DNA of 55,664 bases, from NCBI GenBank assembly GCA_943359525.1, contig CALRHV010000005.1:1-55664 (forward strand), in the 5' to 3' direction. The first letter of the stretch is position 1; every line of letters starts with the position of its first letter. This document shows positions 1-55,664 of this stretch, one piece after another. Under the pieces are notes generated by a model. That model was not told the DNA's origin. It saw only the letters and a program-made list of their open reading frames with translations, and did not search any database. Source of the stretch: Candidatus Uhrbacteria bacterium. GTDB taxonomy: Bacteria > Patescibacteriota > Patescibacteriia > UBA9934. The position numbers and the translations under genes were made by a program.

Positions 1-384
1 GCCGCATTCATAGACGGCGCGAAACGCGGAGAGGAAATTGGCGTGTGCTTTGATACGCAGCATGCGTTTGCAAGTGGATACGATTTGCGAACCAAAGAAG
101 ATGTCGATAAAACATTCAAAGACTTCGATCGCATCATCGGCCTTGATAAACTCGTCGCCTCACACTGTAACGACAGCAAGATTGAATTCGACGGCCACAA
201 AGACAGGCACCAACACCTTGGCCACGGCTTCATCGGCGCTGACGCCTTCAAATACATTGTTCAACATCCAAAACTCCAGCACATCGACCTTATTCTCGAA
301 ACACCATTCGACGGGGAAGAAGAAAAGGGAAGCCGCGAAGAAGATATCGCATTACTGAAGAAGTTTCGAAAGGGGATGAAATAA
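1..384 (+). CDS. nfo: Endonuclease IV (deoxyribonuclease IV), C-terminal part
   Basis: This is the last 127 residues of an apurinic/apyrimidinic endonuclease of the TIM-barrel endonuclease IV family, which nicks DNA 5' to abasic sites in base excision repair. The frame is open from base 1, so the start lies upstream of the window. Visible family motifs are CFDTQHAFASGYD near residue 16 (the family usually has CLDTCHAF), the DRHQHLGHGFIG segment and the ILETP strand near the end; the Asp, His and Glu residues that bind zinc in the family are present. The second Cys of the usual DTCHAF is a Gln here. A bidirectional hairpin terminator follows the stop codon. Confidence 0.93.
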   Translation, partial: AAFIDGAKRGEEIGVCFDTQHAFASGYDLRTKEDVDKTFKDFDRIIGLDKLVASHCNDSKIEFDGHKDRHQHLGHGFIGADAFKYIVQHPKLQHIDLILETPFDGEEEKGSREEDIALLKKFRKGMK

Positions 385-389
385 AACAA

Positions 390-425
390 CAGCCGCTCCT
401 CTCGGGGCGGCTGCGCGTTTTTGTG
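390..425. terminator. Bidirectional terminator between nfo and a minus-strand gene
   Basis: A 10-bp stem (390-399 with 404-413, loop TCTC, one G-T pair) is followed by TTTTT on the plus strand and by TTGTTTTATTT on the minus strand. It can end nfo transcription and that of the minus-strand gene stopping at 433. Confidence 0.8.
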
Positions 426-432
426 CTGTTGT

Positions 433-693
433 TCACTTTCCTTGTGCGAGATTGATACCGGCCTTGAATGCCTCGATGAGAAGCCCCTCCATGAGGACCG
501 CGAACCCGTCCTCCTCCCGATTCCCGATGTGACACAAGCTCACCAGTGCATCGCCGGCCGCCGTTTCCGGTACTTTCATCGCGTAAGCGATCCGCATCGG
601 TTCATCCCCAGCCTCCACCTCCCACGCCCGATATTCCTCGAGAGTATTGAATGAGTTGATGTGGACCGTTCCGTTTTCTGCGAAGAGAATCAT
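433..693 (-). CDS. Small hypothetical protein (86 aa), GC-rich class
   Basis: I do not recognise the family. The start at 693 is chosen because a clear GGAG lies about 8 bases before the ATG, and the first in-frame codons upstream overlap the preceding gene and look non-coding. The product is a soluble acidic protein without signal peptide or membrane segment. It starts 25 bases after the stop of the 174-aa gene upstream on the same strand, so the two probably share a transcript from the promoter at 1291-1319. The Shine-Dalgarno start differs from most genes in the window. Confidence 0.6.
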   Translation of the reverse strand: MILFAENGTVHINSFNTLEEYRAWEVEAGDEPMRIAYAMKVPETAAGDALVSLCHIGNREEDGFAVLMEGLLIEAFKAGINLAQGK

Positions 694-718
694 TATGAAC
701 TCCGAATGCTGTTGTGAT

Positions 719-1243
719 TCATTCCATTCCGACGATGAACCGGAATGCGTGGTCGATCTCCGACTGGCTATGCTCCGAACTGAATTCTTGATACTCTCCT
801 GCTTCGACACAGATGATCTTTCCGTCTGCGATTTCCCTTTTCCGATATTCTTCTCCGTGGCAAAACCAATCGTTATTGCGAAACCGCTTATCATGGTCTA
901 GGCATGCGGACGCATCATTTCTCCATTCTGTTTCCATCCAACTGGCCTTCCGCATCAGGATCGTGTTGATTTTGAATTTGTGGCAAGTCTCGAACAACAA
1001 GTCCCGGAACGGCCTATTCCTTCGACAACACGCGCAGACCACCAGGCACCCCGTCTGATTCGGCGCCCTTCCACGAAACCGCATTACCGCTGCAGTTCCG
1101 CAGTACCGAGCCCGCCACATCACAAACGCGACATCCGGAAGTTCCTTCGAGCGGAGGAGTACGGTCTCGTCGTCGAGCTCGATGATCTCAACGTTTTCGG
1201 CACCATCGGCAACGGCAACCAATTCGTAGATGTTTTCGGCCAC
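719..1243 (-). CDS. Hypothetical Cys-rich protein (174 aa), GC-rich class
   Basis: Family unknown. It starts with GTG at 1243 behind a GGGGGA ribosome-binding sequence. The N-terminal 50 residues are acidic and beta-like. The middle holds a CLVVCACC cluster followed by further Cys and His residues (ETCHKF, ACLDH, WFCHGEEY), which could form a zinc site; that is inference from composition only. No signal peptide is seen. The gene is the first of a two-gene minus-strand unit ending at the terminator at 390-425, and has its own promoter in the divergent region before the TrmB-like regulator. It belongs to the GC-rich genes with Shine-Dalgarno starts found at several places in the window. Confidence 0.6.
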   Translation of the reverse strand: MAENIYELVAVADGAENVEIIELDDETVLLRSKELPDVAFVMWRARYCGTAAVMRFRGRAPNQTGCLVVCACCRRNRPFRDLLFETCHKFKINTILMRKASWMETEWRNDASACLDHDKRFRNNDWFCHGEEYRKREIADGKIICVEAGEYQEFSSEHSQSEIDHAFRFIVGME

Positions 1244-1290
1244 GAGATCCCCCGGGTTTTGAAAGTATTCGTCCGTGTATCGGACTAGGT

Positions 1291-1319
1291 ACTATATCAT
1301 CATTTTACATATAAATCAA
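1291..1319 (-). promoter_or_regulatory. Promoter for the minus-strand pair 1243-433
   Basis: Read on the minus strand: -35 TTGATT (1319-1314), 17-base spacer, -10 TATAGT (1296-1291) preceded by TGA, giving an extended -10. The predicted leader to the GTG at 1243 is about 40 bases and carries a ribosome-binding site. Confidence 0.6.
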
Positions 1320-1323
1320 TCTA

Positions 1324-1352
1324 TTGTTGACTATTAGATGTTAGTGTATATT
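1324..1352 (+). promoter_or_regulatory. Promoter for the TrmB-like regulator
   Basis: -35-like TTGTTG (1324-1329), 17-base spacer, -10 TATATT (1347-1352). The start codon follows 23 bases after the -10, and no Shine-Dalgarno is visible in the short AT-rich leader. It lies back to back with the minus-strand promoter at 1291-1319. Confidence 0.5.
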
Positions 1353-1375
1353 TGCTTCATACACATTAAATTTTT

Positions 1376-2179
1376 ATGCCCGCAAAATCAGCCCAAAAAC
1401 AAAACGAACCGCTATACGCCGCTTTAAAAAGCCTTGGACTTACCGAGGGGGAGGCGACGCTATATATTCTTTCGTTAGAAATTGGGCCTCATCCAATTTC
1501 ACAAGTCGCGGAAAAGATGGGCATTTCCCGGCCGAACATTTATAAACTTATCAAAGCGCTTGAAGACAGGGGGCTTGCAGCGCTCCCAAAAGGTGGAAAG
1601 CTCAAGCGGTTTAGCGTGTTTTCGCCATCGCTTGTTTCTGAGTTATTGAAAAAGAAAGAAAAGGAGCGCGCCGAGATTCAAAGCGGCTTCACTTCAACAC
1701 TTCCGGATCTCCTCACAAAATATCAGCGCGGCGATCTCCCAAGCAGCGCACGGATTTATCAGGGGCGTGGCCAGTACCTTTCGGCGCTTTTCGCATTGCC
1801 GGAAGAAGCGAAAGATTCAATCGATTTCTTCGGATCCGCTGATTACTTTTTGGATCTCATCGATCGCGACGATCAAAAAGAATATATTGCTGAACGCCGA
1901 AAACGTGGACTTAAATCCCGAATATTGTCTTTACCAGGGCCAAATGCAAATCGTATGGCAGAAACGGATCAGGAGGAGATGCGAGAAACTCGAATTCTTA
2001 TCGGGCTCGACCCATTCAAAACATCATTCCATTTCTCGGCCGATAAAATTATCTTTTGGCAACCAGAGAATCTTCTCGCAATTCGTATCGAGGACGATCT
2101 CATTGTGTCGATGATGAAAAGTATGTACGAATATCTGTGGGCGAATGCGACGAGACCGGAGACGAGTAATTTGAAATAA
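1376..2179 (+). CDS. TrmB-family transcriptional regulator
   Basis: This 267-aa protein resembles TrmB-type regulators, which pair an N-terminal winged helix-turn-helix with a C-terminal ligand-sensing domain. Residues about 12-75 form the DNA-binding part (LGLTEGEATLYILSLEIG, then ISQVAEKMGISRPNIYKLIKALEDRG), followed by a Lys/Glu-rich helix typical of the coiled-coil linker (about 88-102). The C-terminal region contains the phospholipase-D-like fold segment seen in many such proteins (IDFFGSADYFLDLI). The ligand is unknown. It may form an operon with the following DUF167 gene, whose ATG lies 12 bases downstream. Such regulators are common in CPR bacteria. Confidence 0.8.
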   Translation: MPAKSAQKQNEPLYAALKSLGLTEGEATLYILSLEIGPHPISQVAEKMGISRPNIYKLIKALEDRGLAALPKGGKLKRFSVFSPSLVSELLKKKEKERAEIQSGFTSTLPDLLTKYQRGDLPSSARIYQGRGQYLSALFALPEEAKDSIDFFGSADYFLDLIDRDDQKEYIAERRKRGLKSRILSLPGPNANRMAETDQEEMRETRILIGLDPFKTSFHFSADKIIFWQPENLLAIRIEDDLIVSMMKSMYEYLWANATRPETSNLK

Positions 2180-2191
2180 TTGGAATCGCTT

Positions 2192-2413
2192 ATGAAAATT
2201 GCGATCAGTGTAAAACCAAACTCGGGGAAGTCCGAGATCGAAGAACTCGCCGATGGGTCACTTGTTGTGCGACTAAAATCGGCGCCGGTTGATGGGAAAG
2301 CGAATGAAGAGCTCGTTCGATTGCTTTCAAAACACTTTCACGTGCCGCAGAAATCGATCGTCATCAAACAGGGAAGTAGTGGAAAGAAAAAGCTGATCGA
2401 GATTCTTCAATAA
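2192..2413 (+). CDS. DUF167 (YggU-like) family protein
   Basis: A 73-aa protein with the DUF167/UPF0235 pattern: KPNSGKSEIE near the start, then VVRLKSAPVDGKANEELVRLLSKHF and a C-terminal KKKLIEIL. The family is small, conserved and of unknown biochemical role. I prefer the ATG at 2192, which matches the family N-terminus, over the TTG at 2180 adjoining the TrmB stop codon. No ribosome-binding site is seen, consistent with translation in an operon with the regulator upstream. Confidence 0.85.
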   Translation: MKIAISVKPNSGKSEIEELADGSLVVRLKSAPVDGKANEELVRLLSKHFHVPQKSIVIKQGSSGKKKLIEILQ

Positions 2414-2433
2414 CTCTTGTCCACACAGCTCAC

Positions 2434-2505
2434 TTGTGCTCAGATCTCACGCGGCTATACTCAATACAAGAGGCTCCTCTGCTAGTACTCCAGTAGCAGA
2501 GGAGC
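2434..2505 (+). promoter_or_regulatory. Orphan promoter-like motif followed by a strong hairpin
   Basis: TTGTGC (2434-2439), 16-base spacer and TATACT (2456-2461) are followed by a perfect 12-bp stem (2473-2484 with 2494-2505, loop of 9). There is no gene on the plus strand behind it. It could express a small RNA, or the hairpin could simply terminate the convergent transcripts of the DUF167 gene and yidD, although a clear U-run is lacking. Confidence 0.35.
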
Positions 2506-2539
2506 TGACTATTTCCAGGGCTTTTTGCTCTGGATTTTG

Positions 2540-2788
2540 TTATGGATTATCAATCCCGCCATCGGTCCACGGATGGCACCGAAGAACTCGGAGTGCTCCC
2601 TTTGCGATACCAATGGAAACACCGTCTTTCATTATCGACCGTCTACAATATTCCGAACACGAAGGATAGAACGGACAAAAGCCCGAAGGGTACATCGACT
2701 TCATCGGGCCATGGTCGAGGGACAACGTGTGCTGATAGAAAACGATCGGCGCCGTGGCGATTCGGCGAAGAGCAGTCTGCGCGGTCAT
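2540..2788 (-). CDS. yidD: Membrane protein insertion efficiency factor YidD
   Basis: This 82-aa protein has the YidD hallmarks: the CPFYPSCSEYC motif at about residues 38-48 and RCHPWTDGGIDNP at the C-terminus. The family assists YidC-dependent insertion of membrane proteins and is an amphipathic protein on the inner face of the membrane. It overlaps rnpA by 4 bases (ATGA), the classic arrangement. The usual next gene, yidC, is absent: the adjacent gene downstream is on the other strand. Confidence 0.93.
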   Translation of the reverse strand: MTAQTALRRIATAPIVFYQHTLSLDHGPMKSMYPSGFCPFYPSCSEYCRRSIMKDGVSIGIAKGALRVLRCHPWTDGGIDNP

Positions 2789-3123
2789 AACAACTTTGCG
2801 CGATGAAGCGTGCTGCGAAGTTTAGCTTCTTTTTGGTGATAGTCGAGCGCGAGCGCCGGCTTTGCGGTAAGAAGAATCACATCGAACCCTGGTTTAATTT
2901 CCTTCATCATCGACCGCACAATCTCGCGATACTGACGGCGAATTCGATTGCGATCAACAGCCTTTTTGCTCACCTTTGTTCCAACAACAACTGCAAAGCG
3001 CGACGCGGCGAGATTATTCTTCACCACCTTCACGCCGCACGCCGTATCAAAAGCCCCCGCCTTGGATTTCAAGGTTCGTGCGATATCTTTTTCATGGCGT
3101 AACCGGAAATCTTTCGCGAGCAT
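2785..3123 (-). CDS. rnpA: Ribonuclease P protein component
   Basis: The 112-aa product is the basic protein subunit of RNase P, which helps the catalytic RNA remove the 5' leader of pre-tRNAs. The RNR signature RNRIRRQYRE lies at about residues 58-67, preceded by the FAVVVGTKVSKKAV strand. The N-terminus LAKDFRLRHEKDI matches the family and the length is normal. It lies between rpmH and yidD on the minus strand, with a hairpin between rpmH and rnpA that could reduce read-through. No Shine-Dalgarno is seen. Confidence 0.93.
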   Translation of the reverse strand: MLAKDFRLRHEKDIARTLKSKAGAFDTACGVKVVKNNLAASRFAVVVGTKVSKKAVDRNRIRRQYREIVRSMMKEIKPGFDVILLTAKPALALDYHQKEAKLRSTLHRAKLL

Positions 3124-3137
3124 AGATGAATGATATC

Positions 3138-3164
3138 AAAAGTCGGCTCTGGAAGCCGACTTTT
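3138..3164 (-). terminator. Hairpin between rpmH and rnpA
   Basis: An 11-bp perfect stem (3138-3148 with 3154-3164, loop of 5) ends in TTTT on either strand. Lying inside the rpmH-rnpA unit, it would act as a partial terminator giving more L34 than RNase P protein mRNA. Confidence 0.7.
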
Positions 3165-3175
3165 GTTTCTGCCTA

Positions 3176-3328
3176 CTAACGGGGGCGTGCGGTCACGGTG
3201 AGGCGCTTTCGGCCCTTGGCTCGGCGTCGTTTTAAAACGATCTTTCCGTCCTTGGACTTCATGCGCTTCCGAAATCCGTGCACTTTCGCGCGCTGCCGCT
3301 TTTTCGGCTGATACGTTCGCTTAGGCAT
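3176..3328 (-). CDS. rpmH: 50S ribosomal protein L34
   Basis: A 50-aa very basic protein starting [19 protein letters not shown] and continuing [11 protein letters not shown] and [11 protein letters not shown], which is the L34 pattern. The ATG at 3328 gives the standard N-terminus; the in-frame extension to 3367 has no family match. It is a component of the large ribosomal subunit and sits in the conserved rpmH-rnpA order opposite dnaA. Confidence 0.96.
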
Positions 3329-3599
3329 AAGTGGCAAGACTTTACGCCCGCAAGCATACCATGTCAACCATTTTTTGGCTTATCTCCCTCTCCAGCGGGT
3401 CCTGTCACCGAGGACCCCATCGGGGTGCTCAGCTCGCACACCACCTTTTTCTTGATCCTCAAGTTGATGCGGCGCTCGTTGCGCTCCCCATGGGGGCCTC
3501 CCTCGGCGCCACCCGCTGGCTCGGTCGATCGCTCAAAACGGTCTCCATCCACACGGCGTCGCAAAATCTTTTTTTGAGGATTCCCACGAAAAATGTGCA

Positions 3600-3700
3600 T
3601 AACATCGTCACTTGTCCCCACTTTTTAGACACTTATCCCCAAAGTCATCCACTTCTAGCCAAAATCGCGTCCTTTCATCCCTGTGGATAGTTGGCTATCA
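3600..3700. other. Candidate origin, part 1: DnaA-box-like cluster upstream of dnaA
   Basis: The rpmH-dnaA gap (3329-3761) has no gene. It holds 9-mers close to the DnaA box TTATCCACA: TTATCCCCA (3633-3641), TCATCCACT (3645-3653) and, on the minus strand, CTATCCACA (3690-3682). The placement between rpmH and dnaA is a common origin position. I cannot compute GC skew. The GC-rich stretch about 3380-3560 shows nothing else I can name. Confidence 0.5.
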
Positions 3701-3761
3701 TGCGCTCAAGTTGTTACTCCTCGCAGGGAATTAATCTCTCGAAGCTCAAAGTGCACTACCT

Positions 3762-5150
3762 ATGAATACTCATGAGCTTTGGGAGGCAGTTCTCGGTGAA
3801 ATGGAGCTCAAGGTCAGTAAGGCCCATTTCACGACGTGGTTTCGAAAAACCTTTGTCAGCGACTACCGAAACGGCGAGGTGGTTATTGGAGTGCCAAACA
3901 CCATCACCCAGCAGTGGATTAGTAAAAAACACCATCGGGACATCTTAGAAACCATCCAGGGAATCACGAATCAAGCCGTTCGCAGCCTCACGTATCGAAT
4001 TGCAACACGGACCGAGGCCCCGCAGCCCCTCGTTCTTGAAGAAAAAAAGCCAGCGGCACCAAAGGAAGGAACCGAGGACTACGGATTCGTTGCAACAGGA
4101 AGCGCTGAAACCGGCGGAACAGGAACCATCACCGTCAATCCGCAATACACGTTTCAGACATTCGTTGTTGGAAAACAAAACGAACTCGCGCACGCCGCGG
4201 CACAGGCTGTCTCCGCACAACCAGGCCAGGCCTATAATCCGCTCTTCATTTACGGCGGCGTCGGACTCGGAAAAACGCACCTTCTTCACGCCATCGCGAA
4301 TGAAATGCGTCGTCGCAATCCAAATGTCCGCATTCTTTACGTCACGTGTGAACGATTCACCAACGACTTCATTAATGCGATTCGCTCTGGTAAAGGAAAG
4401 GAATTCAAGGATCGCTACCGTAACGTCGATCTTCTTTTAATCGACGACATTCAGTTCATCACCGGCAAAGAGGGGACGCAGGAAGAGTTCTTCCACACGT
4501 TCAATGCGCTTCATCAGGAGCAACGTCAGATCGTCATCTCGTCCGATCGCCCGCCAAAGTCCATCACCAGCCTCGAAAAGCGCCTTCAGTCTCGGCTTGA
4601 GTGGGGAATGCTGGTGGACGTTGGCATGCCGGATCTTGAAACCCGCATCGCGATTCTTCAGCGTAAGTGCATGGAAAAGGCATTTTCACTCGATCGAGAA
4701 ATTCTCCATTACGTCGCGAGCAACATCTACTCCAACATTCGTGAGCTTGAGGGAGCACTAAACAAAATCATCGCCATTCACCAGTTCCGCAACATCTCCC
4801 CAACGCTCGAAACCGTGAAACCGATCATCGCGAGCTTCGAATCGGAAAACGTCCGTAAAACCGTTACGCCACGCCAGCTCATTCTCATTGTCTCCGAATA
4901 CTTCGATATCACCATTGAGGATATTCTTGGAAAATCACGCGAGAAGAAACTCGCGTTCCCGCGGCAGATCATCATGTATCTCATGCGAGAAGAGATGAAG
5001 ACGTCGTACCCGGCAATCGGCGACGAACTCGGAGGCCGCGATCACACCACGGCGATGCATGCGTATGGAAAGATCTCGGATCTTGTAAAAACAGACGAGA
5101 AGCTCCAAAAGGATCTCGAGCTCATTAAACAGAAGCTATATGCGGGATAA
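3762..5150 (+). CDS. dnaA: Chromosomal replication initiator DnaA
   Basis: The 462-aa protein has the full DnaA layout: N-terminal domain I (HELWEAVLGEMELKVSKAHFTTWF), a variable linker (about 85-125), the AAA+ domain with Walker A GGVGLGKTH (about 165-173), Walker B LLLIDDIQFI (about 224-233), and the C-terminal DNA-binding domain with the signature GGRDHTTAMHAYGKI (about 427-441). It opens the origin and loads the helicase. It heads a dnaA-dnaN unit and is flanked by DnaA-box-like sites that may also give autoregulation. No Shine-Dalgarno precedes the ATG. Confidence 0.98.
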   Translation: MNTHELWEAVLGEMELKVSKAHFTTWFRKTFVSDYRNGEVVIGVPNTITQQWISKKHHRDILETIQGITNQAVRSLTYRIATRTEAPQPLVLEEKKPAAPKEGTEDYGFVATGSAETGGTGTITVNPQYTFQTFVVGKQNELAHAAAQAVSAQPGQAYNPLFIYGGVGLGKTHLLHAIANEMRRRNPNVRILYVTCERFTNDFINAIRSGKGKEFKDRYRNVDLLLIDDIQFITGKEGTQEEFFHTFNALHQEQRQIVISSDRPPKSITSLEKRLQSRLEWGMLVDVGMPDLETRIAILQRKCMEKAFSLDREILHYVASNIYSNIRELEGALNKIIAIHQFRNISPTLETVKPIIASFESENVRKTVTPRQLILIVSEYFDITIEDILGKSREKKLAFPRQIIMYLMREEMKTSYPAIGDELGGRDHTTAMHAYGKISDLVKTDEKLQKDLELIKQKLYAG

Positions 5151-5438
5151 CATGGGGATAGAAGGGTACATCCCTGTGAATTGTGGATGAACTGTGTAAA
5201 AGCCGGTGGATGGGCAGGTGGAGTTCCCTGGGGAAACGGGTAGGATAACAAGGGGACAAAAATGTCGGACAGACGGCCCTGCCAAGTTATCTCCACACGC
5301 ATCACCGTCGTCCACACGAAACATCCACCGCAGAAAATGGGGAATCGCCATACTGTCACAGGGTATACGCGATTATCCACTTCATACACACCCCTTACTG
5401 TTACTACTGGTTCTTATAGAGATATTAATTTCCTGATT
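5151..5438. other. Candidate origin, part 2: dnaA-dnaN intergenic region
   Basis: This 288-base gap has DnaA-box-like 9-mers: TGTGGATGA (5182-5190, minus-strand TCATCCACA), TGTGTAAAA (5193-5201, minus-strand TTTTACACA, fitting TTWTNCACA) and TTATCCACT (5373-5381). The end near dnaN (about 5380-5435) is AT-richer and could be the unwinding element. Boxes on both sides of dnaA suggest a bipartite origin as in Bacillus; this is inference. Confidence 0.5.
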
Positions 5439-6572
5439 GTGAAGCTCTCTTGCACGCGAGAAAATTTGTATCAAGGTCTGGCAATCACCAGTCACATCTC
5501 TGGAAAGAATGCGAACCTTCCTATTTTGAATAATGTCTTGCTTCGAGCAGATGTTGGGGGAATTAAGCTCACCGCAACAAACCTTGAACTGACAATCACG
5601 TGCACGATTCGTGGGAAGGTCGACCAACCGGGTGAGTACACGCTCCCATCGAAACTCTTTGCAGACTATGTCGCGCTTCTTCCAAACGAGCGGGTTGATC
5701 TTGATCTTCTCGACCATGCGGTCTCGATTGTGTGTGAGAAGACGAAAACAAAGATTAATGGAATTCCGGCAAACGAGTTCCCCTTGATTCCTCCGGTTAC
5801 CGGCGGTGTGCGATTTCTTGTTCCGGCAGCGGCGCTCGATGCCGCGCTCGGTCAGGTGCTCTTCGCTGTTGCGACGAACGAAGCGCGACAGGCGCTCACT
5901 GGAGTGTTCATGCATTTTGATGGACTGAATAAACAGCTTGTTCTCGCCGCAACGGATAGCTATAGGCTCGGAGAAAAGATTATCGCGCTTGGAGAATCTG
6001 CGGAAGGGGAGCGAAAGGCAATTGTGCCTTCGCGAACGCTTGGAGAACTTCGACGAATTTTGAGTGTGCTTCGTGACAGCGTGGAAAACCCAGAAAACAT
6101 TGATGTTGAGCTCACCGAAAGCCAGATTGTGTTCCGGTATGGAACGGTCGAACTTTCATCGCGAACGGTTGAGGGAGTGTATCCAGACTATCGACAGATT
6201 ATCCCCAAGACGTCGGCAACAGAGATTACGATCGATAAAACTGCATTTTCTCAGGCCATTCGTCGAACGAGCCTTTTCTCGAAGGCTGGTCTGTTCGACG
6301 TGCGTCTCGAAGCGAACCCGGCCGAAAAAACTGTCACGCTTTCTGCAGCCGACGTTGGCCGCGGTGAAAATACGGTTACCGTTGAGGGAGAAATGACGGG
6401 AAATGTCAATTCAGCTGTTTTAAACTTCCGTTATCTCCTGGACGGCGTGAATGCAATGACTTCCGAAAAGATCGTTCTCAAGTTCATCGACGCCATGCAG
6501 CCATGTGTCGTCACTCCGCATAATCTTCCTGACGAGAAATATCTCTACATCGTTATGCCAATTAGGCAGTAG
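5439..6572 (+). CDS. dnaN: DNA polymerase III beta sliding clamp
   Basis: The 377-aa product matches the beta clamp in length and in its N-terminal pattern (KLSCTRENLYQGLAITSHISGKNANLPILNNVLL), with the central TDSYRL segment and the C-terminal YLYIVMPIRQ. The clamp encircles DNA and tethers polymerase III. GTG at 5439 is chosen because it gives the standard clamp N-terminus; longer in-frame extension back to 5262 runs through the presumed origin region and has no family similarity. It is transcribed in the same direction as dnaA. Confidence 0.95.
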   Translation: MKLSCTRENLYQGLAITSHISGKNANLPILNNVLLRADVGGIKLTATNLELTITCTIRGKVDQPGEYTLPSKLFADYVALLPNERVDLDLLDHAVSIVCEKTKTKINGIPANEFPLIPPVTGGVRFLVPAAALDAALGQVLFAVATNEARQALTGVFMHFDGLNKQLVLAATDSYRLGEKIIALGESAEGERKAIVPSRTLGELRRILSVLRDSVENPENIDVELTESQIVFRYGTVELSSRTVEGVYPDYRQIIPKTSATEITIDKTAFSQAIRRTSLFSKAGLFDVRLEANPAEKTVTLSAADVGRGENTVTVEGEMTGNVNSAVLNFRYLLDGVNAMTSEKIVLKFIDAMQPCVVTPHNLPDEKYLYIVMPIRQ

Positions 6573-6700
6573 TCGTGAAGGGATGTGAGGTCTCGCCAAC
6601 CGCCATTGTGGGGGCGCCTGCTCGCGTGAGGCGCGTATTGCTGCCGAAGAGATGAGAAACAGCGTTATCGTATAGAGAGGCGAACACAGCGCAGATTTTT

Positions 6701-9625
6701 TTAGAGTGTTGGCGTTGTGATGGGCACGGTGATGAGGGTACTGTCGATTGGTGTTCCCGAAGAGGGCGTTGGCGTCGTCACAGTAACGATCACCGGACTC
6801 GACTCGAGAGTTCCGCCGGCTGGTGTCGAGGCTCGCGCAACAAGCTGATATCGTGCATCGTCACCAGTGGTCCATGAGATGCTCGTGATGGAGGACGGGT
6901 TCGCCGTACTTCCAACCATTGTTGTTTCCCCCGTCCAAAGATTTTCCGCAGTCACTTCGAGATACGTGACTTCGTTCATATCTGGTACTTCGATCACGAT
7001 GGTATATGCAGCACCGGTGTTCTCGATAGTTTGATTCGAGAATGGGTTGGTTATGTGGAACGTCGCGGTTTCTCCTCCGGATTCGTTGATCGAGATTGTG
7101 ACGCTGTCGCTCGCGGCATTGTCGACGTCGTCGTAAATCGTTGCGCTGAGTGTGTGATTACCCATGGCAACCCAGCTCGGGAGCACGAACATGTCGCCAT
7201 TCATGTTGTGCCCGATGCCAACTACCGCGCCGTCGATGGTGTATTCCACACGGGAGAATGATCGACGAACGGACGTATTGAGTGTTGTTGATAGTGTACG
7301 TCCAAGGACATCTCCATTGTTTGGTGACGTGATACGAATGCTTGGTTGGTTTTGCAACGTGTGAACATCGTCAGTATCTGTTGGAACGTCTTTGCATGTG
7401 GTGATCGCGGCTTCTCCGGGCTTGAGACTTGCGTTGTGTTTGGTAATCCACGCTTGTACCGCATTTTCCCATACCTGATATTGCGGATCCGCGGAAGGAT
7501 TTTCTGGAATTGGCCCGCGTGGGTCGTTCCTGTTCACGTACAGAAGAATATCGTGATACTCACCACAGGTCTCCGTCTTTTTAAATCGCTCTGGCGTGTA
7601 TTCGTTCGCAAGTTTTCCGGTGGAAGTGTCGACGGTGTACGTTGTGACGGGAATATTCCCATCAAGCATGGCTTTGCCGGTAGATGCGATGGTCGGCGTT
7701 GGGAACGCTTCGATCGATGTACCGTCGAGCGCCTTTTGCATGAACTCTTTCCACATTGGTGCGGCGACGAAAACGGCCTCGGAATTTTTTTTCATTGTTG
7801 TGCCGTCGGTGTTTCCTACCCAAACGCCAGCTGCGAGCGACGGGGTGTATCCCATGGTCCATGCATCGTTGAAATCACTCGTCGTTCCTGTTTTTGCAGC
7901 AACCGGTCTGCCGCCAAGCTGCAACGCGCTGTTAACGCCAAAAACGTACGACCGAGCATTGTTATCTGAAAGAACGTTACTCACGGTGTGTGCGATGTTC
8001 CTGTCTATGACTTGTGTGCCGGGGTGTTCTTCGGCTCTCCATTCTTCAAGGATGGTTCCGCTTGAGTCGGTCACCTTCAAAATTCCGGTTGTTGTCTGTT
8101 GTGACCCGCCATTTGCGAGAGTGCCGTATGCGCGAAGGTGATCAATCATCGTTACTTCACCACCACCAAGAACGAGGGAAAGGCCAAAGCGCGATCGATC
8201 CTCAAGCGTGGTGTATCCCATGCGCTGAAGGAACGTAAGCGCGCTGTCGACGCCAACGAGATACATCGCCTTTACCGCGGGGATGTTCAGCGAACCCTGG
8301 AGTGCTTTTCGCATAGTGACGTATCCATGCTCGCCGTTGTCGTAGTTATGCGGATTGTACGGGCCGGTTTCTGTTGGAATAACGGTATCGACGTCCCAAA
8401 GAATCGTGTTCGGTGTGTAGCCCTTTTCCCACGATGCGGCGTAAATGAGCGGCTTCATGCTGCTTCCTGGCTGCAGCGCCTGCTCGGTGACGTTTACTTG
8501 GCCATGAATCTCGTCGTTAAAATAATCCGCGCTTCCCACCATTGCGAGAACCTGGCCAGTCTTTGGATCAATTGCAAGGAGGCTTGCGTTGTTGAATCCG
8601 TATATTTCACCTTTTGCCGTCACGTTTGCGGTTACCGCGGCTTCTGCCGCCATCTGTTTGCTGTAGTCGAGAGTCGTAATAACATTGAGTCCGCCCGTTT
8701 CAACTTCACGCTCAGTGTATACGGTTTCAAGCTGATCTTTTACCCAGAGCACAAAGTGCGGCGCGGTGATATTGCTGAGTTTTGCGACGACCGGTGTTTC
8801 CGAGGCGAGTGCTGTGGCCACATCGTCGTGAGATGCATAGCCAAGCTCTTCCATGTTGTTCAAAACCCAATCGCGTCGTGTTTTTAAAAGTTCTGGATCA
8901 CGAAGATACCGACTCGGTTGTTTTGGCATTGCGGCGAGCGTTGCGGATTCTGCGAGGGTGAGCTCTTTCACATCTTTGCTGAAGTACGCCTGGCTCGCCG
9001 ACTGCACGCCGTAGTTTGCTCCGCCGTATCCAATCTGATTGAGGTAAAGGCTGAGAATTTCTGCTTTGGTGAACTTGTCCTCGACGGCGTACGCTAAAAG
9101 AATCTCTTTCACCTTTCGTATAACGGTTTTATCAAGGGTGAGGATGACGTTGCGCACCATTTGTTGGGTGAGCGTTGACGCGCCTTGTGCCTTGCAGCCA
9201 CACTTAATGTCCTCGTAAATGGATCGCGCAATGCTGAAATAGTTAATGCCATTGTGATTGTAGAATTGACGATCCTCGGCGGTGATTGTGGCGTCGATGA
9301 GTGTTTGGGGGATCTGTTCAATGGGAACAATAGTGCGCTTTTCGTTTTCGGCAATTTCGTACAGGAGGTGCGTGCCGGTTCGGTCGTAGATTTTTGTGGA
9401 TTGGGCAATATCGCGGTTCAGAATATCCTCGGTTGTTGGAAGTGTTTGCTTAATCCAGAGATAGCCCACAAAAAGCGAGAGGGCGCCTAAAAGAAAGAGG
9501 ACAATTCCGCCGAGAATGAGATTTTTGACGAACGATCCTTTGGTAAGAGCCTTCATCCGATGCAGGAGCGCAGCGACGAAGCGATTCTTGTGAAGTTCGG
9601 ATCGATATTTGCCGTATCGCTGCAT
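6701..9625 (-). CDS. mrcA: Class A penicillin-binding protein (PBP1A-type)
   Basis: This bifunctional peptidoglycan synthase has 974 aa from the ATG at 9625. A short basic cytoplasmic tail and one membrane helix (LILGGIVLFLLGALSLFVGY, about 36-55) precede a GT51 transglycosylase domain with TAEDRQFYNHNG and the ASTLTQQ motif. The transpeptidase domain carries SSMK, then the SLN triad and KTGTT. The C-terminal 200 residues are Thr/Ser-rich beta domains of Ig type. A TTG at 9754 would extend the protein by 43 residues with a second hydrophobic segment, but it overlaps the divergent promoter; a -10 TATTAT with a -35 lies correctly for the ATG. Confidence 0.93.
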   Translation of the reverse strand: MQRYGKYRSELHKNRFVAALLHRMKALTKGSFVKNLILGGIVLFLLGALSLFVGYLWIKQTLPTTEDILNRDIAQSTKIYDRTGTHLLYEIAENEKRTIVPIEQIPQTLIDATITAEDRQFYNHNGINYFSIARSIYEDIKCGCKAQGASTLTQQMVRNVILTLDKTVIRKVKEILLAYAVEDKFTKAEILSLYLNQIGYGGANYGVQSASQAYFSKDVKELTLAESATLAAMPKQPSRYLRDPELLKTRRDWVLNNMEELGYASHDDVATALASETPVVAKLSNITAPHFVLWVKDQLETVYTEREVETGGLNVITTLDYSKQMAAEAAVTANVTAKGEIYGFNNASLLAIDPKTGQVLAMVGSADYFNDEIHGQVNVTEQALQPGSSMKPLIYAASWEKGYTPNTILWDVDTVIPTETGPYNPHNYDNGEHGYVTMRKALQGSLNIPAVKAMYLVGVDSALTFLQRMGYTTLEDRSRFGLSLVLGGGEVTMIDHLRAYGTLANGGSQQTTTGILKVTDSSGTILEEWRAEEHPGTQVIDRNIAHTVSNVLSDNNARSYVFGVNSALQLGGRPVAAKTGTTSDFNDAWTMGYTPSLAAGVWVGNTDGTTMKKNSEAVFVAAPMWKEFMQKALDGTSIEAFPTPTIASTGKAMLDGNIPVTTYTVDTSTGKLANEYTPERFKKTETCGEYHDILLYVNRNDPRGPIPENPSADPQYQVWENAVQAWITKHNASLKPGEAAITTCKDVPTDTDDVHTLQNQPSIRITSPNNGDVLGRTLSTTLNTSVRRSFSRVEYTIDGAVVGIGHNMNGDMFVLPSWVAMGNHTLSATIYDDVDNAASDSVTISINESGGETATFHITNPFSNQTIENTGAAYTIVIEVPDMNEVTYLEVTAENLWTGETTMVGSTANPSSITSISWTTGDDARYQLVARASTPAGGTLESSPVIVTVTTPTPSSGTPIDSTLITVPITTPTL

Positions 9626-9655
9626 AAAAATTGGGAAAAATGTGGTGGTGTTTGC

Positions 9656-9684
9656 ATAATACGTTGCCGACGAGAAAAGGGCAA
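9656..9684 (-). promoter_or_regulatory. Promoter for the penicillin-binding protein gene
   Basis: On the minus strand: -35-like TTGCCC (9684-9679), 17-base spacer, -10 TATTAT (9661-9656). It lies 31-59 bases before the ATG at 9625 and inside the TTG-started extension, which favours the ATG start. Confidence 0.5.
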
Positions 9685-9736
9685 AAAACAGGGTGAACAA
9701 TATGGCCAACGTTAGCCAATAAGTTGCGAAAAAGCG

Positions 9737-9765
9737 TTGACAAAATGGCTTCAAAATGCTATACT
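9737..9765 (+). promoter_or_regulatory. Near-consensus promoter for the 3D-domain gene
   Basis: TTGACA (9737-9742), 17-base spacer, TATACT (9760-9765) preceded by TGC. This is the best sigma-70-like promoter in the window. An ATG follows only 6 bases later (9772), so transcription would start at about that ATG. Confidence 0.85.
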
Positions 9766-9771
9766 GTTCAT

Positions 9772-10326
9772 ATGAAAAATTCGGCAGCAGTAGCCGATTT
9801 TTCTTATTCTATGATCAATCGCCTCAAAACGGTTCTCAAGCGTTCGCCGGTAGAAGTTGCGACTCTTGCTGCTCTTGTACTTCTTGCTGGATATTTCGCT
9901 CTCCCTTCCGCGGCTCGTGCCACGGCAACCGTATTTGCGGTGGGTCGGGCGACGGAACTTGAGGTTGCCGCCATGAAGAATGCAACCATGCCATTTGGTC
10001 AGCTTCCTGGCGCGGATCTCCGTAATCCAACGTACACCATGCGGGTAACCGCAACGGCATACAACAGCGACCCTGCTCAAACCGACGATACGCCGTTTAT
10101 TACGGCCAGCGGAACTCATACTCGCATGGGCGTCATTGCGGCAAACTTCTTGCCGATGGGTACGCTCGTAAAGATCCCGGATTACTTTGGTGACCAGATC
10201 TTTACCGTGGAAGACCGCATGAACCCCCGTTACGACAAGCGCATCGACATCTGGATGGAAGAAGGCCCACAGGCCCGCCAGTTCGGTGTTCGTACCGTCG
10301 CGATTGAGGTCTATCATGCAAAATAA
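9772..10326 (+). CDS. Secreted 3D-domain protein (cell-wall associated)
   Basis: The C-terminal half carries a 3D (Asp-Asp-Asp) domain, a double-psi beta-barrel as in MltA-type lytic transglycosylases and resuscitation-related proteins: TAYNSDPAQTDDTPFITASGT, then GVIAANFLPMGTLVKIP, FTVEDRMN and KRIDIWMEEGPQARQFG, with the family aspartates. A signal or anchor helix (VATLAALVLLAGYFAL then AARA) lies ahead. Two starts are possible: ATG 9772 (184 aa, leaderless) or ATG 9811 (171 aa). The segment between encodes a terminator-like hairpin. Its promoter is divergent to that of the penicillin-binding protein, suggesting linked cell-wall roles. Confidence 0.85.
   Translation: MKNSAAVADFSYSMINRLKTVLKRSPVEVATLAALVLLAGYFALPSAARATATVFAVGRATELEVAAMKNATMPFGQLPGADLRNPTYTMRVTATAYNSDPAQTDDTPFITASGTHTRMGVIAANFLPMGTLVKIPDYFGDQIFTVEDRMNPRYDKRIDIWMEEGPQARQFGVRTVAIEVYHAK
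9775..9805 (+). promoter_or_regulatory. Terminator-like hairpin at the very start of the 3D-domain transcript
   Basis: AAAAATTCGGC (9775-9785) can pair with GCCGATTTTT (9793-9802), one bulged T, loop of 7, followed by CTT. It lies directly after the predicted transcription start and before the ATG at 9811, the layout of an attenuator. Confidence 0.5.
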
Positions 10327-10332
10327 GAAAAT

Positions 10333-10369
10333 CAACACCCCGGGCCGCAAGGCTTGGGGTGTTGTGTGT
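10333..10369 (+). terminator. Terminator after the 3D-domain gene
   Basis: CAACACCCC (10333-10341) pairs with GGGGTGTTG (10356-10364), with an inner GCC/GGC stem and GCAA loop; the tail TGTGTTTGG is a weak U-run. Its 3' arm overlaps the -35 of the next gene. Confidence 0.6.
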
Positions 10370-10398
10370 TTGGCTCAAAATCGCTACACTCGTCCTAT

Positions 10399-11004
10399 AT
10401 GAAACGCCTTCTTTTCTCCCTTGGTGCGGCGGTGCTTTTGCTCACAGGTGCGGGTTGCGCGTCGAATATTGTCTCTTCGATCAGCGGCGGAGGAAACGCT
10501 GAGGGCAAATGGAAGCTCGCGTTCGACCTTCCGTCGGGTTGGGTACAGGTTGAGGGATATGCGCAGCCAAACACGGAGCTTCTAACGCTGTCGCAAGAAG
10601 TGAATCACACCATGGGAATGATTACGCTCCAAAGCACCGACAAGCCGATTGCTCGCACAACAACGCCGGATGCATCGATCGCCACTGAGGGCTATGTAAC
10701 GTCGAATTATACAAAGATTGATGTTGATTGGTTGGATGCGCGCCGATCGGTTCCAAAGGACGCAACCGACCTCGGGAACGGTTTCTGGAAAGCTGCGCCA
10801 GTCGCGGACGATTGTGCTCCCGGTTCCTGTACAACAACGTATTATTTCAAGACAGAGGCCGGAGAAAAGTATCTCTTCACCGTGTGGCAGAGCGGCCAAG
10901 AACTTTCCGTTGCCGAGAAGGTGATTCTTTCTGCAAAAGTTGTTACGAAGTTCACCGACACCGTTCCTGCCGCAACCGTTGGTGACGTGAAGGCCACGGA
11001 ATAG
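10399..11004 (+). CDS. Predicted lipoprotein of unknown function
   Basis: A 201-aa protein with a lipoprotein signal peptide: MKRLLFSLGAAVLLLTGAGC, so Cys20 would be lipidated. The mature part is beta-rich (FDLPSGWVQVEGY, MGMITLQSTDKPI) with a C-PGSC pair near residues 133-138. No known family is recognised. The ATG at 10399 is chosen because it starts the signal peptide and lies 8 bases after TACACT (10385-10390), which has a -35-like TTGTGT 17 bases upstream. Confidence 0.8.
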   Translation: MKRLLFSLGAAVLLLTGAGCASNIVSSISGGGNAEGKWKLAFDLPSGWVQVEGYAQPNTELLTLSQEVNHTMGMITLQSTDKPIARTTTPDASIATEGYVTSNYTKIDVDWLDARRSVPKDATDLGNGFWKAAPVADDCAPGSCTTTYYFKTEAGEKYLFTVWQSGQELSVAEKVILSAKVVTKFTDTVPAATVGDVKATE

Positions 11005-11054
11005 CCCTTTGCGAAGAAGGATTTTTCTGCTACGATCCGGACGTTCTTCTCCAC

Positions 11055-11130
11055 GGCCGTGTGGTGAAGTGGTTAACACAGCGGTCTGCAAAACCGCGAT
11101 TCGCCGGTTCGACTCTGGCCACGGCCTCCA
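11055..11130 (+). tRNA. tRNA-Cys (GCA)
   Basis: Acceptor GGCCGTG pairs with CACGGCC; anticodon stem GCGGT/ACCGC holds the loop CTGCAAA; T-loop GGTTCGACT. Discriminator U (11127) is typical of tRNA-Cys, and CCA is encoded (11128-11130). Confidence 0.97.
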
Positions 11131-11133
11131 CAA

Positions 11134-11164
11134 AATGCTCCGATCTCGATCGGGGCGTTTTGTT
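11134..11164 (+). terminator. Terminator after tRNA-Cys
   Basis: AATGCTCCGAT pairs with ATCGGGGCGTT (two wobble pairs, loop CTCG), followed by TTGTTTT. Confidence 0.7.
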
Positions 11165-11172
11165 TTCCGCGG

Positions 11173-11184
11173 TATACTTCCCCT
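11173..11184 (+). promoter_or_regulatory. -10 element of the ABC transporter gene
   Basis: TATACT (11173-11178) lies 6 bases before the ATG at 11185; there is no ribosome-binding site. This predicts a leaderless transcript. Confidence 0.55.
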
Positions 11185-12978
11185 ATGTCGGAGGACGAAG
11201 AAAAGGATGGAAAAAAGCACCGGCTCACGTGGCGTGAGTTTTGGGCAATGTTGGGGCCGAGCATGAAGAAGTATGTTGGGCGGTATGTTTTTGTTTCCGC
11301 GTTTATCGTCATTGCCTCCCTTGCTCAGGTTGCGGAGCCGATAATTTACGGAAAAATTATCGATGTCATTTTTGCTGGCGGTAACGACGTGTTTTCAGCG
11401 ATCCTTCCCCTTGTTGCCGTCTGGGCTGGGGCGTTTTTGTTGAGTATTGGTCTGTCGCAATCTGCGCAACTTCTTGGGTGGTGGATTGGAAACCATGCTT
11501 CTAACGACTTCATGCATCGTGCGCTTCGGAAGGTATTGTTTTGGGATGCTGATCGATTCGGTCGATCTTCAAGTGGGGCTATTGCGAAGCGGCTCGACAA
11601 GGCTTGGGAAAAATCGTTCGATGTCAGTGGAAGGATGATGTCGGACGTTCTCCCAAGCATTGTAACGTTCATTTGTGTGCTGATCGCTGGGCTGTTGTTG
11701 GATTGGCGAATGACGGTCGCGGCGCTTGTGACGGTTCCTATTGCGGCATTTCTCACGTTTCGCGTGTATTTGAGAACCGAAGATAAACAATCAAAGCTTG
11801 GCGAATCTTGGGAGGAATTGAGTTCGAGCATTCACGAGACGTTGACGAACATCCTTCCAATTAAGATTTTTTCTGGAGAACGAAGAATCGAAAAACAACA
11901 GGTTGATGCCATTGATACAGTTACGGTTCGTCAAAATACACTGAATTATCTCTGGGCATTTCTCGCGGCAGGCAACGGTGTGGTTCGACTCGGCTCGAGA
12001 GTCGTCGTCCTCGTGGTTGGAGTATGGTTTATTGCCGATGGATCGCTTACGGTTGGAAAAATGGTGACGTTCTTGGGTATGTTGAACTATATTCTCGCGC
12101 CGTTCGACTACTTGCTCGCTGATGTGATGCGGCGAATGGGGGAGGCACGTGCGGCATTTGCGCGGTTGGCGAAGGACTGGTTTGAGGAGAATACTGTTGT
12201 TGAGGTTGCGCGCCCGAAACGTTTGAAGAACGTAAAAGGAACCGTTGCGTTCGACGATGTTCGTTATCGGTATCCAGGAAAGAAAGAAGAGGCCATCAAG
12301 AAAACGAGTCTCGTGATTCCTGCGGGGACGAGTTTGGCGCTGGTCGGTCGATCTGGTAGTGGGAAGAGTACGTTTGTGAAATTCTTGAACCGATTCCTCG
12401 ATCCTGCGTCTGGAAGGGTGATGATCGATGAAATTGATATCAAGTCGGTGAATATGGAGGATCTTCGTCGTGCAGTCGGTATTGTTCAGCAAGACACGGT
12501 GTTGTTTAATGACACCATTTTCAACAACATTCGATTCGCGCAGCCGAAAGCAACGAAAGATGAGGTTATCGTAGCGTGTAAAAAAGCGCAGGCGCACGAA
12601 TTTATTTTGGGCCTTCCAAAGAAATACGACACGATTGTTGGTGAGCGTGGCGTAAAGCTTTCTGGTGGAGAGCGTCAGCGGATCTCTTTGGCTCGCGTGT
12701 TCCTATCGAATCCACCGATTCTAGTGCTCGACGAAAGCACCAGTGCACTCGACTCGGAAACAGAGTCAAAGGTACAGGAAGCGTTGCGCGAGGTGATGAA
12801 GGGGCGAACGACGATCGTCATCGCGCACCGGCTGTCCACGGTGTATATGGCGGACACCATTGTGGTGCTGGATGGTGGAAAGATTGTGGAAAAAGGTACG
12901 CATGAACAGCTGTTACGAAAAGGCGGAATGTACGATAGACTGTGGAAGTTGCAGTCTGGTGGATATCTTCCGGAATGA
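11185..12978 (+). CDS. ABC exporter, fused membrane and ATP-binding domains
   Basis: The 597-aa protein is a half-transporter of the MsbA/ATM type. An N-terminal six-helix domain (about 30-320) is followed by an ATPase domain with Walker A GRSGSGKST, Q-loop GIVQQDTVLFNDT, signature LSGGERQR, Walker B ILVLDESTSALD and the switch His in IVIAHRLS. It would work as a homodimer exporting a lipid, peptide or other hydrophobic substrate; the substrate cannot be told. Start at the ATG 6 bases after a TATACT -10. The gene stands alone between tRNA-Cys and the helicase gene. Confidence 0.93.
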   Translation: MSEDEEKDGKKHRLTWREFWAMLGPSMKKYVGRYVFVSAFIVIASLAQVAEPIIYGKIIDVIFAGGNDVFSAILPLVAVWAGAFLLSIGLSQSAQLLGWWIGNHASNDFMHRALRKVLFWDADRFGRSSSGAIAKRLDKAWEKSFDVSGRMMSDVLPSIVTFICVLIAGLLLDWRMTVAALVTVPIAAFLTFRVYLRTEDKQSKLGESWEELSSSIHETLTNILPIKIFSGERRIEKQQVDAIDTVTVRQNTLNYLWAFLAAGNGVVRLGSRVVVLVVGVWFIADGSLTVGKMVTFLGMLNYILAPFDYLLADVMRRMGEARAAFARLAKDWFEENTVVEVARPKRLKNVKGTVAFDDVRYRYPGKKEEAIKKTSLVIPAGTSLALVGRSGSGKSTFVKFLNRFLDPASGRVMIDEIDIKSVNMEDLRRAVGIVQQDTVLFNDTIFNNIRFAQPKATKDEVIVACKKAQAHEFILGLPKKYDTIVGERGVKLSGGERQRISLARVFLSNPPILVLDESTSALDSETESKVQEALREVMKGRTTIVIAHRLSTVYMADTIVVLDGGKIVEKGTHEQLLRKGGMYDRLWKLQSGGYLPE

Positions 12979-13016
12979 TGGGGTCAGGTCTTGCTTTTAG
13001 CGATTTTGAATAGTGT

Positions 13017-14738
13017 ATGACCCAATCCGATGCGCTCGATATTTTAAAGACTGGCGCAAACGTGTTTTTGACGGGGGAGCCGGGCGCGGGAAAGAGTCAT
13101 ACTATTCGGGAGTACATTAGGTTTTTGCAATCACGCGGCGTTGCTCCGGCTATGACGGCAAGTACGGGAATTGCCGCAACGCATATTAGCGGCATGACCA
13201 TTCACTCGTGGAGCGGGCTTGGAATTCGAAAATTCATCACGCGTCGAGAATGCAAAGAGTTGGCGACGAATAGCACGTACGGCAGGCGAATTCGCAATAC
13301 TTCCGTGCTGATCATCGACGAAATTTCGATGTTGGACGCCGCGATGCTCGACTCGGTAGATATGGTCTGCCGTGTGGTACGAGATTCCGATCTTCCGTTC
13401 GGTGGAATTCAGATCGTGCTGGTTGGCGATTTCTTTCAGCTTCCACCGGTTACTCGCCACGACGAACCGCCGGCACGTTTCGCGTTCGCGGCGCGATCAT
13501 GGAGCGATGCGAATCTCACCGTGTGCTATCTCTCGGAACAGCACCGCCAAGAAGATCCTGTGTTTCTCGATATCCTCGCAGCATTGCGCCGCGGATCGCT
13601 CACCGAAGACCATGTTGAGACACTCCATGGTCGCCGATGTATGTCCGACGATCGCGATATAACCAAACTCTATTCGCACAACGCTGACGTTGATCGCATC
13701 AACACCGATCGTTTACGGATGCTTCTCGCAAAAGAAAAAACGTACACCATGACGACAGCGGGAAACCCAAAACTCGTTGAGCAGATGAAGCGCGGGTGTT
13801 TATCGCCAGAAAAGTTAATGCTCAAAATCGGTGCTCGTGTGATGTTTACGCGAAATAATCCTGCCGAGGGCTACGTGAACGGGTCGATCGCTGACGTGGT
13901 GGACTTCGATCGCGAGTCGAGTTATCCGGTTGTGCAGATGAAGTCCGGCCGTACGGTTTGTGTCGAACCAGGAATGTGGAGTGTGGACGGCGACGGCGGC
14001 ACGCCACTTGCCACGCTTCGTCAGCTTCCACTTCGATTGGCTTGGGCGATGACGGTACACAAAAGCCAGGGTATGTCGCTCGACGGGGCGTTTATCGATC
14101 TTGGCACCGCATTCGCATACGGCCAGGGCTACGTTGCGCTTTCTCGTGTTCGATCGCTGGCTGGGCTGTTCCTTGGCGGACTGAATGCGCGATCACTTGA
14201 GGTCGATCCTGTTGTGCTTGAAAGAGACGAAGCGTTCCGTGCGCAATCGCTCGCCGCAGAAACGGTGATTGCAAATCGGAGCGAGGCGGATCGAAAAGCC
14301 GACGCCGATGCATTTATTCAGACGTGTGGCGGAAAGAAGGAGCCGATTATTCGCGAAACCATCGATGCGCTCTCCGCATACTTCCCATCAAAACCAGCAA
14401 AGAAAGCAAAAGAACCAAAGTGGACGGAAACGCTTGCCCTCGTTATCGGCGGGAAGTCGATTATGGATGTTGCGAAGGAACGATCGCGCACCGTCGGCAC
14501 CATTGTCGGTCACCTCGAGGAAGTTCGCGCGCTCGATAAATTGCCGGCCGAAGTCTTCGATCGTCTCCGAAGCGACGTTAAAGACATCCACTCCGAGGTC
14601 GCGCCGATTATTATCGAGCTGAAGACTCGCGGACGATTCCTTCGCCCCGTGTTCGACCATTTCCAGGGAAAATATTCATACGATGATTTGCGGATCATCC
14701 AGTGGCTTGTGGATGCGGAGAAGGGATCGGCGAAATAG
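13017..14738 (+). CDS. PIF1-like superfamily 1 helicase with C-terminal HTH-like domain
   Basis: A 573-aa DNA helicase of the PIF1/RecD2 type. Walker A is GEPGAGKSH (about 22-30), with TASTGIAATHISGMTIHSW, the DEISMLD Walker B, GDFFQLPPV and the C-terminal LAWAMTVHKSQGMSLD and ALSRVRS motifs characteristic of PIF1. After about residue 440 a Lys-rich linker leads to a helical domain (ALVIGGKSIMDVAKERSRTVGTIVGHLEEV) resembling the HTH found at the end of RecQ-type helicases. Similar fusions occur in many CPR and Bacteroidetes proteins. It unwinds DNA 5' to 3' in the family; its pathway here is unknown. Confidence 0.9.
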   Translation: MTQSDALDILKTGANVFLTGEPGAGKSHTIREYIRFLQSRGVAPAMTASTGIAATHISGMTIHSWSGLGIRKFITRRECKELATNSTYGRRIRNTSVLIIDEISMLDAAMLDSVDMVCRVVRDSDLPFGGIQIVLVGDFFQLPPVTRHDEPPARFAFAARSWSDANLTVCYLSEQHRQEDPVFLDILAALRRGSLTEDHVETLHGRRCMSDDRDITKLYSHNADVDRINTDRLRMLLAKEKTYTMTTAGNPKLVEQMKRGCLSPEKLMLKIGARVMFTRNNPAEGYVNGSIADVVDFDRESSYPVVQMKSGRTVCVEPGMWSVDGDGGTPLATLRQLPLRLAWAMTVHKSQGMSLDGAFIDLGTAFAYGQGYVALSRVRSLAGLFLGGLNARSLEVDPVVLERDEAFRAQSLAAETVIANRSEADRKADADAFIQTCGGKKEPIIRETIDALSAYFPSKPAKKAKEPKWTETLALVIGGKSIMDVAKERSRTVGTIVGHLEEVRALDKLPAEVFDRLRSDVKDIHSEVAPIIIELKTRGRFLRPVFDHFQGKYSYDDLRIIQWLVDAEKGSAK

Positions 14739-14774
14739 TTCGCGTGTATACTGAACGCATAATGACAAACATTT

Positions 14775-15167
14775 ATGCAATCAAACGCCGCGTATCACAT
14801 TCTCCGCATTGGCCTCGGTATCACGTTTCTCTGGATTGGTGTGCTCATTTTCCGCAGTCCAGAGTTTTGGGGTGGCTTTCTGCAACCGTGGGCGATTGAT
14901 TTCCTGCCGGTTCCACTTCGTGAGGCCATGATTGGTAGTGCGGTTCTCGATGCTATTATCGGTCTCGCGCTTCTTGTAAATGTTCGTGTATGGATCGCGG
15001 CGCTTTTGGGATCAATTCACCTTGCGATTATTCTTGTCACGTGCGGAATCACTGAAATCACCGTCCGCGACATCGGCTTACTCGGTGGCACTATCGCGCT
15101 GTTCTGGACGAATCTTCCTGATCGATTCCGGATGATGGTGAAAAAGATGAGCGGCGGGAAGTCTTAG
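14775..15167 (+). CDS. DoxX-like membrane protein
   Basis: A 130-aa protein with four predicted membrane segments (about 7-27, 45-68, 70-92, 95-112) and the DoxX-like start AAYHILRIGLGITFLWIGVLIF. The family's exact function is unsettled. The ATG at 14775 is the first in this frame with a good N-terminus; a TATACT (14747-14752) lies upstream, and an out-of-frame ATG (14762) falls between them. Its stop overlaps the 3' end of the minus-strand gene 15164-15547 by 4 bases. Confidence 0.75.
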   Translation: MQSNAAYHILRIGLGITFLWIGVLIFRSPEFWGGFLQPWAIDFLPVPLREAMIGSAVLDAIIGLALLVNVRVWIAALLGSIHLAIILVTCGITEITVRDIGLLGGTIALFWTNLPDRFRMMVKKMSGGKS

Positions 15168-15547
15168 TTCTCCAATAAAATCCGCATCACCGTTTCGAGT
15201 TTCATCGCGCAGAGATTTTTTGGGATGACCGTGGCGATTTTGGCCACGGTGGCGGGGTCCATGGCGGTAAGGAGTTGTTCGCGGTTTACTTCGGGAACGC
15301 AGAGAATAGCAGCGGTACAGGATCCGGCGAGGAGTTTTTCGATAGATTTTGAAACCTTTTTCGCGAGTGCAATGATTTGTGCGGCCTTTTGGGCTTCGAA
15401 ATCTGCCATTTCAGAGACTTTGATTTCGAGTTCCTCTATTTCCGTCACCTCTCGACCCTCAACAGAAAGAACCCGAGCTTTCTCGGTGTTGGTAAGGACG
15501 ACGACGGTTTTCTCCGCAAACGGGGGATAATGTGTGGAGAACTCCAT
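15164..15547 (-). CDS. Host-attachment/eRF1-like-fold candidate (127 aa)
   Basis: The protein begins MEFSTHYPPFAEKTVVVLTN, then ARVLSVEGREVTEIEELEIK, a Lys/Ala-rich helix, LLAGSCTAAILCVPEVN and a final PATVAKIATVIPKNLCAM. This order resembles the bacterial eRF1-like (baeRF, host attachment protein) fold, but shorter than most; I give this as a tentative assignment. The ATG at 15547 lies 8 bases after the extended -10 TGTTAAAAT, so a leaderless transcript is expected. It is divergent from the VIT1-like gene and converges on the DoxX-like gene. Confidence 0.6.
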   Translation of the reverse strand: MEFSTHYPPFAEKTVVVLTNTEKARVLSVEGREVTEIEELEIKVSEMADFEAQKAAQIIALAKKVSKSIEKLLAGSCTAAILCVPEVNREQLLTAMDPATVAKIATVIPKNLCAMKLETVMRILLEN

Positions 15548-15555
15548 ACGACATG

Positions 15556-15590
15556 ATTTTAACACATGTTTGATGACTGCGTGGTAAAAT
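15556..15590. promoter_or_regulatory. Two face-to-back extended -10 elements in a divergent gap
   Basis: Minus strand: TGTTAAAAT (15564-15556), 8 bases before ATG 15547. Plus strand: TGGTAAAAT (15582-15590), 7 bases before ATG 15598. Both genes therefore look leaderless and their promoters share a 50-base gap. Confidence 0.6.
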
Positions 15591-15597
15591 ACCGCAT

Positions 15598-16305
15598 ATG
15601 ATAGGAAGCGTGTGGAGGAGTCTGCGAGAAAATGTGCGAGATGTTGTTTTTGGCTTGGAAGATAGCCTTGTTTCAACATTGGGCACGATTACTGGGGTTG
15701 CTGTGGGAACGCATAACACGTTTTACGTTGTCCTCACCGGCGTCGTCCTCGTGTTCGTTGAGGCAGTTTCGATGACCGCTGGGAGTTATCTGTCTTCGAA
15801 GTCGGCGAAGGATTTGTACGATGAGCGCGCTCGGCAGGATCATTCTCGAGTGCTTCATGAACGCGTTTCCGACCTGGAATCGCTTTCCGAGCTTTTTCAG
15901 CGAAAGGGATTTTCGAAAACCGAGGTCGCTGTTGCGGTCGAGGCGATCGGTCGTGAGCGAAAGCTTTGGCTGAAAGAAGTCGCGCGATGCGAGTATCGAT
16001 ACGCCCCGAATACGAGCTCGACACCGGTAATCGCCGCAATGTTCATGGGCGGATTTTATCTTCTGGGCGGTTTCTTTACTCTTGCGCCATATCTCTTCCT
16101 TTCTATCGATCTTGCGATTCCGCTCACGATCGCAATGGCGCTTGTCGCGCTCTTCCTCGTCGGCGTGTTGAAAGCGAAGCTCACCGGAACGAATCCGTGG
16201 CGCTCGGGCCTTGAGATGTTTATTGTTTCAACGAGCGCCGCAGCGATCGGATATGGACTCGGCGTGCTTGTGCCAATGATCTTCCGTGCTCCGATTCCGA
16301 TGTAG
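15598..16305 (+). CDS. VIT1/CCC1 family membrane transporter
   Basis: The 235-aa protein fits the VIT1/CCC1 (DUF125) family, which moves Fe2+ or Mn2+ across membranes. The first helix region (VVFGLEDSLVSTLGTITGVAVG) and second (VVLTGVVLVFVEAVSMTAGSY) include the acidic and Met residues used for metal binding in the family; a soluble helical hairpin rich in charged residues follows (about 66-125), and three more helices complete the protein. It is only 3 bases from the thioredoxin-like gene, so both are probably one transcript. The ATG at 15598 follows an extended -10. Confidence 0.88.
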   Translation: MIGSVWRSLRENVRDVVFGLEDSLVSTLGTITGVAVGTHNTFYVVLTGVVLVFVEAVSMTAGSYLSSKSAKDLYDERARQDHSRVLHERVSDLESLSELFQRKGFSKTEVAVAVEAIGRERKLWLKEVARCEYRYAPNTSSTPVIAAMFMGGFYLLGGFFTLAPYLFLSIDLAIPLTIAMALVALFLVGVLKAKLTGTNPWRSGLEMFIVSTSAAAIGYGLGVLVPMIFRAPIPM

Positions 16306-16308
16306 CTT

Positions 16309-17298
16309 ATGACATTCCGTGGCTTTGGAAAAACTCGTGCACCAGAATTCCCAACGGGCTTGGTCTGGTTGAATTCGGATCCGTTGACGATGAAATCGCT
16401 GAAGGGCAGGCCGGTGCTGATCGATTTTTGGACATACTCATGCGTGAATTGTTTGCGAACGCTGCCGTACATAAAAAAAATGTACAAAATGTACAGAAAA
16501 CTCGGCCTCACGATTATTGGCGTGCATTCGCCAGAATTCGATTTCGAGAAGCAGGAAGAGAATGTTCGGCGCGCGATCGGCGACCTCGGCGTTGAGCATC
16601 CTGTTGTTCTCGATCCAGACTTTGCGATTTGGAATCTGTACGCGAATCGCGTCTGGCCGCATGTTTTCCTTGTCGATGCGCTCGGGACGATTGTGTATGA
16701 TCACCAGGGTGAAGGTGGTGCAGCACAAACGGAAATGGCGATTCAGGAAGCGTTACAAGCGTGTGGAGTGACGAAATTGCCGGCGATTGCACCAGATGTT
16801 GTAAGCGGCAAAGGAGCGTGTTATCGCGCCACACCAGAAACATATCTCGGCTATCTTCGTGGCCACGTCGGCAATGCTCACGACAAGCTTCCGGATACTG
16901 AAGAAGCGTTCGATGACGATCACGCGGATGACGTCCCGTATCTTCATGGCCATTGGCGAATTGCGCCAGAGTTCATTGAACACACTCGAACGTTGCCGGT
17001 CGCCACAGAGTATTTGCGAATGAGCTACTCTGCATTTGAAACGAATCTCGTTATGGGCGCGCTCGATGATCGCGAGGCGGTTGTTGACGTTATCATCGAC
17101 GGGAAGCCGGTTCCTGCGTCGATGGCTGGTTCCGATGTGGTGATTGACGGTGCGGGGAATACGCATATTCACGTGACAAATCATCGCATGTACAACATTA
17201 TTCACGCCGATCATTATCACCGTGCAACATTGAGGCTCGGCGTAAAGACCGCCGGGATCAAGATGTACGCGTTTACGTTTGGAGGCTGTAAAACGTAG
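16309..17298 (+). CDS. TlpA/DipZ-like thioredoxin-fold protein
   Basis: A 329-aa protein. The N-terminal 150 residues are a thioredoxin-like domain with the redox pair C45-V-N-C48 (LIDFWTYSCVNCLRTLPYI) and the cis-Pro region WPHVFLVD. The C-terminal half (about 190-329) is beta-rich and resembles the domain after thioredoxin in DipZ-type proteins (YLGY, then a WRI and LVMGALDD). No signal peptide is seen, so the location of the redox domain is unclear. Cotranscription with the metal transporter upstream is likely. The gene contains an A8 run (16473-16480), intact here. Confidence 0.85.
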   Translation: MTFRGFGKTRAPEFPTGLVWLNSDPLTMKSLKGRPVLIDFWTYSCVNCLRTLPYIKKMYKMYRKLGLTIIGVHSPEFDFEKQEENVRRAIGDLGVEHPVVLDPDFAIWNLYANRVWPHVFLVDALGTIVYDHQGEGGAAQTEMAIQEALQACGVTKLPAIAPDVVSGKGACYRATPETYLGYLRGHVGNAHDKLPDTEEAFDDDHADDVPYLHGHWRIAPEFIEHTRTLPVATEYLRMSYSAFETNLVMGALDDREAVVDVIIDGKPVPASMAGSDVVIDGAGNTHIHVTNHRMYNIIHADHYHRATLRLGVKTAGIKMYAFTFGGCKT

Positions 17299-17307
17299 CC
17301 GTGTCTT

Positions 17308-17392
17308 CAGTCATTCTGAGCGTAGCGAAGAATCTTACGTAGGGTATTCGGATCACCTGCGAGAGATCCTTCACTTCGTTCAGGATGACTGA
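17308..17392. repeat. Interspersed inverted repeat (CATTCTGAGCGNAGCGAAGAATC type)
   Basis: Arm 1 (17308-17335) and arm 2 (17362-17392) are imperfect inverted copies: CAGTCATTCTGAGCGTAGCG against the reverse complement of the end GTTCAGGATGACTG. Elements with this core recur between genes in many bacterial genomes. It fills the gap between the thioredoxin-like and cysteine desulfurase genes. Confidence 0.75.
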
Positions 17393-17407
17393 GTCTGATG
17401 TTGAAAT

Positions 17408-18559
17408 ATGCAGGATCGAATATATTTAGATCACGCCGCGGCGACGCCGTTGTCGTCGAGCGCATGGATGGCGATGGAGCCAATCATCACCGGAGTGTGG
17501 GGGAATCCTTCGAGTTTGCATCAAGAGGGAGTGTGCGCTGCAGACATTCTTCGAAGGGCGCATGAATCGATCGCGAAGTGTATCAACTCCCACGCCGATG
17601 AGATCGTTCTCACCTCGGGTGCGACGGAGTCGATTAATCTCGCAGTTCTGGGGTCGCTCGAAGCAGGATCGATGCGCGGGAAACATGTCGTGACTGTCGC
17701 GACAGAACACGCCGCTGTTCTTGGTGCAATTCGCGCAGCCGGCGCCGATGTCACGATTGTTCCAGTGAACGACCGTGGACACATTGATGCGGATTCGATC
17801 ATTGCTGCATTTCGCGATGATACGGTGTTGGTGTCCGTGATGATGGCGAATAATGAGATCGGTGTTATTCACGACATCCATCACATTGGAAAAGCGATTG
17901 ATGCGTGGCGGAAGAAAAAGGGGTCGGTGTATCCGCTGTTTCATTCCGATGCAAGCCAGGCGCCGAATTATTTGTCGATTGATGCGGGATTGCTCCATGT
18001 GGATCTCCTCACACTTTCGAGTCCAAAGGTATACGGGCCAAAAGGCGTTGGAGCACTATTCATTCGACGGAATGCGCCGTGGAGTTCGGTGTTCGGAGGT
18101 GGGAAACAGGAAAGTGGTCGGCGACCAGGCACGGAGAATATTGCCGGAGCGGTTGGCTTTGCTGCGGCACTTTTAGAATCGGTTGCGATGCGAGAGCGAG
18201 AGTCGGCTCGAGTATATGTGCTCCGTGAACAATTGATGCGCGGACTGTTGGAGATTGATGGGACAAGATTGAACGGGGACCATATTCGCCGATTATCGAA
18301 TAACGTGAGTGCATCGTTTAAGGATATCGAGGCAGAAGAATTGGTGATTCGGCTCGATGCGTTGGGAATTGCTGTTTCTACAGGATCCGCATGCAAGGGC
18401 GGAGCGGAGCCAAGCCATGTACTTCTTGCGTTGGGCGTTGATGCGGATCGTGTTCGGGGCAGTGTTCGATTCACCCTTGGCCGATCAACAACGGCCACGA
18501 ACATTCATCGAGTCATCTTTACGGTTCGTGAGATTGTTTTAGGCATTCGATTTGGATAA
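17408..18559 (+). CDS. Cysteine desulfurase (NifS/IscS family)
   Basis: A 383-aa class V PLP enzyme that takes sulfur from cysteine for Fe-S cluster or tRNA thiolation. It starts RIYLDHAAATPL; the PLP-binding lysine is K207 in LTLSSPKVYGPKG; the His of ATEH (about 101) and ANNEIG are present. The persulfide-forming cysteine is C329 in STGSACKGGAEPSHVL, on a short loop with an insertion-free group I pattern. It is followed by a ferredoxin and a reductase gene, but no IscU-type scaffold gene is beside it. Confidence 0.93.
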   Translation: MQDRIYLDHAAATPLSSSAWMAMEPIITGVWGNPSSLHQEGVCAADILRRAHESIAKCINSHADEIVLTSGATESINLAVLGSLEAGSMRGKHVVTVATEHAAVLGAIRAAGADVTIVPVNDRGHIDADSIIAAFRDDTVLVSVMMANNEIGVIHDIHHIGKAIDAWRKKKGSVYPLFHSDASQAPNYLSIDAGLLHVDLLTLSSPKVYGPKGVGALFIRRNAPWSSVFGGGKQESGRRPGTENIAGAVGFAAALLESVAMRERESARVYVLREQLMRGLLEIDGTRLNGDHIRRLSNNVSASFKDIEAEELVIRLDALGIAVSTGSACKGGAEPSHVLLALGVDADRVRGSVRFTLGRSTTATNIHRVIFTVREIVLGIRFG

Positions 18560-18580
18560 TCCTTTGATTTTCGCTATCCT
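18552..18580 (+). promoter_or_regulatory. Promoter for the ferredoxin-reductase pair
   Basis: TTGGAT (18552-18557), 17-base spacer, TATCCT (18575-18580), then 10 bases to the ATG at 18591. The -35 lies in the last codons of the desulfurase gene. Confidence 0.55.
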
Positions 18581-18590
18581 ATTCCCATCT

Positions 18591-18857
18591 ATGAAGCTTC
18601 GAATCGTTGTGGATCCAGACCTGTGCATTGGTGCGGCAAGCTGTGTGACGATTGCTCCGGATACGTTTGTGATGAATACGGAGAATAAGGCCGAAGTGCT
18701 CGACCATGGTGTTGCCGATGCGCCGGCCTACGAGCGCATTGTTGAGGCCACGGAAGATGAAATGCAGAACATTATTCTTGGCGCACAGTCGTGCCCAACG
18801 CTTGCAATTACCATTTTCGATATCGACACCGGTGCACAGCTCTACCCAACACTCTAG
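18591..18857 (+). CDS. Ferredoxin, probably [3Fe-4S] type
   Basis: An 88-aa small acidic protein with CIGAASC near residues 12-18 and a distal CP at about 74 (AQSCPTLAITIFD). Only three cluster cysteines are visible: the position that is Cys in [4Fe-4S] single-cluster ferredoxins is Ala. This suggests a [3Fe-4S] cluster, as in ferredoxins serving some oxidoreductases. The start at 18591 gives the normal short N-terminus. The stop codon is separated by one base from the ATG of the flavoprotein reductase, its likely electron partner. Confidence 0.88.
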   Translation: MKLRIVVDPDLCIGAASCVTIAPDTFVMNTENKAEVLDHGVADAPAYERIVEATEDEMQNIILGAQSCPTLAITIFDIDTGAQLYPTL

Positions 18858-18858
18858 T

Positions 18859-20028
18859 ATGGAAAACATCGTCATTCTTGGCGGAGGGATCGCCGGAATA
18901 ACCGCAGCCGATGAAATTCGGAAGAAGAATGCCGGCGTTGCGATTACGATTATTGAGCAAGAACATCACCCACTGTATTCGCGTGTATTGTTGCCGCATT
19001 ACGTGAAGGGAAAAATTCCACGCGAGAAAGTGTTTTTGAAAACGTGGGAATGGTACGCAAATCACAATATCGAAATTATGGCCGGCGTTCGTGTAGAGGC
19101 GATTGATATCCCGAACCGTTTCGTAAGGACGAGTGAAGGGCGTGAGCTTCCATTCGGTGTGCTTATTCTTGCTGGTGGCGGTGAACTGAACGTTATCGGT
19201 GGCGAGCCGCGCGGTGTGTCGTACCTTCGTGGCATCGATGACGCCGATGAACTCGTTGGACTCCTTAAGGAAACATTGATGCGCCCAGAAGGTGATCGCC
19301 GAGGCGTCGTGTACGGAAGCGGTTTCATTGCCATGGAATACATTAACATTTTTAAACACTTTGGTATTTCGTGCGACGTGGTGATGCGCGGAAAGGGATT
19401 CTGGTCGTCGGTATTGTCCGATCACTCACAATCGGTTCTTGCAAAGAAGCTGCTCGACGGCGGGGCTTTGTTGCATACGAACGAGGCCGAGCCAACGATT
19501 CTTGGCGAACGCGAAGTGTCGGGCGTGAAACTCTCATCGGGCGCCGAGATTGCATGCTCGATTCTCGGTGTTGGCATCGGCATGCACGCAGACCAGTCGT
19601 TCTACCGAGATTGCGGAATCGATATCGATCGTGGAATCATCGTCAGCGAATATCTCGAGACTGCACATCCTTTGGTGTACGCGATTGGTGACGGCGCCCA
19701 ATTCTTCGACACAAATGTTGCACGTCATGTGGTGTACGGCAATTGGATGAATGCGCAATCGCAAGGCCGCGCCGTCGCGAAAACAATTTGTGGTGAACGC
19801 GCGCCGTTCAATCTCGTTTCAAGCTACGCAACGCATCTCTTCGATATGCACATCGTGTTCATCGGGGATGTCGATCGGAAAGCAGCAGATGAGATTACGC
19901 AGACAGTTGAAGCAGATTCTGCTTCGGTCGAAGAGTTTTATCGGAACGGAAGGATTGTTGGTGCCGTTCTCATCGGCGATATCTCTGGTCGTGCTACCAT
20001 AACTGCACGGATTGCTGGACGTGAATAA
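18859..20028 (+). CDS. FAD-dependent NAD(P)H:ferredoxin-type oxidoreductase
   Basis: A 389-aa flavoprotein of the pyridine nucleotide-disulfide oxidoreductase class. The FAD-binding GGGIAGITAADEIR lies at residues 8-21, a second Rossmann segment (GVVYGSGFIAMEYINIF) follows at about 150, and YAIGDGAQF near residue 280 is the second FAD motif. It resembles ferredoxin/rubredoxin reductases and nitrite reductase-like small flavoproteins. Its start codon follows the ferredoxin stop by one base, so it is translated with it, probably as reductant supply for Fe-S or redox enzymes. Confidence 0.87.
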   Translation: MENIVILGGGIAGITAADEIRKKNAGVAITIIEQEHHPLYSRVLLPHYVKGKIPREKVFLKTWEWYANHNIEIMAGVRVEAIDIPNRFVRTSEGRELPFGVLILAGGGELNVIGGEPRGVSYLRGIDDADELVGLLKETLMRPEGDRRGVVYGSGFIAMEYINIFKHFGISCDVVMRGKGFWSSVLSDHSQSVLAKKLLDGGALLHTNEAEPTILGEREVSGVKLSSGAEIACSILGVGIGMHADQSFYRDCGIDIDRGIIVSEYLETAHPLVYAIGDGAQFFDTNVARHVVYGNWMNAQSQGRAVAKTICGERAPFNLVSSYATHLFDMHIVFIGDVDRKAADEITQTVEADSASVEEFYRNGRIVGAVLIGDISGRATITARIAGRE

Positions 20029-20068
20029 GTCTCTCGCATTTTGAAGAAATCACTGCAATACTGCTGCT

Positions 20069-21133
20069 ATGAATCTCGACAGTCATAAGACCTACGCAAC
20101 GCTCGATACTTCGGACATCCGATTTGGCATTGAGCACCTTCCAGAACAGATCCGGATTGGTTGGGAAGAGACGCGTGATCTTGTTCTCCCAGAGTCATTT
20201 AAGCGGGCAACATCGGTAGTTATCGTTGGAATGGGTGGTTCGGCACTTGGTCCGCACATGTTGACCTCTGCATTTTTTGATCGACTGAAGGTTCCAGTGA
20301 CGATCATTAACGGATACTCGCTTCCGGGATACGTGGATAAAAAGACTCTTGTTGTCCTTTCCAGTTTTTCTGGCACGACGGAGGAAGTGCTCGCTGCGAG
20401 CGACGAAGCGACAAAGCGTGGCGCAATGATCTTCGTCATCGCAGCTGGTGGCGACCTTGCGAAGCGTGCAGTAAAGCACAAATGGCCAATGTACCAGTTT
20501 GATCCAGGCGAGCTCGCAAAACAGCCGCGCCTCGGAACCGGATTCTCGCTCGCCGGATTGCTCGGAATGCTCGAGCGCACAAAGCTTTTAAAAATTTCAG
20601 GAGCGGAGATTGATCGCATGCGCATTGCGATGGGCGAGGTGATCGATTCCTGCGCGGTAGACGTTCCATCAAAAGAGAATCCCGCCAAAACGGTTGCAAA
20701 ATCACTCGCAGATTCCGCGGTGATTATTATCGCCGCCGAGCATCTCGTCGGCACCGCACATCTTCTGGCGAATTCAATTAACGAAACCGCAAAACAATTT
20801 GCAACGTATTTCACACTTCCCGAACTCAATCACCATTTACTCGAGGGCCTTACATATCCAAAAACGTTCGCTCCAAAGACTGTGGCATTCATTATTCAGT
20901 CTGGTTTGTATAACACTCGAACACAAAGGCGCGTGAATGTGACAGCCGACATGCTCGAAGAACAGGGAATCGCCGTCGTCGACTACGTCACGAGTGGTAA
21001 CGAATCGCTCGAAGAAGTCGGCGAAGTGCTCCAGTTTGGCAGTTTCGTGAGCTACTACCTGGCGATGAAGAACGGCGTAAAACCAGAAGGCATTCCATTC
21101 GTGGATGCGTTTAAGAAAGCAATGGGGAAGTAA
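20069..21133 (+). CDS. Bifunctional phosphoglucose/phosphomannose isomerase
   Basis: A 354-aa SIS-domain protein matching the archaeal/CPR PGI/PMI family, interconverting glucose-6-phosphate or mannose-6-phosphate with fructose-6-phosphate. The first SIS domain carries VVIVGMGGSALG (about 49-60) and SSFSGTTEEV (about 98-107); the C-terminal domain carries the ELNHHLLEGL stretch with the catalytic Glu and His. It links glycolysis with sugar nucleotide supply for surface polymers. AATACT, preceded by TGC, lies 6 bases upstream of the ATG. A strong terminator follows. Confidence 0.92.
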   Translation: MNLDSHKTYATLDTSDIRFGIEHLPEQIRIGWEETRDLVLPESFKRATSVVIVGMGGSALGPHMLTSAFFDRLKVPVTIINGYSLPGYVDKKTLVVLSSFSGTTEEVLAASDEATKRGAMIFVIAAGGDLAKRAVKHKWPMYQFDPGELAKQPRLGTGFSLAGLLGMLERTKLLKISGAEIDRMRIAMGEVIDSCAVDVPSKENPAKTVAKSLADSAVIIIAAEHLVGTAHLLANSINETAKQFATYFTLPELNHHLLEGLTYPKTFAPKTVAFIIQSGLYNTRTQRRVNVTADMLEEQGIAVVDYVTSGNESLEEVGEVLQFGSFVSYYLAMKNGVKPEGIPFVDAFKKAMGK

Positions 21134-21169
21134 AAAAAACATCGCTCCGAAATCGGAGCGATGTTTTTT
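21134..21169. terminator. Bidirectional terminator
   Basis: A 17-bp perfect stem (21134-21150 with 21153-21169) with T-runs on both strands serves the isomerase gene and the convergent gene at 21179-21415. Confidence 0.92.
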
Positions 21170-21178
21170 GTTAAAGTG

Positions 21179-21415
21179 CTATTTGAACAGTTCCTTCTGC
21201 TTCACTTTCGCAACCGCGAAGAGGTAGACGATCTCGAGGATCCCCATGGTGTTGATGAGGAGTATCGCAACGAACCACCACGGTTCTTTTCGCTTCGCCG
21301 AGTGCCACAGGGCAAGGCCCTTCCACACAAACGACCACGCAATGAGCGCCACCATCAACAGTGAAAACGTCCCAATACCCGTACTCGTACCAAACACGCC
21401 AAATCCATTGATCAT
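21179..21415 (-). CDS. DUF5652-like small membrane protein
   Basis: A 78-aa protein with two hydrophobic helices (SLLMVALIAWSFVWKGLALW and WWFVAILLINTMGILEIVYLF) joined by HSAKRKEP and ended by a basic tail. This pattern fits the DUF5652 family common in CPR bacteria, function unknown. The ATG at 21415 is chosen because the extended -10 TGATATACT (minus, ending 21424) lies 8 bases upstream; a longer start at 21433 would include the promoter. Confidence 0.75.
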   Translation of the reverse strand: MINGFGVFGTSTGIGTFSLLMVALIAWSFVWKGLALWHSAKRKEPWWFVAILLINTMGILEIVYLFAVAKVKQKELFK

Positions 21416-21516
21416 ATGTGTAGAGTATATCAAAGACCTTTCACGAAAAAACTTTGTTGAAATCTGAGACGCATTTAAGAAGGCGATTGGGAGGGGGGTG
21501 TGGTAGATATTTTGGA

Positions 21517-21553
21517 TTGACTACTGTGATGAGTATGATATGATCATATCATA
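21517..21553 (+). promoter_or_regulatory. Promoter and palindromic operator of the toxin-antitoxin operon
   Basis: TTGACT (21517-21522), 16-base spacer, TATGAT (21539-21544), then 8 bases to the ATG. A perfect 20-bp palindrome, TATGATATGATCATATCATA (21534-21553), covers the -10 and the A of the start codon. It is the expected site for autorepression by the ribbon-helix-helix antitoxin. Confidence 0.75.
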
Positions 21554-21774
21554 TGACTACACTTTCAATCCCAGTTTCTTCAAATACAGTTTCTTTTATT
21601 AATAGAATGGTAAAACGCGGCGTGGCCTCAACGAAAGCTGAAGTTGTACGACAGGCGCTGGCTCGATATGCGGAGGATGACGTGATTCAATCGGTTCTTC
21701 GAGCTCAACAGGACTTAAAAGATGGGAAAGAAGTTCGTGGCAACCTTCGAGATATTTTGAAACACATGAAATAA
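21553..21774 (+). CDS. Ribbon-helix-helix antitoxin (CopG/ParD-like)
   Basis: A 73-aa protein whose N-terminus (TTLSIPVSSNTVSFINRMVKRGVASTKAEVVRQALARYAEDD) is a ribbon-helix-helix DNA-binding domain; the C-terminal tail would wrap the toxin. It neutralises the RelE/ParE-like toxin encoded 3 bases downstream and probably represses the operon through the palindrome at 21534-21553. Size and gene order are standard for type II systems. Confidence 0.85.
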   Translation: MTTLSIPVSSNTVSFINRMVKRGVASTKAEVVRQALARYAEDDVIQSVLRAQQDLKDGKEVRGNLRDILKHMK

Positions 21775-21777
21775 TTT

Positions 21778-22035
21778 GTGGAAATTTCGTATTCCCCAGG
21801 ATTTTTACGGTCGTTACATTCGTGCCCCCCAGCATTACAAGAAGAGGCATTGGGAAAAATAACGCTTCTTGAGGACTCTCGGAATCATCGAACGTTAAAG
21901 GTTCATAAATTAAGTGGAAATCTTAAAGGCTGTTATTCATTCTCTGTTAACTATCATATTCGTATTCTTTTTCAATATACAGGGAGACCAAGACGCGCAT
22001 ATTTGTTAGAAATTGACGGACATGATGGGTATTGA
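21778..22035 (+). CDS. RelE/ParE-superfamily toxin
   Basis: An 85-aa protein beginning (GTG) with MEISYSPGFLRSLHSCPPALQEEALGKI and ending in the beta-sheet GCYSFSVNYHIRILFQY ... YLLEIDGHDGY. The pattern K-HKLSGNLKGCYSFSVNYHIRI matches RelE/YafQ-like mRNA interferases, in which the toxin cleaves ribosome-bound mRNA; ParE-like gyrase inhibition cannot be excluded from sequence. It lies 3 bases after the antitoxin gene. The pair looks intact. Confidence 0.85.
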   Translation: MEISYSPGFLRSLHSCPPALQEEALGKITLLEDSRNHRTLKVHKLSGNLKGCYSFSVNYHIRILFQYTGRPRRAYLLEIDGHDGY

Positions 22036-22064
22036 AAAGTTTAAACTCAATACAATGACCCTTC

Positions 22065-22364
22065 ATGAAAAAGCCATTGCTGAAATCGGATAAGTTCAAG
22101 AAAGCTCGCGGAGGCACGTCGAGGCTTTTGGAGATTTTCTGCGCAGTGTGCAAGGCGAGGGTGTGTTTGTATCAAAAGGACGGCCCGGGATTGCTGAAAC
22201 GGATGTATGTTGATCGGATTTCCGAGCCAACGTGTTCGATCGGCGACAAGAACCTTCTCTGCGCTTCCTGCGGTGCCCACCTGGGAGTCGCGATGATTTA
22301 CGAGAAGGAGGATCGCCCAGTATATCGGCTGGCGTTAGGCGCGGTGGGGAAGAGAATTGCCTAA
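22065..22364 (+). CDS. Small zinc-ribbon-like protein
   Basis: A 99-aa basic protein with two Cys pairs, CAVC (about 26-29) and CASC (about 66-69), spaced as in a zinc ribbon. The rest has no family I can name; similar short proteins occur in CPR genomes, from general knowledge. TACAAT (22051-22056) lies 8 bases upstream of the ATG without a ribosome-binding site. Confidence 0.65.
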   Translation: MKKPLLKSDKFKKARGGTSRLLEIFCAVCKARVCLYQKDGPGLLKRMYVDRISEPTCSIGDKNLLCASCGAHLGVAMIYEKEDRPVYRLALGAVGKRIA

Positions 22365-22403
22365 AACCCATTTTTCACCTACGATTCCTCCGCGACAAAA
22401 TTT

Positions 22404-22491
22404 GGAGGGGTCGCATAGCGGTCTAGTGCGGTGGTCTTGAAAACCACTGACCCGCAAGGGTCCGAGAGTTCGAATCTCTCCCCCTCCGCCA
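22404..22491 (+). tRNA. tRNA-Ser (TGA)
   Basis: Acceptor GGAGGGG/CCCCTCC, anticodon stem GGTGGT/ACCACT region with loop CTTGAAA, long variable arm (GACCCGCAAGGGTC), G discriminator and encoded CCA at 22489-22491: a class II tRNA reading UCA. Confidence 0.96.
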
Positions 22492-22492
22492 A

Positions 22493-22523
22493 CAAAACGA
22501 CGACCATAGCGGTCGTCGTTTTG
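22493..22523. terminator. Terminator between tRNA-Ser and a minus-strand gene
   Basis: CAAAACGACGACC (22493-22505) pairs perfectly with GGTCGTCGTTTTG (22511-22523). It serves the tRNA and possibly the convergent gene ending at 22546. Confidence 0.85.
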
Positions 22524-22545
22524 CTTGGAATCTTTTTCCTTTGAA

Positions 22546-23457
22546 CTAATCCGCATTTGAAAGTCCTTCGAAGACTTCGCCTGCGGGAACTTTTGTTCCA
22601 TCGATTTTGAGAATGGTGTCGAATCCCTCGACATAGAACCATCCCGCGATTCCTGTTGCACTCTGCACTTTGCACCATGCAACGTTGTCGCAGCCGATGA
22701 AAGTGACTGCTTCGCCTTTTTTGAGTGTTGTGACAATCGTTTTTGCGTTTATCGAGGATGCATCGGTGTGGAGTGGAAGGTCCTGGAGCATTGTTAGGCG
22801 CGCTTCGGCCGCTGCAGGATCGATGAGATAAACCTCTTGATCAACGTGTGCGAGTTTGTGATCGGCACCGAGGGTAAACATATCGCTATAGAACCATGTT
22901 TGCAGAATGCTTGCTCGTGTTTTCGTCGTCAGAGTCCCGTTGCCAGCGAAGACGATGTCTTCATATGCTCCCTGAACGGTACCAACCAGTTGAATCTGCG
23001 ATCCATCAAATCGGTAAAATCCTGTGGTTGCGTCGCCGCTTGGCCCAAGATCGCTTACAGCAATTTCCTTTTCACCGTCGCCAGTGTTGATGTCCACAAT
23101 GCCGAAATATCCTTGAGGATTGGTTCCGGGGAATGTTGCGGTTGATGTGTTGATCGTGATTTCCGTTTTGGTTCCTTGGACAGCATTTCCTGGAATAGCG
23201 ATGGCGATAGATTCCGTTGGTCCGTCGCCGTTGAGGTCTGTATCAAAGGACTGGTATTGGTTTCCAGTGAGCGATCCCGGAGCGACGAGCTGTGCCGGTG
23301 TTTTGACGGCAGCGACATCGATTGCGCCGTCGATATCCTCAAGAAGCGCGGCGCGTTGATCGTCGAGCGCACGTTGTCGCTCAATCACGATAAAGGTGAG
23401 AATTGCCGTTCCAAGCAGCACGACGACGAGGAGTAGCGAGGCGTGTTTGAACTGCAT
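22546..23457 (-). CDS. Membrane-anchored protein with VCBS/SH3-like regions
   Basis: A 303-aa protein with one N-terminal membrane anchor (LLLVVVLLGTAILTFIVI). The outer part has a central beta region with TDLNGDGPTESIAIAIP and VDINTGDGEKEIAVSDLG, which resemble FG-GAP/VCBS repeat strands, and a C-terminal segment (KGEAVTFIGCDNVAWCKVQSATGIAGWFYVEGF) like a bacterial SH3 domain. The SH3-like end suggests cell-wall binding; the substrate is unknown. It is transcribed alone, ending at the terminator at 22493-22523. Confidence 0.75.
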   Translation of the reverse strand: MQFKHASLLLVVVLLGTAILTFIVIERQRALDDQRAALLEDIDGAIDVAAVKTPAQLVAPGSLTGNQYQSFDTDLNGDGPTESIAIAIPGNAVQGTKTEITINTSTATFPGTNPQGYFGIVDINTGDGEKEIAVSDLGPSGDATTGFYRFDGSQIQLVGTVQGAYEDIVFAGNGTLTTKTRASILQTWFYSDMFTLGADHKLAHVDQEVYLIDPAAAEARLTMLQDLPLHTDASSINAKTIVTTLKKGEAVTFIGCDNVAWCKVQSATGIAGWFYVEGFDTILKIDGTKVPAGEVFEGLSNAD

Positions 23458-23530
23458 ATGAAGAAAGTTCCAATTAGGGTTCGTTTAACTTCAATGTACA
23501 GCATGTGGAGAAAAGAGGAAGGGGAAATAC

Positions 23531-23560
23531 AAAAGCCCCATCATTGCGACGGGGCTTTTT
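23531..23560. terminator. Bidirectional terminator
   Basis: AAAAGCCCC (23531-23539) pairs with GGGGCTTTT (23551-23559), giving T-runs on both strands. It ends the minus-strand gene stopping at 23568. Confidence 0.8.
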
Positions 23561-23567
23561 GGTGGCT

Positions 23568-23843
23568 TTATTTCCCCTTTCCCTTTCCTGCACAGCCCCA
23601 AAGTTCTCCCGCAATATACCCAGCGATGTAGCCAATGATTCCGGTCACCACCACAAGCGTCAATGCCGTTGCAAATGAGAATGGAGCAATCGTGACGTTC
23701 ATGCTCACGAAGTGCAGACCCCAGATCCATTTCAGGAATGCTGGCGCAAACCCAGTAAACACAAAGAGCGACCATACCACGTGCAGAATGGCGACGGTTC
23801 CGCCAACCGCCAATCCAACCTTATGCGAGTGTGCATGATTCAT
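23568..23843 (-). CDS. Small membrane protein, unknown function
   Basis: A 91-aa protein with a His-rich N-terminus (MNHAHSHK) and about three hydrophobic stretches (VGGTVAILHVVWSLFVFTGF, MNVTIAPFSFATALTLVVVTG and GIIGYIAGYIAGELWG). The Lys/Gly-rich end (GKGKGK) is cytoplasmic by the positive-inside rule. Similar short proteins are annotated in CPR genomes without known role. A terminator follows 8 bases after the stop. Confidence 0.7.
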   Translation of the reverse strand: MNHAHSHKVGLAVGGTVAILHVVWSLFVFTGFAPAFLKWIWGLHFVSMNVTIAPFSFATALTLVVVTGIIGYIAGYIAGELWGCAGKGKGK

Positions 23844-23894
23844 AGTGTAGTAAAAAGGTGAATAATATACTCATCATAGCAGGGTTTACAGAAC

Positions 23895-23925
23895 AAAAAG
23901 ACGCTTCGATATGAAGCGTCTTTTT
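23895..23925 (-). terminator. Terminator after tRNA-Ser (CGA)
   Basis: AAAAAGACGCTTC (23895-23907) pairs with GAAGCGTCTTTTT (23913-23925), giving a T-run on the minus strand immediately after the tRNA. Confidence 0.9.
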
Positions 23926-23927
23926 GT

Positions 23928-24015
23928 TGGCGGAGACGAGAGGATTCGAACCTCTGATGGGTTGCCCCATGCCGGTTTTCGAAACCGGTGCGTTCGACCA
24001 CTCTGCCACGTCTCC
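23928..24015 (-). tRNA. tRNA-Ser (CGA)
   Basis: Read on the minus strand: acceptor GGAGACG/CGTCTCC, anticodon stem ACCGG/CCGG region with loop TTCGAAA, long variable arm (CATGGGGCAACCCATC), G discriminator and encoded CCA. Class II tRNA reading UCG. Confidence 0.96.
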
Positions 24016-24169
24016 GAGCTCGCTTGCCCGATGGACTATCGCAACCAACGGGGTTGGTTTGCTGCGTCCATCGGCCGCTCACTTCGCCTTGCTGTGCTCG
24101 GCGGAACTGAACGGAAGCGTGATGATGATAGCGAAATACGCGAATGCGAGCAAGCGCCGGTTATGATTT

Positions 24170-24177
24170 GCTATACT
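24170..24177 (+). promoter_or_regulatory. Extended -10 of galU
   Basis: TGCTATACT ends at 24177, 9 bases before the ATG at 24187, with no ribosome-binding site; no convincing -35 is seen. Confidence 0.55.
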
Positions 24178-24186
24178 TCCCGTACT

Positions 24187-25056
24187 ATGCGAATTTCCAA
24201 GGCGATTATTCCGGTGGCGGGAATGGGGACGCGGTTTTTGCCTGCAACCAAGGCACAGCCAAAGGAGATGCTGCCGGTGGTGGACAAGCCGGTCATTCAA
24301 TATATCGTCGAGGAGGCCGTTGCCGCGGGGATTGAGGAGATTATTTTCGTGACGGCTATTGGTAAGCGTGCGCTTGAGGATCATTTTGATCGAAACTTTG
24401 AGTTGGAATATCGGCTCGAGCAAAAGAAGAAGTTTAAGGAACTTGAATCTATTGAAGCCATCGGCAAGCTTGCAAAATTCGCTTTCGTTCGTCAGCAAAA
24501 GCCTTTGGGCGACGGGCATGCGGTTCTTGCTGCTGCACCTTTCGTTGGTGACGACGAATCGGTGGCGATCTTCTTTGGTGACGACATTATTGATAGTTCC
24601 ACGCCGGCGATTGGTCAGTTGATCGAAACATACAACAACCATGGTGGTCCAGTGATTGCGCTTCAAGAGGTGCCGAAGGAGTCGGTTTCAAGTTACGGGG
24701 TTATCGATGGGAAGCAGATTACCGATCGTGAATGGAAAATTTCGAAATTCGTAGAAAAACCGAAACTCGAAGATGCGCCATCCCGTTTGGCTTTTGTGGG
24801 ACGTGCCATTCTTACTCCTGAGATTTTGAACATTCTCAAAACCCAAGAACCGGGAAAAGACGGTGAGATTCGTCTTGCTGACGCGTTCGGAACGTATCTT
24901 GCTCAAGGCGGCGCGCTGTATGGTAATCAATTCATTGGTGATCGGTACGACTGTGGAAACAAATTACAATTCGTCATTGCGCAGATCCAAATGGGACTGA
25001 AGCATCCGGAGGTTGAGGAAGGGCTTAAGGCATATTTGAAATCACTTCACGTCTAA
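24187..25056 (+). CDS. galU: UTP-glucose-1-phosphate uridylyltransferase
   Basis: A 289-aa nucleotidyltransferase making UDP-glucose for surface polysaccharides. It has the N-terminal IIPVAGMGTRFLPATKAQPKEMLPVVDKP, the FVRQQKPLGDGHAVL motif and IFFGDDIID. The C-terminal YGNQFIGDRYDCGNKLQFV matches the GalU family. Start at 24187 because an upstream extension to 23911 would run into the tRNA-Ser gene. The solute-binding lipoprotein gene begins 2 bases after its stop. Confidence 0.94.
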   Translation: MRISKAIIPVAGMGTRFLPATKAQPKEMLPVVDKPVIQYIVEEAVAAGIEEIIFVTAIGKRALEDHFDRNFELEYRLEQKKKFKELESIEAIGKLAKFAFVRQQKPLGDGHAVLAAAPFVGDDESVAIFFGDDIIDSSTPAIGQLIETYNNHGGPVIALQEVPKESVSSYGVIDGKQITDREWKISKFVEKPKLEDAPSRLAFVGRAILTPEILNILKTQEPGKDGEIRLADAFGTYLAQGGALYGNQFIGDRYDCGNKLQFVIAQIQMGLKHPEVEEGLKAYLKSLHV

Positions 25057-25058
25057 AT

Positions 25059-26462
25059 ATGCGCATCCAACGTCTTCTCACCGGTTTTCTCCTCTTTTCC
25101 ACACTCCTCACCACTGGCGCAGGATGTTTTGGTGGAGGCGCAACGGTATCATCGGCAAAGATCACCTTGAAAGTTTGGGGAGTGTTTGATGAAGAAGATT
25201 CCTGGAAGACGTTGATTGAGAAATACCACACACAGCATCCAAACGTTACAGTGGAATACACCAAACTTCGATTTGAAGAATATAAGGAAGAGCTTATTCG
25301 TGCGATCGCGGAAGGGAAGGGGCCAGACGTGATGGCCGTGCATAACACATGGCTTGGTGGATTTACGGATTTGCTTGCGCCAATGCCAGATGCGGTAAAC
25401 GTGACGCGTATGGAAACACAGGGAACGCTCCGCAAGGAGTCGGTACTTGTGGCAACGTCGGAAAGCACCATGAGCATGAAAACGCTGAAGGCGAATTTTG
25501 TGCCTGCCATTATTGACGACGTGGTGATGCCGTACGCGAAGGATTCGAAAACCGATCCTGTCGATAAGATTTATGCGCTCCCAATGGCAATGGACACGCT
25601 GGCGCTTTTTTACAATCAAGACATGTTGAACGCTGCAGGCATTCCACAGCCGCCAGCAACGTGGAAGGATTTTCAGGAAGCGGTGAAGTCGCTTACAAAG
25701 ATCGATGCCGCGGGGAAAATCACGCAGTCGGCTGTTGGCTTGGGACTGTCCGAGAATGTTGAGCGTGCGCCGGATATTCTCTCTGTCCTCATGATGCAGA
25801 ACGGTGTGAAAATGGTGGACGAACGCGGTCGCGTCACGCTGAATGAAGTTCCAAAGGGTGCTGCACGAGATGCTCCGCCGGGCGTAGACGCAGTACGGTT
25901 CTATACAGACTTCGCAAACCCAACAAAAGAGGTGTACACGTGGAATGAATCGATGCCGTCGTCGCTCGACGCATTCGTGAACGGTCAAACGGCGATGTTC
26001 TTGGGGTATAGTTATCACTTGCCGATTATTCGTACGCTTGCGCCAAAGTTGAATGTTGCTATTGCTGCGTTGCCGCAAATTAGCACCGCAGATCTTACGC
26101 AACAGGTGAACTACGGAAATTATTGGGCTGAAGGCGTTTCAAAAGACTCGGTAAACCAAGATTACGCGTGGAACTTTATTCTTTTCGCCACAGACGAAGA
26201 CAACGTGACGAGCTATCTTGCAGACGCAGAGCGGCCAACGGCGCTGCGATCGCTCATTGCGAGTCAGTTGAACGACGAGGATATTGGTGTCTTCGCCGCG
26301 CAGCTCTTAACGGCGCAAACGTGGTATCGCGGATTGGATGTTGATGCAGCAGAAGGCGCAATGAACCAACTCATCGACGACTTTTTAGCAAGCACGTACG
26401 GTGACGATACGCAGAAGGCTGTCGACAATGCCGCGCGTGTGGTGTCGCAAACATATCTTTAG
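25059..26462 (+). CDS. Extracellular solute-binding lipoprotein (sugar ABC type)
   Basis: A 467-aa family 1 solute-binding protein. The signal MRIQRLLTGFLLFSTLLTTGAGC ends in a lipobox, so Cys23 is lipidated. The mature part shows ITLKVWGVFDEEDSWKTLIEKYHTQHPNVTVEY, GPDVMAVHNTWLGGFTDLL, ALPMAMDTLALFYNQDML and the C-terminal hinge ETVYQNYAW-like NQDYAWNFILFA typical of maltose/sugar-binding proteins. No permease or ATPase gene is next to it, so its transporter is encoded elsewhere or it has another role. It may be cotranscribed with galU. Confidence 0.9.
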   Translation: MRIQRLLTGFLLFSTLLTTGAGCFGGGATVSSAKITLKVWGVFDEEDSWKTLIEKYHTQHPNVTVEYTKLRFEEYKEELIRAIAEGKGPDVMAVHNTWLGGFTDLLAPMPDAVNVTRMETQGTLRKESVLVATSESTMSMKTLKANFVPAIIDDVVMPYAKDSKTDPVDKIYALPMAMDTLALFYNQDMLNAAGIPQPPATWKDFQEAVKSLTKIDAAGKITQSAVGLGLSENVERAPDILSVLMMQNGVKMVDERGRVTLNEVPKGAARDAPPGVDAVRFYTDFANPTKEVYTWNESMPSSLDAFVNGQTAMFLGYSYHLPIIRTLAPKLNVAIAALPQISTADLTQQVNYGNYWAEGVSKDSVNQDYAWNFILFATDEDNVTSYLADAERPTALRSLIASQLNDEDIGVFAAQLLTAQTWYRGLDVDAAEGAMNQLIDDFLASTYGDDTQKAVDNAARVVSQTYL

Positions 26463-26478
26463 GGCGCGATTCGGCGCG

Positions 26479-26487
26479 TGTTATACT
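26479..26487 (+). promoter_or_regulatory. Extended -10 of the pilin array
   Basis: TGTTATACT (26479-26487) lies 8 bases before the ATG at 26496. No ribosome-binding site is seen. Confidence 0.6.
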
Positions 26488-26495
26488 TGTTCTAT

Positions 26496-27074
26496 ATGTT
26501 TCGCGCGCTCAAGTTTGGTCTTCTTGGAATAGTTCTCGCGTCTTCGTTTGGAATTTTTGCGTCAGGAACAGTTGCGCGCGCGGCTGATTTGAAGGCGAAT
26601 TACGAGGAAATCAACAGCGTGTACAATGACACTACGCAGAAGGGAATTATTTTTGCGGGAATTTGTGATACCGCCGCTCCGAGCGAAACCTCAGCCGATA
26701 CATGCCCGTGCCGAGCGTCTGGAAACTGCACGCTCGATGACGTGCTCCAGGTCTTTGTGAATCTCTCCACGTTTATTCTTGGTATTAGCGGAACAGCCGT
26801 GCTCTTTGTGTTTATTTACGGCGGGTTTAAGTGGACGTTCTCCCGTGGGGACAGTAAGTGGATAACGGCAGGAAAGAACGCCATCACAGCGTCCGTCATT
26901 GGGCTGTGCATCATTTTTGGCGCGTATGTTGCAATTAACTTCATTGTGGCTGGTTTGATAGCGAGGGATGGCGCCGTCCCGGAATCAGCCAAACTGGAAG
27001 AAACAGTGGATAACGGTTACAGGGATAGCGATAAGCCAGCATCCCCAGCATCTGACGTCTTTACTACCGAATAA
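26496..27074 (+). CDS. T4SS pilin-like protein 1 (Cys-containing)
   Basis: A 192-aa protein, first and longest of six tandem pilin-like genes. A signal peptide (FGLLGIVLASSFGIFASGTVARA) is followed by an insert with four cysteines (ICDTAAPSE, then DTCPCRASGNC), then two hydrophobic helices (LGISGTAVLFVFIYGGFKW and ASVIGLCIIFGAYVAINFIVAGL) around a polar turn SRGDSKWITAGKNAI. This two-helix layout resembles TrbC/VirB2-like pilins (family PF18895 by my recollection). The Cys insert is absent from its neighbours and could form disulfides. Start at 26496, 8 bases after TATACT. Confidence 0.75.
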   Translation: MFRALKFGLLGIVLASSFGIFASGTVARAADLKANYEEINSVYNDTTQKGIIFAGICDTAAPSETSADTCPCRASGNCTLDDVLQVFVNLSTFILGISGTAVLFVFIYGGFKWTFSRGDSKWITAGKNAITASVIGLCIIFGAYVAINFIVAGLIARDGAVPESAKLEETVDNGYRDSDKPASPASDVFTTE

Positions 27075-27080
27075 TTTTTT

Positions 27081-27416
27081 ATGAAGAACGTTTTTTGGTC
27101 CGTCTTTGCTCTTGTACTCATCGCTTTGCCACAACGTGTTTCTGCGGTAACCCTTATTAATCCTCTTGGCGAAACCGATGTCCGCGTTATTTTCGGACGA
27201 ATCATTTCTGCTGCACTTTCCATTGTGGGAACGCTCGCGCTCTTGATGTTTGTGTATGGCGGTGTGCTGTGGATGACGTCCCACGGCGATCCGAAACAGG
27301 TTACAAAGGGGAAGGATACAATTACATGGGCAGTCCTTGGTTTGGTCATTATCTTTGCATCGTACACGTTGGTGAATGCGCTGATTTCTGGAATTACGTC
27401 TGGAAGTGCATCGTGA
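27081..27416 (+). CDS. T4SS pilin-like protein 2
   Basis: A 111-aa paralogue with a short signal peptide (VFALVLIALPQRVSA), then a first helix (LSIVGTLALLMFVYGGVLWM), the family turn TSHGDPKQVTKGKDTI, and a second helix (WAVLGLVIIFASYTLVNALISG). Same two-helix pilin fold as its neighbours. It starts 6 bases after pilin 1 and has no ribosome-binding site, consistent with transcription in one operon. Confidence 0.75.
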   Translation: MKNVFWSVFALVLIALPQRVSAVTLINPLGETDVRVIFGRIISAALSIVGTLALLMFVYGGVLWMTSHGDPKQVTKGKDTITWAVLGLVIIFASYTLVNALISGITSGSAS

Positions 27417-27448
27417 TATACTATCTTTAACATTTATTCTTCTCCCGT

Positions 27449-27853
27449 ATGATGAAATCTCTTGTGCGTTTCGCAATGAGTGTGGTGCTCGGTTTAGCAA
27501 TCGCTCTTCCGTTTGTTCATTTTGGTTCTGTTGTGCATGCGGCAAGCGGTCAGCTTGAGGCAGGCGATTTGCTCGGACAAGACTTCGGCGACGCAACTGG
27601 CCTTGGTCAGGGCGATCTTACGACCACGATTGGTTCATTGATCCGCGTTGCGCTTGGTTTCCTTGGAGTCGTCGCGGTGGTGATTATTCTCTTGGGTGGA
27701 TTTAAGTGGATGATCGCCGGGGGAAGCGACGAGAAGGTTGGTGAAGCAAAGAAGCTTATTATTGCCGGTATCATTGGTTTGGCGATTATTCTTTCTGCAT
27801 ACGCCATTGCATCGTTCGTGATTAGTAGCATCGTTGGTGCGGCAGCGGGATAA
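27449..27853 (+). CDS. T4SS pilin-like protein 3
   Basis: A 134-aa paralogue: signal peptide (SVVLGLAIALPFVHFGSVVHA), a 27-residue polar N-terminal stretch ending DLTTTIGSL, then helices (GFLGVVAVVIILLGGFKWM and AGIIGLAIILSAYAIASFVIS) around IAGGSDEKVGEAKKLI. Its turn lacks the GDPKK of pilins 2, 4, 5 and 6, so it is more distant. An internal extended -10 (TGATATACT) lies upstream at 27414-27422. Confidence 0.75.
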   Translation: MMKSLVRFAMSVVLGLAIALPFVHFGSVVHAASGQLEAGDLLGQDFGDATGLGQGDLTTTIGSLIRVALGFLGVVAVVIILLGGFKWMIAGGSDEKVGEAKKLIIAGIIGLAIILSAYAIASFVISSIVGAAAG

Positions 27854-27858
27854 TTCGT

Positions 27859-28254
27859 ATGCGAAAGCTGGTAGCGATTTTTGGTGGAATACTTACGATG
27901 ACTGCGCCGCGGGCTGTTTTCGCGATCGATGCCACCGACTACGCAGCCGGCACTGGGCTAAAAACCACAGCAGGGGAGGCATTCGGAGAAACGTGGGTTG
28001 GTGCGAATGGTTCGCTTTCTACGTTTATTGGAAAAAACATCATTCAGCCAATCTTTGGACTTGTCGGCCTCGGCTTCTTTGTTCTTGCGGTGTACGCCGG
28101 CGTGTTGTGGATGACTGCACAGGGTGATCCAAAGAAGGTGGAGAAGGCAAAGGATATTTTGGTCAACGCAACCGTTGGGCTCGTCATCATCGTGTCAGCA
28201 TACGTGCTCACGAATGCCATTCTGAGCGCAGTCACGTCCGGATCGGTAACCTAG
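27859..28254 (+). CDS. T4SS pilin-like protein 4
   Basis: A 131-aa paralogue: signal-like start (AIFGGILTMTAPRAVFA), a 40-residue polar region, helix 1 (IFGLVGLGFFVLAVYAGVLWM), the turn TAQGDPKKVEKAKDI and helix 2 (ATVGLVIIVSAYVLTNAILSAV). The turn is almost identical to those of pilins 5 and 6, showing recent duplication. It begins 5 bases after pilin 3. Confidence 0.75.
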   Translation: MRKLVAIFGGILTMTAPRAVFAIDATDYAAGTGLKTTAGEAFGETWVGANGSLSTFIGKNIIQPIFGLVGLGFFVLAVYAGVLWMTAQGDPKKVEKAKDILVNATVGLVIIVSAYVLTNAILSAVTSGSVT

Positions 28255-28263
28255 TAGCCGCGT

Positions 28264-28608
28264 ATGACCAGAATTCTCGCCGCCATTGCCGAGCCTTTCA
28301 ATACGGCACCTCTCGGAAATGCTGCAGCTGGTGCGTACGGTGGTACCGCGCCGTCCACAACACTGTTCTCCGTGATGACGAATATTGTTACTGCGGTGTT
28401 TAGCCTGCTTGGACTCATCTTTCTCTTCCTCACGTTGTACGCGGGGTTTTTGTGGATGACGGCAATGGGGGATCCAAAGAAGGTCACGAAGGCAAAGGAT
28501 ATTTTGACGCAGTCGGTGATTGGATTAATCATTGTTCTGCTTTCGTATGCCATCTCGTTCTTTGTTGTCAATCTTGTTGGCACTGCCGGAGGATTCGATG
28601 GGATATAA
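28264..28608 (+). CDS. T4SS pilin-like protein 5 (no clear signal peptide)
   Basis: A 114-aa paralogue with helix 1 (FSLLGLIFLFLTLYAGFLWM), turn TAMGDPKKVTKAKDI and helix 2 (SVIGLIIVLLSYAISFFVVNLVG). Unlike the others its first 35 residues (MTRILAAIAEPFNTAPLGNAAAG) are only weakly hydrophobic and lack a convincing signal peptide, so it may be inserted in the membrane by its helices alone. It begins 9 bases after pilin 4. Confidence 0.72.
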   Translation: MTRILAAIAEPFNTAPLGNAAAGAYGGTAPSTTLFSVMTNIVTAVFSLLGLIFLFLTLYAGFLWMTAMGDPKKVTKAKDILTQSVIGLIIVLLSYAISFFVVNLVGTAGGFDGI

Positions 28609-28670
28609 CCATCCACAGCCCAGCGATTTCTCAACGTGATACACTATTCACATAATATTTTGTAAATTGT

Positions 28671-29051
28671 ATGTCGAAACTCAAGAACATCCTCATCGGC
28701 GCAGCGCTCGTGGCACTGCCATTCGGTGCGGCAATGCGCATTCCGTTTATTCATGCCGCGGACCTCACTTCAAATCTCGACCTTGTGGGTGGCGAGTCCG
28801 AACTCGGAAATGAAGAGCTCACCACCACAATTGGTAAGCTTATTTCAGCATTGCTCAGCGTGCTTGGCGTTATTTTCTTGCTTCTCATTGTCTGGGCTGG
28901 CTTTACCTGGATGACCGCACAAGGTGATCCAAAGAAGGTGGACAAAGCAAAGGACATTCTCATCACTTCCGTTGTGGGATTGATCATCTTGCTCTCGGCA
29001 TACGCCATCAGCACGTTCGTTATTGAGCAACTTGCTACAGCAACCGGATAA
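28671..29051 (+). CDS. T4SS pilin-like protein 6
   Basis: A 126-aa paralogue with a signal peptide (ILIGAALVALPFGAAMRIPFIHA), ELTTTIGKLISALLSVLGV, helix 1 (IFLLLIVWAGFTWM), turn TAQGDPKKVDKAKDI and helix 2 (SVVGLIILLSAYAISTFVIEQL). It is last in the array, 62 bases from pilin 5, and that gap contains TGATACACT, so it may have its own promoter. A strong terminator follows. Confidence 0.75.
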   Translation: MSKLKNILIGAALVALPFGAAMRIPFIHAADLTSNLDLVGGESELGNEELTTTIGKLISALLSVLGVIFLLLIVWAGFTWMTAQGDPKKVDKAKDILITSVVGLIILLSAYAISTFVIEQLATATG

Positions 29052-29071
29052 TTTCAAAAGGTTTTCAACAG

Positions 29072-29097
29072 GCGGGGCTTTCATGCCCCGCTTTTTG
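29072..29097 (+). terminator. Terminator of the pilin array
   Basis: GCGGGGC (29072-29078) pairs with GCCCCGC (29085-29091), followed by TTTTTG. Confidence 0.9.
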
Positions 29098-29102
29098 TAT
29101 TG

Positions 29103-29142
29103 AAAAAACGAAGACCCCGACATCCTTTCGGACATCGGGGTC
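29103..29142 (-). terminator. Terminator of the large membrane protein gene
   Basis: Read on minus: GACCCCGA pairs with TCGGGGTC (29113-29120 with 29135-29142), with an inner stem and two mismatches, then TTCGTTTTTT. It converges on the pilin array terminator. Confidence 0.8.
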
Positions 29143-29182
29143 AGCTCGTTGGTCACGTCACCGTAACCAGTCACTCATTCCC

Positions 29183-31120
29183 TCAGTTGCAGGGGTACGA
29201 GTGGTCGCTCGGGTGAGCCGCGCAGTACGCCGCGTTCGCCCCGGCCTGCTTGACCCTCTTGCTCGTGGCCTTCGGCTGAGGAGCCTCGACCACTTCGGCA
29301 ACCGGCTCGGCCTTGTAGGTTCCGAGACCCTTCTCGGCTGCGTCGAGCACCTTGGAACCGGCATCACTGACGATGCCGGCCGTGCGCGTCGCGCCGTGGC
29401 TCATAGACGTTTCGGTCTGCGAGATCCACTGGACGCCGACGAGGCGTACCACGAGAAACGCCCCGAGAACTGCGAGCGTTACCCCGCGGAGTGCGTTGTA
29501 CGCGTATCGCAGGTTGAGGACATCGTGGGCCTCGATCTCTGCTGCGAGCTTTCCCATGTAGGAGCTGTACACTTTGAGACCGGCGCCCCGCTTCAGGTAG
29601 CCGTAGGCGATCGCGAGAATTGCGATGAACGTGATGCCGCCGATGCGCCAGGCCTGCGGTGTGCTAAGCGCGAACGCCAGGGTGAGTGGAATCCACGCCA
29701 GCACGACAGCCGAGCTGATCGTAGCGCTGATGTTCACGAGGGAGCTGGTTTTTGCCAGCTCCTTCGAGAGCGCGTCCACGTGGTCCTTCTCCATTCGGAT
29801 GATGCCTTTGATGAACGCCGGAATAGCGCCCACCGTCTGCACGCCCTTTTGGAGGAGGTTGATGCTCACGAAGTCGAACGCGACGACCACAAGGAGGCTG
29901 ACCCAGTAGGCGAACCAGTCCACGGTAGGTGCGAAGATCGCGGTGATCACCCACACAAGGGTAAGTGCTGCCGGAGCCGCGTAGAAGCCGAGGAGAATCC
30001 CGACCACTTGCACGATTCCGGAAACCATCCACCCGAATGCCATCATGAGTGCCGAGGTACCCAAGATGCCGAGAGTGGATCCCCACGCGAAGTTCGGGAG
30101 CCAGTCCTGGTGCTCCTTTGCGATCCACAGGGCCAGAAGGCCGTAAAGAATGAGCGCGCCGACGATCGCCATCGATCCTTTGCTCGCGAGGGCGAGATTC
30201 CGTAGAAAGGTTTGGGCCTTCACGAATGCGCTCGAGGGCTGCAGTCCTGCGAAAAGGTGCAATTTATCGAGCATGTCCATGCCGCTTGCGATGATCTCGG
30301 CGCCCTGGTTGCGGTCGGCCTGGCCGATGAGCAAGAACTCGAATGCCGGGATGAGCCGACGAACGAAGTTCTCCGCCGAACGGCGCCATTTTTCGAGATT
30401 CGTGCCGCTCTGACACCCGCGGTTCTCGTAGTCCCGCATCTTCTTGCAGAACCCCACGGCGGCATCGAAGTCCGGGCCCGAGAGCCAATGTTTGATGTCG
30501 TTCGCGTTGTCCTTGAGGGTGTTGAGGAACCCGTGTTTCGCCACCGCTGCTTCGCCTTCCAGCTCGGCTACGATGTCGGTGCCCGGGGTGGCCTCGATTC
30601 GCATGAGGCGAAACATGTAGAGCAGCACGAGCTGCTGGTTGTCGCTGTACCCGCCGCCCTCCGTCGCTCCGGAGAGCGCGCGCTGGACCTTGGAGTACGA
30701 CGGTGGTGCGACGGCCGCGGGGCTGGGAGTGGTGGCGGTGGATGCGGTTGCAGGTGCGGCCATGGTGGCTCCGATGGAGGGGTTGCGAGAGAAGTTGTGC
30801 CAGTGCGCGACGACGTCGGCACGGGCGCTTGCGGTGGTTTTTCCGGTGATGCCGCGCAACATGCGCGAGGTAGCTGGGATGGTTTCGATGAATTCACCGA
30901 GGAGTCGCAGCATTCCGCCGCGCGAGTGGAGACGTTGCGCGATGAACAGGAACGCTGGGCTAGCGATGTTGGGGATCGACGCGTACAGGTCGAACAGGAT
31001 TCCGATGACCCCGTTCACGTTGTCTGCGCCGCGGAGCCGATTTGCGAGAATATCGGGAAGGCGTTGCTCGCCGTCCTCGATACAGGCGTCGAGAATGTCC
31101 CTGCTGACGGAGTCGCTCAT
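29183..31120 (-). CDS. Large multi-spanning membrane protein, unknown family, GC-rich class
   Basis: A 645-aa protein. The first about 340 residues are polar and helical with an Ala/Thr/Pro-rich linker (about 130-160); a block of about seven to eight membrane segments follows (starting SMAIVGALILYGLLALWI, with FDFVSINLLQKG and VLAWIPLTLAFAL), and the tail is acidic then basic, ending with two Cys (AYCAAHPSDHSYPCN). I cannot name the family; a channel or VirB6-like role would be speculation. The ATG at 31120 is preceded by GGGAGGA, and an upstream extension to 31303 crosses the promoter. Coding GC is visibly higher than in neighbouring genes. Confidence 0.75.
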   Translation of the reverse strand: MSDSVSRDILDACIEDGEQRLPDILANRLRGADNVNGVIGILFDLYASIPNIASPAFLFIAQRLHSRGGMLRLLGEFIETIPATSRMLRGITGKTTASARADVVAHWHNFSRNPSIGATMAAPATASTATTPSPAAVAPPSYSKVQRALSGATEGGGYSDNQQLVLLYMFRLMRIEATPGTDIVAELEGEAAVAKHGFLNTLKDNANDIKHWLSGPDFDAAVGFCKKMRDYENRGCQSGTNLEKWRRSAENFVRRLIPAFEFLLIGQADRNQGAEIIASGMDMLDKLHLFAGLQPSSAFVKAQTFLRNLALASKGSMAIVGALILYGLLALWIAKEHQDWLPNFAWGSTLGILGTSALMMAFGWMVSGIVQVVGILLGFYAAPAALTLVWVITAIFAPTVDWFAYWVSLLVVVAFDFVSINLLQKGVQTVGAIPAFIKGIIRMEKDHVDALSKELAKTSSLVNISATISSAVVLAWIPLTLAFALSTPQAWRIGGITFIAILAIAYGYLKRGAGLKVYSSYMGKLAAEIEAHDVLNLRYAYNALRGVTLAVLGAFLVVRLVGVQWISQTETSMSHGATRTAGIVSDAGSKVLDAAEKGLGTYKAEPVAEVVEAPQPKATSKRVKQAGANAAYCAAHPSDHSYPCN

Positions 31121-31215
31121 GGCGAATCCTCCCAATGGTTGAGTGAGTTGAGTAACTGAAGCGAGTTTTGAAAGGCCCGAAAAGAGGGGGTTTCCCCAGG
31201 GTTTCCGGACTGGGA

Positions 31216-31244
31216 AGAATAGCAGAAAAACCAAGAAAAGTAAA
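31216..31244 (-). promoter_or_regulatory. Promoter for the large membrane protein gene
   Basis: On minus: -35 TTTACT (31244-31239), 17-base spacer, -10 TATTCT (31221-31216) preceded by TGC. The leader to the ATG at 31120 is about 90 bases with GGGAGGA near its end. Confidence 0.6.
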
Positions 31245-31264
31245 GGGAAAGCAGAGCTATCCAC

Positions 31265-31293
31265 TGGACTTTTCTTCATTTTTCTGCTATAGT
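31265..31293 (+). promoter_or_regulatory. Promoter for the secreted-protein genes
   Basis: TGGACT (31265-31270), 17-base spacer, TATAGT (31288-31293) preceded by TGC. It is divergent to the promoter at 31216-31244 and shares the TTTTTCTGC context, so the two sides may be co-regulated. The leader to 31382 is about 80 bases. Confidence 0.6.
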
Positions 31294-31381
31294 AGAGGGT
31301 CACATACCTTCACAACTCGTGTTTCGTTCTGTAAAACCCGCCGAATCCCCATGGATCGGCTTCTCTCGCTCGAGGTCTCTC

Positions 31382-32011
31382 ATGATCCTGTCTCTCACCC
31401 TCGCATCCTCCTTCTTCGTTTCCCCGGCCCGTGCCGAGGGGACGGAACTCCCACTCCCATTCGTCGGCGCCTACGAGGTGGGCGACGAAGATGGCTGCAC
31501 GATGAACGTCGTCGCCGCTCCGTGGAACAGTGATCGTGCGGGAAACCTCATGATCGACCGTGCGGAGGCCGGCCGCATCTGTTCGGCCGCCAAGGGCAAC
31601 CTGATGATCGCTGAGGCCAAGGCCAAGGCGATCGTCGCCCGTGCCGACGCCGAAGCCGCACTCATCGCCGCCGCTGCGATTCCGGTCATGACCGGGGGCA
31701 GCGTCGACTACGAGAGCACGCCCGGCGGAAAGGTTCGTCTCGTGACGGGCCCCGCCGCGGACTGGCACGCCTACGGCACCGCGATCACCACCGGCAACGG
31801 CATGATCGGCGGGATGCCCATGGGCTACGTCGACCCCAGCATGGCGATGCTCTATCGCCTCGGTGCCGGCCAGGCCGCGTTCGGTGCACACCCCGCCATT
31901 CCTGGCGTGGTGTTCCCGATGCAGTCTGCCAGCAGCGATACCGCCCTCGGCGAGTGCCACGTGAACCTCGCCGGAAAGACGGCGCTCCTCAAGGAGTGCC
32001 AGGGCAGCTAG
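31382..32011 (+). CDS. Secreted protein, unknown family (209 aa), GC-rich class
   Basis: A signal peptide (MILSLTLASSFFVSPARAEG) is followed by a mature region with an Ala-rich helix (AEAKAKAIVARADAEAALIAAAA) and a Gly/Met-rich stretch. Three cysteines at about residues 40, 68 and 196 could pair. No family is recognised. The ATG at 31382 is chosen for the signal peptide and the GAGG about 7 bases upstream; in-frame codons back to 31319 are less likely. GC content of this gene is high: 44 of 60 bases in 31621-31680. Confidence 0.7.
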   Translation: MILSLTLASSFFVSPARAEGTELPLPFVGAYEVGDEDGCTMNVVAAPWNSDRAGNLMIDRAEAGRICSAAKGNLMIAEAKAKAIVARADAEAALIAAAAIPVMTGGSVDYESTPGGKVRLVTGPAADWHAYGTAITTGNGMIGGMPMGYVDPSMAMLYRLGAGQAAFGAHPAIPGVVFPMQSASSDTALGECHVNLAGKTALLKECQGS

Positions 32012-32172
32012 CGTCGGTTCGGCGAGTGTTGGTTGGTGCGGTCGGTCTTTAAGGAGATCGGTCGCCGTCCGGGCCACGATACGGCCCTTGCTTCTCGCGG
32101 TTGATGGAATCCTCCGGGACCACGTCGCCGCACAGTGCTCTTTCCTCTGACATTCAACTTCGTGGAGTTCCC

Positions 32173-32784
32173 ATGTTCCTTCTCTCCCTCATCTCTCTTG
32201 CGCTCGCCGGCGCCCCCACGGCTCCGCGCACTGTCGCGAACCCGTACATCAAGAACGTTGAGTTCGCGATGAGCTTACCGGATGATTGCGGCCCCAACAC
32301 GGGGTGCGTCACGGTGATCAACACCGGTGGCACGTACCTCGAGATCACCAACGACAACGTTCCCGGTCCGACCCGTGTTGTGGACCACGGCGGCTACACC
32401 GTCGGTGTCTATCTGGACGGGCTCCCGGTCTTCGTTGCTTTGAGTGTGGATGAAACCACCGGCGAGACCATTCCGATGGTCAGCGGCACGTTCGTCAGCG
32501 TGATGGACCCCTGTCTTCGCAGCGGGCACCAGAAGCGGACGTACGTCCAGGTCGGCGCCGCCAATACCGTCAATCTGTCGGCGACGCAGATCATCTTCCA
32601 CGCCGAACCCGGCGCGGACATGGTGGTGCGAGACGCCAGCACGGGAGCGATCGTGAAGATCCATCCCGGCTGGGGCGAACGCGGCGGAAGCGGAGGCGGC
32701 TACGAAAGCAGGCTCCGTTCCGGACCGGGCCAGTCTTCCGCTGGTTACGAGGTTCGCCTCGGCAACGGGAAGTGTCGCGACTGA
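32173..32784 (+). CDS. Secreted protein, unknown family (203 aa), GC-rich class
   Basis: Signal peptide MFLLSLISLALAGA, then a beta-rich mature protein with a close Cys pair (DDCGPNTGC), another Cys near DPCLRSG and a last one at the C-terminus (GNGKCRD). The region after residue 165 is Gly/Ser/Arg-rich (GERGGSGGGYESRLRSG). No family match recognised. The ATG at 32173 has GGAG just upstream. It follows the 209-aa gene by 161 bases and could share its transcript, ending at the terminator at 32837. Confidence 0.68.
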   Translation: MFLLSLISLALAGAPTAPRTVANPYIKNVEFAMSLPDDCGPNTGCVTVINTGGTYLEITNDNVPGPTRVVDHGGYTVGVYLDGLPVFVALSVDETTGETIPMVSGTFVSVMDPCLRSGHQKRTYVQVGAANTVNLSATQIIFHAEPGADMVVRDASTGAIVKIHPGWGERGGSGGGYESRLRSGPGQSSAGYEVRLGNGKCRD

Positions 32785-32836
32785 CATCGCGACAACCGTG
32801 TGACTCGTTACCGCAATTACGCGTTACACACGACGG

Positions 32837-32870
32837 CGCCGCCAATCCTCTGGGTTGGCGGCGTTTCGAT
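32837..32870 (+). terminator. Terminator after the secreted-protein genes
   Basis: CGCCGCCAA (32837-32845) pairs with TTGGCGGCG (32855-32863), followed by TTTCGATTT. Confidence 0.8.
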
Positions 32871-32884
32871 TTCTGGAATGGTTC

Positions 32885-32972
32885 GTCTTTGCGAGGAAGG
32901 TAATCCCGACGAAGCAATCTAGGTGACACCTGGATTGCCGCGTCGAACGATTACGTTCTCCTCGCAATGACG
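32885..32972. repeat. Interspersed inverted repeat (TTGCGAGGA...GCAATCT type)
   Basis: Arm 1 (about 32885-32926: GTCTTTGCGAGGA, TAATC, GACG, GCAATC) and arm 2 (about 32927-32972: GATTGC, CGTC, GATTA, TCCTCGCAATGAC) are imperfect inverted copies. Elements with this core are repeated in many bacterial genomes. It fills the space between the GC-rich block and the polysaccharide genes. Confidence 0.75.
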
Positions 32973-32976
32973 GAAG

Positions 32977-34284
32977 TTATTTCGACTCCTTCTTCACCAT
33001 CATCCCTATCAAACAGAACACCGTCAGTATTGCTAAATCATTTTTGAAAAACGGCACATCTACCAATCCATGAATTGTCATCGTAAGGATCGCTGCGGCA
33101 AATGCCAGCACGAGCGCGTCGTCTTTTCGTCGCCATGCGGTTCGTATAATGAGGATCGCTCCGATGATAAGTCCTATGAGTCCAATAAGCCCCAGCTCCG
33201 ACCACACGTTTAAGAAAATATTATGTGGGTACTGGAAGATTTCGTAGAACGTTGCGTTGTGATATGGCGTGAGTACGACGGGATAGCCATTAAGTCCAGC
33301 ACCAAGGAACGGACGATCCGCAAGCATCGTAAGAGTTTCACTCCATTGTGCTCGACGAACGAGACCAGAAGAATCGTGAAGCGTAATCTTTTGTACGATC
33401 GATGGCACAAAAATCATTACAGCGGACGCCCCAGCAATTGTTGCGGCGATGATGGCGTATTTGATCCGTCCAGCAATCGGCGCGAGAAGTCCGATGATCA
33501 CGAGCGCAACGGGAACTGCGATGAGTGCCGCTTCTGTTTTTGCGGCAACGATTCCACCGAGCATGAGAAGAATCGCGCCTCCCCCAGCCCCTCCATAAAT
33601 GGAGGGGAGCCACTCAGTGATTCCTCTCCCCCCATTTATGGAGGGAGTCGGAGGGGGGCTTGTCCGTACGGAGATGATTCGGTTGAAGAACCTCACCACC
33701 GCCATCGCCATAATCGGCGCGATGAACAGACCAACGGCGTTTGGATAGTCGTAGAGTGACGTTGCGCGGTTTTCAATCGCCCATGCGTCGGGAATGCCGA
33801 AGTGAGTGAGAGCTTGGAGAATAGCAAGGGTGCCGACGACGGTTGCTGATGCAATAAGTGCGGTGATGATGCGTTCAGTATCTGCGCGGTCGGGCATTAC
33901 CGACTTAATGACGAGCGCAAGCAGAATTGGTTCGATGATGTACGCCTTGAGAATGCCGAGCGCGGAAAGTGTGTCCGGTGCGATGACGGTGGAGACGATT
34001 CCGGCGATGACAATGAGTACGATTGGAGCCCGATACCATCCGAACGATTCCCAAACCGTAGAGACGGCTCGCTGCGCCGTCTCCGATCGTAATCGAAGAA
34101 CGGCGAGCGCAATCGTGATCAACACAAAGCCTTCAAGCAGCGTAGAAGGAATCGGTCCAACATCCAGTCGAATAAGATACGTCGGTAACAATGTGAAGAG
34201 AAGAACGATGCCGAGTTTTTGATTTCGCCAAGAGAGAACAGCAAAGGCGGCAAGGAGGATCGTAAGGAGGGCGGGAAAGATCAT
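32977..34284 (-). CDS. O-antigen ligase/polymerase family membrane protein
   Basis: A 435-aa protein with about ten to eleven membrane helices and the Wzy/WaaL-type loop near residues 325-360 (ADRPFLGAGLNGY, then FYEIFQYPHNIFLNVWSELGL), where the H of PHN is the conserved residue. It would link or polymerise surface glycan on the outer side of the membrane. It begins 6 bases after the flippase stop, forming a two-gene unit. Residues about 208-237 (SPPPTPSINGG, ITEWLPSIYGGAGGG) are encoded by an 83-base palindromic repeat inserted in frame. Confidence 0.87.
   Translation of the reverse strand: MIFPALLTILLAAFAVLSWRNQKLGIVLLFTLLPTYLIRLDVGPIPSTLLEGFVLITIALAVLRLRSETAQRAVSTVWESFGWYRAPIVLIVIAGIVSTVIAPDTLSALGILKAYIIEPILLALVIKSVMPDRADTERIITALIASATVVGTLAILQALTHFGIPDAWAIENRATSLYDYPNAVGLFIAPIMAMAVVRFFNRIISVRTSPPPTPSINGGRGITEWLPSIYGGAGGGAILLMLGGIVAAKTEAALIAVPVALVIIGLLAPIAGRIKYAIIAATIAGASAVMIFVPSIVQKITLHDSSGLVRRAQWSETLTMLADRPFLGAGLNGYPVVLTPYHNATFYEIFQYPHNIFLNVWSELGLIGLIGLIIGAILIIRTAWRRKDDALVLAFAAAILTMTIHGLVDVPFFKNDLAILTVFCLIGMMVKKESK
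33578..33660 (-). repeat. Palindromic repeat inserted in frame in the ligase gene
   Basis: An inverted repeat with two CCCTCCATAAATGG-type cores: arm 1 (33578-33616) and arm 2 (33620-33660) are near complements. It stays open in frame and encodes a Pro/Gly-rich loop. A half-length relative is in the riboflavin synthase gene (51238-51275). Confidence 0.75.
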
Positions 34285-34290
34285 AGAGGT

Positions 34291-35727
34291 TTACACAACA
34301 AGTCCCGGATCTGCTCGGAATAATCGGAGGAGCGATTTCGGCGACGGCCCACCGAGGGCTGCGAGCGTGGTGATATAGAGGGCGGTGCCGATTGGAATAG
34401 AAACGAGTGCGCTGAAATCGCGCACAGCATACAAGCCAAACGCCATGACGAGTGACGCGCCTAAACATTTCATAAAAATCTTCAAATCCGGTTTCCATTG
34501 TGTATGTCGCATGACGACGACGGCTGCGATGATGCCAATGAGCGTTTCTGCGAATAACGACATTGCTGCCGCTGCCCACATGCCAAACCGCGGAATGAAG
34601 ATTGCGTAGCCAATAAGGGTGAGTGTTGCGACGAATGCGTATGCGAATGTCATTGCTCGCTGTTTGCCAATAGCGACGACGGTGTATGAGAAGAGTGATC
34701 CAAGAAACACTGCGGTTGCTGTTGGGCCCAGAATAGCGAGAATTTGTCCGGCTGGGGCAAGTGAAGATTTTACGAGAGTCATCACCGCAACGCCACACAT
34801 CACGCTGCCAAAGGCAAAAGGAACGCCGAGCATAACGAGCATATCGAAGCCGTCTTGCATGCGTTTTGCGAAGAGTGGTCGATTATGTGCCGCCCATGCG
34901 GCAACGAGAAGGGGGAGGAGTAGGCCCATGAGTGTTGTCGGCACCGTCGTTACCACGTCGATAACTTTGTACGCGCCGCCGTAGTAGCCAATTTCCGTAT
35001 CCGATCGTCCAAAAAGCCACATGAACAGCACGTCGCCTTTTAAATAGAGAAGATTAAAGAAAATGGAGATGCCGATGGGCCAGCTTTTTGTGAAGATCGT
35101 TTTTGCGATGTCGAGATCAAAGCTGAGTGACATCGGAATGTAGGCTCGCACTCCTCGGAGCATCAGCAGAACGTGGACGACGCCGCCAATAACGAACGCG
35201 AACGACGCTGCGCCAAGACCAAGATTCCAATTCCACACAGCAAGCACACCAAGAAATGCAACGCAGCGATTTGCGGTTTCGGCGAGCGTTGCTTGTGTAA
35301 GCAGGAGGCGTTTTTGAAAGACGCCAACAAATACTTGTGCGATTGAGCTAAAAAAGAACGAACCAGCGAAAAAGAGAATTGCCAGACGCTCGTCGGGTGT
35401 TACAGGAAGAAACATTGCGGATATTGGCGCGATACTTAAAAACACGAATGCACTAACGGCGCGAACGGAGAAAATTGTGCCGAGGATCTTTTTCTCGTTC
35501 GCGCCAGGCTCCGAAATCATTTGTGCCGTCGTGAGCGTTAGCCCAAAGTCCACAAGAATCGCGAAAACTGATGCGTACGTTTGTGCTTTTGTGAGTGCGC
35601 CATAGCCGGCATCATCGAGCGTGTGAATCAAAAGCCAGAATGTAGCCAGCCCAAGAACGGTGCCGACAATCTTGCCAACCACCTGAATCACGGTGTTTTT
35701 TGCGAGTGCGCTGCGTTCGGTGGACAT
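34291..35727 (-). CDS. Polysaccharide flippase (MOP/Wzx family)
   Basis: A 478-aa protein with about 12-14 hydrophobic helices across its length, beginning ALAKNTVIQVVGKIVGTVLGLATFWLL, typical of polysaccharide transporters of the MOP superfamily, which flip lipid-linked oligosaccharides. The C-terminal half has the paired helices seen in the family (FAYAFVATLTLIGYAIFIPRFGMWAAA). ATG 35727 is chosen because the extended -10 TGGTACAAT lies 11 bases upstream; the in-frame TTG at 35748 falls in the promoter. It is first of a unit with the O-antigen ligase gene. Confidence 0.88.
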   Translation of the reverse strand: MSTERSALAKNTVIQVVGKIVGTVLGLATFWLLIHTLDDAGYGALTKAQTYASVFAILVDFGLTLTTAQMISEPGANEKKILGTIFSVRAVSAFVFLSIAPISAMFLPVTPDERLAILFFAGSFFFSSIAQVFVGVFQKRLLLTQATLAETANRCVAFLGVLAVWNWNLGLGAASFAFVIGGVVHVLLMLRGVRAYIPMSLSFDLDIAKTIFTKSWPIGISIFFNLLYLKGDVLFMWLFGRSDTEIGYYGGAYKVIDVVTTVPTTLMGLLLPLLVAAWAAHNRPLFAKRMQDGFDMLVMLGVPFAFGSVMCGVAVMTLVKSSLAPAGQILAILGPTATAVFLGSLFSYTVVAIGKQRAMTFAYAFVATLTLIGYAIFIPRFGMWAAAAMSLFAETLIGIIAAVVVMRHTQWKPDLKIFMKCLGASLVMAFGLYAVRDFSALVSIPIGTALYITTLAALGGPSPKSLLRLFRADPGLVV

Positions 35728-35738
35728 AGTTGATGCAA

Positions 35739-35761
35739 ATTGTACCAAGAATTGTTACAAT
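35739..35761. promoter_or_regulatory. Divergent extended -10 elements
   Basis: Minus: TGGTACAAT with TACAAT at 35744-35739, 11 bases before ATG 35727. Plus: TGTTACAAT with TACAAT at 35756-35761, 12 bases before ATG 35774. The two lie 12 bases apart, so RNA polymerase could serve only one side at a time. Confidence 0.6.
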
Positions 35762-35773
35762 GCGCTTGCATCT

Positions 35774-37612
35774 ATGCCTTCATTTTTCCGCCGAATTTGT
35801 TCTGCATTCGTCGCTGTGGCCGCGGTTCTTTCCCTTTGCCCTGTACCCACCGCGCACGCAGCGGTCTACTCCGCGCTGCAAATCACGAATTCTGGGAGCG
35901 GAACAATCGTTATGGCGCCAGGCGAAATAAAGACGATTACCACAACATTTCAAAACACATCCGATTTTACATGGAAGAATGACGGCGCAGGATACGTTTC
36001 CCTCTATACATACGGCCCAAAGTATCGCACGAGCGTGTTCGATCCTGGAACATGGCTTTCGCCAAGTCAGGTAAAGCGAATGGCGGAGGCGTCGGTGGTA
36101 AAAGGAAAGATCGGAACATTTACGTTTCAGTTGAAGGCGCCAACAGCAATCGGGAAGTATACGGAAACGTTTAAGCTCGCGTCCGAGCTGTACTCCTGGT
36201 TCGAAGGCGGGGAATTTACATTGAATATCACGGTGAAGGCTTCGTCGGCCACCACCGCGAAATCGACCACTACATCATCGACAACCGCAACACCATCGAC
36301 ATCAGTGTCGTCCGACCGTGCAACGCTTTCAATGGTGTCGGCGAACAAGGTGAAGTCGGTGGCGGGGAAGTCGGTTACGCTTTCTGCGGGATTTAAAAAT
36401 ACTGGCACGACAACGTGGAAGAATTACGGACTGCGAGCTCCAGACATGAGTATTGCATCTACGGGTTCCTTTAAACACGCGTCGTGGAAGGGCGATGTCG
36501 TCACGAGTGCAGCGTCAACAATTAAGCCGGGGGAGACGGCGTATCTGACGTTTGCGATTACCGTGCCAAAAACAAATGGAAAACACACGGCAAAATTTCA
36601 ATTTGCTGCGAATGAAGCGGTGGTCGACGATACCTTTGTGACGATTCCTGTTGAAGTGACTGGCGGTGCTGCAGAAGCGGTTTCTGCACCAAAAGACGAC
36701 AGTGTTGACGACGGAGGTCAGGGCGTTGCGTACATTGCAGAACCAACGATGCGCGTTGGTGTGCTGATTGTGGACGAAGAGACCGAGGATGAGGTCGTGA
36801 TCACATCAGGCGAAAGCGACTTCGATGTGAAAGATCTTGAGGGAAATCTGCTTGCTGAAATGAAGAAGGGCCAATCGGTGACTGCGGCGTGGGACGGAAA
36901 GACATATACGTTTGATGGGGGGAAGGGAATCGAAAAGGTATCGAGTGGCATCCGCATCATTCCAAAGACGGTGAATGCCATCATGACCGTGACCAATTTC
37001 GATCGAAAAGTTACGCGCGGATCGTCATTTACGGACAATACGTTCCGAAATATTCTCGAACTTCGTTACAACGTGCCGAATGATCGCACCTGGCTCATCA
37101 ATGAGCTATCGATGGAATATTATCTTCGTGGTTTGGCAGAGACCTCAAATATTTCTCCTGCCGAATTTCAGAAAACACTCATCACGGCTGCGCGAACGTA
37201 TGCGTTTTATCACTGGAGCCGCGCCACAAAGCATAAGAGTGAGTTTTTTCACGTGGATGCATGGCTTGATCAGGTATACAAGGGCTACGGACAGGAGCTC
37301 CGCACCCCGAATCTCACCGCAGCCATCGAGGCAACTCGTGGCAGAATCGTAACGTATCAAGGCGAGACTGCAATCACGCCATACTTTTCTCGCAGTGATG
37401 GACACACAAGGAATTGGAGTGATGTGTGGTACGGAAGTGTTGCGTGGGCTGTTTCCGTGCCCGTTCCGTGCGACGAAGGAAAGACTCTTTGGGGTCACGG
37501 CGTGGGAATGTCCGCTTCTGGCGCACTCTGCATGGCAAACCAAGGCCAAATGTACGACGAGATTCTGCGATACTTCTATATCGGAATTGATGTAGCGAAA
37601 AAGTGGGAGTAA
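35774..37612 (+). CDS. SpoIID/LytB-domain secreted protein with two Ig-like domains
   Basis: A 612-aa exported protein. After a signal peptide (ICSAFVAVAAVLSLCPVPTAHA) come two N-terminal Ig-like domains of the NBR1-central type (about 30-145 and 178-295), separated by a Ser/Thr-rich linker, then a beta linker and a SpoIID domain (about 430-600: LRYNVPNDRTWLINELSMEYYLRGLAE, AARTYAFYHWSRATKH, FSRSDGHTRNWSDVW, GHGVGMSASGA). In the family this domain is a peptidoglycan glycan-strand lytic enzyme. It probably works at the cell wall. It ends where the PH-domain gene stops on the opposite strand. Confidence 0.86.
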   Translation: MPSFFRRICSAFVAVAAVLSLCPVPTAHAAVYSALQITNSGSGTIVMAPGEIKTITTTFQNTSDFTWKNDGAGYVSLYTYGPKYRTSVFDPGTWLSPSQVKRMAEASVVKGKIGTFTFQLKAPTAIGKYTETFKLASELYSWFEGGEFTLNITVKASSATTAKSTTTSSTTATPSTSVSSDRATLSMVSANKVKSVAGKSVTLSAGFKNTGTTTWKNYGLRAPDMSIASTGSFKHASWKGDVVTSAASTIKPGETAYLTFAITVPKTNGKHTAKFQFAANEAVVDDTFVTIPVEVTGGAAEAVSAPKDDSVDDGGQGVAYIAEPTMRVGVLIVDEETEDEVVITSGESDFDVKDLEGNLLAEMKKGQSVTAAWDGKTYTFDGGKGIEKVSSGIRIIPKTVNAIMTVTNFDRKVTRGSSFTDNTFRNILELRYNVPNDRTWLINELSMEYYLRGLAETSNISPAEFQKTLITAARTYAFYHWSRATKHKSEFFHVDAWLDQVYKGYGQELRTPNLTAAIEATRGRIVTYQGETAITPYFSRSDGHTRNWSDVWYGSVAWAVSVPVPCDEGKTLWGHGVGMSASGALCMANQGQMYDEILRYFYIGIDVAKKWE

Positions 37613-38182
37613 CTATTCCGTCGGCGCCTCTTCCTCATGCATCTTGTGCCCATGAGTATTCTTACACGTCTTTGCTAATCCACCGATCGCGATTTTTACG
37701 TCGTCGGGATTGTCGATGTTTTTAAACTGGAACCGTTCGCGCTCGGCGGCTGTCTGCACAAATACGTTTCCGAAGGTTAAGAATGTTGCGAGATATCCTT
37801 TTTGTTCACTCGTAATATCTTGAATTTGATGAAGATACACCTCAGAAACCACGCGATTAAAGAGTCCGTGTTGCTCGGTGTTGATAATGCGTTCCGTGGT
37901 AACAATCCACACGTCGAGCCAGTAATCGGTGAGCTCGGTAAGCGTAAGCACAAGAATAACGAGGAGGTATGCCACAAGCGTTGCGACGAGGGCTGGGCCC
38001 CAAAAAACGTGGGCGATCAGGTCGGGACTCGCAAGTTCAATGAGTGTTCCAACAACGATTGGAAGCACAAAAAGTACGCCGCTGAAGGCGAAAATACGAA
38101 TGAGATCAATCCAATGACGACGCAAAAAGAGAATGACCTTTTCATTCGGTAACGCATTTGGAAGTGTATCGAGATTCATCAT
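37613..38182 (-). CDS. Bacterial PH-domain (YdbS/bPH2-like) membrane protein
   Basis: A 189-aa protein with two hydrophobic helices (IFAFSGVLFVLPIVVGTLIEL and LVATLVAYLLVILVLTLTEL) followed by a bPH2-like beta domain (DYWLDVWIVTTERIINTEQHGLFNRVVSEVYLHQIQDI). The C-terminal tail is acidic with a Cys/His segment (CKNTHGHKMHEEE). Function in the family is unknown. The start ATGATG at 38182 overlaps the stop of the upstream gene by 4 bases, showing a two-gene unit. The stop at 37613 directly abuts the SpoIID gene stop. Confidence 0.8.
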   Translation of the reverse strand: MMNLDTLPNALPNEKVILFLRRHWIDLIRIFAFSGVLFVLPIVVGTLIELASPDLIAHVFWGPALVATLVAYLLVILVLTLTELTDYWLDVWIVTTERIINTEQHGLFNRVVSEVYLHQIQDITSEQKGYLATFLTFGNVFVQTAAERERFQFKNIDNPDDVKIAIGGLAKTCKNTHGHKMHEEEAPTE

Positions 38183-38448
38183 AGGCCAAAGGACGATGAG
38201 CTTCCGCCGGTGAATGGCAGAATGTCGCTGAGTGTTACTGTTTGTGTCCATTGGATGTCGAGAAGTGCGGTGGCGCCAAGGACAAGCACAAAAAGATAGC
38301 TGACGAGGTATACCAAAATCAATCCAATCGCGCCGCGTCCAACGACGCCGTAACGCGCAAGATGGAAAACATTAAAAAAAAGAAACAGCGCCGTGAACGC
38401 AACAATGAATGCGAATGGCACGAGGAGAACCCACAACGGAATATCCAT
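38179..38448 (-). CDS. Small membrane protein, unknown function (89 aa)
   Basis: Two hydrophobic helices (WVLLVPFAFIVAFTALFLFFNVF and GAIGLILVYLVSYLFVLVLGATAL) with a Ser/Gly-rich end (FTGGSSSSFGL). No family recognised. The ATG at 38448 follows TGCTACAAT (ending 38457) by 8 bases, so it is likely leaderless. It overlaps the PH-domain gene start by 4 bases, suggesting a joint role at the membrane. Confidence 0.7.
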   Translation of the reverse strand: MDIPLWVLLVPFAFIVAFTALFLFFNVFHLARYGVVGRGAIGLILVYLVSYLFVLVLGATALLDIQWTQTVTLSDILPFTGGSSSSFGL

Positions 38449-38456
38449 ACGGGCCT

Positions 38457-38465
38457 ATTGTAGCA
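38457..38465 (-). promoter_or_regulatory. Extended -10 for the 89-aa membrane protein gene
   Basis: TGCTACAAT on minus (38465-38457), 8 bases before the ATG at 38448. It sits just after the ruvB stop on the same strand. Confidence 0.6.
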
Positions 38466-39482
38466 TTATTTTTTGCGTCCTAAATGCTCGTATGCTCGTG
38501 CGGTTGCCATTCTTCCACGAGGCGTGCGCTCTAAGAATCCGAGTTGAAGCAAATACGGCTCGTACACTTCTTCGATCGTCTCTGTTTCCTCCTGTGTCGC
38601 CGCGGCGAGAGTGCCGAGACCAACAGGACCGCCATTGAACTTGTCGATGAGCGTAAGAAGAAGATGACGATCAACGGGATCAAGGCCAAGATCGTCAATC
38701 GCGAGCATCGTAAGGGCTTCGTGCGCAACGTCGGGGGTAAGAATTCCGTTATGACGAATCTGTGCAACGTCGCGAACACGTTTTAAAAGACGATTCGCGA
38801 TGCGTGGAGTTTTTCGTGCACGACACGCAATTGTTTTCGCGGTTTCCTCGTCCATGTCGAGGCTAAGAATCTTCGCGCTTCTGTGAAGAATCTTCGCCAT
38901 GTCGTCATCGGAATAGAAGTTGAGATGTAACGTGCTACCGAATCTGTCGCGAAGTGGAGCAGAGAGTAACGAGAGGCGCGTAGTCGCGCCGATAATGGTG
39001 AATGGCTCAAGGCTTAGTCGGAGTGTGCGCGCCGATGGGCCTTTGCCGACGACGAGATCGAGCGCGAAGTCTTCCATCGCGGGGTACAACACTTCTTCGA
39101 TGTTGTGGTTCATGCGGTGAATTTCGTCGATAAACAACACGTCGCCACGCGAAAGATTGGAAAGAATCGCGGCAAGATCGCCAACCCGCTCAAGGGCTGG
39201 GCCGCTCGTTACTCGAACATTCGCTCCCATTTCGGCGCCGATGATGTGCGCGAGGGTTGTTTTGCCAAGACCAGGATTGCCGTAAAGCAGAAGATGCTCG
39301 ATTGGCTCGTTGCGTGCCTTCGCTGCGTCGATGAAGATTGAAAGATTTGTTTTGAGATCGTCTTGACCAACAAAATCATCCAACCGCGACGGGCGCAGGG
39401 TGTTTTCGATGATTCGCTCTTCCGGATCCGCTGTTTTCTCAACGATCCGCTGCGCATCATTGTGTTCTTCCTCGTGCAACAT
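38466..39482 (-). CDS. ruvB: Holliday junction branch-migration helicase RuvB
   Basis: A 338-aa AAA+ protein. It begins [16 protein letters not shown], then [15 protein letters not shown]; Walker A is GNPGLGKTT (68-76), Walker B is [11 protein letters not shown], and the sensor and arginine-finger region [17 protein letters not shown] follows. The C-terminal winged helix ends [20 protein letters not shown], as in RuvB. With RuvA it drives branch migration at recombination junctions; ruvA and ruvC are not in the window. ATG 39482 lies 11 bases after a TACAAT. Confidence 0.95.
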
Positions 39483-39596
39483 ATCTTGCAGAAATTGTAC
39501 CGTACTGATTGACTTTTCACCATTTTTTATGCTCAAATGAGTCACCGCGACCCTCGCGGAAAACACAGAATCATTCGGTTTCCCCAGGAGCCAGCA

Positions 39597-40712
39597 ATGG
39601 CGAAAACCCCTCCCGATCCCACCCGCGCAACTGTTCTTGGTGAAGAAGCGCCTCCGATGCCTCTGCGGTCCGTCGTCCGCCAGCTCGGCATGCCCGTTGA
39701 ACCATCAATCCCGTCTGAGTTCCTCGTGGACCTCACCCGCCGCACGATGATTCCCGAGGCAGAAATTGACGGCGCGCCGTCGATCCCCGTGGAACTGCGG
39801 GGTGCTCGTACGTTGGGTCTCGGACCAGCCAAGATCACCAACGTTCCTCCACAGCCGCCGCCCATTCGTCAGAGGATCGGGCTTCGGGCCAATGCCTGGA
39901 CCGTCGCCGACGTGAAATCGTTGGGCTGGTTGCAGTCCCCAAGTCCTCTTGGCAAGCCGGTAGTGGCCGGAGGACGGATGGTATCGGTGGTCATCGCTGC
40001 GAAGGTTATGAATCTCTTCGCTGGAGCAGAGAAGGGAACCACTATCGTGGAGATTGATCTCGTGTTCGCTCCTGTCATTTCCGGGAGGATCGAGGAGAAC
40101 TGGGCGCTTCGCTATATGCAGAGCAACGGCGAGCTTCGCAACACGTTGAATGCGGCCCTGCAAACTGTATTCGCTCGTGTTCCGCTCTGGCCCGGGCTCG
40201 TCGTCCGTTTTGTTGGCGGCCCACCGATGACGGAGGCGGATGCTCGTGTGAATGGATACCACGTCTGGATCAACGAAAATCGCTCGCCAACGCGGGTGGA
40301 GATCGACGACCGGGTCGTGCAAGCTGCACGCGAAGAGGCGGAGTCCGCTTTCCTGACCGCGGAGCAGAGGCCATTCACTAGGTTCACTGTGGCGTGGTGG
40401 AAAAAGTTCGATCCACCCCGATATCACGCATACCTGCTCGGAAAGTTCCTTGCCGAGCGTGAGGATCCAACGAGTCTCGGTAAAAAGGAGACCGAAGCGC
40501 TGAAGACGGCGCTGAGCGATCCCGTGGGATCCGTCATCAGTAGCCTCTCGGCAGTCGTTTTCGGCGAAGACTTGGAAGCGGAGGCTGCGCTTAAGGCGAA
40601 AGGCCGTGCGCCGGTGACGCCGACGATGATCGGCGAACGTCACCCCACGTTCATGGAGTACGAAGGCGAGATCCCTGATACCGCCATCGCCCCACTGGAC
40701 AGCAAAGGCTGA
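39597..40712 (+). CDS. Hypothetical protein (371 aa), GC-rich class
   Basis: I recognise no family. The N-terminal 100 residues are Pro-rich and probably flexible ([13 protein letters not shown]); the central part (about 105-235) looks like an alpha/beta domain ([37 protein letters not shown]); the end (about 250-350) is helical and charged. No signal peptide or membrane segment is seen, so it is probably cytoplasmic. The ATG at 39597 has AGGAG 7 bases upstream; an earlier ATG at 39537 lies near the ruvB promoter. Its own terminator follows. Confidence 0.65.
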
Positions 40713-40738
40713 GTTCAGCAGTACGTGTGACCATACGT

Positions 40739-40778
40739 GGAGCCTGGCGCGTACGCGTGCCAGGCTCCTGCTTGTTTC
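40739..40778 (+). terminator. Terminator after the 371-aa gene
   Basis: A near-perfect palindrome (GGAGCCTGGC with GCCAGGCTCC, 40739-40748 with 40759-40768) is followed by TGCTTGTTT. Confidence 0.75.
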
Positions 40779-40808
40779 AAACGAAATTTTCGTGCAGAAT
40801 ATGGATGC

Positions 40809-40895
40809 GCCGGGGTGGCGAAGTTGGTATACGCGGCAGACTTAAGATCTGCTTCCAGAAATGGATCAAGGGTTCGAGTCCCTTCCCCGGCACCA
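40809..40895 (+). tRNA. tRNA-Leu (TAA)
   Basis: Acceptor GCCGGGG/CCCCGGC, anticodon loop CTTAAGA within GCAGA/TCTGC, long variable arm, A discriminator (40892) and encoded CCA. Confidence 0.96.
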
Positions 40896-40896
40896 G

Positions 40897-40930
40897 AAAA
40901 GCACCGTTGAATGACGGTGTTTTCTATTTT
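40897..40930 (+). terminator. Terminator after tRNA-Leu (TAA)
   Basis: CACCGT (40902-40907) pairs with ACGGTG (40914-40919), extended by AAAA/TTTT, followed by a T-rich tail. Confidence 0.75.
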
Positions 40931-40975
40931 TGAAGATCGAGTTTTGTGATAAGGTTTTGCTATTGTATTGTCTGT

Positions 40976-41434
40976 ATGAATAAAATTCTCACCTTGTGCG
41001 TCATCGTAGAACCGAATCGTATCCTTCTTGGTATGAAGAAGCGCGGATTTGGGGCGGGGAAGTGGAATGGGTTTGGAGGGAAAGTCGCGGAGGGGGAGTC
41101 GATTGAGGATGCTGCAAAACGGGAGGTGACCGAGGAGTGCGGGTTGACGGTGGAATCGATGAGCGCTGCAGGAATCATCGAATTTACGTTCGAAGGCCAG
41201 GACGGCATCCTCGAGGTCCATCTGTTCCGAGTGGAGCGGTGGAGCGGAGACGTGATCGAGTCCGAAGAAATGCGACCACAATGGTTTGCGATTGATGAGA
41301 TTCCGTACGCTGAGATGTGGCCGGACGATACATTCTGGTTGCCAGCATTTCTTAAGGGAAAATCATGCAACGGCGCATTTCATTTTGCGCCGGATGGATC
41401 GGTAGCTCGTCAGATGCTCAAGATCGGAGAGTAA
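40976..41434 (+). CDS. Nudix hydrolase, MTH1-like (oxidised purine dNTPase)
   Basis: A 152-aa Nudix protein with the box GGKVAEGESIEDAAKREVTEECGL (G, E and REVTEE positions intact). The stretch GKWNGFGGKVAEGE and the C-terminal WFAIDEIPYAEMWPDD are typical of MTH1-type enzymes, which remove 8-oxo-dGTP and related nucleotides. The ATG at 40976 lies 9 bases after the extended -10 TGCTATTGT. A second Nudix gene follows 12 bases after its stop. Confidence 0.88.
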   Translation: MNKILTLCVIVEPNRILLGMKKRGFGAGKWNGFGGKVAEGESIEDAAKREVTEECGLTVESMSAAGIIEFTFEGQDGILEVHLFRVERWSGDVIESEEMRPQWFAIDEIPYAEMWPDDTFWLPAFLKGKSCNGAFHFAPDGSVARQMLKIGE

Positions 41435-41446
41435 AATACTGAATCT

Positions 41447-41914
41447 ATGGATCGCTATCGTGCGAATGTTGCGTTGATGTTAACTGACGGCCATGGCCGT
41501 GTGTTGTGTTGCGAACGAAGTGACGAAACGTATGGCGATGCGTTGCAGATTGTGCAGGGTGGGATCGATCCCGGCGAAACCGTTATCGATGCGGCGTTGC
41601 GTGAGGCATCGGAAGAGCTCGGAATTGATTCGTCGATCGTCACGATTCTCGGCGTGATGGATGAAAAATTTTCGTATCGCTGGAGCGACGAATATATCGC
41701 AAAGTTTCCTGGGGGCTTTGTTGGTCAGGAACAGCAATATGTTTGTGGCCAGATGGAGCCTGGAACGCCGATGAATTTGGACGCGCATCACCGAGAGTTC
41801 GCTCGTGTGTTTTGGGGGAGTCCGCAGGAGCTCATCGAGGGTTGTTGGGAGATGAAGCGCCCGGGCATTATTGCTGCGTTGCAGCACTTTGGATTGTTGG
41901 ACGTGAAATTTTGA
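41447..41914 (+). CDS. Nudix hydrolase, RppH-like
   Basis: A 155-aa Nudix protein with YRANVALMLTDGHGRVLCCERS, LQIVQGGIDPGETVIDAALREASEELGI and QQYVCGQMEP. The QGGID and the Nudix box resemble RppH, the RNA pyrophosphohydrolase that removes pyrophosphate from 5' ends and starts mRNA decay; a dinucleoside polyphosphate role is also possible. This would matter for leaderless transcripts, which keep their triphosphate end. Its 3' end overlaps the convergent CapA-like gene by 47 bases. Confidence 0.82.
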   Translation: MDRYRANVALMLTDGHGRVLCCERSDETYGDALQIVQGGIDPGETVIDAALREASEELGIDSSIVTILGVMDEKFSYRWSDEYIAKFPGGFVGQEQQYVCGQMEPGTPMNLDAHHREFARVFWGSPQELIEGCWEMKRPGIIAALQHFGLLDVKF

Positions 41915-42929
41915 GGACGAGGGGAAGGTTGTGTTCGGAGAGAATTTTTGATGTGTCGTCGGTATTCATGAGCGTGACATGCTCCTTGATGATCGAGATA
42001 GGAACGAATGACATTGTGATCGACTCCGCATCGATATCAAAGCCGAGTGTGAGGCCTTGTGATGTTGGTGTGCTCCAACTTTGGTCGAACAGGAAATTTC
42101 CGAGGGAATAGATAATCGGAATGCCTTTGTAATTTTCGTACGTTTGGATGACGTGAGGATGCGCGCCGATAATCGCGTCGGCACCAGAATCGATGAAGAG
42201 GTGTGCGGCATCGGTTTGCGCAACACTTGGTGTGACTTCATATTCATTTCCCCAGTGTGGGAAAACGATAACGAAATTGCCCGCGGCCTTCTGGTCCTTA
42301 ATCGCGTCAACGATCGATTCCGGTTCCTCGCCGAATGCGTGAAACCCGATGAAGGATATTGCGATGCCGTTGACGGTAGTATGACCGATGAAGTTTGTGC
42401 TCGCATACGGATCGCCGAATGGTGTCATGCCGAGATCGTTGATGGTGCTTCGCGTTGATGTGACGACTTTCGATCCGTAGTTGTCGCTGTGATTATTCGA
42501 AAGCGAAACGAAATCGATTCCGGCAGCTGCAATAATCTTTGCGATCGTTGGTGTGGTGTCGAATGTAAAGCCGTCGAGTTCTTGATTTGGCGCGGTTCGG
42601 ATTGTTCCTTCAAAGTTTCCAATGGTGAGATTGGGTGCTGAGAGATATTCGGTTACATCGGAAAGCGGATATTCAAGATTCGTTTTACCAATTCTCCACT
42701 CGACGCCGCGCGCCAGCATGATGTCGCCAACGAAAAGAAGGCGGGCGGGTTCGGTTGGGGGAATGATTTGGTGAGGTTTTGTTTCGAAGAGCTGTTCCAG
42801 GATCGGTGCACCCGGAACTAAAATCTCTGGGAAGTATGATGGCAATACAATAGTTCCAATAACTGCCCCAAGCGAAAAAACGCAGGAGAGATAGAGATTC
42901 ATGAACGCGATGGATCGGATGGGAAACAT
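41868..42929 (-). CDS. CapA-family (poly-gamma-glutamate biosynthesis-like) protein
   Basis: A 353-aa protein with an N-terminal hydrophobic anchor (LYLSCVFSLGAVIGTIVLPSYF) and a calcineurin-like metallophosphatase fold seen in CapA proteins: RLLFVGDIMLARGVEWRI, IGNFEGTI, VSLSNNHSDNYG, FPHWGNEYE and GADAIIGAHPHVIQTYENYKGIPIIYSLGNF. These motifs hold the metal-binding D, N and H residues. CapA proteins are linked to capsule or surface polymer production; the substrate here is unknown. ATG 42929 follows TGCTATCCT by 6 bases. The first codons upstream would be in the tRNA-Gly gene. Confidence 0.85.
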   Translation of the reverse strand: MFPIRSIAFMNLYLSCVFSLGAVIGTIVLPSYFPEILVPGAPILEQLFETKPHQIIPPTEPARLLFVGDIMLARGVEWRIGKTNLEYPLSDVTEYLSAPNLTIGNFEGTIRTAPNQELDGFTFDTTPTIAKIIAAAGIDFVSLSNNHSDNYGSKVVTSTRSTINDLGMTPFGDPYASTNFIGHTTVNGIAISFIGFHAFGEEPESIVDAIKDQKAAGNFVIVFPHWGNEYEVTPSVAQTDAAHLFIDSGADAIIGAHPHVIQTYENYKGIPIIYSLGNFLFDQSWSTPTSQGLTLGFDIDAESITMSFVPISIIKEHVTLMNTDDTSKILSEHNLPLVLKISRPTIQSAATQQ

Positions 42930-42950
42930 GTGGGAAGGATAGCAGAGAAC

Positions 42951-42974
42951 AAAAAAACCCGACCAGAGTCGGGA
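42951..42974 (-). terminator. Terminator after tRNA-Gly
   Basis: CCCGAC pairs with GTCGGG (42958-42963 with 42968-42973, loop CAGA), followed by T7 on the minus strand. Confidence 0.88.
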
Positions 42975-42979
42975 ATTCT

Positions 42980-43054
<75 letters not shown>

Positions 43055-43144
43055 ATTTTCGCTCATTTCTTGCCGCAAAACTATAACACGAGGCATGTTC
43101 TCGGTCAACGGCAACGCCGCCCGAGAAGGGCGGCGTTTGGAAGA

Positions 43145-43555
43145 TTATGCCTTCAGAATCAGCCGTGTGTATCCGCGCTCAAGACGGGTAATACGCTCCT
43201 CGTGATCGTGTTGTGCGGGAACGAGAGACTCGAGAATCGTTGAGATCGAATTCACTTCGGTCGCGAGAGCCTCGAGAAGTTCGTCATGATGATCGAATCG
43301 TTGCTCGTGGCGTTGCAACGTTTCTTGGACGCCGTTTACTTCGGTCGCGACGGTTTCGATGAGATCTTCAAGATGATCAAATCTTTGATCGATCGTGGTA
43401 AATCGTCCGTCGATACCGTCGAACTGTGCATCAACAGCGTTGAACCGTACATCGATCCGGTCAAACCGTTTATCATGGCCATCAAGTCGCTGATGGATGC
43501 CTCCAAGAAGTTCCACCATCTCTTTCTTTGTGATTGGCGCGTGGTCAGACGTCAT
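43145..43555 (-). CDS. Coiled-coil protein with 7-residue repeats
   Basis: A 136-aa protein. After KKEMVELLGGIHQRLDGHD comes a run of 7-residue repeats, RFDRID, RFNAVD, QFDGID, RFTTID, RFDHLE (about 30-66), then a longer helical stretch with EQRFDHHDELLEALATEVNSI and an ERITRLERG end. This looks like a parallel coiled coil; the phage tail-fibre-like and hypothetical families with such repeats are a resemblance only. No signal peptide is seen. ATG 43555 follows the extended -10 TGCTATAGT by 8 bases. Confidence 0.75.
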   Translation of the reverse strand: MTSDHAPITKKEMVELLGGIHQRLDGHDKRFDRIDVRFNAVDAQFDGIDGRFTTIDQRFDHLEDLIETVATEVNGVQETLQRHEQRFDHHDELLEALATEVNSISTILESLVPAQHDHEERITRLERGYTRLILKA

Positions 43556-43563
43556 ATATTCGC

Positions 43564-43572
43564 ACTATAGCA
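43564..43572 (-). promoter_or_regulatory. Extended -10 of the coiled-coil gene
   Basis: On minus TGCTATAGT (43572-43564), 8 bases before the ATG at 43555. Confidence 0.55.
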
Positions 43573-43593
43573 AGAAGACATATGGTCGTGAAG

Positions 43594-43821
43594 TTAGGCT
43601 GCGAGTGCGAGTTTCGGCATGCGAGCCTCCATGGCTTTTTGTTTTAAGTACCATCCAATCGCGCCTTTGCTGCCTGCGCGGAATTGATCTTTTGCGGTGG
43701 CGAGGACGAATCGTTCAAGATCGAGCGCGATGTCTTCTGGCATGTCGTGTTTTTTCATGAGTGCGTGAAAATTATCCGTAATAATACCGAGCCATCCTTT
43801 CTGGTATTGTCCGTCGCTCAT
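43594..43821 (-). CDS. Small conserved-looking protein (75 aa)
   Basis: A soluble helical protein (MSDGQYQKGWLGIITDNFHA, DMPEDIALDLERFVLATAKDQF, GAIGWYLKQKAMEARM) without family I can name. Its ATG at 43821 overlaps the stop of the lamin-tail protein gene upstream (ATGA-type overlap of 4 bases), so the two are translated from one message. Separate promoter not seen. Confidence 0.65.
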   Translation of the reverse strand: MSDGQYQKGWLGIITDNFHALMKKHDMPEDIALDLERFVLATAKDQFRAGSKGAIGWYLKQKAMEARMPKLALAA

Positions 43822-46277
43822 ACGTTGGTTGGATGAAGAATAAGTTTTGGTGTGCGTGCTTTTGGCCGTGTGTACCAAACCCATGCACCGAATCCGGCAC
43901 TGCTTGCGGCAAGGAGCAGTCCAGCCGTCCAAGGAAGCGATGATTGTGATGTGGTTGTTCCTGCGACGGTTGCGGCGGAGACAGCCTCATTGTTCTGCCG
44001 GTTCACGACATCATCGTTCGATCGCAGTACAAGCATTTCTTGATCGCCATGTTTGAGGATTCCGGTTGCGGTGATGGTTGCGCCAGCAAGATCAGCCCAT
44101 GTTATGGTGACGCCGTTTCCTGGAGCGAGTTTGATTATTCCGAGATCGGTATTGAGCAACACGGCATTGCCATCGCGAGCGCTGACGGTTCCGGTAATTC
44201 GAGTGAGGCTGCCGTAGGGAAGTGTTGTCGCGTAATCGTGAACGATCGGAGTGCTCTGATCGATGACGCGTGCGGCGCCTTCCTGAATATTCACTCGTTG
44301 ATGATCGGAAAGCACACTCACTTCGCCGGTGATCGATACACGGTCACCGATTTTTACGTCGGCGAGAGCACCGGTGCTTTGATAGACCTCAAGACCATCA
44401 AGGAAGAAGGATCGCTTTCCAACGAGGCCAGCTGCTGCAACCACGATGCCTTCGAGTTTGACCTTTGTTCCATCGGCAAGTGTTGCGATGTCGTCGATCG
44501 TCACCGATCGTGCAGACGATTTTGCGCTCGTTGAAGTTTTTTTCTTGGTCGATGCAGCTGATTTGGTTGTTTTTGTTGCGACTGAAGCTTTCGAATTTGT
44601 TTTCGTCGTCGATGCAGTTTTTACGCTGACTGAAGTTGGAGCCGGATCAGCGGTTGCGACGCTTTGGACTGCGGCAACCACATGACTCTTGAGAGCCGGT
44701 GAAGCGCTTGATGAACGAGTTGATTCATTGGAATGGGTTGTGCCTGTGGTCTGCTGTGCTGGAACGAACGTTGTGGTGTGAGCATAAAGGGTTGGTGAGA
44801 TGGTTGGAGTTAAAGTTTTGGTGACTGATGTTGTCCATACACCGTTGACGAGCGCTAATGCGGCGTCTTTTTTGGGAGCTGGAGTTGTTTCATTGCCGTA
44901 GCTCATGGAATCAAGAATAAGGCCGGCATTCATGAGCGTGATACTGTCGCCGTCATTGTTGAGCTTGCCACTCGGATTCGGAATGAATACGTAGCCACCA
45001 GCATTGATGGAGCCGCTGAGATTTGTGATTTTCCCAGATGCATCGATGAGCGTTAATCCGTCGAGAAGAAGGGGGGCGGTCGTTGTATTCTTGAGCTCAA
45101 CCCATTCGTCGTTGCCCGTACTCGGTGACGGAAGAATTTCGCTAATAATGACGTCGCCAATTTTGGCGGTTGATGTTGAAATTGCTGGTGCCTCAGGAGC
45201 CGGTTCGATGATTTTTGGAGTGGTTGGTGGGGCGGCTACGACGGGTGTAGACTCTTCGACCGCAACAACAGAAGCGACTGTGACTGCAGCGTCCGGAATG
45301 ACGGTCGGTTCGTTAGGCACTACGGGAATATCAGCGACAACCGGGGCTTCTGCGACAACGGGCACCTCGATTACTGCCGGCACGATTGGTTCGCTGATGA
45401 CCGGTTCGGGTTCAGGGAGAATGATCGGATCAACTCCTACTGGATCGGTTACAATCGGATCGATAATGATCGGAACGGTGTCGCTAGCGATAGTCGGATC
45501 AGGGACGCCCGGTTCGACCATGACCGCATCGGCGACGATCATTTCGATCGCGATCGGTTCTATACCAACGGAATCGGAGACGGTCTGATCGTAGACGGTT
45601 GAGTCGAGAATGACTGGATTCATCTGAGTTTCGACTGCTTCAGGAGTGCTGGTGACAATAATCGGTTCCGCCACTACAGGATCGGCAATCGTTACCGTTG
45701 TTTCCATCGATGGAGCGCTTGGCGCCATCGATTCGATCGGCACCGCAATCACTTCGTGCGACACATATGTTGACGCAGCTTCGGTAAACCACAACATCGA
45801 GGAAAAATCGCGCTTCATTGTTGAGAATGTGGTTGACGATCCTGCGTTTGGTATTCCGGGATCAACCAGGGAATCGATCATCGTGCCGGCTGTATCAGTG
45901 AGTGAGATATTGAGGCTCGTATTTGGAATACTCACGGCGGTGTTGACGAGATCGGGTTTTACGATGAGTGTTGTTTTCGGGTCCGTCATTGAATAATTGG
46001 CGAGGATGTATGCTGATCCCGCTGAGAGCGATGTTGCACTCGGGATCGTCAACACAGATCCACTCGTTCCAACACCAGTGAGCGACCAACTGCTTATGTC
46101 GACAGCTTCGGTTCCAGTGTTCCGAATTTCAATCCATTCATCAGCCGTCGATCGCGCCGATCCTGCCCACGCGATTTCGGAGAAGAAGACTTTTGGTGGC
46201 TCGGCCGCTCGGATTGCGGATAGAGGAGACAGAGAGGACAGCGCGAGGAGGAGTCCCAGGGCATATTGGTGTTTCAT
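43818..46277 (-). CDS. Large cell-surface protein with lamin-tail domains
   Basis: An 819-aa exported protein. Signal peptide (YALGLLLALSSLSPLSAIRAA), lamin-tail domain 1 (about 30-170, IAWAGSARSTADEWIEIRNTG), a long Val/Pro/Ile/Glu-rich linker with short repeats such as TDPVGVDPI and PVVAEAPVVADIPVV (about 180-360), lamin-tail domain 2 (about 370-470, IISEILPSPSTGNDEWVELKNT), a Ser/Thr/Lys-rich linker (about 520-620), an OB-fold-like segment (DGTKVKLEGIVVAA) and one C-terminal membrane helix with basic tail. Such architecture suggests a surface-anchored protein binding nucleic acid or other polymers; that is inference. Confidence 0.82.
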   Translation of the reverse strand: MKHQYALGLLLALSSLSPLSAIRAAEPPKVFFSEIAWAGSARSTADEWIEIRNTGTEAVDISSWSLTGVGTSGSVLTIPSATSLSAGSAYILANYSMTDPKTTLIVKPDLVNTAVSIPNTSLNISLTDTAGTMIDSLVDPGIPNAGSSTTFSTMKRDFSSMLWFTEAASTYVSHEVIAVPIESMAPSAPSMETTVTIADPVVAEPIIVTSTPEAVETQMNPVILDSTVYDQTVSDSVGIEPIAIEMIVADAVMVEPGVPDPTIASDTVPIIIDPIVTDPVGVDPIILPEPEPVISEPIVPAVIEVPVVAEAPVVADIPVVPNEPTVIPDAAVTVASVVAVEESTPVVAAPPTTPKIIEPAPEAPAISTSTAKIGDVIISEILPSPSTGNDEWVELKNTTTAPLLLDGLTLIDASGKITNLSGSINAGGYVFIPNPSGKLNNDGDSITLMNAGLILDSMSYGNETTPAPKKDAALALVNGVWTTSVTKTLTPTISPTLYAHTTTFVPAQQTTGTTHSNESTRSSSASPALKSHVVAAVQSVATADPAPTSVSVKTASTTKTNSKASVATKTTKSAASTKKKTSTSAKSSARSVTIDDIATLADGTKVKLEGIVVAAAGLVGKRSFFLDGLEVYQSTGALADVKIGDRVSITGEVSVLSDHQRVNIQEGAARVIDQSTPIVHDYATTLPYGSLTRITGTVSARDGNAVLLNTDLGIIKLAPGNGVTITWADLAGATITATGILKHGDQEMLVLRSNDDVVNRQNNEAVSAATVAGTTTSQSSLPWTAGLLLAASSAGFGAWVWYTRPKARTPKLILHPTNV

Positions 46278-46584
46278 AAAGGGTTAGGCGCGGCGAATGA
46301 TGTTGGCCGAACAGCATTCAATCCGCAGAAATAAGCACGAGTACCCGCGGCAAACAAAATTCCCCACAAGCCCTTGTTCAGGGGTTGTGGGGAGTTGCTT
46401 GTACGTCTATCGTGCCATGAATTGTGTTCAGCAACAAGAAAAGACCAGTGGAAAAACACACCATTTTCATTCGCCAATCGCCGAATTCATCACCCTCGAA
46501 CACCAAGAGTCGTCAGGAAAACACTTAAAATCCCCGTTCCCGATTTTGCGACAACTCGAAGGTTCGGTATGATACTTTTTACAT
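46278..46584. other. Intergenic region with a minus-oriented hairpin
   Basis: No gene is convincing here. A stem of GCAACTCCCCACAA-type (minus strand about 46400-46357) pairs CCCCACAA with TTGTGGGG around CCC/GGG and is followed by TTTTGTTT, like a terminator on minus, but no known transcript enters it. The plus-strand short reading frames lack a start signal. The promoter of tRNA-Leu (TAG) sits at its end. Confidence 0.4.
46546..46573 (+). promoter_or_regulatory. Promoter for tRNA-Leu (TAG)
   Basis: TTGCGA (46546-46551), 16-base spacer, TATGAT (46568-46573), 11 bases before the tRNA G1. Confidence 0.6.
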
Positions 46585-46669
46585 GGGTAGATGGTGGAAT
46601 TGGTATACACGCATGCCTTAGGAGCATGTTCCGCAAGGAATGAGAGTTCGAGTCTCTCTCTACCCACCA
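46585..46669 (+). tRNA. tRNA-Leu (TAG)
   Basis: Acceptor GGGTAGA with TCTACCC, anticodon stem CATGC/GCATG with loop CTTAGGA, long variable arm, A discriminator and encoded CCA (46667-46669). Confidence 0.96.
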
Positions 46670-46704
46670 GAACATTTGCATACACTTCACTTGGAATACG
46701 ATTT

Positions 46705-46992
46705 ATGGAGACAGTAGGAACACTATTTCTTTCTATTGACTGGTTCGTCGTCACGCTTGTTTTTGCGAGTTATATTCTTGTTGATGGTTTGTACGCAAAA
46801 TATACCTTAGAGGTTGTTTCGTTAAAGCCATATCAATCCGCAACAATTGGTTCGTTGATGCATTTTCTGTTGGCATTCGGTGTGATAAATTACACTGAAA
46901 ATTGGCTCTACATTTTCCCGGTTGTTGCTGGGTCGTGGATAGGAACGTATTTGATGGTGAGATTTGAGAAGAGTAAGAAGGGATCGAAATAG
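46705..46992 (+). CDS. Small membrane protein, unknown function (95 aa)
   Basis: A protein with three hydrophobic segments (WFVVTLVFASYILVDGLYA, SLMHFLLAFGVINY and WLYIFPVVAGSWIGTYLMV) and a basic tail (RFEKSKKGSK). No family recognised. The ATG at 46705 is used because earlier in-frame codons would lie in the tRNA gene. It is the first gene of a close-spaced plus-strand run reaching to 51845. Confidence 0.72.
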   Translation: METVGTLFLSIDWFVVTLVFASYILVDGLYAKYTLEVVSLKPYQSATIGSLMHFLLAFGVINYTENWLYIFPVVAGSWIGTYLMVRFEKSKKGSK

Positions 46993-47005
46993 CTTTTTAA
47001 AAAAT

Positions 47006-48499
47006 ATGGTCACCATCATTTTCGAATCCCATTCCACAACCATTGATAATGAGGCGCATCGATCGTCTGGTTGGAATGACGTTGAGCTGTCCGAGCTCGG
47101 ATTGAAACAGTCGAAAGAACTTGGTGAGCGGTATGCTGAGAAGCATCTCGACGCGATTTTCTGTTCCGATCTTCAGCGATCATACAAAACGGGGGAGATC
47201 GCGTTTGCGAATCGTGGGTTTCCGATTATTCAAGACGAGAGACTCCGCGAGTGTAACTATGGCGACCTCACGCAACATGCGAGTTCGGAGGTCGATCCAG
47301 AGAAGCCGAAACACATCATCGAGCCGTTCCCGAACGGCGAAAGCTACGAGCAGACTGCAGAGCGAATGAAATACTTTCTCACCGATCTTTTGTGTGACTA
47401 CGAGGGTAAGACCGTTATGGTCATCGGCCACCGGGCGACGCAGTATGGTCTAGAACATTGGATTAAAGGTGTTTCGATTGCCGATGCCGTCTCGGCTCCA
47501 TGGAAGTGGCAACCGGGATGGGTGTATGAGTTGAAGGAGATTGAGCAATGTATGGATCTCATCACGCGATTTGAGAAGGGAAATGTAGCGGGATTTGGGT
47601 TGCCCGATCGGGTGATTGACGTGCAGATTTCAAAGATATTCTTTTTCGGAAATCGAGTAGTAAAAGTATATAAGCGAGAAAAACAATTTTTTGCCGACCT
47701 TGCAGACATCGGTGTTCGCAAGGAATTTTATGCGGAGGATTTTTATTGGAATCATGCAATGTCGCCGGAGATATACATGCGATGTGTTTCTGTTGTTGAC
47801 GGCGACGATGAAGACTTTTATATCGAAATGCAGCGGATTGACGGGGAGCAAACACTTACGAAGAAGCTGATTGATGGTGCTGTGACGGAAGACGTAATAC
47901 AGAAGATTGTTGAATCGCTCGTGCAGAGCCTTCGAAGGATTACTGTTGAGCATCATGAAAAACTTCAGCCGTTGTTTTCTCGTGGCTTGTTGAGTGTGCA
48001 TGTAGAAAGCCTTGAAGATCTCCGTGATTTTGCGTATCTCGCTGATGATCACATTCCTCGACCTGATGCGGATACCGTCGTCGATATGCTTATTGAGCAA
48101 AGTACGCAGGATGAGTATTTTTCTCATGAACACGAGCATATAATTTCTGCAGCGATCGACAACAATCCGGATAATGTTTTGATTATTGACGATGACGTGC
48201 GTTTTATTGATGTTATGCCGCCGAAAGAATCCTGGCGGGTTGCGGATGAATATCTCACTATTGTGCGTAGTGCCGTGGATGCGTACGCCCTTGGCAGCAG
48301 CAAGCTCGGTGATGCGGTATATGCGGAATACCGGCAATATCAAAAGCCAATTCCAGAACGCGTGACACGTATTTATGAAATCCGTGCCGCGTTGATTCAG
48401 CGAGTTTATCGTCATATTCTTGGCCAGCATGACGTTGCAGAGAGATATCAAGTTTTTGGTGATGAGAGGATTGAGATGCTGAGAAACGCTTTAAAATAA
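47006..48499 (+). CDS. Histidine phosphatase-APH-like kinase fusion
   Basis: A 497-aa protein of two parts. Residues 1-190 resemble histidine phosphatases (IIFESHSTTIDNEAHRSSGWNDVELSELGLKQ, FCSDLQRSYKTGEIA, VMVIGHRATQYG), but the RHG triad is SHS: the catalytic His is kept and the phosphate-binding Arg lost. Residues about 200-497 resemble aminoglycoside-phosphotransferase-like kinases (KIFFFGNRVVKVYKREKQF, FYIEMQRIDGEQTLTKKL, NNPDNVLIIDDDVRFIDV). Together this suggests a phosphate-transfer enzyme acting on a small metabolite; the substrate is unknown. It lies 13 bases after a membrane protein gene and 11 before a HAD phosphatase gene. Confidence 0.75.
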   Translation: MVTIIFESHSTTIDNEAHRSSGWNDVELSELGLKQSKELGERYAEKHLDAIFCSDLQRSYKTGEIAFANRGFPIIQDERLRECNYGDLTQHASSEVDPEKPKHIIEPFPNGESYEQTAERMKYFLTDLLCDYEGKTVMVIGHRATQYGLEHWIKGVSIADAVSAPWKWQPGWVYELKEIEQCMDLITRFEKGNVAGFGLPDRVIDVQISKIFFFGNRVVKVYKREKQFFADLADIGVRKEFYAEDFYWNHAMSPEIYMRCVSVVDGDDEDFYIEMQRIDGEQTLTKKLIDGAVTEDVIQKIVESLVQSLRRITVEHHEKLQPLFSRGLLSVHVESLEDLRDFAYLADDHIPRPDADTVVDMLIEQSTQDEYFSHEHEHIISAAIDNNPDNVLIIDDDVRFIDVMPPKESWRVADEYLTIVRSAVDAYALGSSKLGDAVYAEYRQYQKPIPERVTRIYEIRAALIQRVYRHILGQHDVAERYQVFGDERIEMLRNALK

Positions 48500-48510
48500 T
48501 AAAAGGATTT

Positions 48511-49434
48511 ATGAAATCACCCACGTTCGAAGTCGGCAAAGAGGAGGAAAAGATTGAGCGTTTGACGGAGCTTGTGCGGGATCGCGAAGACTTTCCTGCT
48601 CTTTTACCGATCATGAGAAAGCAGGGGGCGACGGGAATTCTTCAGCCGTCCGACTACGATGATGCACTGAAATATCGCGAACAGCTTCCAAAGTTCCTAA
48701 CAAGCGAATCGTTGGAAGGCTCTGCTGTAGAAATATTCGATGAGATTATTTTTGATTTTGATGGCGTGTTATACGATGGAATGTACGCGGTAAATAGAGC
48801 GGTGCTGGGAATGATTGAGACGATGGCGGACAAGACGATTCCTTTACCAAAGACTATCGAGGATATTGCTACGTCATTTCAGTCTCCATTCCAAAAATAT
48901 TATCGGAGGTTTGGCATCTTTCTTGAAACGCCAGAAGAAATTACATCGTTTCGAGATGCATATCGAGAAGTCCAGACGAAAGTGAACGCGGAACATCATA
49001 CTCCTGCAACACTTTTTCCAGAGGTAAAGGCTGTTCTCGATGCTATGAAGGCGGCCAAGAGGGTTAACCCAAATCTCAAAATTCACATTATTTCCGCAGG
49101 GTCGGCAAAGCATATTCAGGAGGTTCTCACTCAACACGGGGTCATTGGAGATTTCGATCAAATACACGCTGAGTGTCATGATAAGGTGGCGATGATTCAA
49201 TTCATTGCGGAGCGCGCGCCAAAGAAAGAGAGGGTGGTTATGGTCGGAGACCTGCCAAGTGACATTAAAGATGGACAGAAGGTAAACGGGGTAAGAACTC
49301 TCGCGGTTGCTCGGACCCCTGAATCTCGAGAATGGTTAGGGATGTATTTGCCAGATTATATTGTTTCGGACTTGAGCGGAATGTTTCATTTGCAGTCTTA
49401 CGCAAAGGAGCTACAAAACCAACTTCAACCATAA
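48511..49434 (+). CDS. HAD-superfamily phosphatase with N-terminal extension
   Basis: A 307-aa protein. About 75 residues at the N-terminus (acidic and helical, LTELVRDREDFPALLPIMRKQG) have no family I recognise. The HAD domain follows: motif I IIFDFDGVLYDG (about 85-96), motif II IISAGS, motif III with Lys in HDKVAMIQF and motif IV VMVGDLPSDIKDG. It likely dephosphorylates a sugar phosphate or nucleotide. Translation probably couples it to the phosphatase-kinase gene upstream (11-base gap) and the methyltransferase downstream (7-base gap). Confidence 0.82.
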   Translation: MKSPTFEVGKEEEKIERLTELVRDREDFPALLPIMRKQGATGILQPSDYDDALKYREQLPKFLTSESLEGSAVEIFDEIIFDFDGVLYDGMYAVNRAVLGMIETMADKTIPLPKTIEDIATSFQSPFQKYYRRFGIFLETPEEITSFRDAYREVQTKVNAEHHTPATLFPEVKAVLDAMKAAKRVNPNLKIHIISAGSAKHIQEVLTQHGVIGDFDQIHAECHDKVAMIQFIAERAPKKERVVMVGDLPSDIKDGQKVNGVRTLAVARTPESREWLGMYLPDYIVSDLSGMFHLQSYAKELQNQLQP

Positions 49435-49441
49435 GCACGTT

Positions 49442-50134
49442 ATGTCTAAACGCTTCGACGCCGAAAACCCATTTACCGACGAAGCGATTGCGAAACAATG
49501 GGCCACGTCGGTGGAGGTGGAGAGTGGGAATTGGAGGGATAAGGTGTTGTATCCCGAAATGCGAAGATGGCTTGCGGGAATTGTAGAACCGAAAGCGATT
49601 ATTTTGGATGTTGGTTCGGGCCAGGGGAGGGGATCGACGGAAATTGATGGGTACGGAACGTATATCGGCGTTGAACCGTCGGAGTTTTTAGTGAATCGTG
49701 CCAAGGAAATGTATTCTGCACCAAATCGAAGCTTCATCATCGGAAACGCGTATGAGCTTCCCATTGATTCGGAATCGGTGGATGGCGTTATTTCGGTAAA
49801 TGTCCTCTTTCACCTCGCAAATCTTGAAACAGCTGTGAAGGAAATGTCTCGAGCGCTGAAACGCGGCGGTTCATTTTTTGTGAACACAACGAATAACGAT
49901 TCGGTGGAAGTATGGAAAACGCTGTATACCGATCTCGTTGTTAACGAAACGATGATGCAGGGAAATATTCGACTTCCTGGAGCTGAACCTGCGCTGAACA
50001 CATTCTATTTTCAACCAAATAAACTTGTCATCGACGCGCTAGAAAAGCACGGACTCCACACGGAAAAGATTTCGTATTCGTGTGTGAAAGATGGAAAGAC
50101 GTTGTTCATTACGATTGAGGGGAAGAAGGCGTAA
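49442..50134 (+). CDS. Class I SAM-dependent methyltransferase
   Basis: A 230-aa Rossmann methyltransferase. Motif I is IILDVGSGQGRG (about 57-68), followed by YIGVEPSEFLVNRAKEMY, the N-rich motif IV region (VDGVISVNVLFHLANLETAVKEMSRALKRGG) and a final beta strand (CVKDGKTLFITIEG). The substrate is unknown; the context with phosphatases suggests a small sugar or nucleotide-linked molecule. It is the third of three genes with gaps of 11 and 7 bases. Confidence 0.85.
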   Translation: MSKRFDAENPFTDEAIAKQWATSVEVESGNWRDKVLYPEMRRWLAGIVEPKAIILDVGSGQGRGSTEIDGYGTYIGVEPSEFLVNRAKEMYSAPNRSFIIGNAYELPIDSESVDGVISVNVLFHLANLETAVKEMSRALKRGGSFFVNTTNNDSVEVWKTLYTDLVVNETMMQGNIRLPGAEPALNTFYFQPNKLVIDALEKHGLHTEKISYSCVKDGKTLFITIEGKKA

Positions 50135-50175
50135 TGCTCGCGCAGAACGATCTTTTACGGTAGGATTTGCAATAT

Positions 50176-50769
50176 ATGCGAGTCATCCTCATTCACGGCT
50201 ATAAGGCCACGCCAAAAAGCGGATTCTTTCCGTGGCTTGAGCGTGAATTGCGGGCGAGGGACTTTGATGTTGTTATTCCTGAATTGCCGAATCCAGAGGA
50301 GCCGGATCGCGACGTATGGACCGAAACACTCGTCAAAACGTGTGCGCCGTTGAAAGAAACCGATATTATCGTTGGTCATTCCCTCGGCGGAGCTGCTGCA
50401 CTGCGAATGCTCGAGGCGGCAGAAGCTCGAAGCACGCCTCACGCGATGGTGATGATTTCCACGCCGTGGATGATCAAGGACGACAAGTTCCGCGGATTCT
50501 TCATGTCTGAACTCGACTTCGAGGTATTGATGTGGCGAGCAAGCAAGTTTGTTGTCATCCACGCGCAGAACGATTCGATTATTCCGGTGGATCACGCCAA
50601 GCGGTACGCATCCGTGTTCCATGCAAAGCTCGTCACGCCAGAAGCGGGGGAGCATTTTCAAGGGGAAGAATATTCGATTATTCTTCAGTCTATTCTCGAT
50701 GTCGCCGCAGAGCCGATTGTGTACGAACCAGGCAAGTCACTCGACGATGATTACGCAGAGATTCGATAA
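50176..50769 (+). CDS. Alpha/beta hydrolase (RBBP9/YdeN-like)
   Basis: A 197-aa hydrolase. It starts MRVILIHGYKATPKSGFFPWLERELRARDFDVVIPELPNPEEPDRD, has the nucleophile elbow GHSLGG (about 75-80) and a later acid region (HAQNDSIIPVDHA) with His near the end (EHFQGEE). The layout matches the RBBP9/YdeN serine hydrolase family of unknown substrate. The ATG at 50176 gives the family N-terminus. It lies 2 bases before riboflavin synthase. Confidence 0.85.
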   Translation: MRVILIHGYKATPKSGFFPWLERELRARDFDVVIPELPNPEEPDRDVWTETLVKTCAPLKETDIIVGHSLGGAAALRMLEAAEARSTPHAMVMISTPWMIKDDKFRGFFMSELDFEVLMWRASKFVVIHAQNDSIIPVDHAKRYASVFHAKLVTPEAGEHFQGEEYSIILQSILDVAAEPIVYEPGKSLDDDYAEIR

Positions 50770-50771
50770 AT

Positions 50772-51401
50772 ATGTTCACCGGAATCGTCAAAGGCCTTGG
50801 AACGGTTGCCGCGATTGATCGTCGTGAAGATTTTTTGGATATCACCATTGAGGTCGGAAATGTTTTATCGATTCCCGAGATTGGTGCGAGCGTGGCGGTG
50901 GACGGTGTGTGTTTGACGGTGATCGAGATCGACGGAACGAAGCTGAAGTTTTCGGTGATGGAAGAAACGCTCGAGAAGACGACGATCGGCGACCGCGCGG
51001 TCGGTGATCGTGTCGGCCTCGAACAGCCGTTGAAAATGGGCGACGAACTCGGTGGCCACATGGTGCTCGGGCATGTGGATGGCGTTGGGACGATCGTGAA
51101 GAAGGATATCGACGGCGAGAATTGCTGGGTGACGATTGCGGCACCAGAGTTTTTTGTAAAATATATTGTGCAGAAAGGATCGATTGCGATTGATGGGATC
51201 AGTTTAACGATCTGTGATCCTGCGCCAATCTCGAACGCCCCCTCCAACTCCCCCATAAATGGGGGAGAGCCACTCATCGGAGTTCGCTTCTCCGTCTCGC
51301 TTTTGCCACTGACGCTCTCGTTGACGACGTTGGGTTTCAAGAACGTTGGTGATCGTGTGAACCTGGAGGCTGATTATGTGCTGAAGGCGATGGTAAAATA
51401 A
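50772..51401 (+). CDS. ribE: Riboflavin synthase alpha chain with an in-frame insertion
   Basis: A 209-aa protein with two lumazine-binding repeats. Repeat 1 starts MFTGIVKGLGTVAAID and includes VAVDGVCLTVIEID; repeat 2 includes HMVLGHVDGVGTIVKKDID and SIAIDGISLTICD. It converts two molecules of dimethylribityllumazine to riboflavin plus a pyrimidinedione. Between ICDPAP and GVRFSVSLLPLTL about 17 residues (ISNAPSNSPINGGEPLI) are encoded by a palindromic repeat not found in other riboflavin synthases; elsewhere this is a short loop after strand F. The other rib genes are not in the window. Confidence 0.9.
   Translation: MFTGIVKGLGTVAAIDRREDFLDITIEVGNVLSIPEIGASVAVDGVCLTVIEIDGTKLKFSVMEETLEKTTIGDRAVGDRVGLEQPLKMGDELGGHMVLGHVDGVGTIVKKDIDGENCWVTIAAPEFFVKYIVQKGSIAIDGISLTICDPAPISNAPSNSPINGGEPLIGVRFSVSLLPLTLSLTTLGFKNVGDRVNLEADYVLKAMVK
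51238..51275 (+). repeat. Palindromic repeat inserted in frame in ribE
   Basis: CCCCCTCC, CTCCCCCATAAATGGGGGAG and AGCCACTC form a half-length version of the element at 33578-33660 in the ligase gene. Both keep the same reading frame, coding for S(P)INGG. Confidence 0.75.
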
Positions 51402-51404
51402 TAA

Positions 51405-51845
51405 ATGACTATGTGGCTTATTTTTGCGTTACTCGCGAGTGCGCTGTGGGGCGTAACGTATGTGTTGAACGAGAAAGCGTTTGAATATATCTCTGTGTCG
51501 ACAACGTTAGCAATCGGTTTGTTTTTTGGGTGCATTACGATGGTGGCAATATCACTTTCACAAGGAACTTTTTTGCCAGACATACATACATTGGCGGTGT
51601 CTCGGCGCGCGCTTTGGCTAACAGTTGCAGGAACGGCGACTTTTATTCTCGCTGATTGGCTCATTGCATTATCTATTCACGAAAAAAACGCAACGCTCGC
51701 TTCATTGGTTGAAATTACCTATCCAGTGTTTATCGTAGCCTTTGGATTTCTGCTCTTTCGAGAACTTCAGATGAACACCACGATTGCTGCCGGCGGGTTA
51801 CTCGCATTCGTTGGCGTTGCGCTCGTGTATTGGGGGAGTCGGTAG
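51405..51845 (+). CDS. EamA-type (drug/metabolite transporter) half protein
   Basis: A 146-aa protein with about four hydrophobic helices (IFALLASALWGVTYVLNEKAF, VSTTLAIGLFFGCITMVAISL, LTVAGTATFILADWLIALSI and IAAGGLLAFVGVALVYWG), matching the N-terminal half of EamA/DMT proteins, which often have ten helices in two halves. It may work as a dimer. Start 51405 is 3 bases after ribE, overlapping an extended -10-like TGGTAAAAT. It ends the plus-strand run. Confidence 0.8.
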   Translation: MTMWLIFALLASALWGVTYVLNEKAFEYISVSTTLAIGLFFGCITMVAISLSQGTFLPDIHTLAVSRRALWLTVAGTATFILADWLIALSIHEKNATLASLVEITYPVFIVAFGFLLFRELQMNTTIAAGGLLAFVGVALVYWGSR

Positions 51846-51920
51846 ATATTAGATTCTCTAAATTTTTCGTCATGTGGGCTTTGATGTTCTTTAGTCCTTC
51901 GCGCTGTCTAGTCTTCGAGG

Positions 51921-51949
51921 TTGAAGTATGTTCGCTTCTCTGCTAAGGT
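51921..51949 (+). promoter_or_regulatory. Promoter for the HTH-like GC-rich gene
   Basis: TTGAAG (51921-51926), 17-base spacer, TAAGGT (51944-51949) preceded by TGC. The leader to the ATG at 51985 is about 30 bases and contains GGAG. Confidence 0.5.
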
Positions 51950-51984
51950 TCGCGAGGTTTTTGAAAACATGAACGGAGACGATC

Positions 51985-52437
51985 ATGAGCCAGGTGGAGA
52001 CGCTTTCAAAAGTATTAGATCGATTATTCGCAGAACGAATGACGGAGGAACAGACGTTTCGGACGCTGGGGGAACGGGCTCGATTCCTAGGAACGACGAG
52101 CTCTACGTTGGGCAGGATTTGCTCGGGAAAATATTCGTTATCGCGATCGATGGCGTTGCACGCAGCGGAAATTTTTGCACGATCGCTTTCGGAACACGAA
52201 ACAATTCTGAAAACTTTGCTTCAGTTTGTGGAAAAAGCTCCAGTATCGTCGGCAGTTGCTGACGAAACGAACCGCATGATTTTCGACGCATTTGAAGCTG
52301 GGAACATCGAGGCGGTTCTCGAAGACATCATTGCGGTGTACGAAGAACACGGGCTGGCAACGGTGCGACTGAAGAACGCGCTTGGGTGCGTGAAGCTACA
52401 AGTGAGTGCAACAATTCATGTGCAGTTGATTCTGTGA
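51985..52437 (+). CDS. HTH-like protein (150 aa), GC-rich class
   Basis: The N-terminal 60 residues (FRTLGERARFLGTTSSTLGRICSGKYSLSRSMALHAAEIF) look like an XRE-type helix-turn-helix in which LGTTSSTLGRICSGKY forms the recognition region; this is by eye. The rest is helical and acidic (VEKAPVSSAVADETNRMIFDAFEAGNIEAVLEDIIAVYEEHG), then VRLKNALGCVKLQVSATIH. No family I recognise. ATG 51985 has GGAG about 8 bases upstream, unlike most genes here. It could be a regulator; a 319-base gene-free stretch follows. Confidence 0.62.
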   Translation: MSQVETLSKVLDRLFAERMTEEQTFRTLGERARFLGTTSSTLGRICSGKYSLSRSMALHAAEIFARSLSEHETILKTLLQFVEKAPVSSAVADETNRMIFDAFEAGNIEAVLEDIIAVYEEHGLATVRLKNALGCVKLQVSATIHVQLIL

Positions 52438-52758
52438 CAACGACGCTTCGCGCCTGAGCAATTGGGCGCGTTGGTGTTTGAGGAGCGAAACGTGCTAGGC
52501 TTTTCTCGAATCTGGTGAAGAGCAGCTTCGGTACAGGAAGTGCTCATAGCCCGTACGTTTGGCGTCCGGCGTCTACTTAGAAGCGTCCGCGCGTGACGGA
52601 ACAGAAATGGCAGGCAAAAACAGAGAGTCGAGAACGGGGAGCCGTGGATGGCGTGTATTGATCACACCTTAGCCACTGTTTGACCGACGGGCCTGTGAGA
52701 ACGTTTCGCCAGATTCAACGGGGCTGCACAGCGCGAGCTGTGCAGCCCTCAATCTTTT
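52438..52758 (+). other. GC-rich gene-free stretch ending in a long hairpin
   Basis: No reading frame with a good start. It ends with a 12-bp perfect stem (52721-52732 with 52737-52748, loop GCGA) followed by TCAATCTTTT, which can terminate transcription from 51949. The body may be a 3' untranslated region of the HTH-like gene or a small RNA. Confidence 0.45.
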
Positions 52759-53629
52759 ATTGCGCTAGATACTTTGTTATCAACTCATTAAACTTCGCAT
52801 ATCGCCATGCCTGAAGTTTTGGAAATCGATTCATACGAACCACAGACCAAATTGATCGGAGTAGGAAGAATGCATCATAGTGCGCGATTGATTCTGGTTG
52901 TAGGTTTAGGAGCTGTTGTTTCTGTTTCGGTGTAAAAGAATATTTCGCTAAAATCTCGGAATCGCCTTCGGTTGGAAACCACTCAATCGACGCTGCAGCA
53001 CTGACGAGATCGTAGCCTTTTGGTCCATTGAACGTTGTTTCGAAATCGATCACCCCACCAGGAAGAATGTTATACGCGTTAAAATCGCCATGGCAGAGCA
53101 CAAAAGGAACCTCAGCGAGATCGGCTTTTACTTTTTCAAAAACAGCCATTACTTGTTCTTTCTGATCCGGTAGTTCTTCGAGCAGGAAATCTATGTGTGT
53201 ACCCAAGAATACCGATTCCCAGTCTTGTTCGACGATTTCGGATTTTTGTTGAGCGTTGAGATATTGTTGTATGACGGCGGCGAAGTTTTCGAATGTTTCG
53301 TCTGAGACGGTTCCGTTTCCTATAGCTTCATCTCGAAAAGTGATTCCGTATTTCTCGTCACCAGCTGAAGTTTCGAGATAATATTTTTCACCATTGGTCC
53401 AATTGCCTTCCTCGATAATAGTTGGTACTGGATAGTCTTGCTCGACGAGGTGTTTATGAAAACGAAGCTCTGTATCGATCTCGTTTGCTGGTCCAATGCG
53501 AAGAAAACACGATCTATCATCGGCTCCAAAGATTTTTGTCCCATTGCGGCGATCCTTGATGAAGGTGAAGGGTTGATTGTGGAATGTGAGTGTGGGGAGT
53601 TCTGGCAATGATGGGGATGGTGACGTCAT
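52757..53629 (-). CDS. APH-like phosphotransferase
   Basis: A 290-aa kinase of the aminoglycoside phosphotransferase/choline kinase type. The catalytic motifs are present: CHGDFNAYN (about 190-198) and GVIDFETTFNGPKGYDL. N-terminal residues (TFIKDRRNGTKIFG, CFLRIGPANEIDTELRFHKHL) make up the nucleotide-binding lobe. The natural substrate is unknown; such enzymes phosphorylate small amino-sugars, choline or homoserine. The ATG at 53629 is used because in-frame codons back to 53704 overlap the Nudix gene. It lies 4 bases after the Nudix stop. Confidence 0.82.
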   Translation of the reverse strand: MTSPSPSLPELPTLTFHNQPFTFIKDRRNGTKIFGADDRSCFLRIGPANEIDTELRFHKHLVEQDYPVPTIIEEGNWTNGEKYYLETSAGDEKYGITFRDEAIGNGTVSDETFENFAAVIQQYLNAQQKSEIVEQDWESVFLGTHIDFLLEELPDQKEQVMAVFEKVKADLAEVPFVLCHGDFNAYNILPGGVIDFETTFNGPKGYDLVSAAASIEWFPTEGDSEILAKYSFTPKQKQQLLNLQPESIAHYDAFFLLRSIWSVVRMNRFPKLQAWRYAKFNELITKYLAQ

Positions 53630-53633
53630 ACGT

Positions 53634-54038
53634 TTATATTTTGTTGGTGAGCTTCTCGACGATCGGAATATATTCAGGTCGGAGCTTGAGCTGTTTGACG
53701 TCATCGATCGCGATCCATTCCGCCTTTGAAACTTCGCCGTCTTCTACGGTAATTTTCTGCTCGGGATCAATCGTCACAGCGAACACAACAATGAAATGCG
53801 CTTGCCCAGATTTACTGTTGAAAATGTTGCAATCCAAAATATCGCCAACGGTTGCATCGAGATTCAACTCTTCTTTTATTTCTCTCACCATCGCCTCCCT
53901 CGGCATTTCTCCCATATCAATCCGTCCACCCGGCAACACCCATCGTCCATCAAATTCATCGAGTTCTTGAACCATCAGCACTTTTCCATTGTGTTCGATC
54001 CATGCTTTGACGGGAATGTCGGCAAGGAGATGGGGCAT
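53634..54038 (-). CDS. Nudix hydrolase (134 aa)
   Basis: A short Nudix protein: KAWIEHNGKVLMVQELD, then the Nudix box GGRIDMGEMPREAMVREIKEELNL with G, E and REIKEEL intact, followed by FIVVFAVTIDPEQK. The substrate class is not clear; the WVLPGGR start of the box is common to many housecleaning and sugar-nucleotide enzymes. It is one of three Nudix genes in the window and shares a minus-strand unit with rlmH, an unknown gene and the kinase. Confidence 0.85.
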   Translation of the reverse strand: MPHLLADIPVKAWIEHNGKVLMVQELDEFDGRWVLPGGRIDMGEMPREAMVREIKEELNLDATVGDILDCNIFNSKSGQAHFIVVFAVTIDPEQKITVEDGEVSKAEWIAIDDVKQLKLRPEYIPIVEKLTNKI

Positions 54039-54041
54039 AGT

Positions 54042-54527
54042 TTACTGAGCTAATTCCTTTTGTGCGTACCCCTTTTCTCGAAGTTTGAGAAAGATCTTTA
54101 CGAGGAGCTCGTATGCGGAATCTTTACTCAATGCTGAATTTGTATCTCGCATTGCAGACAATATTTCATCGGCAGTAATAGCGGCAGACATTTCGTGGAG
54201 TATTGCGTCAATATCAGAAACGATTTCAGTTTTTTTCTCATTATCTCGTGTGGGACTTCGGTAATATCCACCAGGAAGCCACAGATAAAAATTATTAAGA
54301 AGCGACTGTGCTTTGTCGGTTCGTTTATTGGATTGGGTGAACTCAGCCATACGCATGGCAAATTTTTGATCTCGTTCCGCTTGCGTATAAAAGCCATCTC
54401 GAACCATCCCGTCTAGCGATTCAGTCATTCTTTGAGAAACAGCTTCAATAAATGTTTGAAATTCGCTATCGAATGCTGGCCCGAAGGACTCAGAAGATGG
54501 GATTGGTTGTTCGATAGGGAGTTTCAT
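54042..54527 (-). CDS. Hypothetical helical protein (161 aa)
   Basis: A soluble, mainly helical and charged protein: FDSEFQTFIEAVSQRMTESLDG, YTQAERDQKFAMRMAEF, a short WLPGGYYRSP turn, then DIDAILHEMSAAITADEIL and LLVKIFLKLREKGYAQKELAQ. No signal peptide, membrane segment or known family. It begins 22 bases after the rlmH stop and ends 3 bases before the Nudix start, so all four minus genes are probably one operon. Confidence 0.65.
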   Translation of the reverse strand: MKLPIEQPIPSSESFGPAFDSEFQTFIEAVSQRMTESLDGMVRDGFYTQAERDQKFAMRMAEFTQSNKRTDKAQSLLNNFYLWLPGGYYRSPTRDNEKKTEIVSDIDAILHEMSAAITADEILSAMRDTNSALSKDSAYELLVKIFLKLREKGYAQKELAQ

Positions 54528-54549
54528 AGGGAGTAAAAAAAGAGATTCT

Positions 54550-54972
54550 TTAATAATGATACGTCACGCCGTGGTTAATGGTGCAGGCGCGGTAGAGCTG
54601 CTCGAGGAAGAAGAGATGGGCCAGGTCGTGGGTGGTGGTCATGGGGGAGAGGGAGAGGCGGAGGGATGCGCGGGATTTGAGGGAGTCGGGGAGGCCGTGG
54701 GGGCCGCCGAGGACGACGGTGATGTGGTTGCCGAGGTCTTCGTGGGACTTGAGGAAGGCGGCGAAGGATTCGGAAGTGTGTTTTGGGCCGATGGCGTCGA
54801 GAATGATGAGGATGTCGCCACGGGGAATGGCGTCGTCGATGTCGCTTGCGGATTTAACGATTTTTTCCGTCAGCATGACGAATTTTTTGAGGCGAAGGCG
54901 AAATTCATCCCCAATTGCGGCAAAAGGGCCACGAGGGAGGGTGCCGACGGTGATGAAGGTGAGTTTGATCAT
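54550..54972 (-). CDS. rlmH: 23S rRNA pseudouridine-1915 N3-methyltransferase RlmH
   Basis: A 140-aa SPOUT-fold methyltransferase. It begins LTFITVGTLPRGPFAAIGDEF; SAM-binding motifs are ILIILDAIG, TVVLGGPHGLPDSL and LSLSPMTTTHDLAHLFFLEQLYRA, and the C-terminus INHGVTYHY matches the family. It modifies helix 69 of 23S rRNA in assembled ribosomes. Its ATG at 54972 lies next to the leader of the 23S rRNA gene on the opposite strand. Gene order with the following small genes suggests an operon. Confidence 0.95.
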   Translation of the reverse strand: MIKLTFITVGTLPRGPFAAIGDEFRLRLKKFVMLTEKIVKSASDIDDAIPRGDILIILDAIGPKHTSESFAAFLKSHEDLGNHITVVLGGPHGLPDSLKSRASLRLSLSPMTTTHDLAHLFFLEQLYRACTINHGVTYHY

Positions 54973-55036
54973 AAGGGCGAATCTTAGCGCAAAAACAGTT
55001 GTGGAACAATGGTGGATAGCTTTGGTGGGGAATTTC

Positions 55037-55063
55037 TTGACAGTCGTTGCGCAGTCCTATACC
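55037..55063 (+). promoter_or_regulatory. Candidate promoter for the 23S rRNA transcript
   Basis: TTGACA (55037-55042), 15-base spacer, TATACC (55058-55063). It lies about 270 bases before the 23S 5' end; the intervening region has no gene and no tRNA. Confidence 0.5.
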
Positions 55064-55334
55064 ATTTCGCCCACATTGAGCCTGTGCGGAAACGTCCGCT
55101 TTGGAGATGCAGCGCTGAAGTTTCTTGAGCTCTGACCTCCGAACTTTCACAACCGAATATTGCAAATAGAGAAAAACGTACTGATATACATGACACAGAC
55201 TTTCATGTTTGCGGATAGTTTCGATGAACGATGAGAAAATTGTTTGAGACGTACTTCATTGTACGTTGAAAACATTTTCGAAAACGTGAGTCGAAAATAG
55301 CCCAAACAGGGAAGAATGTCGTGAATAATCAGTG

Positions 55335-55664
55335 AATGGAGAGCATTAAGGGTATATGGTGGATGGCTCGAGAAAATATGCCGAAGAAGGACGTAGTAGC
55401 CTGCGATAAGCTCCGGAGAGGTGGCAAACAACCGTTGACCCGGAGATGTCCGAATGGGGAAACCCACTTAGGGTAATGCCTAAGTATTCGACCAGTGAAT
55501 TCATAGCTGGCGAATGGGAACCTAGGGAAGTGAAACATCTCAGTACCTAGAGGAAAAGAAACGAACGGGTAAGATCTTCATCTCGACACTCGATGCTTCG
55601 AGGGGCGAGATGATAGATCGTGCTCATATTCCCAAAGTAGTGGCGAGCGAAATGGGAGCAGTCC
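55335..55664 (+). rRNA. 23S ribosomal RNA, 5' part
   Basis: The segment GGTGGATG (55358-55365), GAAGGACG, GATAAGCTCCGGAG, CCGGAGATGTCCGAATGGGG, GAAACATCTCAGTACC and GTGGCGAGCGAAATGGGAGCAG follow the start of domain I of 23S rRNA. The 5' end is placed by analogy with E. coli spacing. The gene runs past the window end. No 16S gene, tRNA or 16S-type spacer precedes it. An extra hairpin lies at 55573-55619. Confidence 0.95.

Follow-up and report, generated by a model that had tools for sequence, protein, structure and literature searches.

The window, that is, the whole stretch of 55,664 nucleotides that was analyzed, is contig C5 of the draft assembly (864,550 bp in 23 contigs) of a Candidatus Uhrbacteria bacterium, denoted here the host (G000); like those of its named relatives, of which the closest by riboflavin synthase are Candidatus Uhrbacteria bins, this assembly is probably metagenomic. 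Two genes in the window carry copies of the same palindromic repeat, for which R1 denotes the covariance model:

50772–51401, plus strand: riboflavin synthase gene ribE, 209 aa, frame intact, two Lum_binding domains (E = 1.2e-44)
51237–51278, plus strand: in-frame 42-nt insert in ribE, half a REPIN, consisting of one REP unit and part of the inner spacer, GAGCCACTCA, that is common to full pairs
51237–51247, plus strand: C-rich head of the ribE unit, GCCCCCTCCAA, located 5′ of the hairpin in every aligned copy
51248–51267, plus strand: hairpin of the ribE unit, 8-bp stem and 4-nt loop (DNA fold −8.9 kcal/mol, z = −2.95)
32977–34284, minus strand: O-antigen ligase-type gene (Wzy_C, E = 1.1e-16) that carries a full inverted pair in frame
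33576–33610, plus strand: first unit of the ligase pair (R1 match, 51.4 bits, E = 6.6e-13)
33624–33658, minus strand: second unit of the ligase pair (R1 match, 45 bits, E = 6.6e-11)

Elsewhere in the window (27859–29051), three tandem, paralogue-like genes of about 115–130 aa share a 108-nt stretch (at 28054, 28399 and 28854) with 68–75% identity.

Compared with the orthologues from the same genus, ribE contains 42 extra nucleotides, exactly 14 codons, which encode APSNSPINGGEPLI; the palindrome proper is the 20-nt hairpin CTCCCCCATAAATGGGGGAG, and the C-rich head that precedes it is non-palindromic. The claim of the earlier note that a palindromic repeat is located in frame within riboflavin synthase is confirmed by this comparison, but the 38-base span assigned to the insert was a few bases short and the 17-residue string took in three flanking residues in addition to the 14 that are real. 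The covariance model matches the ribE copy with E = 7e-15, a value obtained with this copy among the training sequences of the model. The insert is absent from the ribE orthologues in all three same-genus genomes that possess the gene (89–92% identity); the loci without it are L064–L066 and L111–L113, and the more distant riboflavin synthases also lack the inserted loop. The condition that the earlier note gave as refuting its reading, a loop common to organisms without the repeat, was thus not observed. The earlier note called the enzyme essential, which may be too strong: in G002, a further genome of the genus (about 97% complete), no match to ribE was found. It is scarcely credible that riboflavin synthase had this loop natively from of old and that the loop resembles the repeat by chance: the turn does vary in length, and in L067 the same turn carries a longer and unlike loop, but the DNA of the host loop matches a repeat family and the sister orthologues without the loop effectively rule this explanation out.

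RibE is 40% identical to the Escherichia coli riboflavin synthase (1i8d; TM 0.87), and the AlphaFold2 model (mean pLDDT 88.9) retains the known fold, with high pLDDT in the core and values below 50 for residues 156–165. In this model, the insert lengthens the turn of the β-hairpin between strands 148–153 and 170–177; at the same position, the turn of E. coli RibC is short. The dN/dS values of ribE in comparison with the sister species are 0.05–0.11, with dS near 1, which indicates purifying selection on the gene overall. The insert is presumably translated as an additional loop, one that is probably harmless. Another Uhrbacteria riboflavin synthase (L072) contains an in-frame insert of another REP type, CCCCTCTCCTTCACAAGGAGAGGGACAGGGTGAGGTC/YPSPSQGEGQGEVIAS, at a different site (2150–2210).

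The core of the unit, YCCATAAATGGR, is present in 18 copies in the 864,550-bp host genome, compared with none for the reversed control, and thus the core is repeated above chance; the units occur both inside and outside of genes, with 16 of 22 groups located within genes (see below). The unit consists of a C-rich head, situated 5′ of the hairpin in all copies, and a hairpin with an ATAAAT loop; in the consensus, GCCCCCTCCRACTCCCCCATAAATGGGGGAGAG, the CGTC end (the tag of RPE-4 and RPE-6) and the GTAG tetranucleotide are both lacking. In the full element, a frequent arrangement, two units are opposed, their heads pointing outward, and are separated by a spacer in which GAGCCACTCACTGA occurs; the single units stop within the spacer of the pair and accordingly look like half copies. 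With 7 inverted pairs in the host genome, a spacer between the paired units and hairpins supported by DNA folds, the architecture is that of a REPIN. A sister family of units combines this head with a loop of the TTGAAAAG type, and the host units fall into two sister families. All copy counts come from pattern searches and covariance searches; across the genus, the R1 model detected 30 units in the host genome, 70 in G002, 26 in G004, 17 in G003 and 6 in G001. Among 193 genomes, the exact 14-base core was detected in five, including four from the genus; R1 matches dwindle outside the genus but are numerous in a second genus of the family. In a distant genome of the same class (G183; L041, L045, L049, L052, L055), a five-copy repeat has the same 14-base core, CCCCATAAATGGGG, in quite different flanks. 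Five of the six reading frames of the unit are stop-free, and all five, on both strands, are used by the in-gene copies, so that the open-frame condition for residence within a gene is easily satisfied.

When nearby units are merged, the host genome contains 22 groups, of which 16 lie in frame and stop-free inside conserved genes, namely those for UvrB, UvrC, RadA, MutY, TruB, MiaA, RibE, the O-antigen ligase, a CCA/poly(A) polymerase-type enzyme, a SufS-type aminotransferase, a penicillin-binding protein, an SMC/Rec-type ATPase, a methyltransferase, a glycosyltransferase, a PEP-utilising enzyme and a PKD protein. The identities of these genes are backed by Pfam matches and confirmed by alignments of the orthologues from sister species of the genus; the count itself is biased, given that the in-gene copies were selected by open frame, and the same bias applies to the observation that no gene split by an out-of-frame copy was noticed in the host. 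Among the remaining six groups, four flank two genes of the DUF559 family and the others are intergenic or could not be assigned. The ligase gene contains a full pair, and the G004 orthologue has a pair at the same site, a position that was probably inherited. The earlier statement that the ligase gene carries the core in the reading frame of ribE holds for one unit, which encodes PSINGG; the gene is on the minus strand and contains two inverted units, and the second is read in a different frame as PSIYGGAGGG. A ribosome bypassing the insert, or its removal from the RNA, would keep it out of the protein altogether, and the hairpin that the insert forms could be taken to fit such skipping; removal, however, requires neither multiples of three nor open frames, yet all 16 in-gene groups (a set chosen by open frame) have both, and we regard this explanation as very improbable.

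The DUF559 (PF04480) genes link the repeat to a potential mover. The genus contains six such genes (two each in the host and G002, a single gene in G001 and in G003, none in G004), all of which adjoin R1 units within about 60 bp; four of them (G000 C16, G002 C19, G002 C11 and G003 C4) are bounded by R1 matches at either side, the units being inverted with the heads outward. Flanks of 300 bp were scored by the best inverted repeat that one side forms with the other, with a cut-off of 14 or more. This score is attained by 40 of the 54 DUF559 genes of related genomes, compared with 0 of 51 shifted windows in the same loci (Fisher p = 2e-17, a value that overstates independence because the DUF559 genes are related to one another), and only 1 of 243 control windows from other loci does. 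Small GIY-YIG genes in the relatives have such flanking repeats in 6 of 30 cases, and thus the flanking of DUF559 is not a result that any small nuclease gene would give. Flanking inverted repeats extend to distant plasmid DUF559 genes of cyanobacteria, alphaproteobacteria and Deinococcus, six of nine of which score 16 or more (maximum 102, in Sinorhizobium meliloti), and the REP type of the L072 insert is multi-copy in G068 and G043, where DUF559 is also bracketed by that REP. Two individual loci may be mentioned: in Sphingomonas (L345), a DUF559 gene bracketed by inverted palindromes lies between sufB and sufC, and in Deinococcus (L349), one lies in the paa operon between paaD and paaZ.

Comparison of the sister genomes reveals sites at which these units vary. 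In the trxB-trxA interval, a DUF559 unit of about 550 nt is present in G002 and G003 and missing from G000, G001 and G004. The site between the O-antigen ligase-like and glycosyltransferase genes is occupied by a DUF559 unit in the host, a palindrome pair in G002, another pair in G004 and a GIY-YIG gene in G001 and G003. The latter gene (G001:C9:31156-31615 and G003:C3:87255-87692; L355 and L354) is flanked by its own repeats, GTCATTGCGAGGA..GCAATCTAGG.

Based on these observations, with a probability of roughly 0.64, the ribE insert represents one half of a mobile, REPIN-like palindrome of Candidatus Uhrbacteria, and the family of this palindrome is closely tied to a small gene for a DUF559 (Vsr-like, PD-(D/E)XK) nuclease that lies between inverted copies of these units. 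The REP-DUF559-REP arrangement would be the self-sufficient form, and the pairs and single units its non-autonomous derivatives; the DUF559 nuclease would mobilise the units by nicking or cutting hairpin DNA. The copies inside genes would last if the added length is divisible by three, the frame stays open and the site is a surface loop. The DUF559 gene may nevertheless be cargo instead of the driver. No DUF559 match was found in G004, G014, G017, G019 and G051 despite many units, and the genome-wide co-occurrence of units with DUF559 is weak (Fisher p = 0.06, 71 genomes). The covariation of DUF559 sequence with REP type is weak as well (rho = 0.17, 5 of 500 permutations), with a crude extraction of the arms and two identities of 1.0 in the table that are artefacts of a truncated frame; by eye, REPIN spacers and the inner ends of the DUF559 units show no clear similarity beyond the units.

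Cargo is what DUF559 would be if the units were ordinary REPs and REPINs on which a RAYT-type Y1 tyrosine transposase acted in trans to mobilise them, with the nuclease gene merely caught between two REPs. The REPIN-like architecture of the units (PMC3116915) is consistent with this possibility, as is their presence, within the family of the host, in 15 of 15 genomes with a Y1 gene compared with 2 of 8 without (Fisher p = 0.0003); this co-occurrence is, however, strong only in that family, where it is confounded by ancestry, and vanishes outside it (p = 1.0). A Y1_Tnp gene is present in the host, yet the Y1 genes are not flanked by units: there are no R1 matches in 58 kb around 19 Y1 loci, and the inverted-repeat scores of the Y1 flanks (7–9) equal the background. 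Moreover, G002 holds 64 units (70 with the deeper search) and has no Y1 match, and the unit lacks the GTAG and CGTC tags. We therefore consider movement by a RAYT unlikely.

The loops that carry the units in the host are used repeatedly in the genus. For 11 of the 16 genes, DNA alignments with the four sister species, read by eye, place a repeat at the corresponding loop of one or more sisters; with the covariance model alone, 60 orthologue stretches yielded 19 unit matches, almost all of which fall at the loop. In many cases, the palindromes differ. The UvrB loop is of the CCCGCGAAGGCGGG type in G001 and G004 and is empty in G003; the SufS loop is of the CCTTACGAAGGAGG type in G002 and G003, contains another palindrome in G001 and none in G004; and the RadA and MiaA loops are filled in every sister that was inspected, with the MiaA loop of G003 and G004 (L247, L248) containing an in-frame GTAGAGACG...CGTCTC hairpin that has the appearance of a GTAG-tagged REP. 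Peptides of the HPREGGDP type, derived from the CCCGCGAAGGCGGG palindrome, fill host-unit loops in L215, L218 (UvrB) and L249 (SufS). At the RibE loop, no other palindrome was found within the genus. Different palindrome families at one loop cannot be inherited. A single comparable case has been described, recB of two Xanthomonas species, in which REPs occupy about the same site (PMC3733652).

The same pattern could also arise if the units were not actively moved at all and instead owed their spread to recombination, to template switching at hairpins or to gene conversion among copies already present, the loops being simply places that tolerate such DNA. Different palindrome families occur in sisters at the same loops and at the same intergenic site, sometimes nested, and inspection of the sister-species alignments by eye revealed no clear target-site duplication, both of which are compatible with passive spread. 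By contrast, the discrete half and full forms of constant architecture, as well as the DUF559 unit for which three sister species have an empty site, look like insertion events, and we find passive spread rather improbable. A broader picture might also hold, one to which we assign somewhat less than even odds: a DUF559 (Vsr-like) nuclease that mobilises its own palindromic REP units without a RAYT would define a bacteria-wide class of mobile DNA that is undescribed in the literature searched, and in the streamlined genomes of Patescibacteria the units would keep inserting in frame at a few tolerant loops of housekeeping proteins, with different families replacing one another.

Palindromic repeats without a GTAG tag or a linked RAYT have no obvious mover, and a nuclease gene bracketed by the repeats, in several phyla, is a concrete candidate for one. 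The repeated use of the same loops by unrelated palindromes provides a natural map of insertion-tolerant sites in core enzymes, UvrB, RadA, MiaA and SufS among others, and suggests that selfish DNA reshapes proteins even in very small genomes.

The insertion of REPs and RPEs in frame is already established (PMC3733652, PMC10969869). In the portion of the literature that was searched, outside which lie most subscription papers and preprints, no report was found of in-frame palindromes in Patescibacteria or of a link between palindromic repeats and DUF559. For the nuclease, the closest comparison is Caulobacter VsrA, which, according to passages of PMC12907096, is a DUF559 member and predicted PD-(D/E)XK nuclease tied to cytosine methylation and DNA damage; it thus shares the Pfam domain and the predicted nuclease fold with the Uhrbacteria proteins, whereas these passages mention neither palindromic repeats nor gene mobility. 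The REPINs of Pseudomonas fluorescens likewise consist of two inverted REP units and a spacer, with singles that look like remnants, but they are extragenic and tied to RAYT genes (PMC3116915), whereas the host copies are mostly inside genes and the Y1 genes are unflanked. The intragenic GTAG/CGTC REPs resemble the present repeats in being located inside genes, many of which are DNA repair genes (PMC3733652); they differ in that the Uhrbacteria unit is untagged and that loop reuse extends over many genes and across different repeat families, and no link to DUF559 was found in the passages of PMC3733652.

The parallel with the Rickettsia palindromic elements that was drawn in the earlier note is apt with respect to the phenomenon, and less so with respect to the element. 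The RPEs (Ogata and colleagues, as cited in PMC10969869 and PMC3733652) are palindromic repeats as well and reside in frame within many housekeeping genes, and RPE-4 and RPE-6 are intragenic and carry the CGTC tag (PMC3733652). In both lineages, in-frame palindromes occur in several unrelated genes (16 groups here), and truB and uvrB have been struck in both (PMC3733652). The Uhrbacteria unit, however, has neither the CGTC nor the GTAG tag, is inserted on both strands and structurally is nearest to REP/REPIN; the half units are shorter (about 35–42 bp), have another sequence and come from another phylum. Furthermore, RPE families have a characteristic peptide (PMC10969869), whereas the Uhrbacteria unit is read in five frames, and the Uhrbacteria repeats, in addition to residing within genes, bracket a DUF559 gene.
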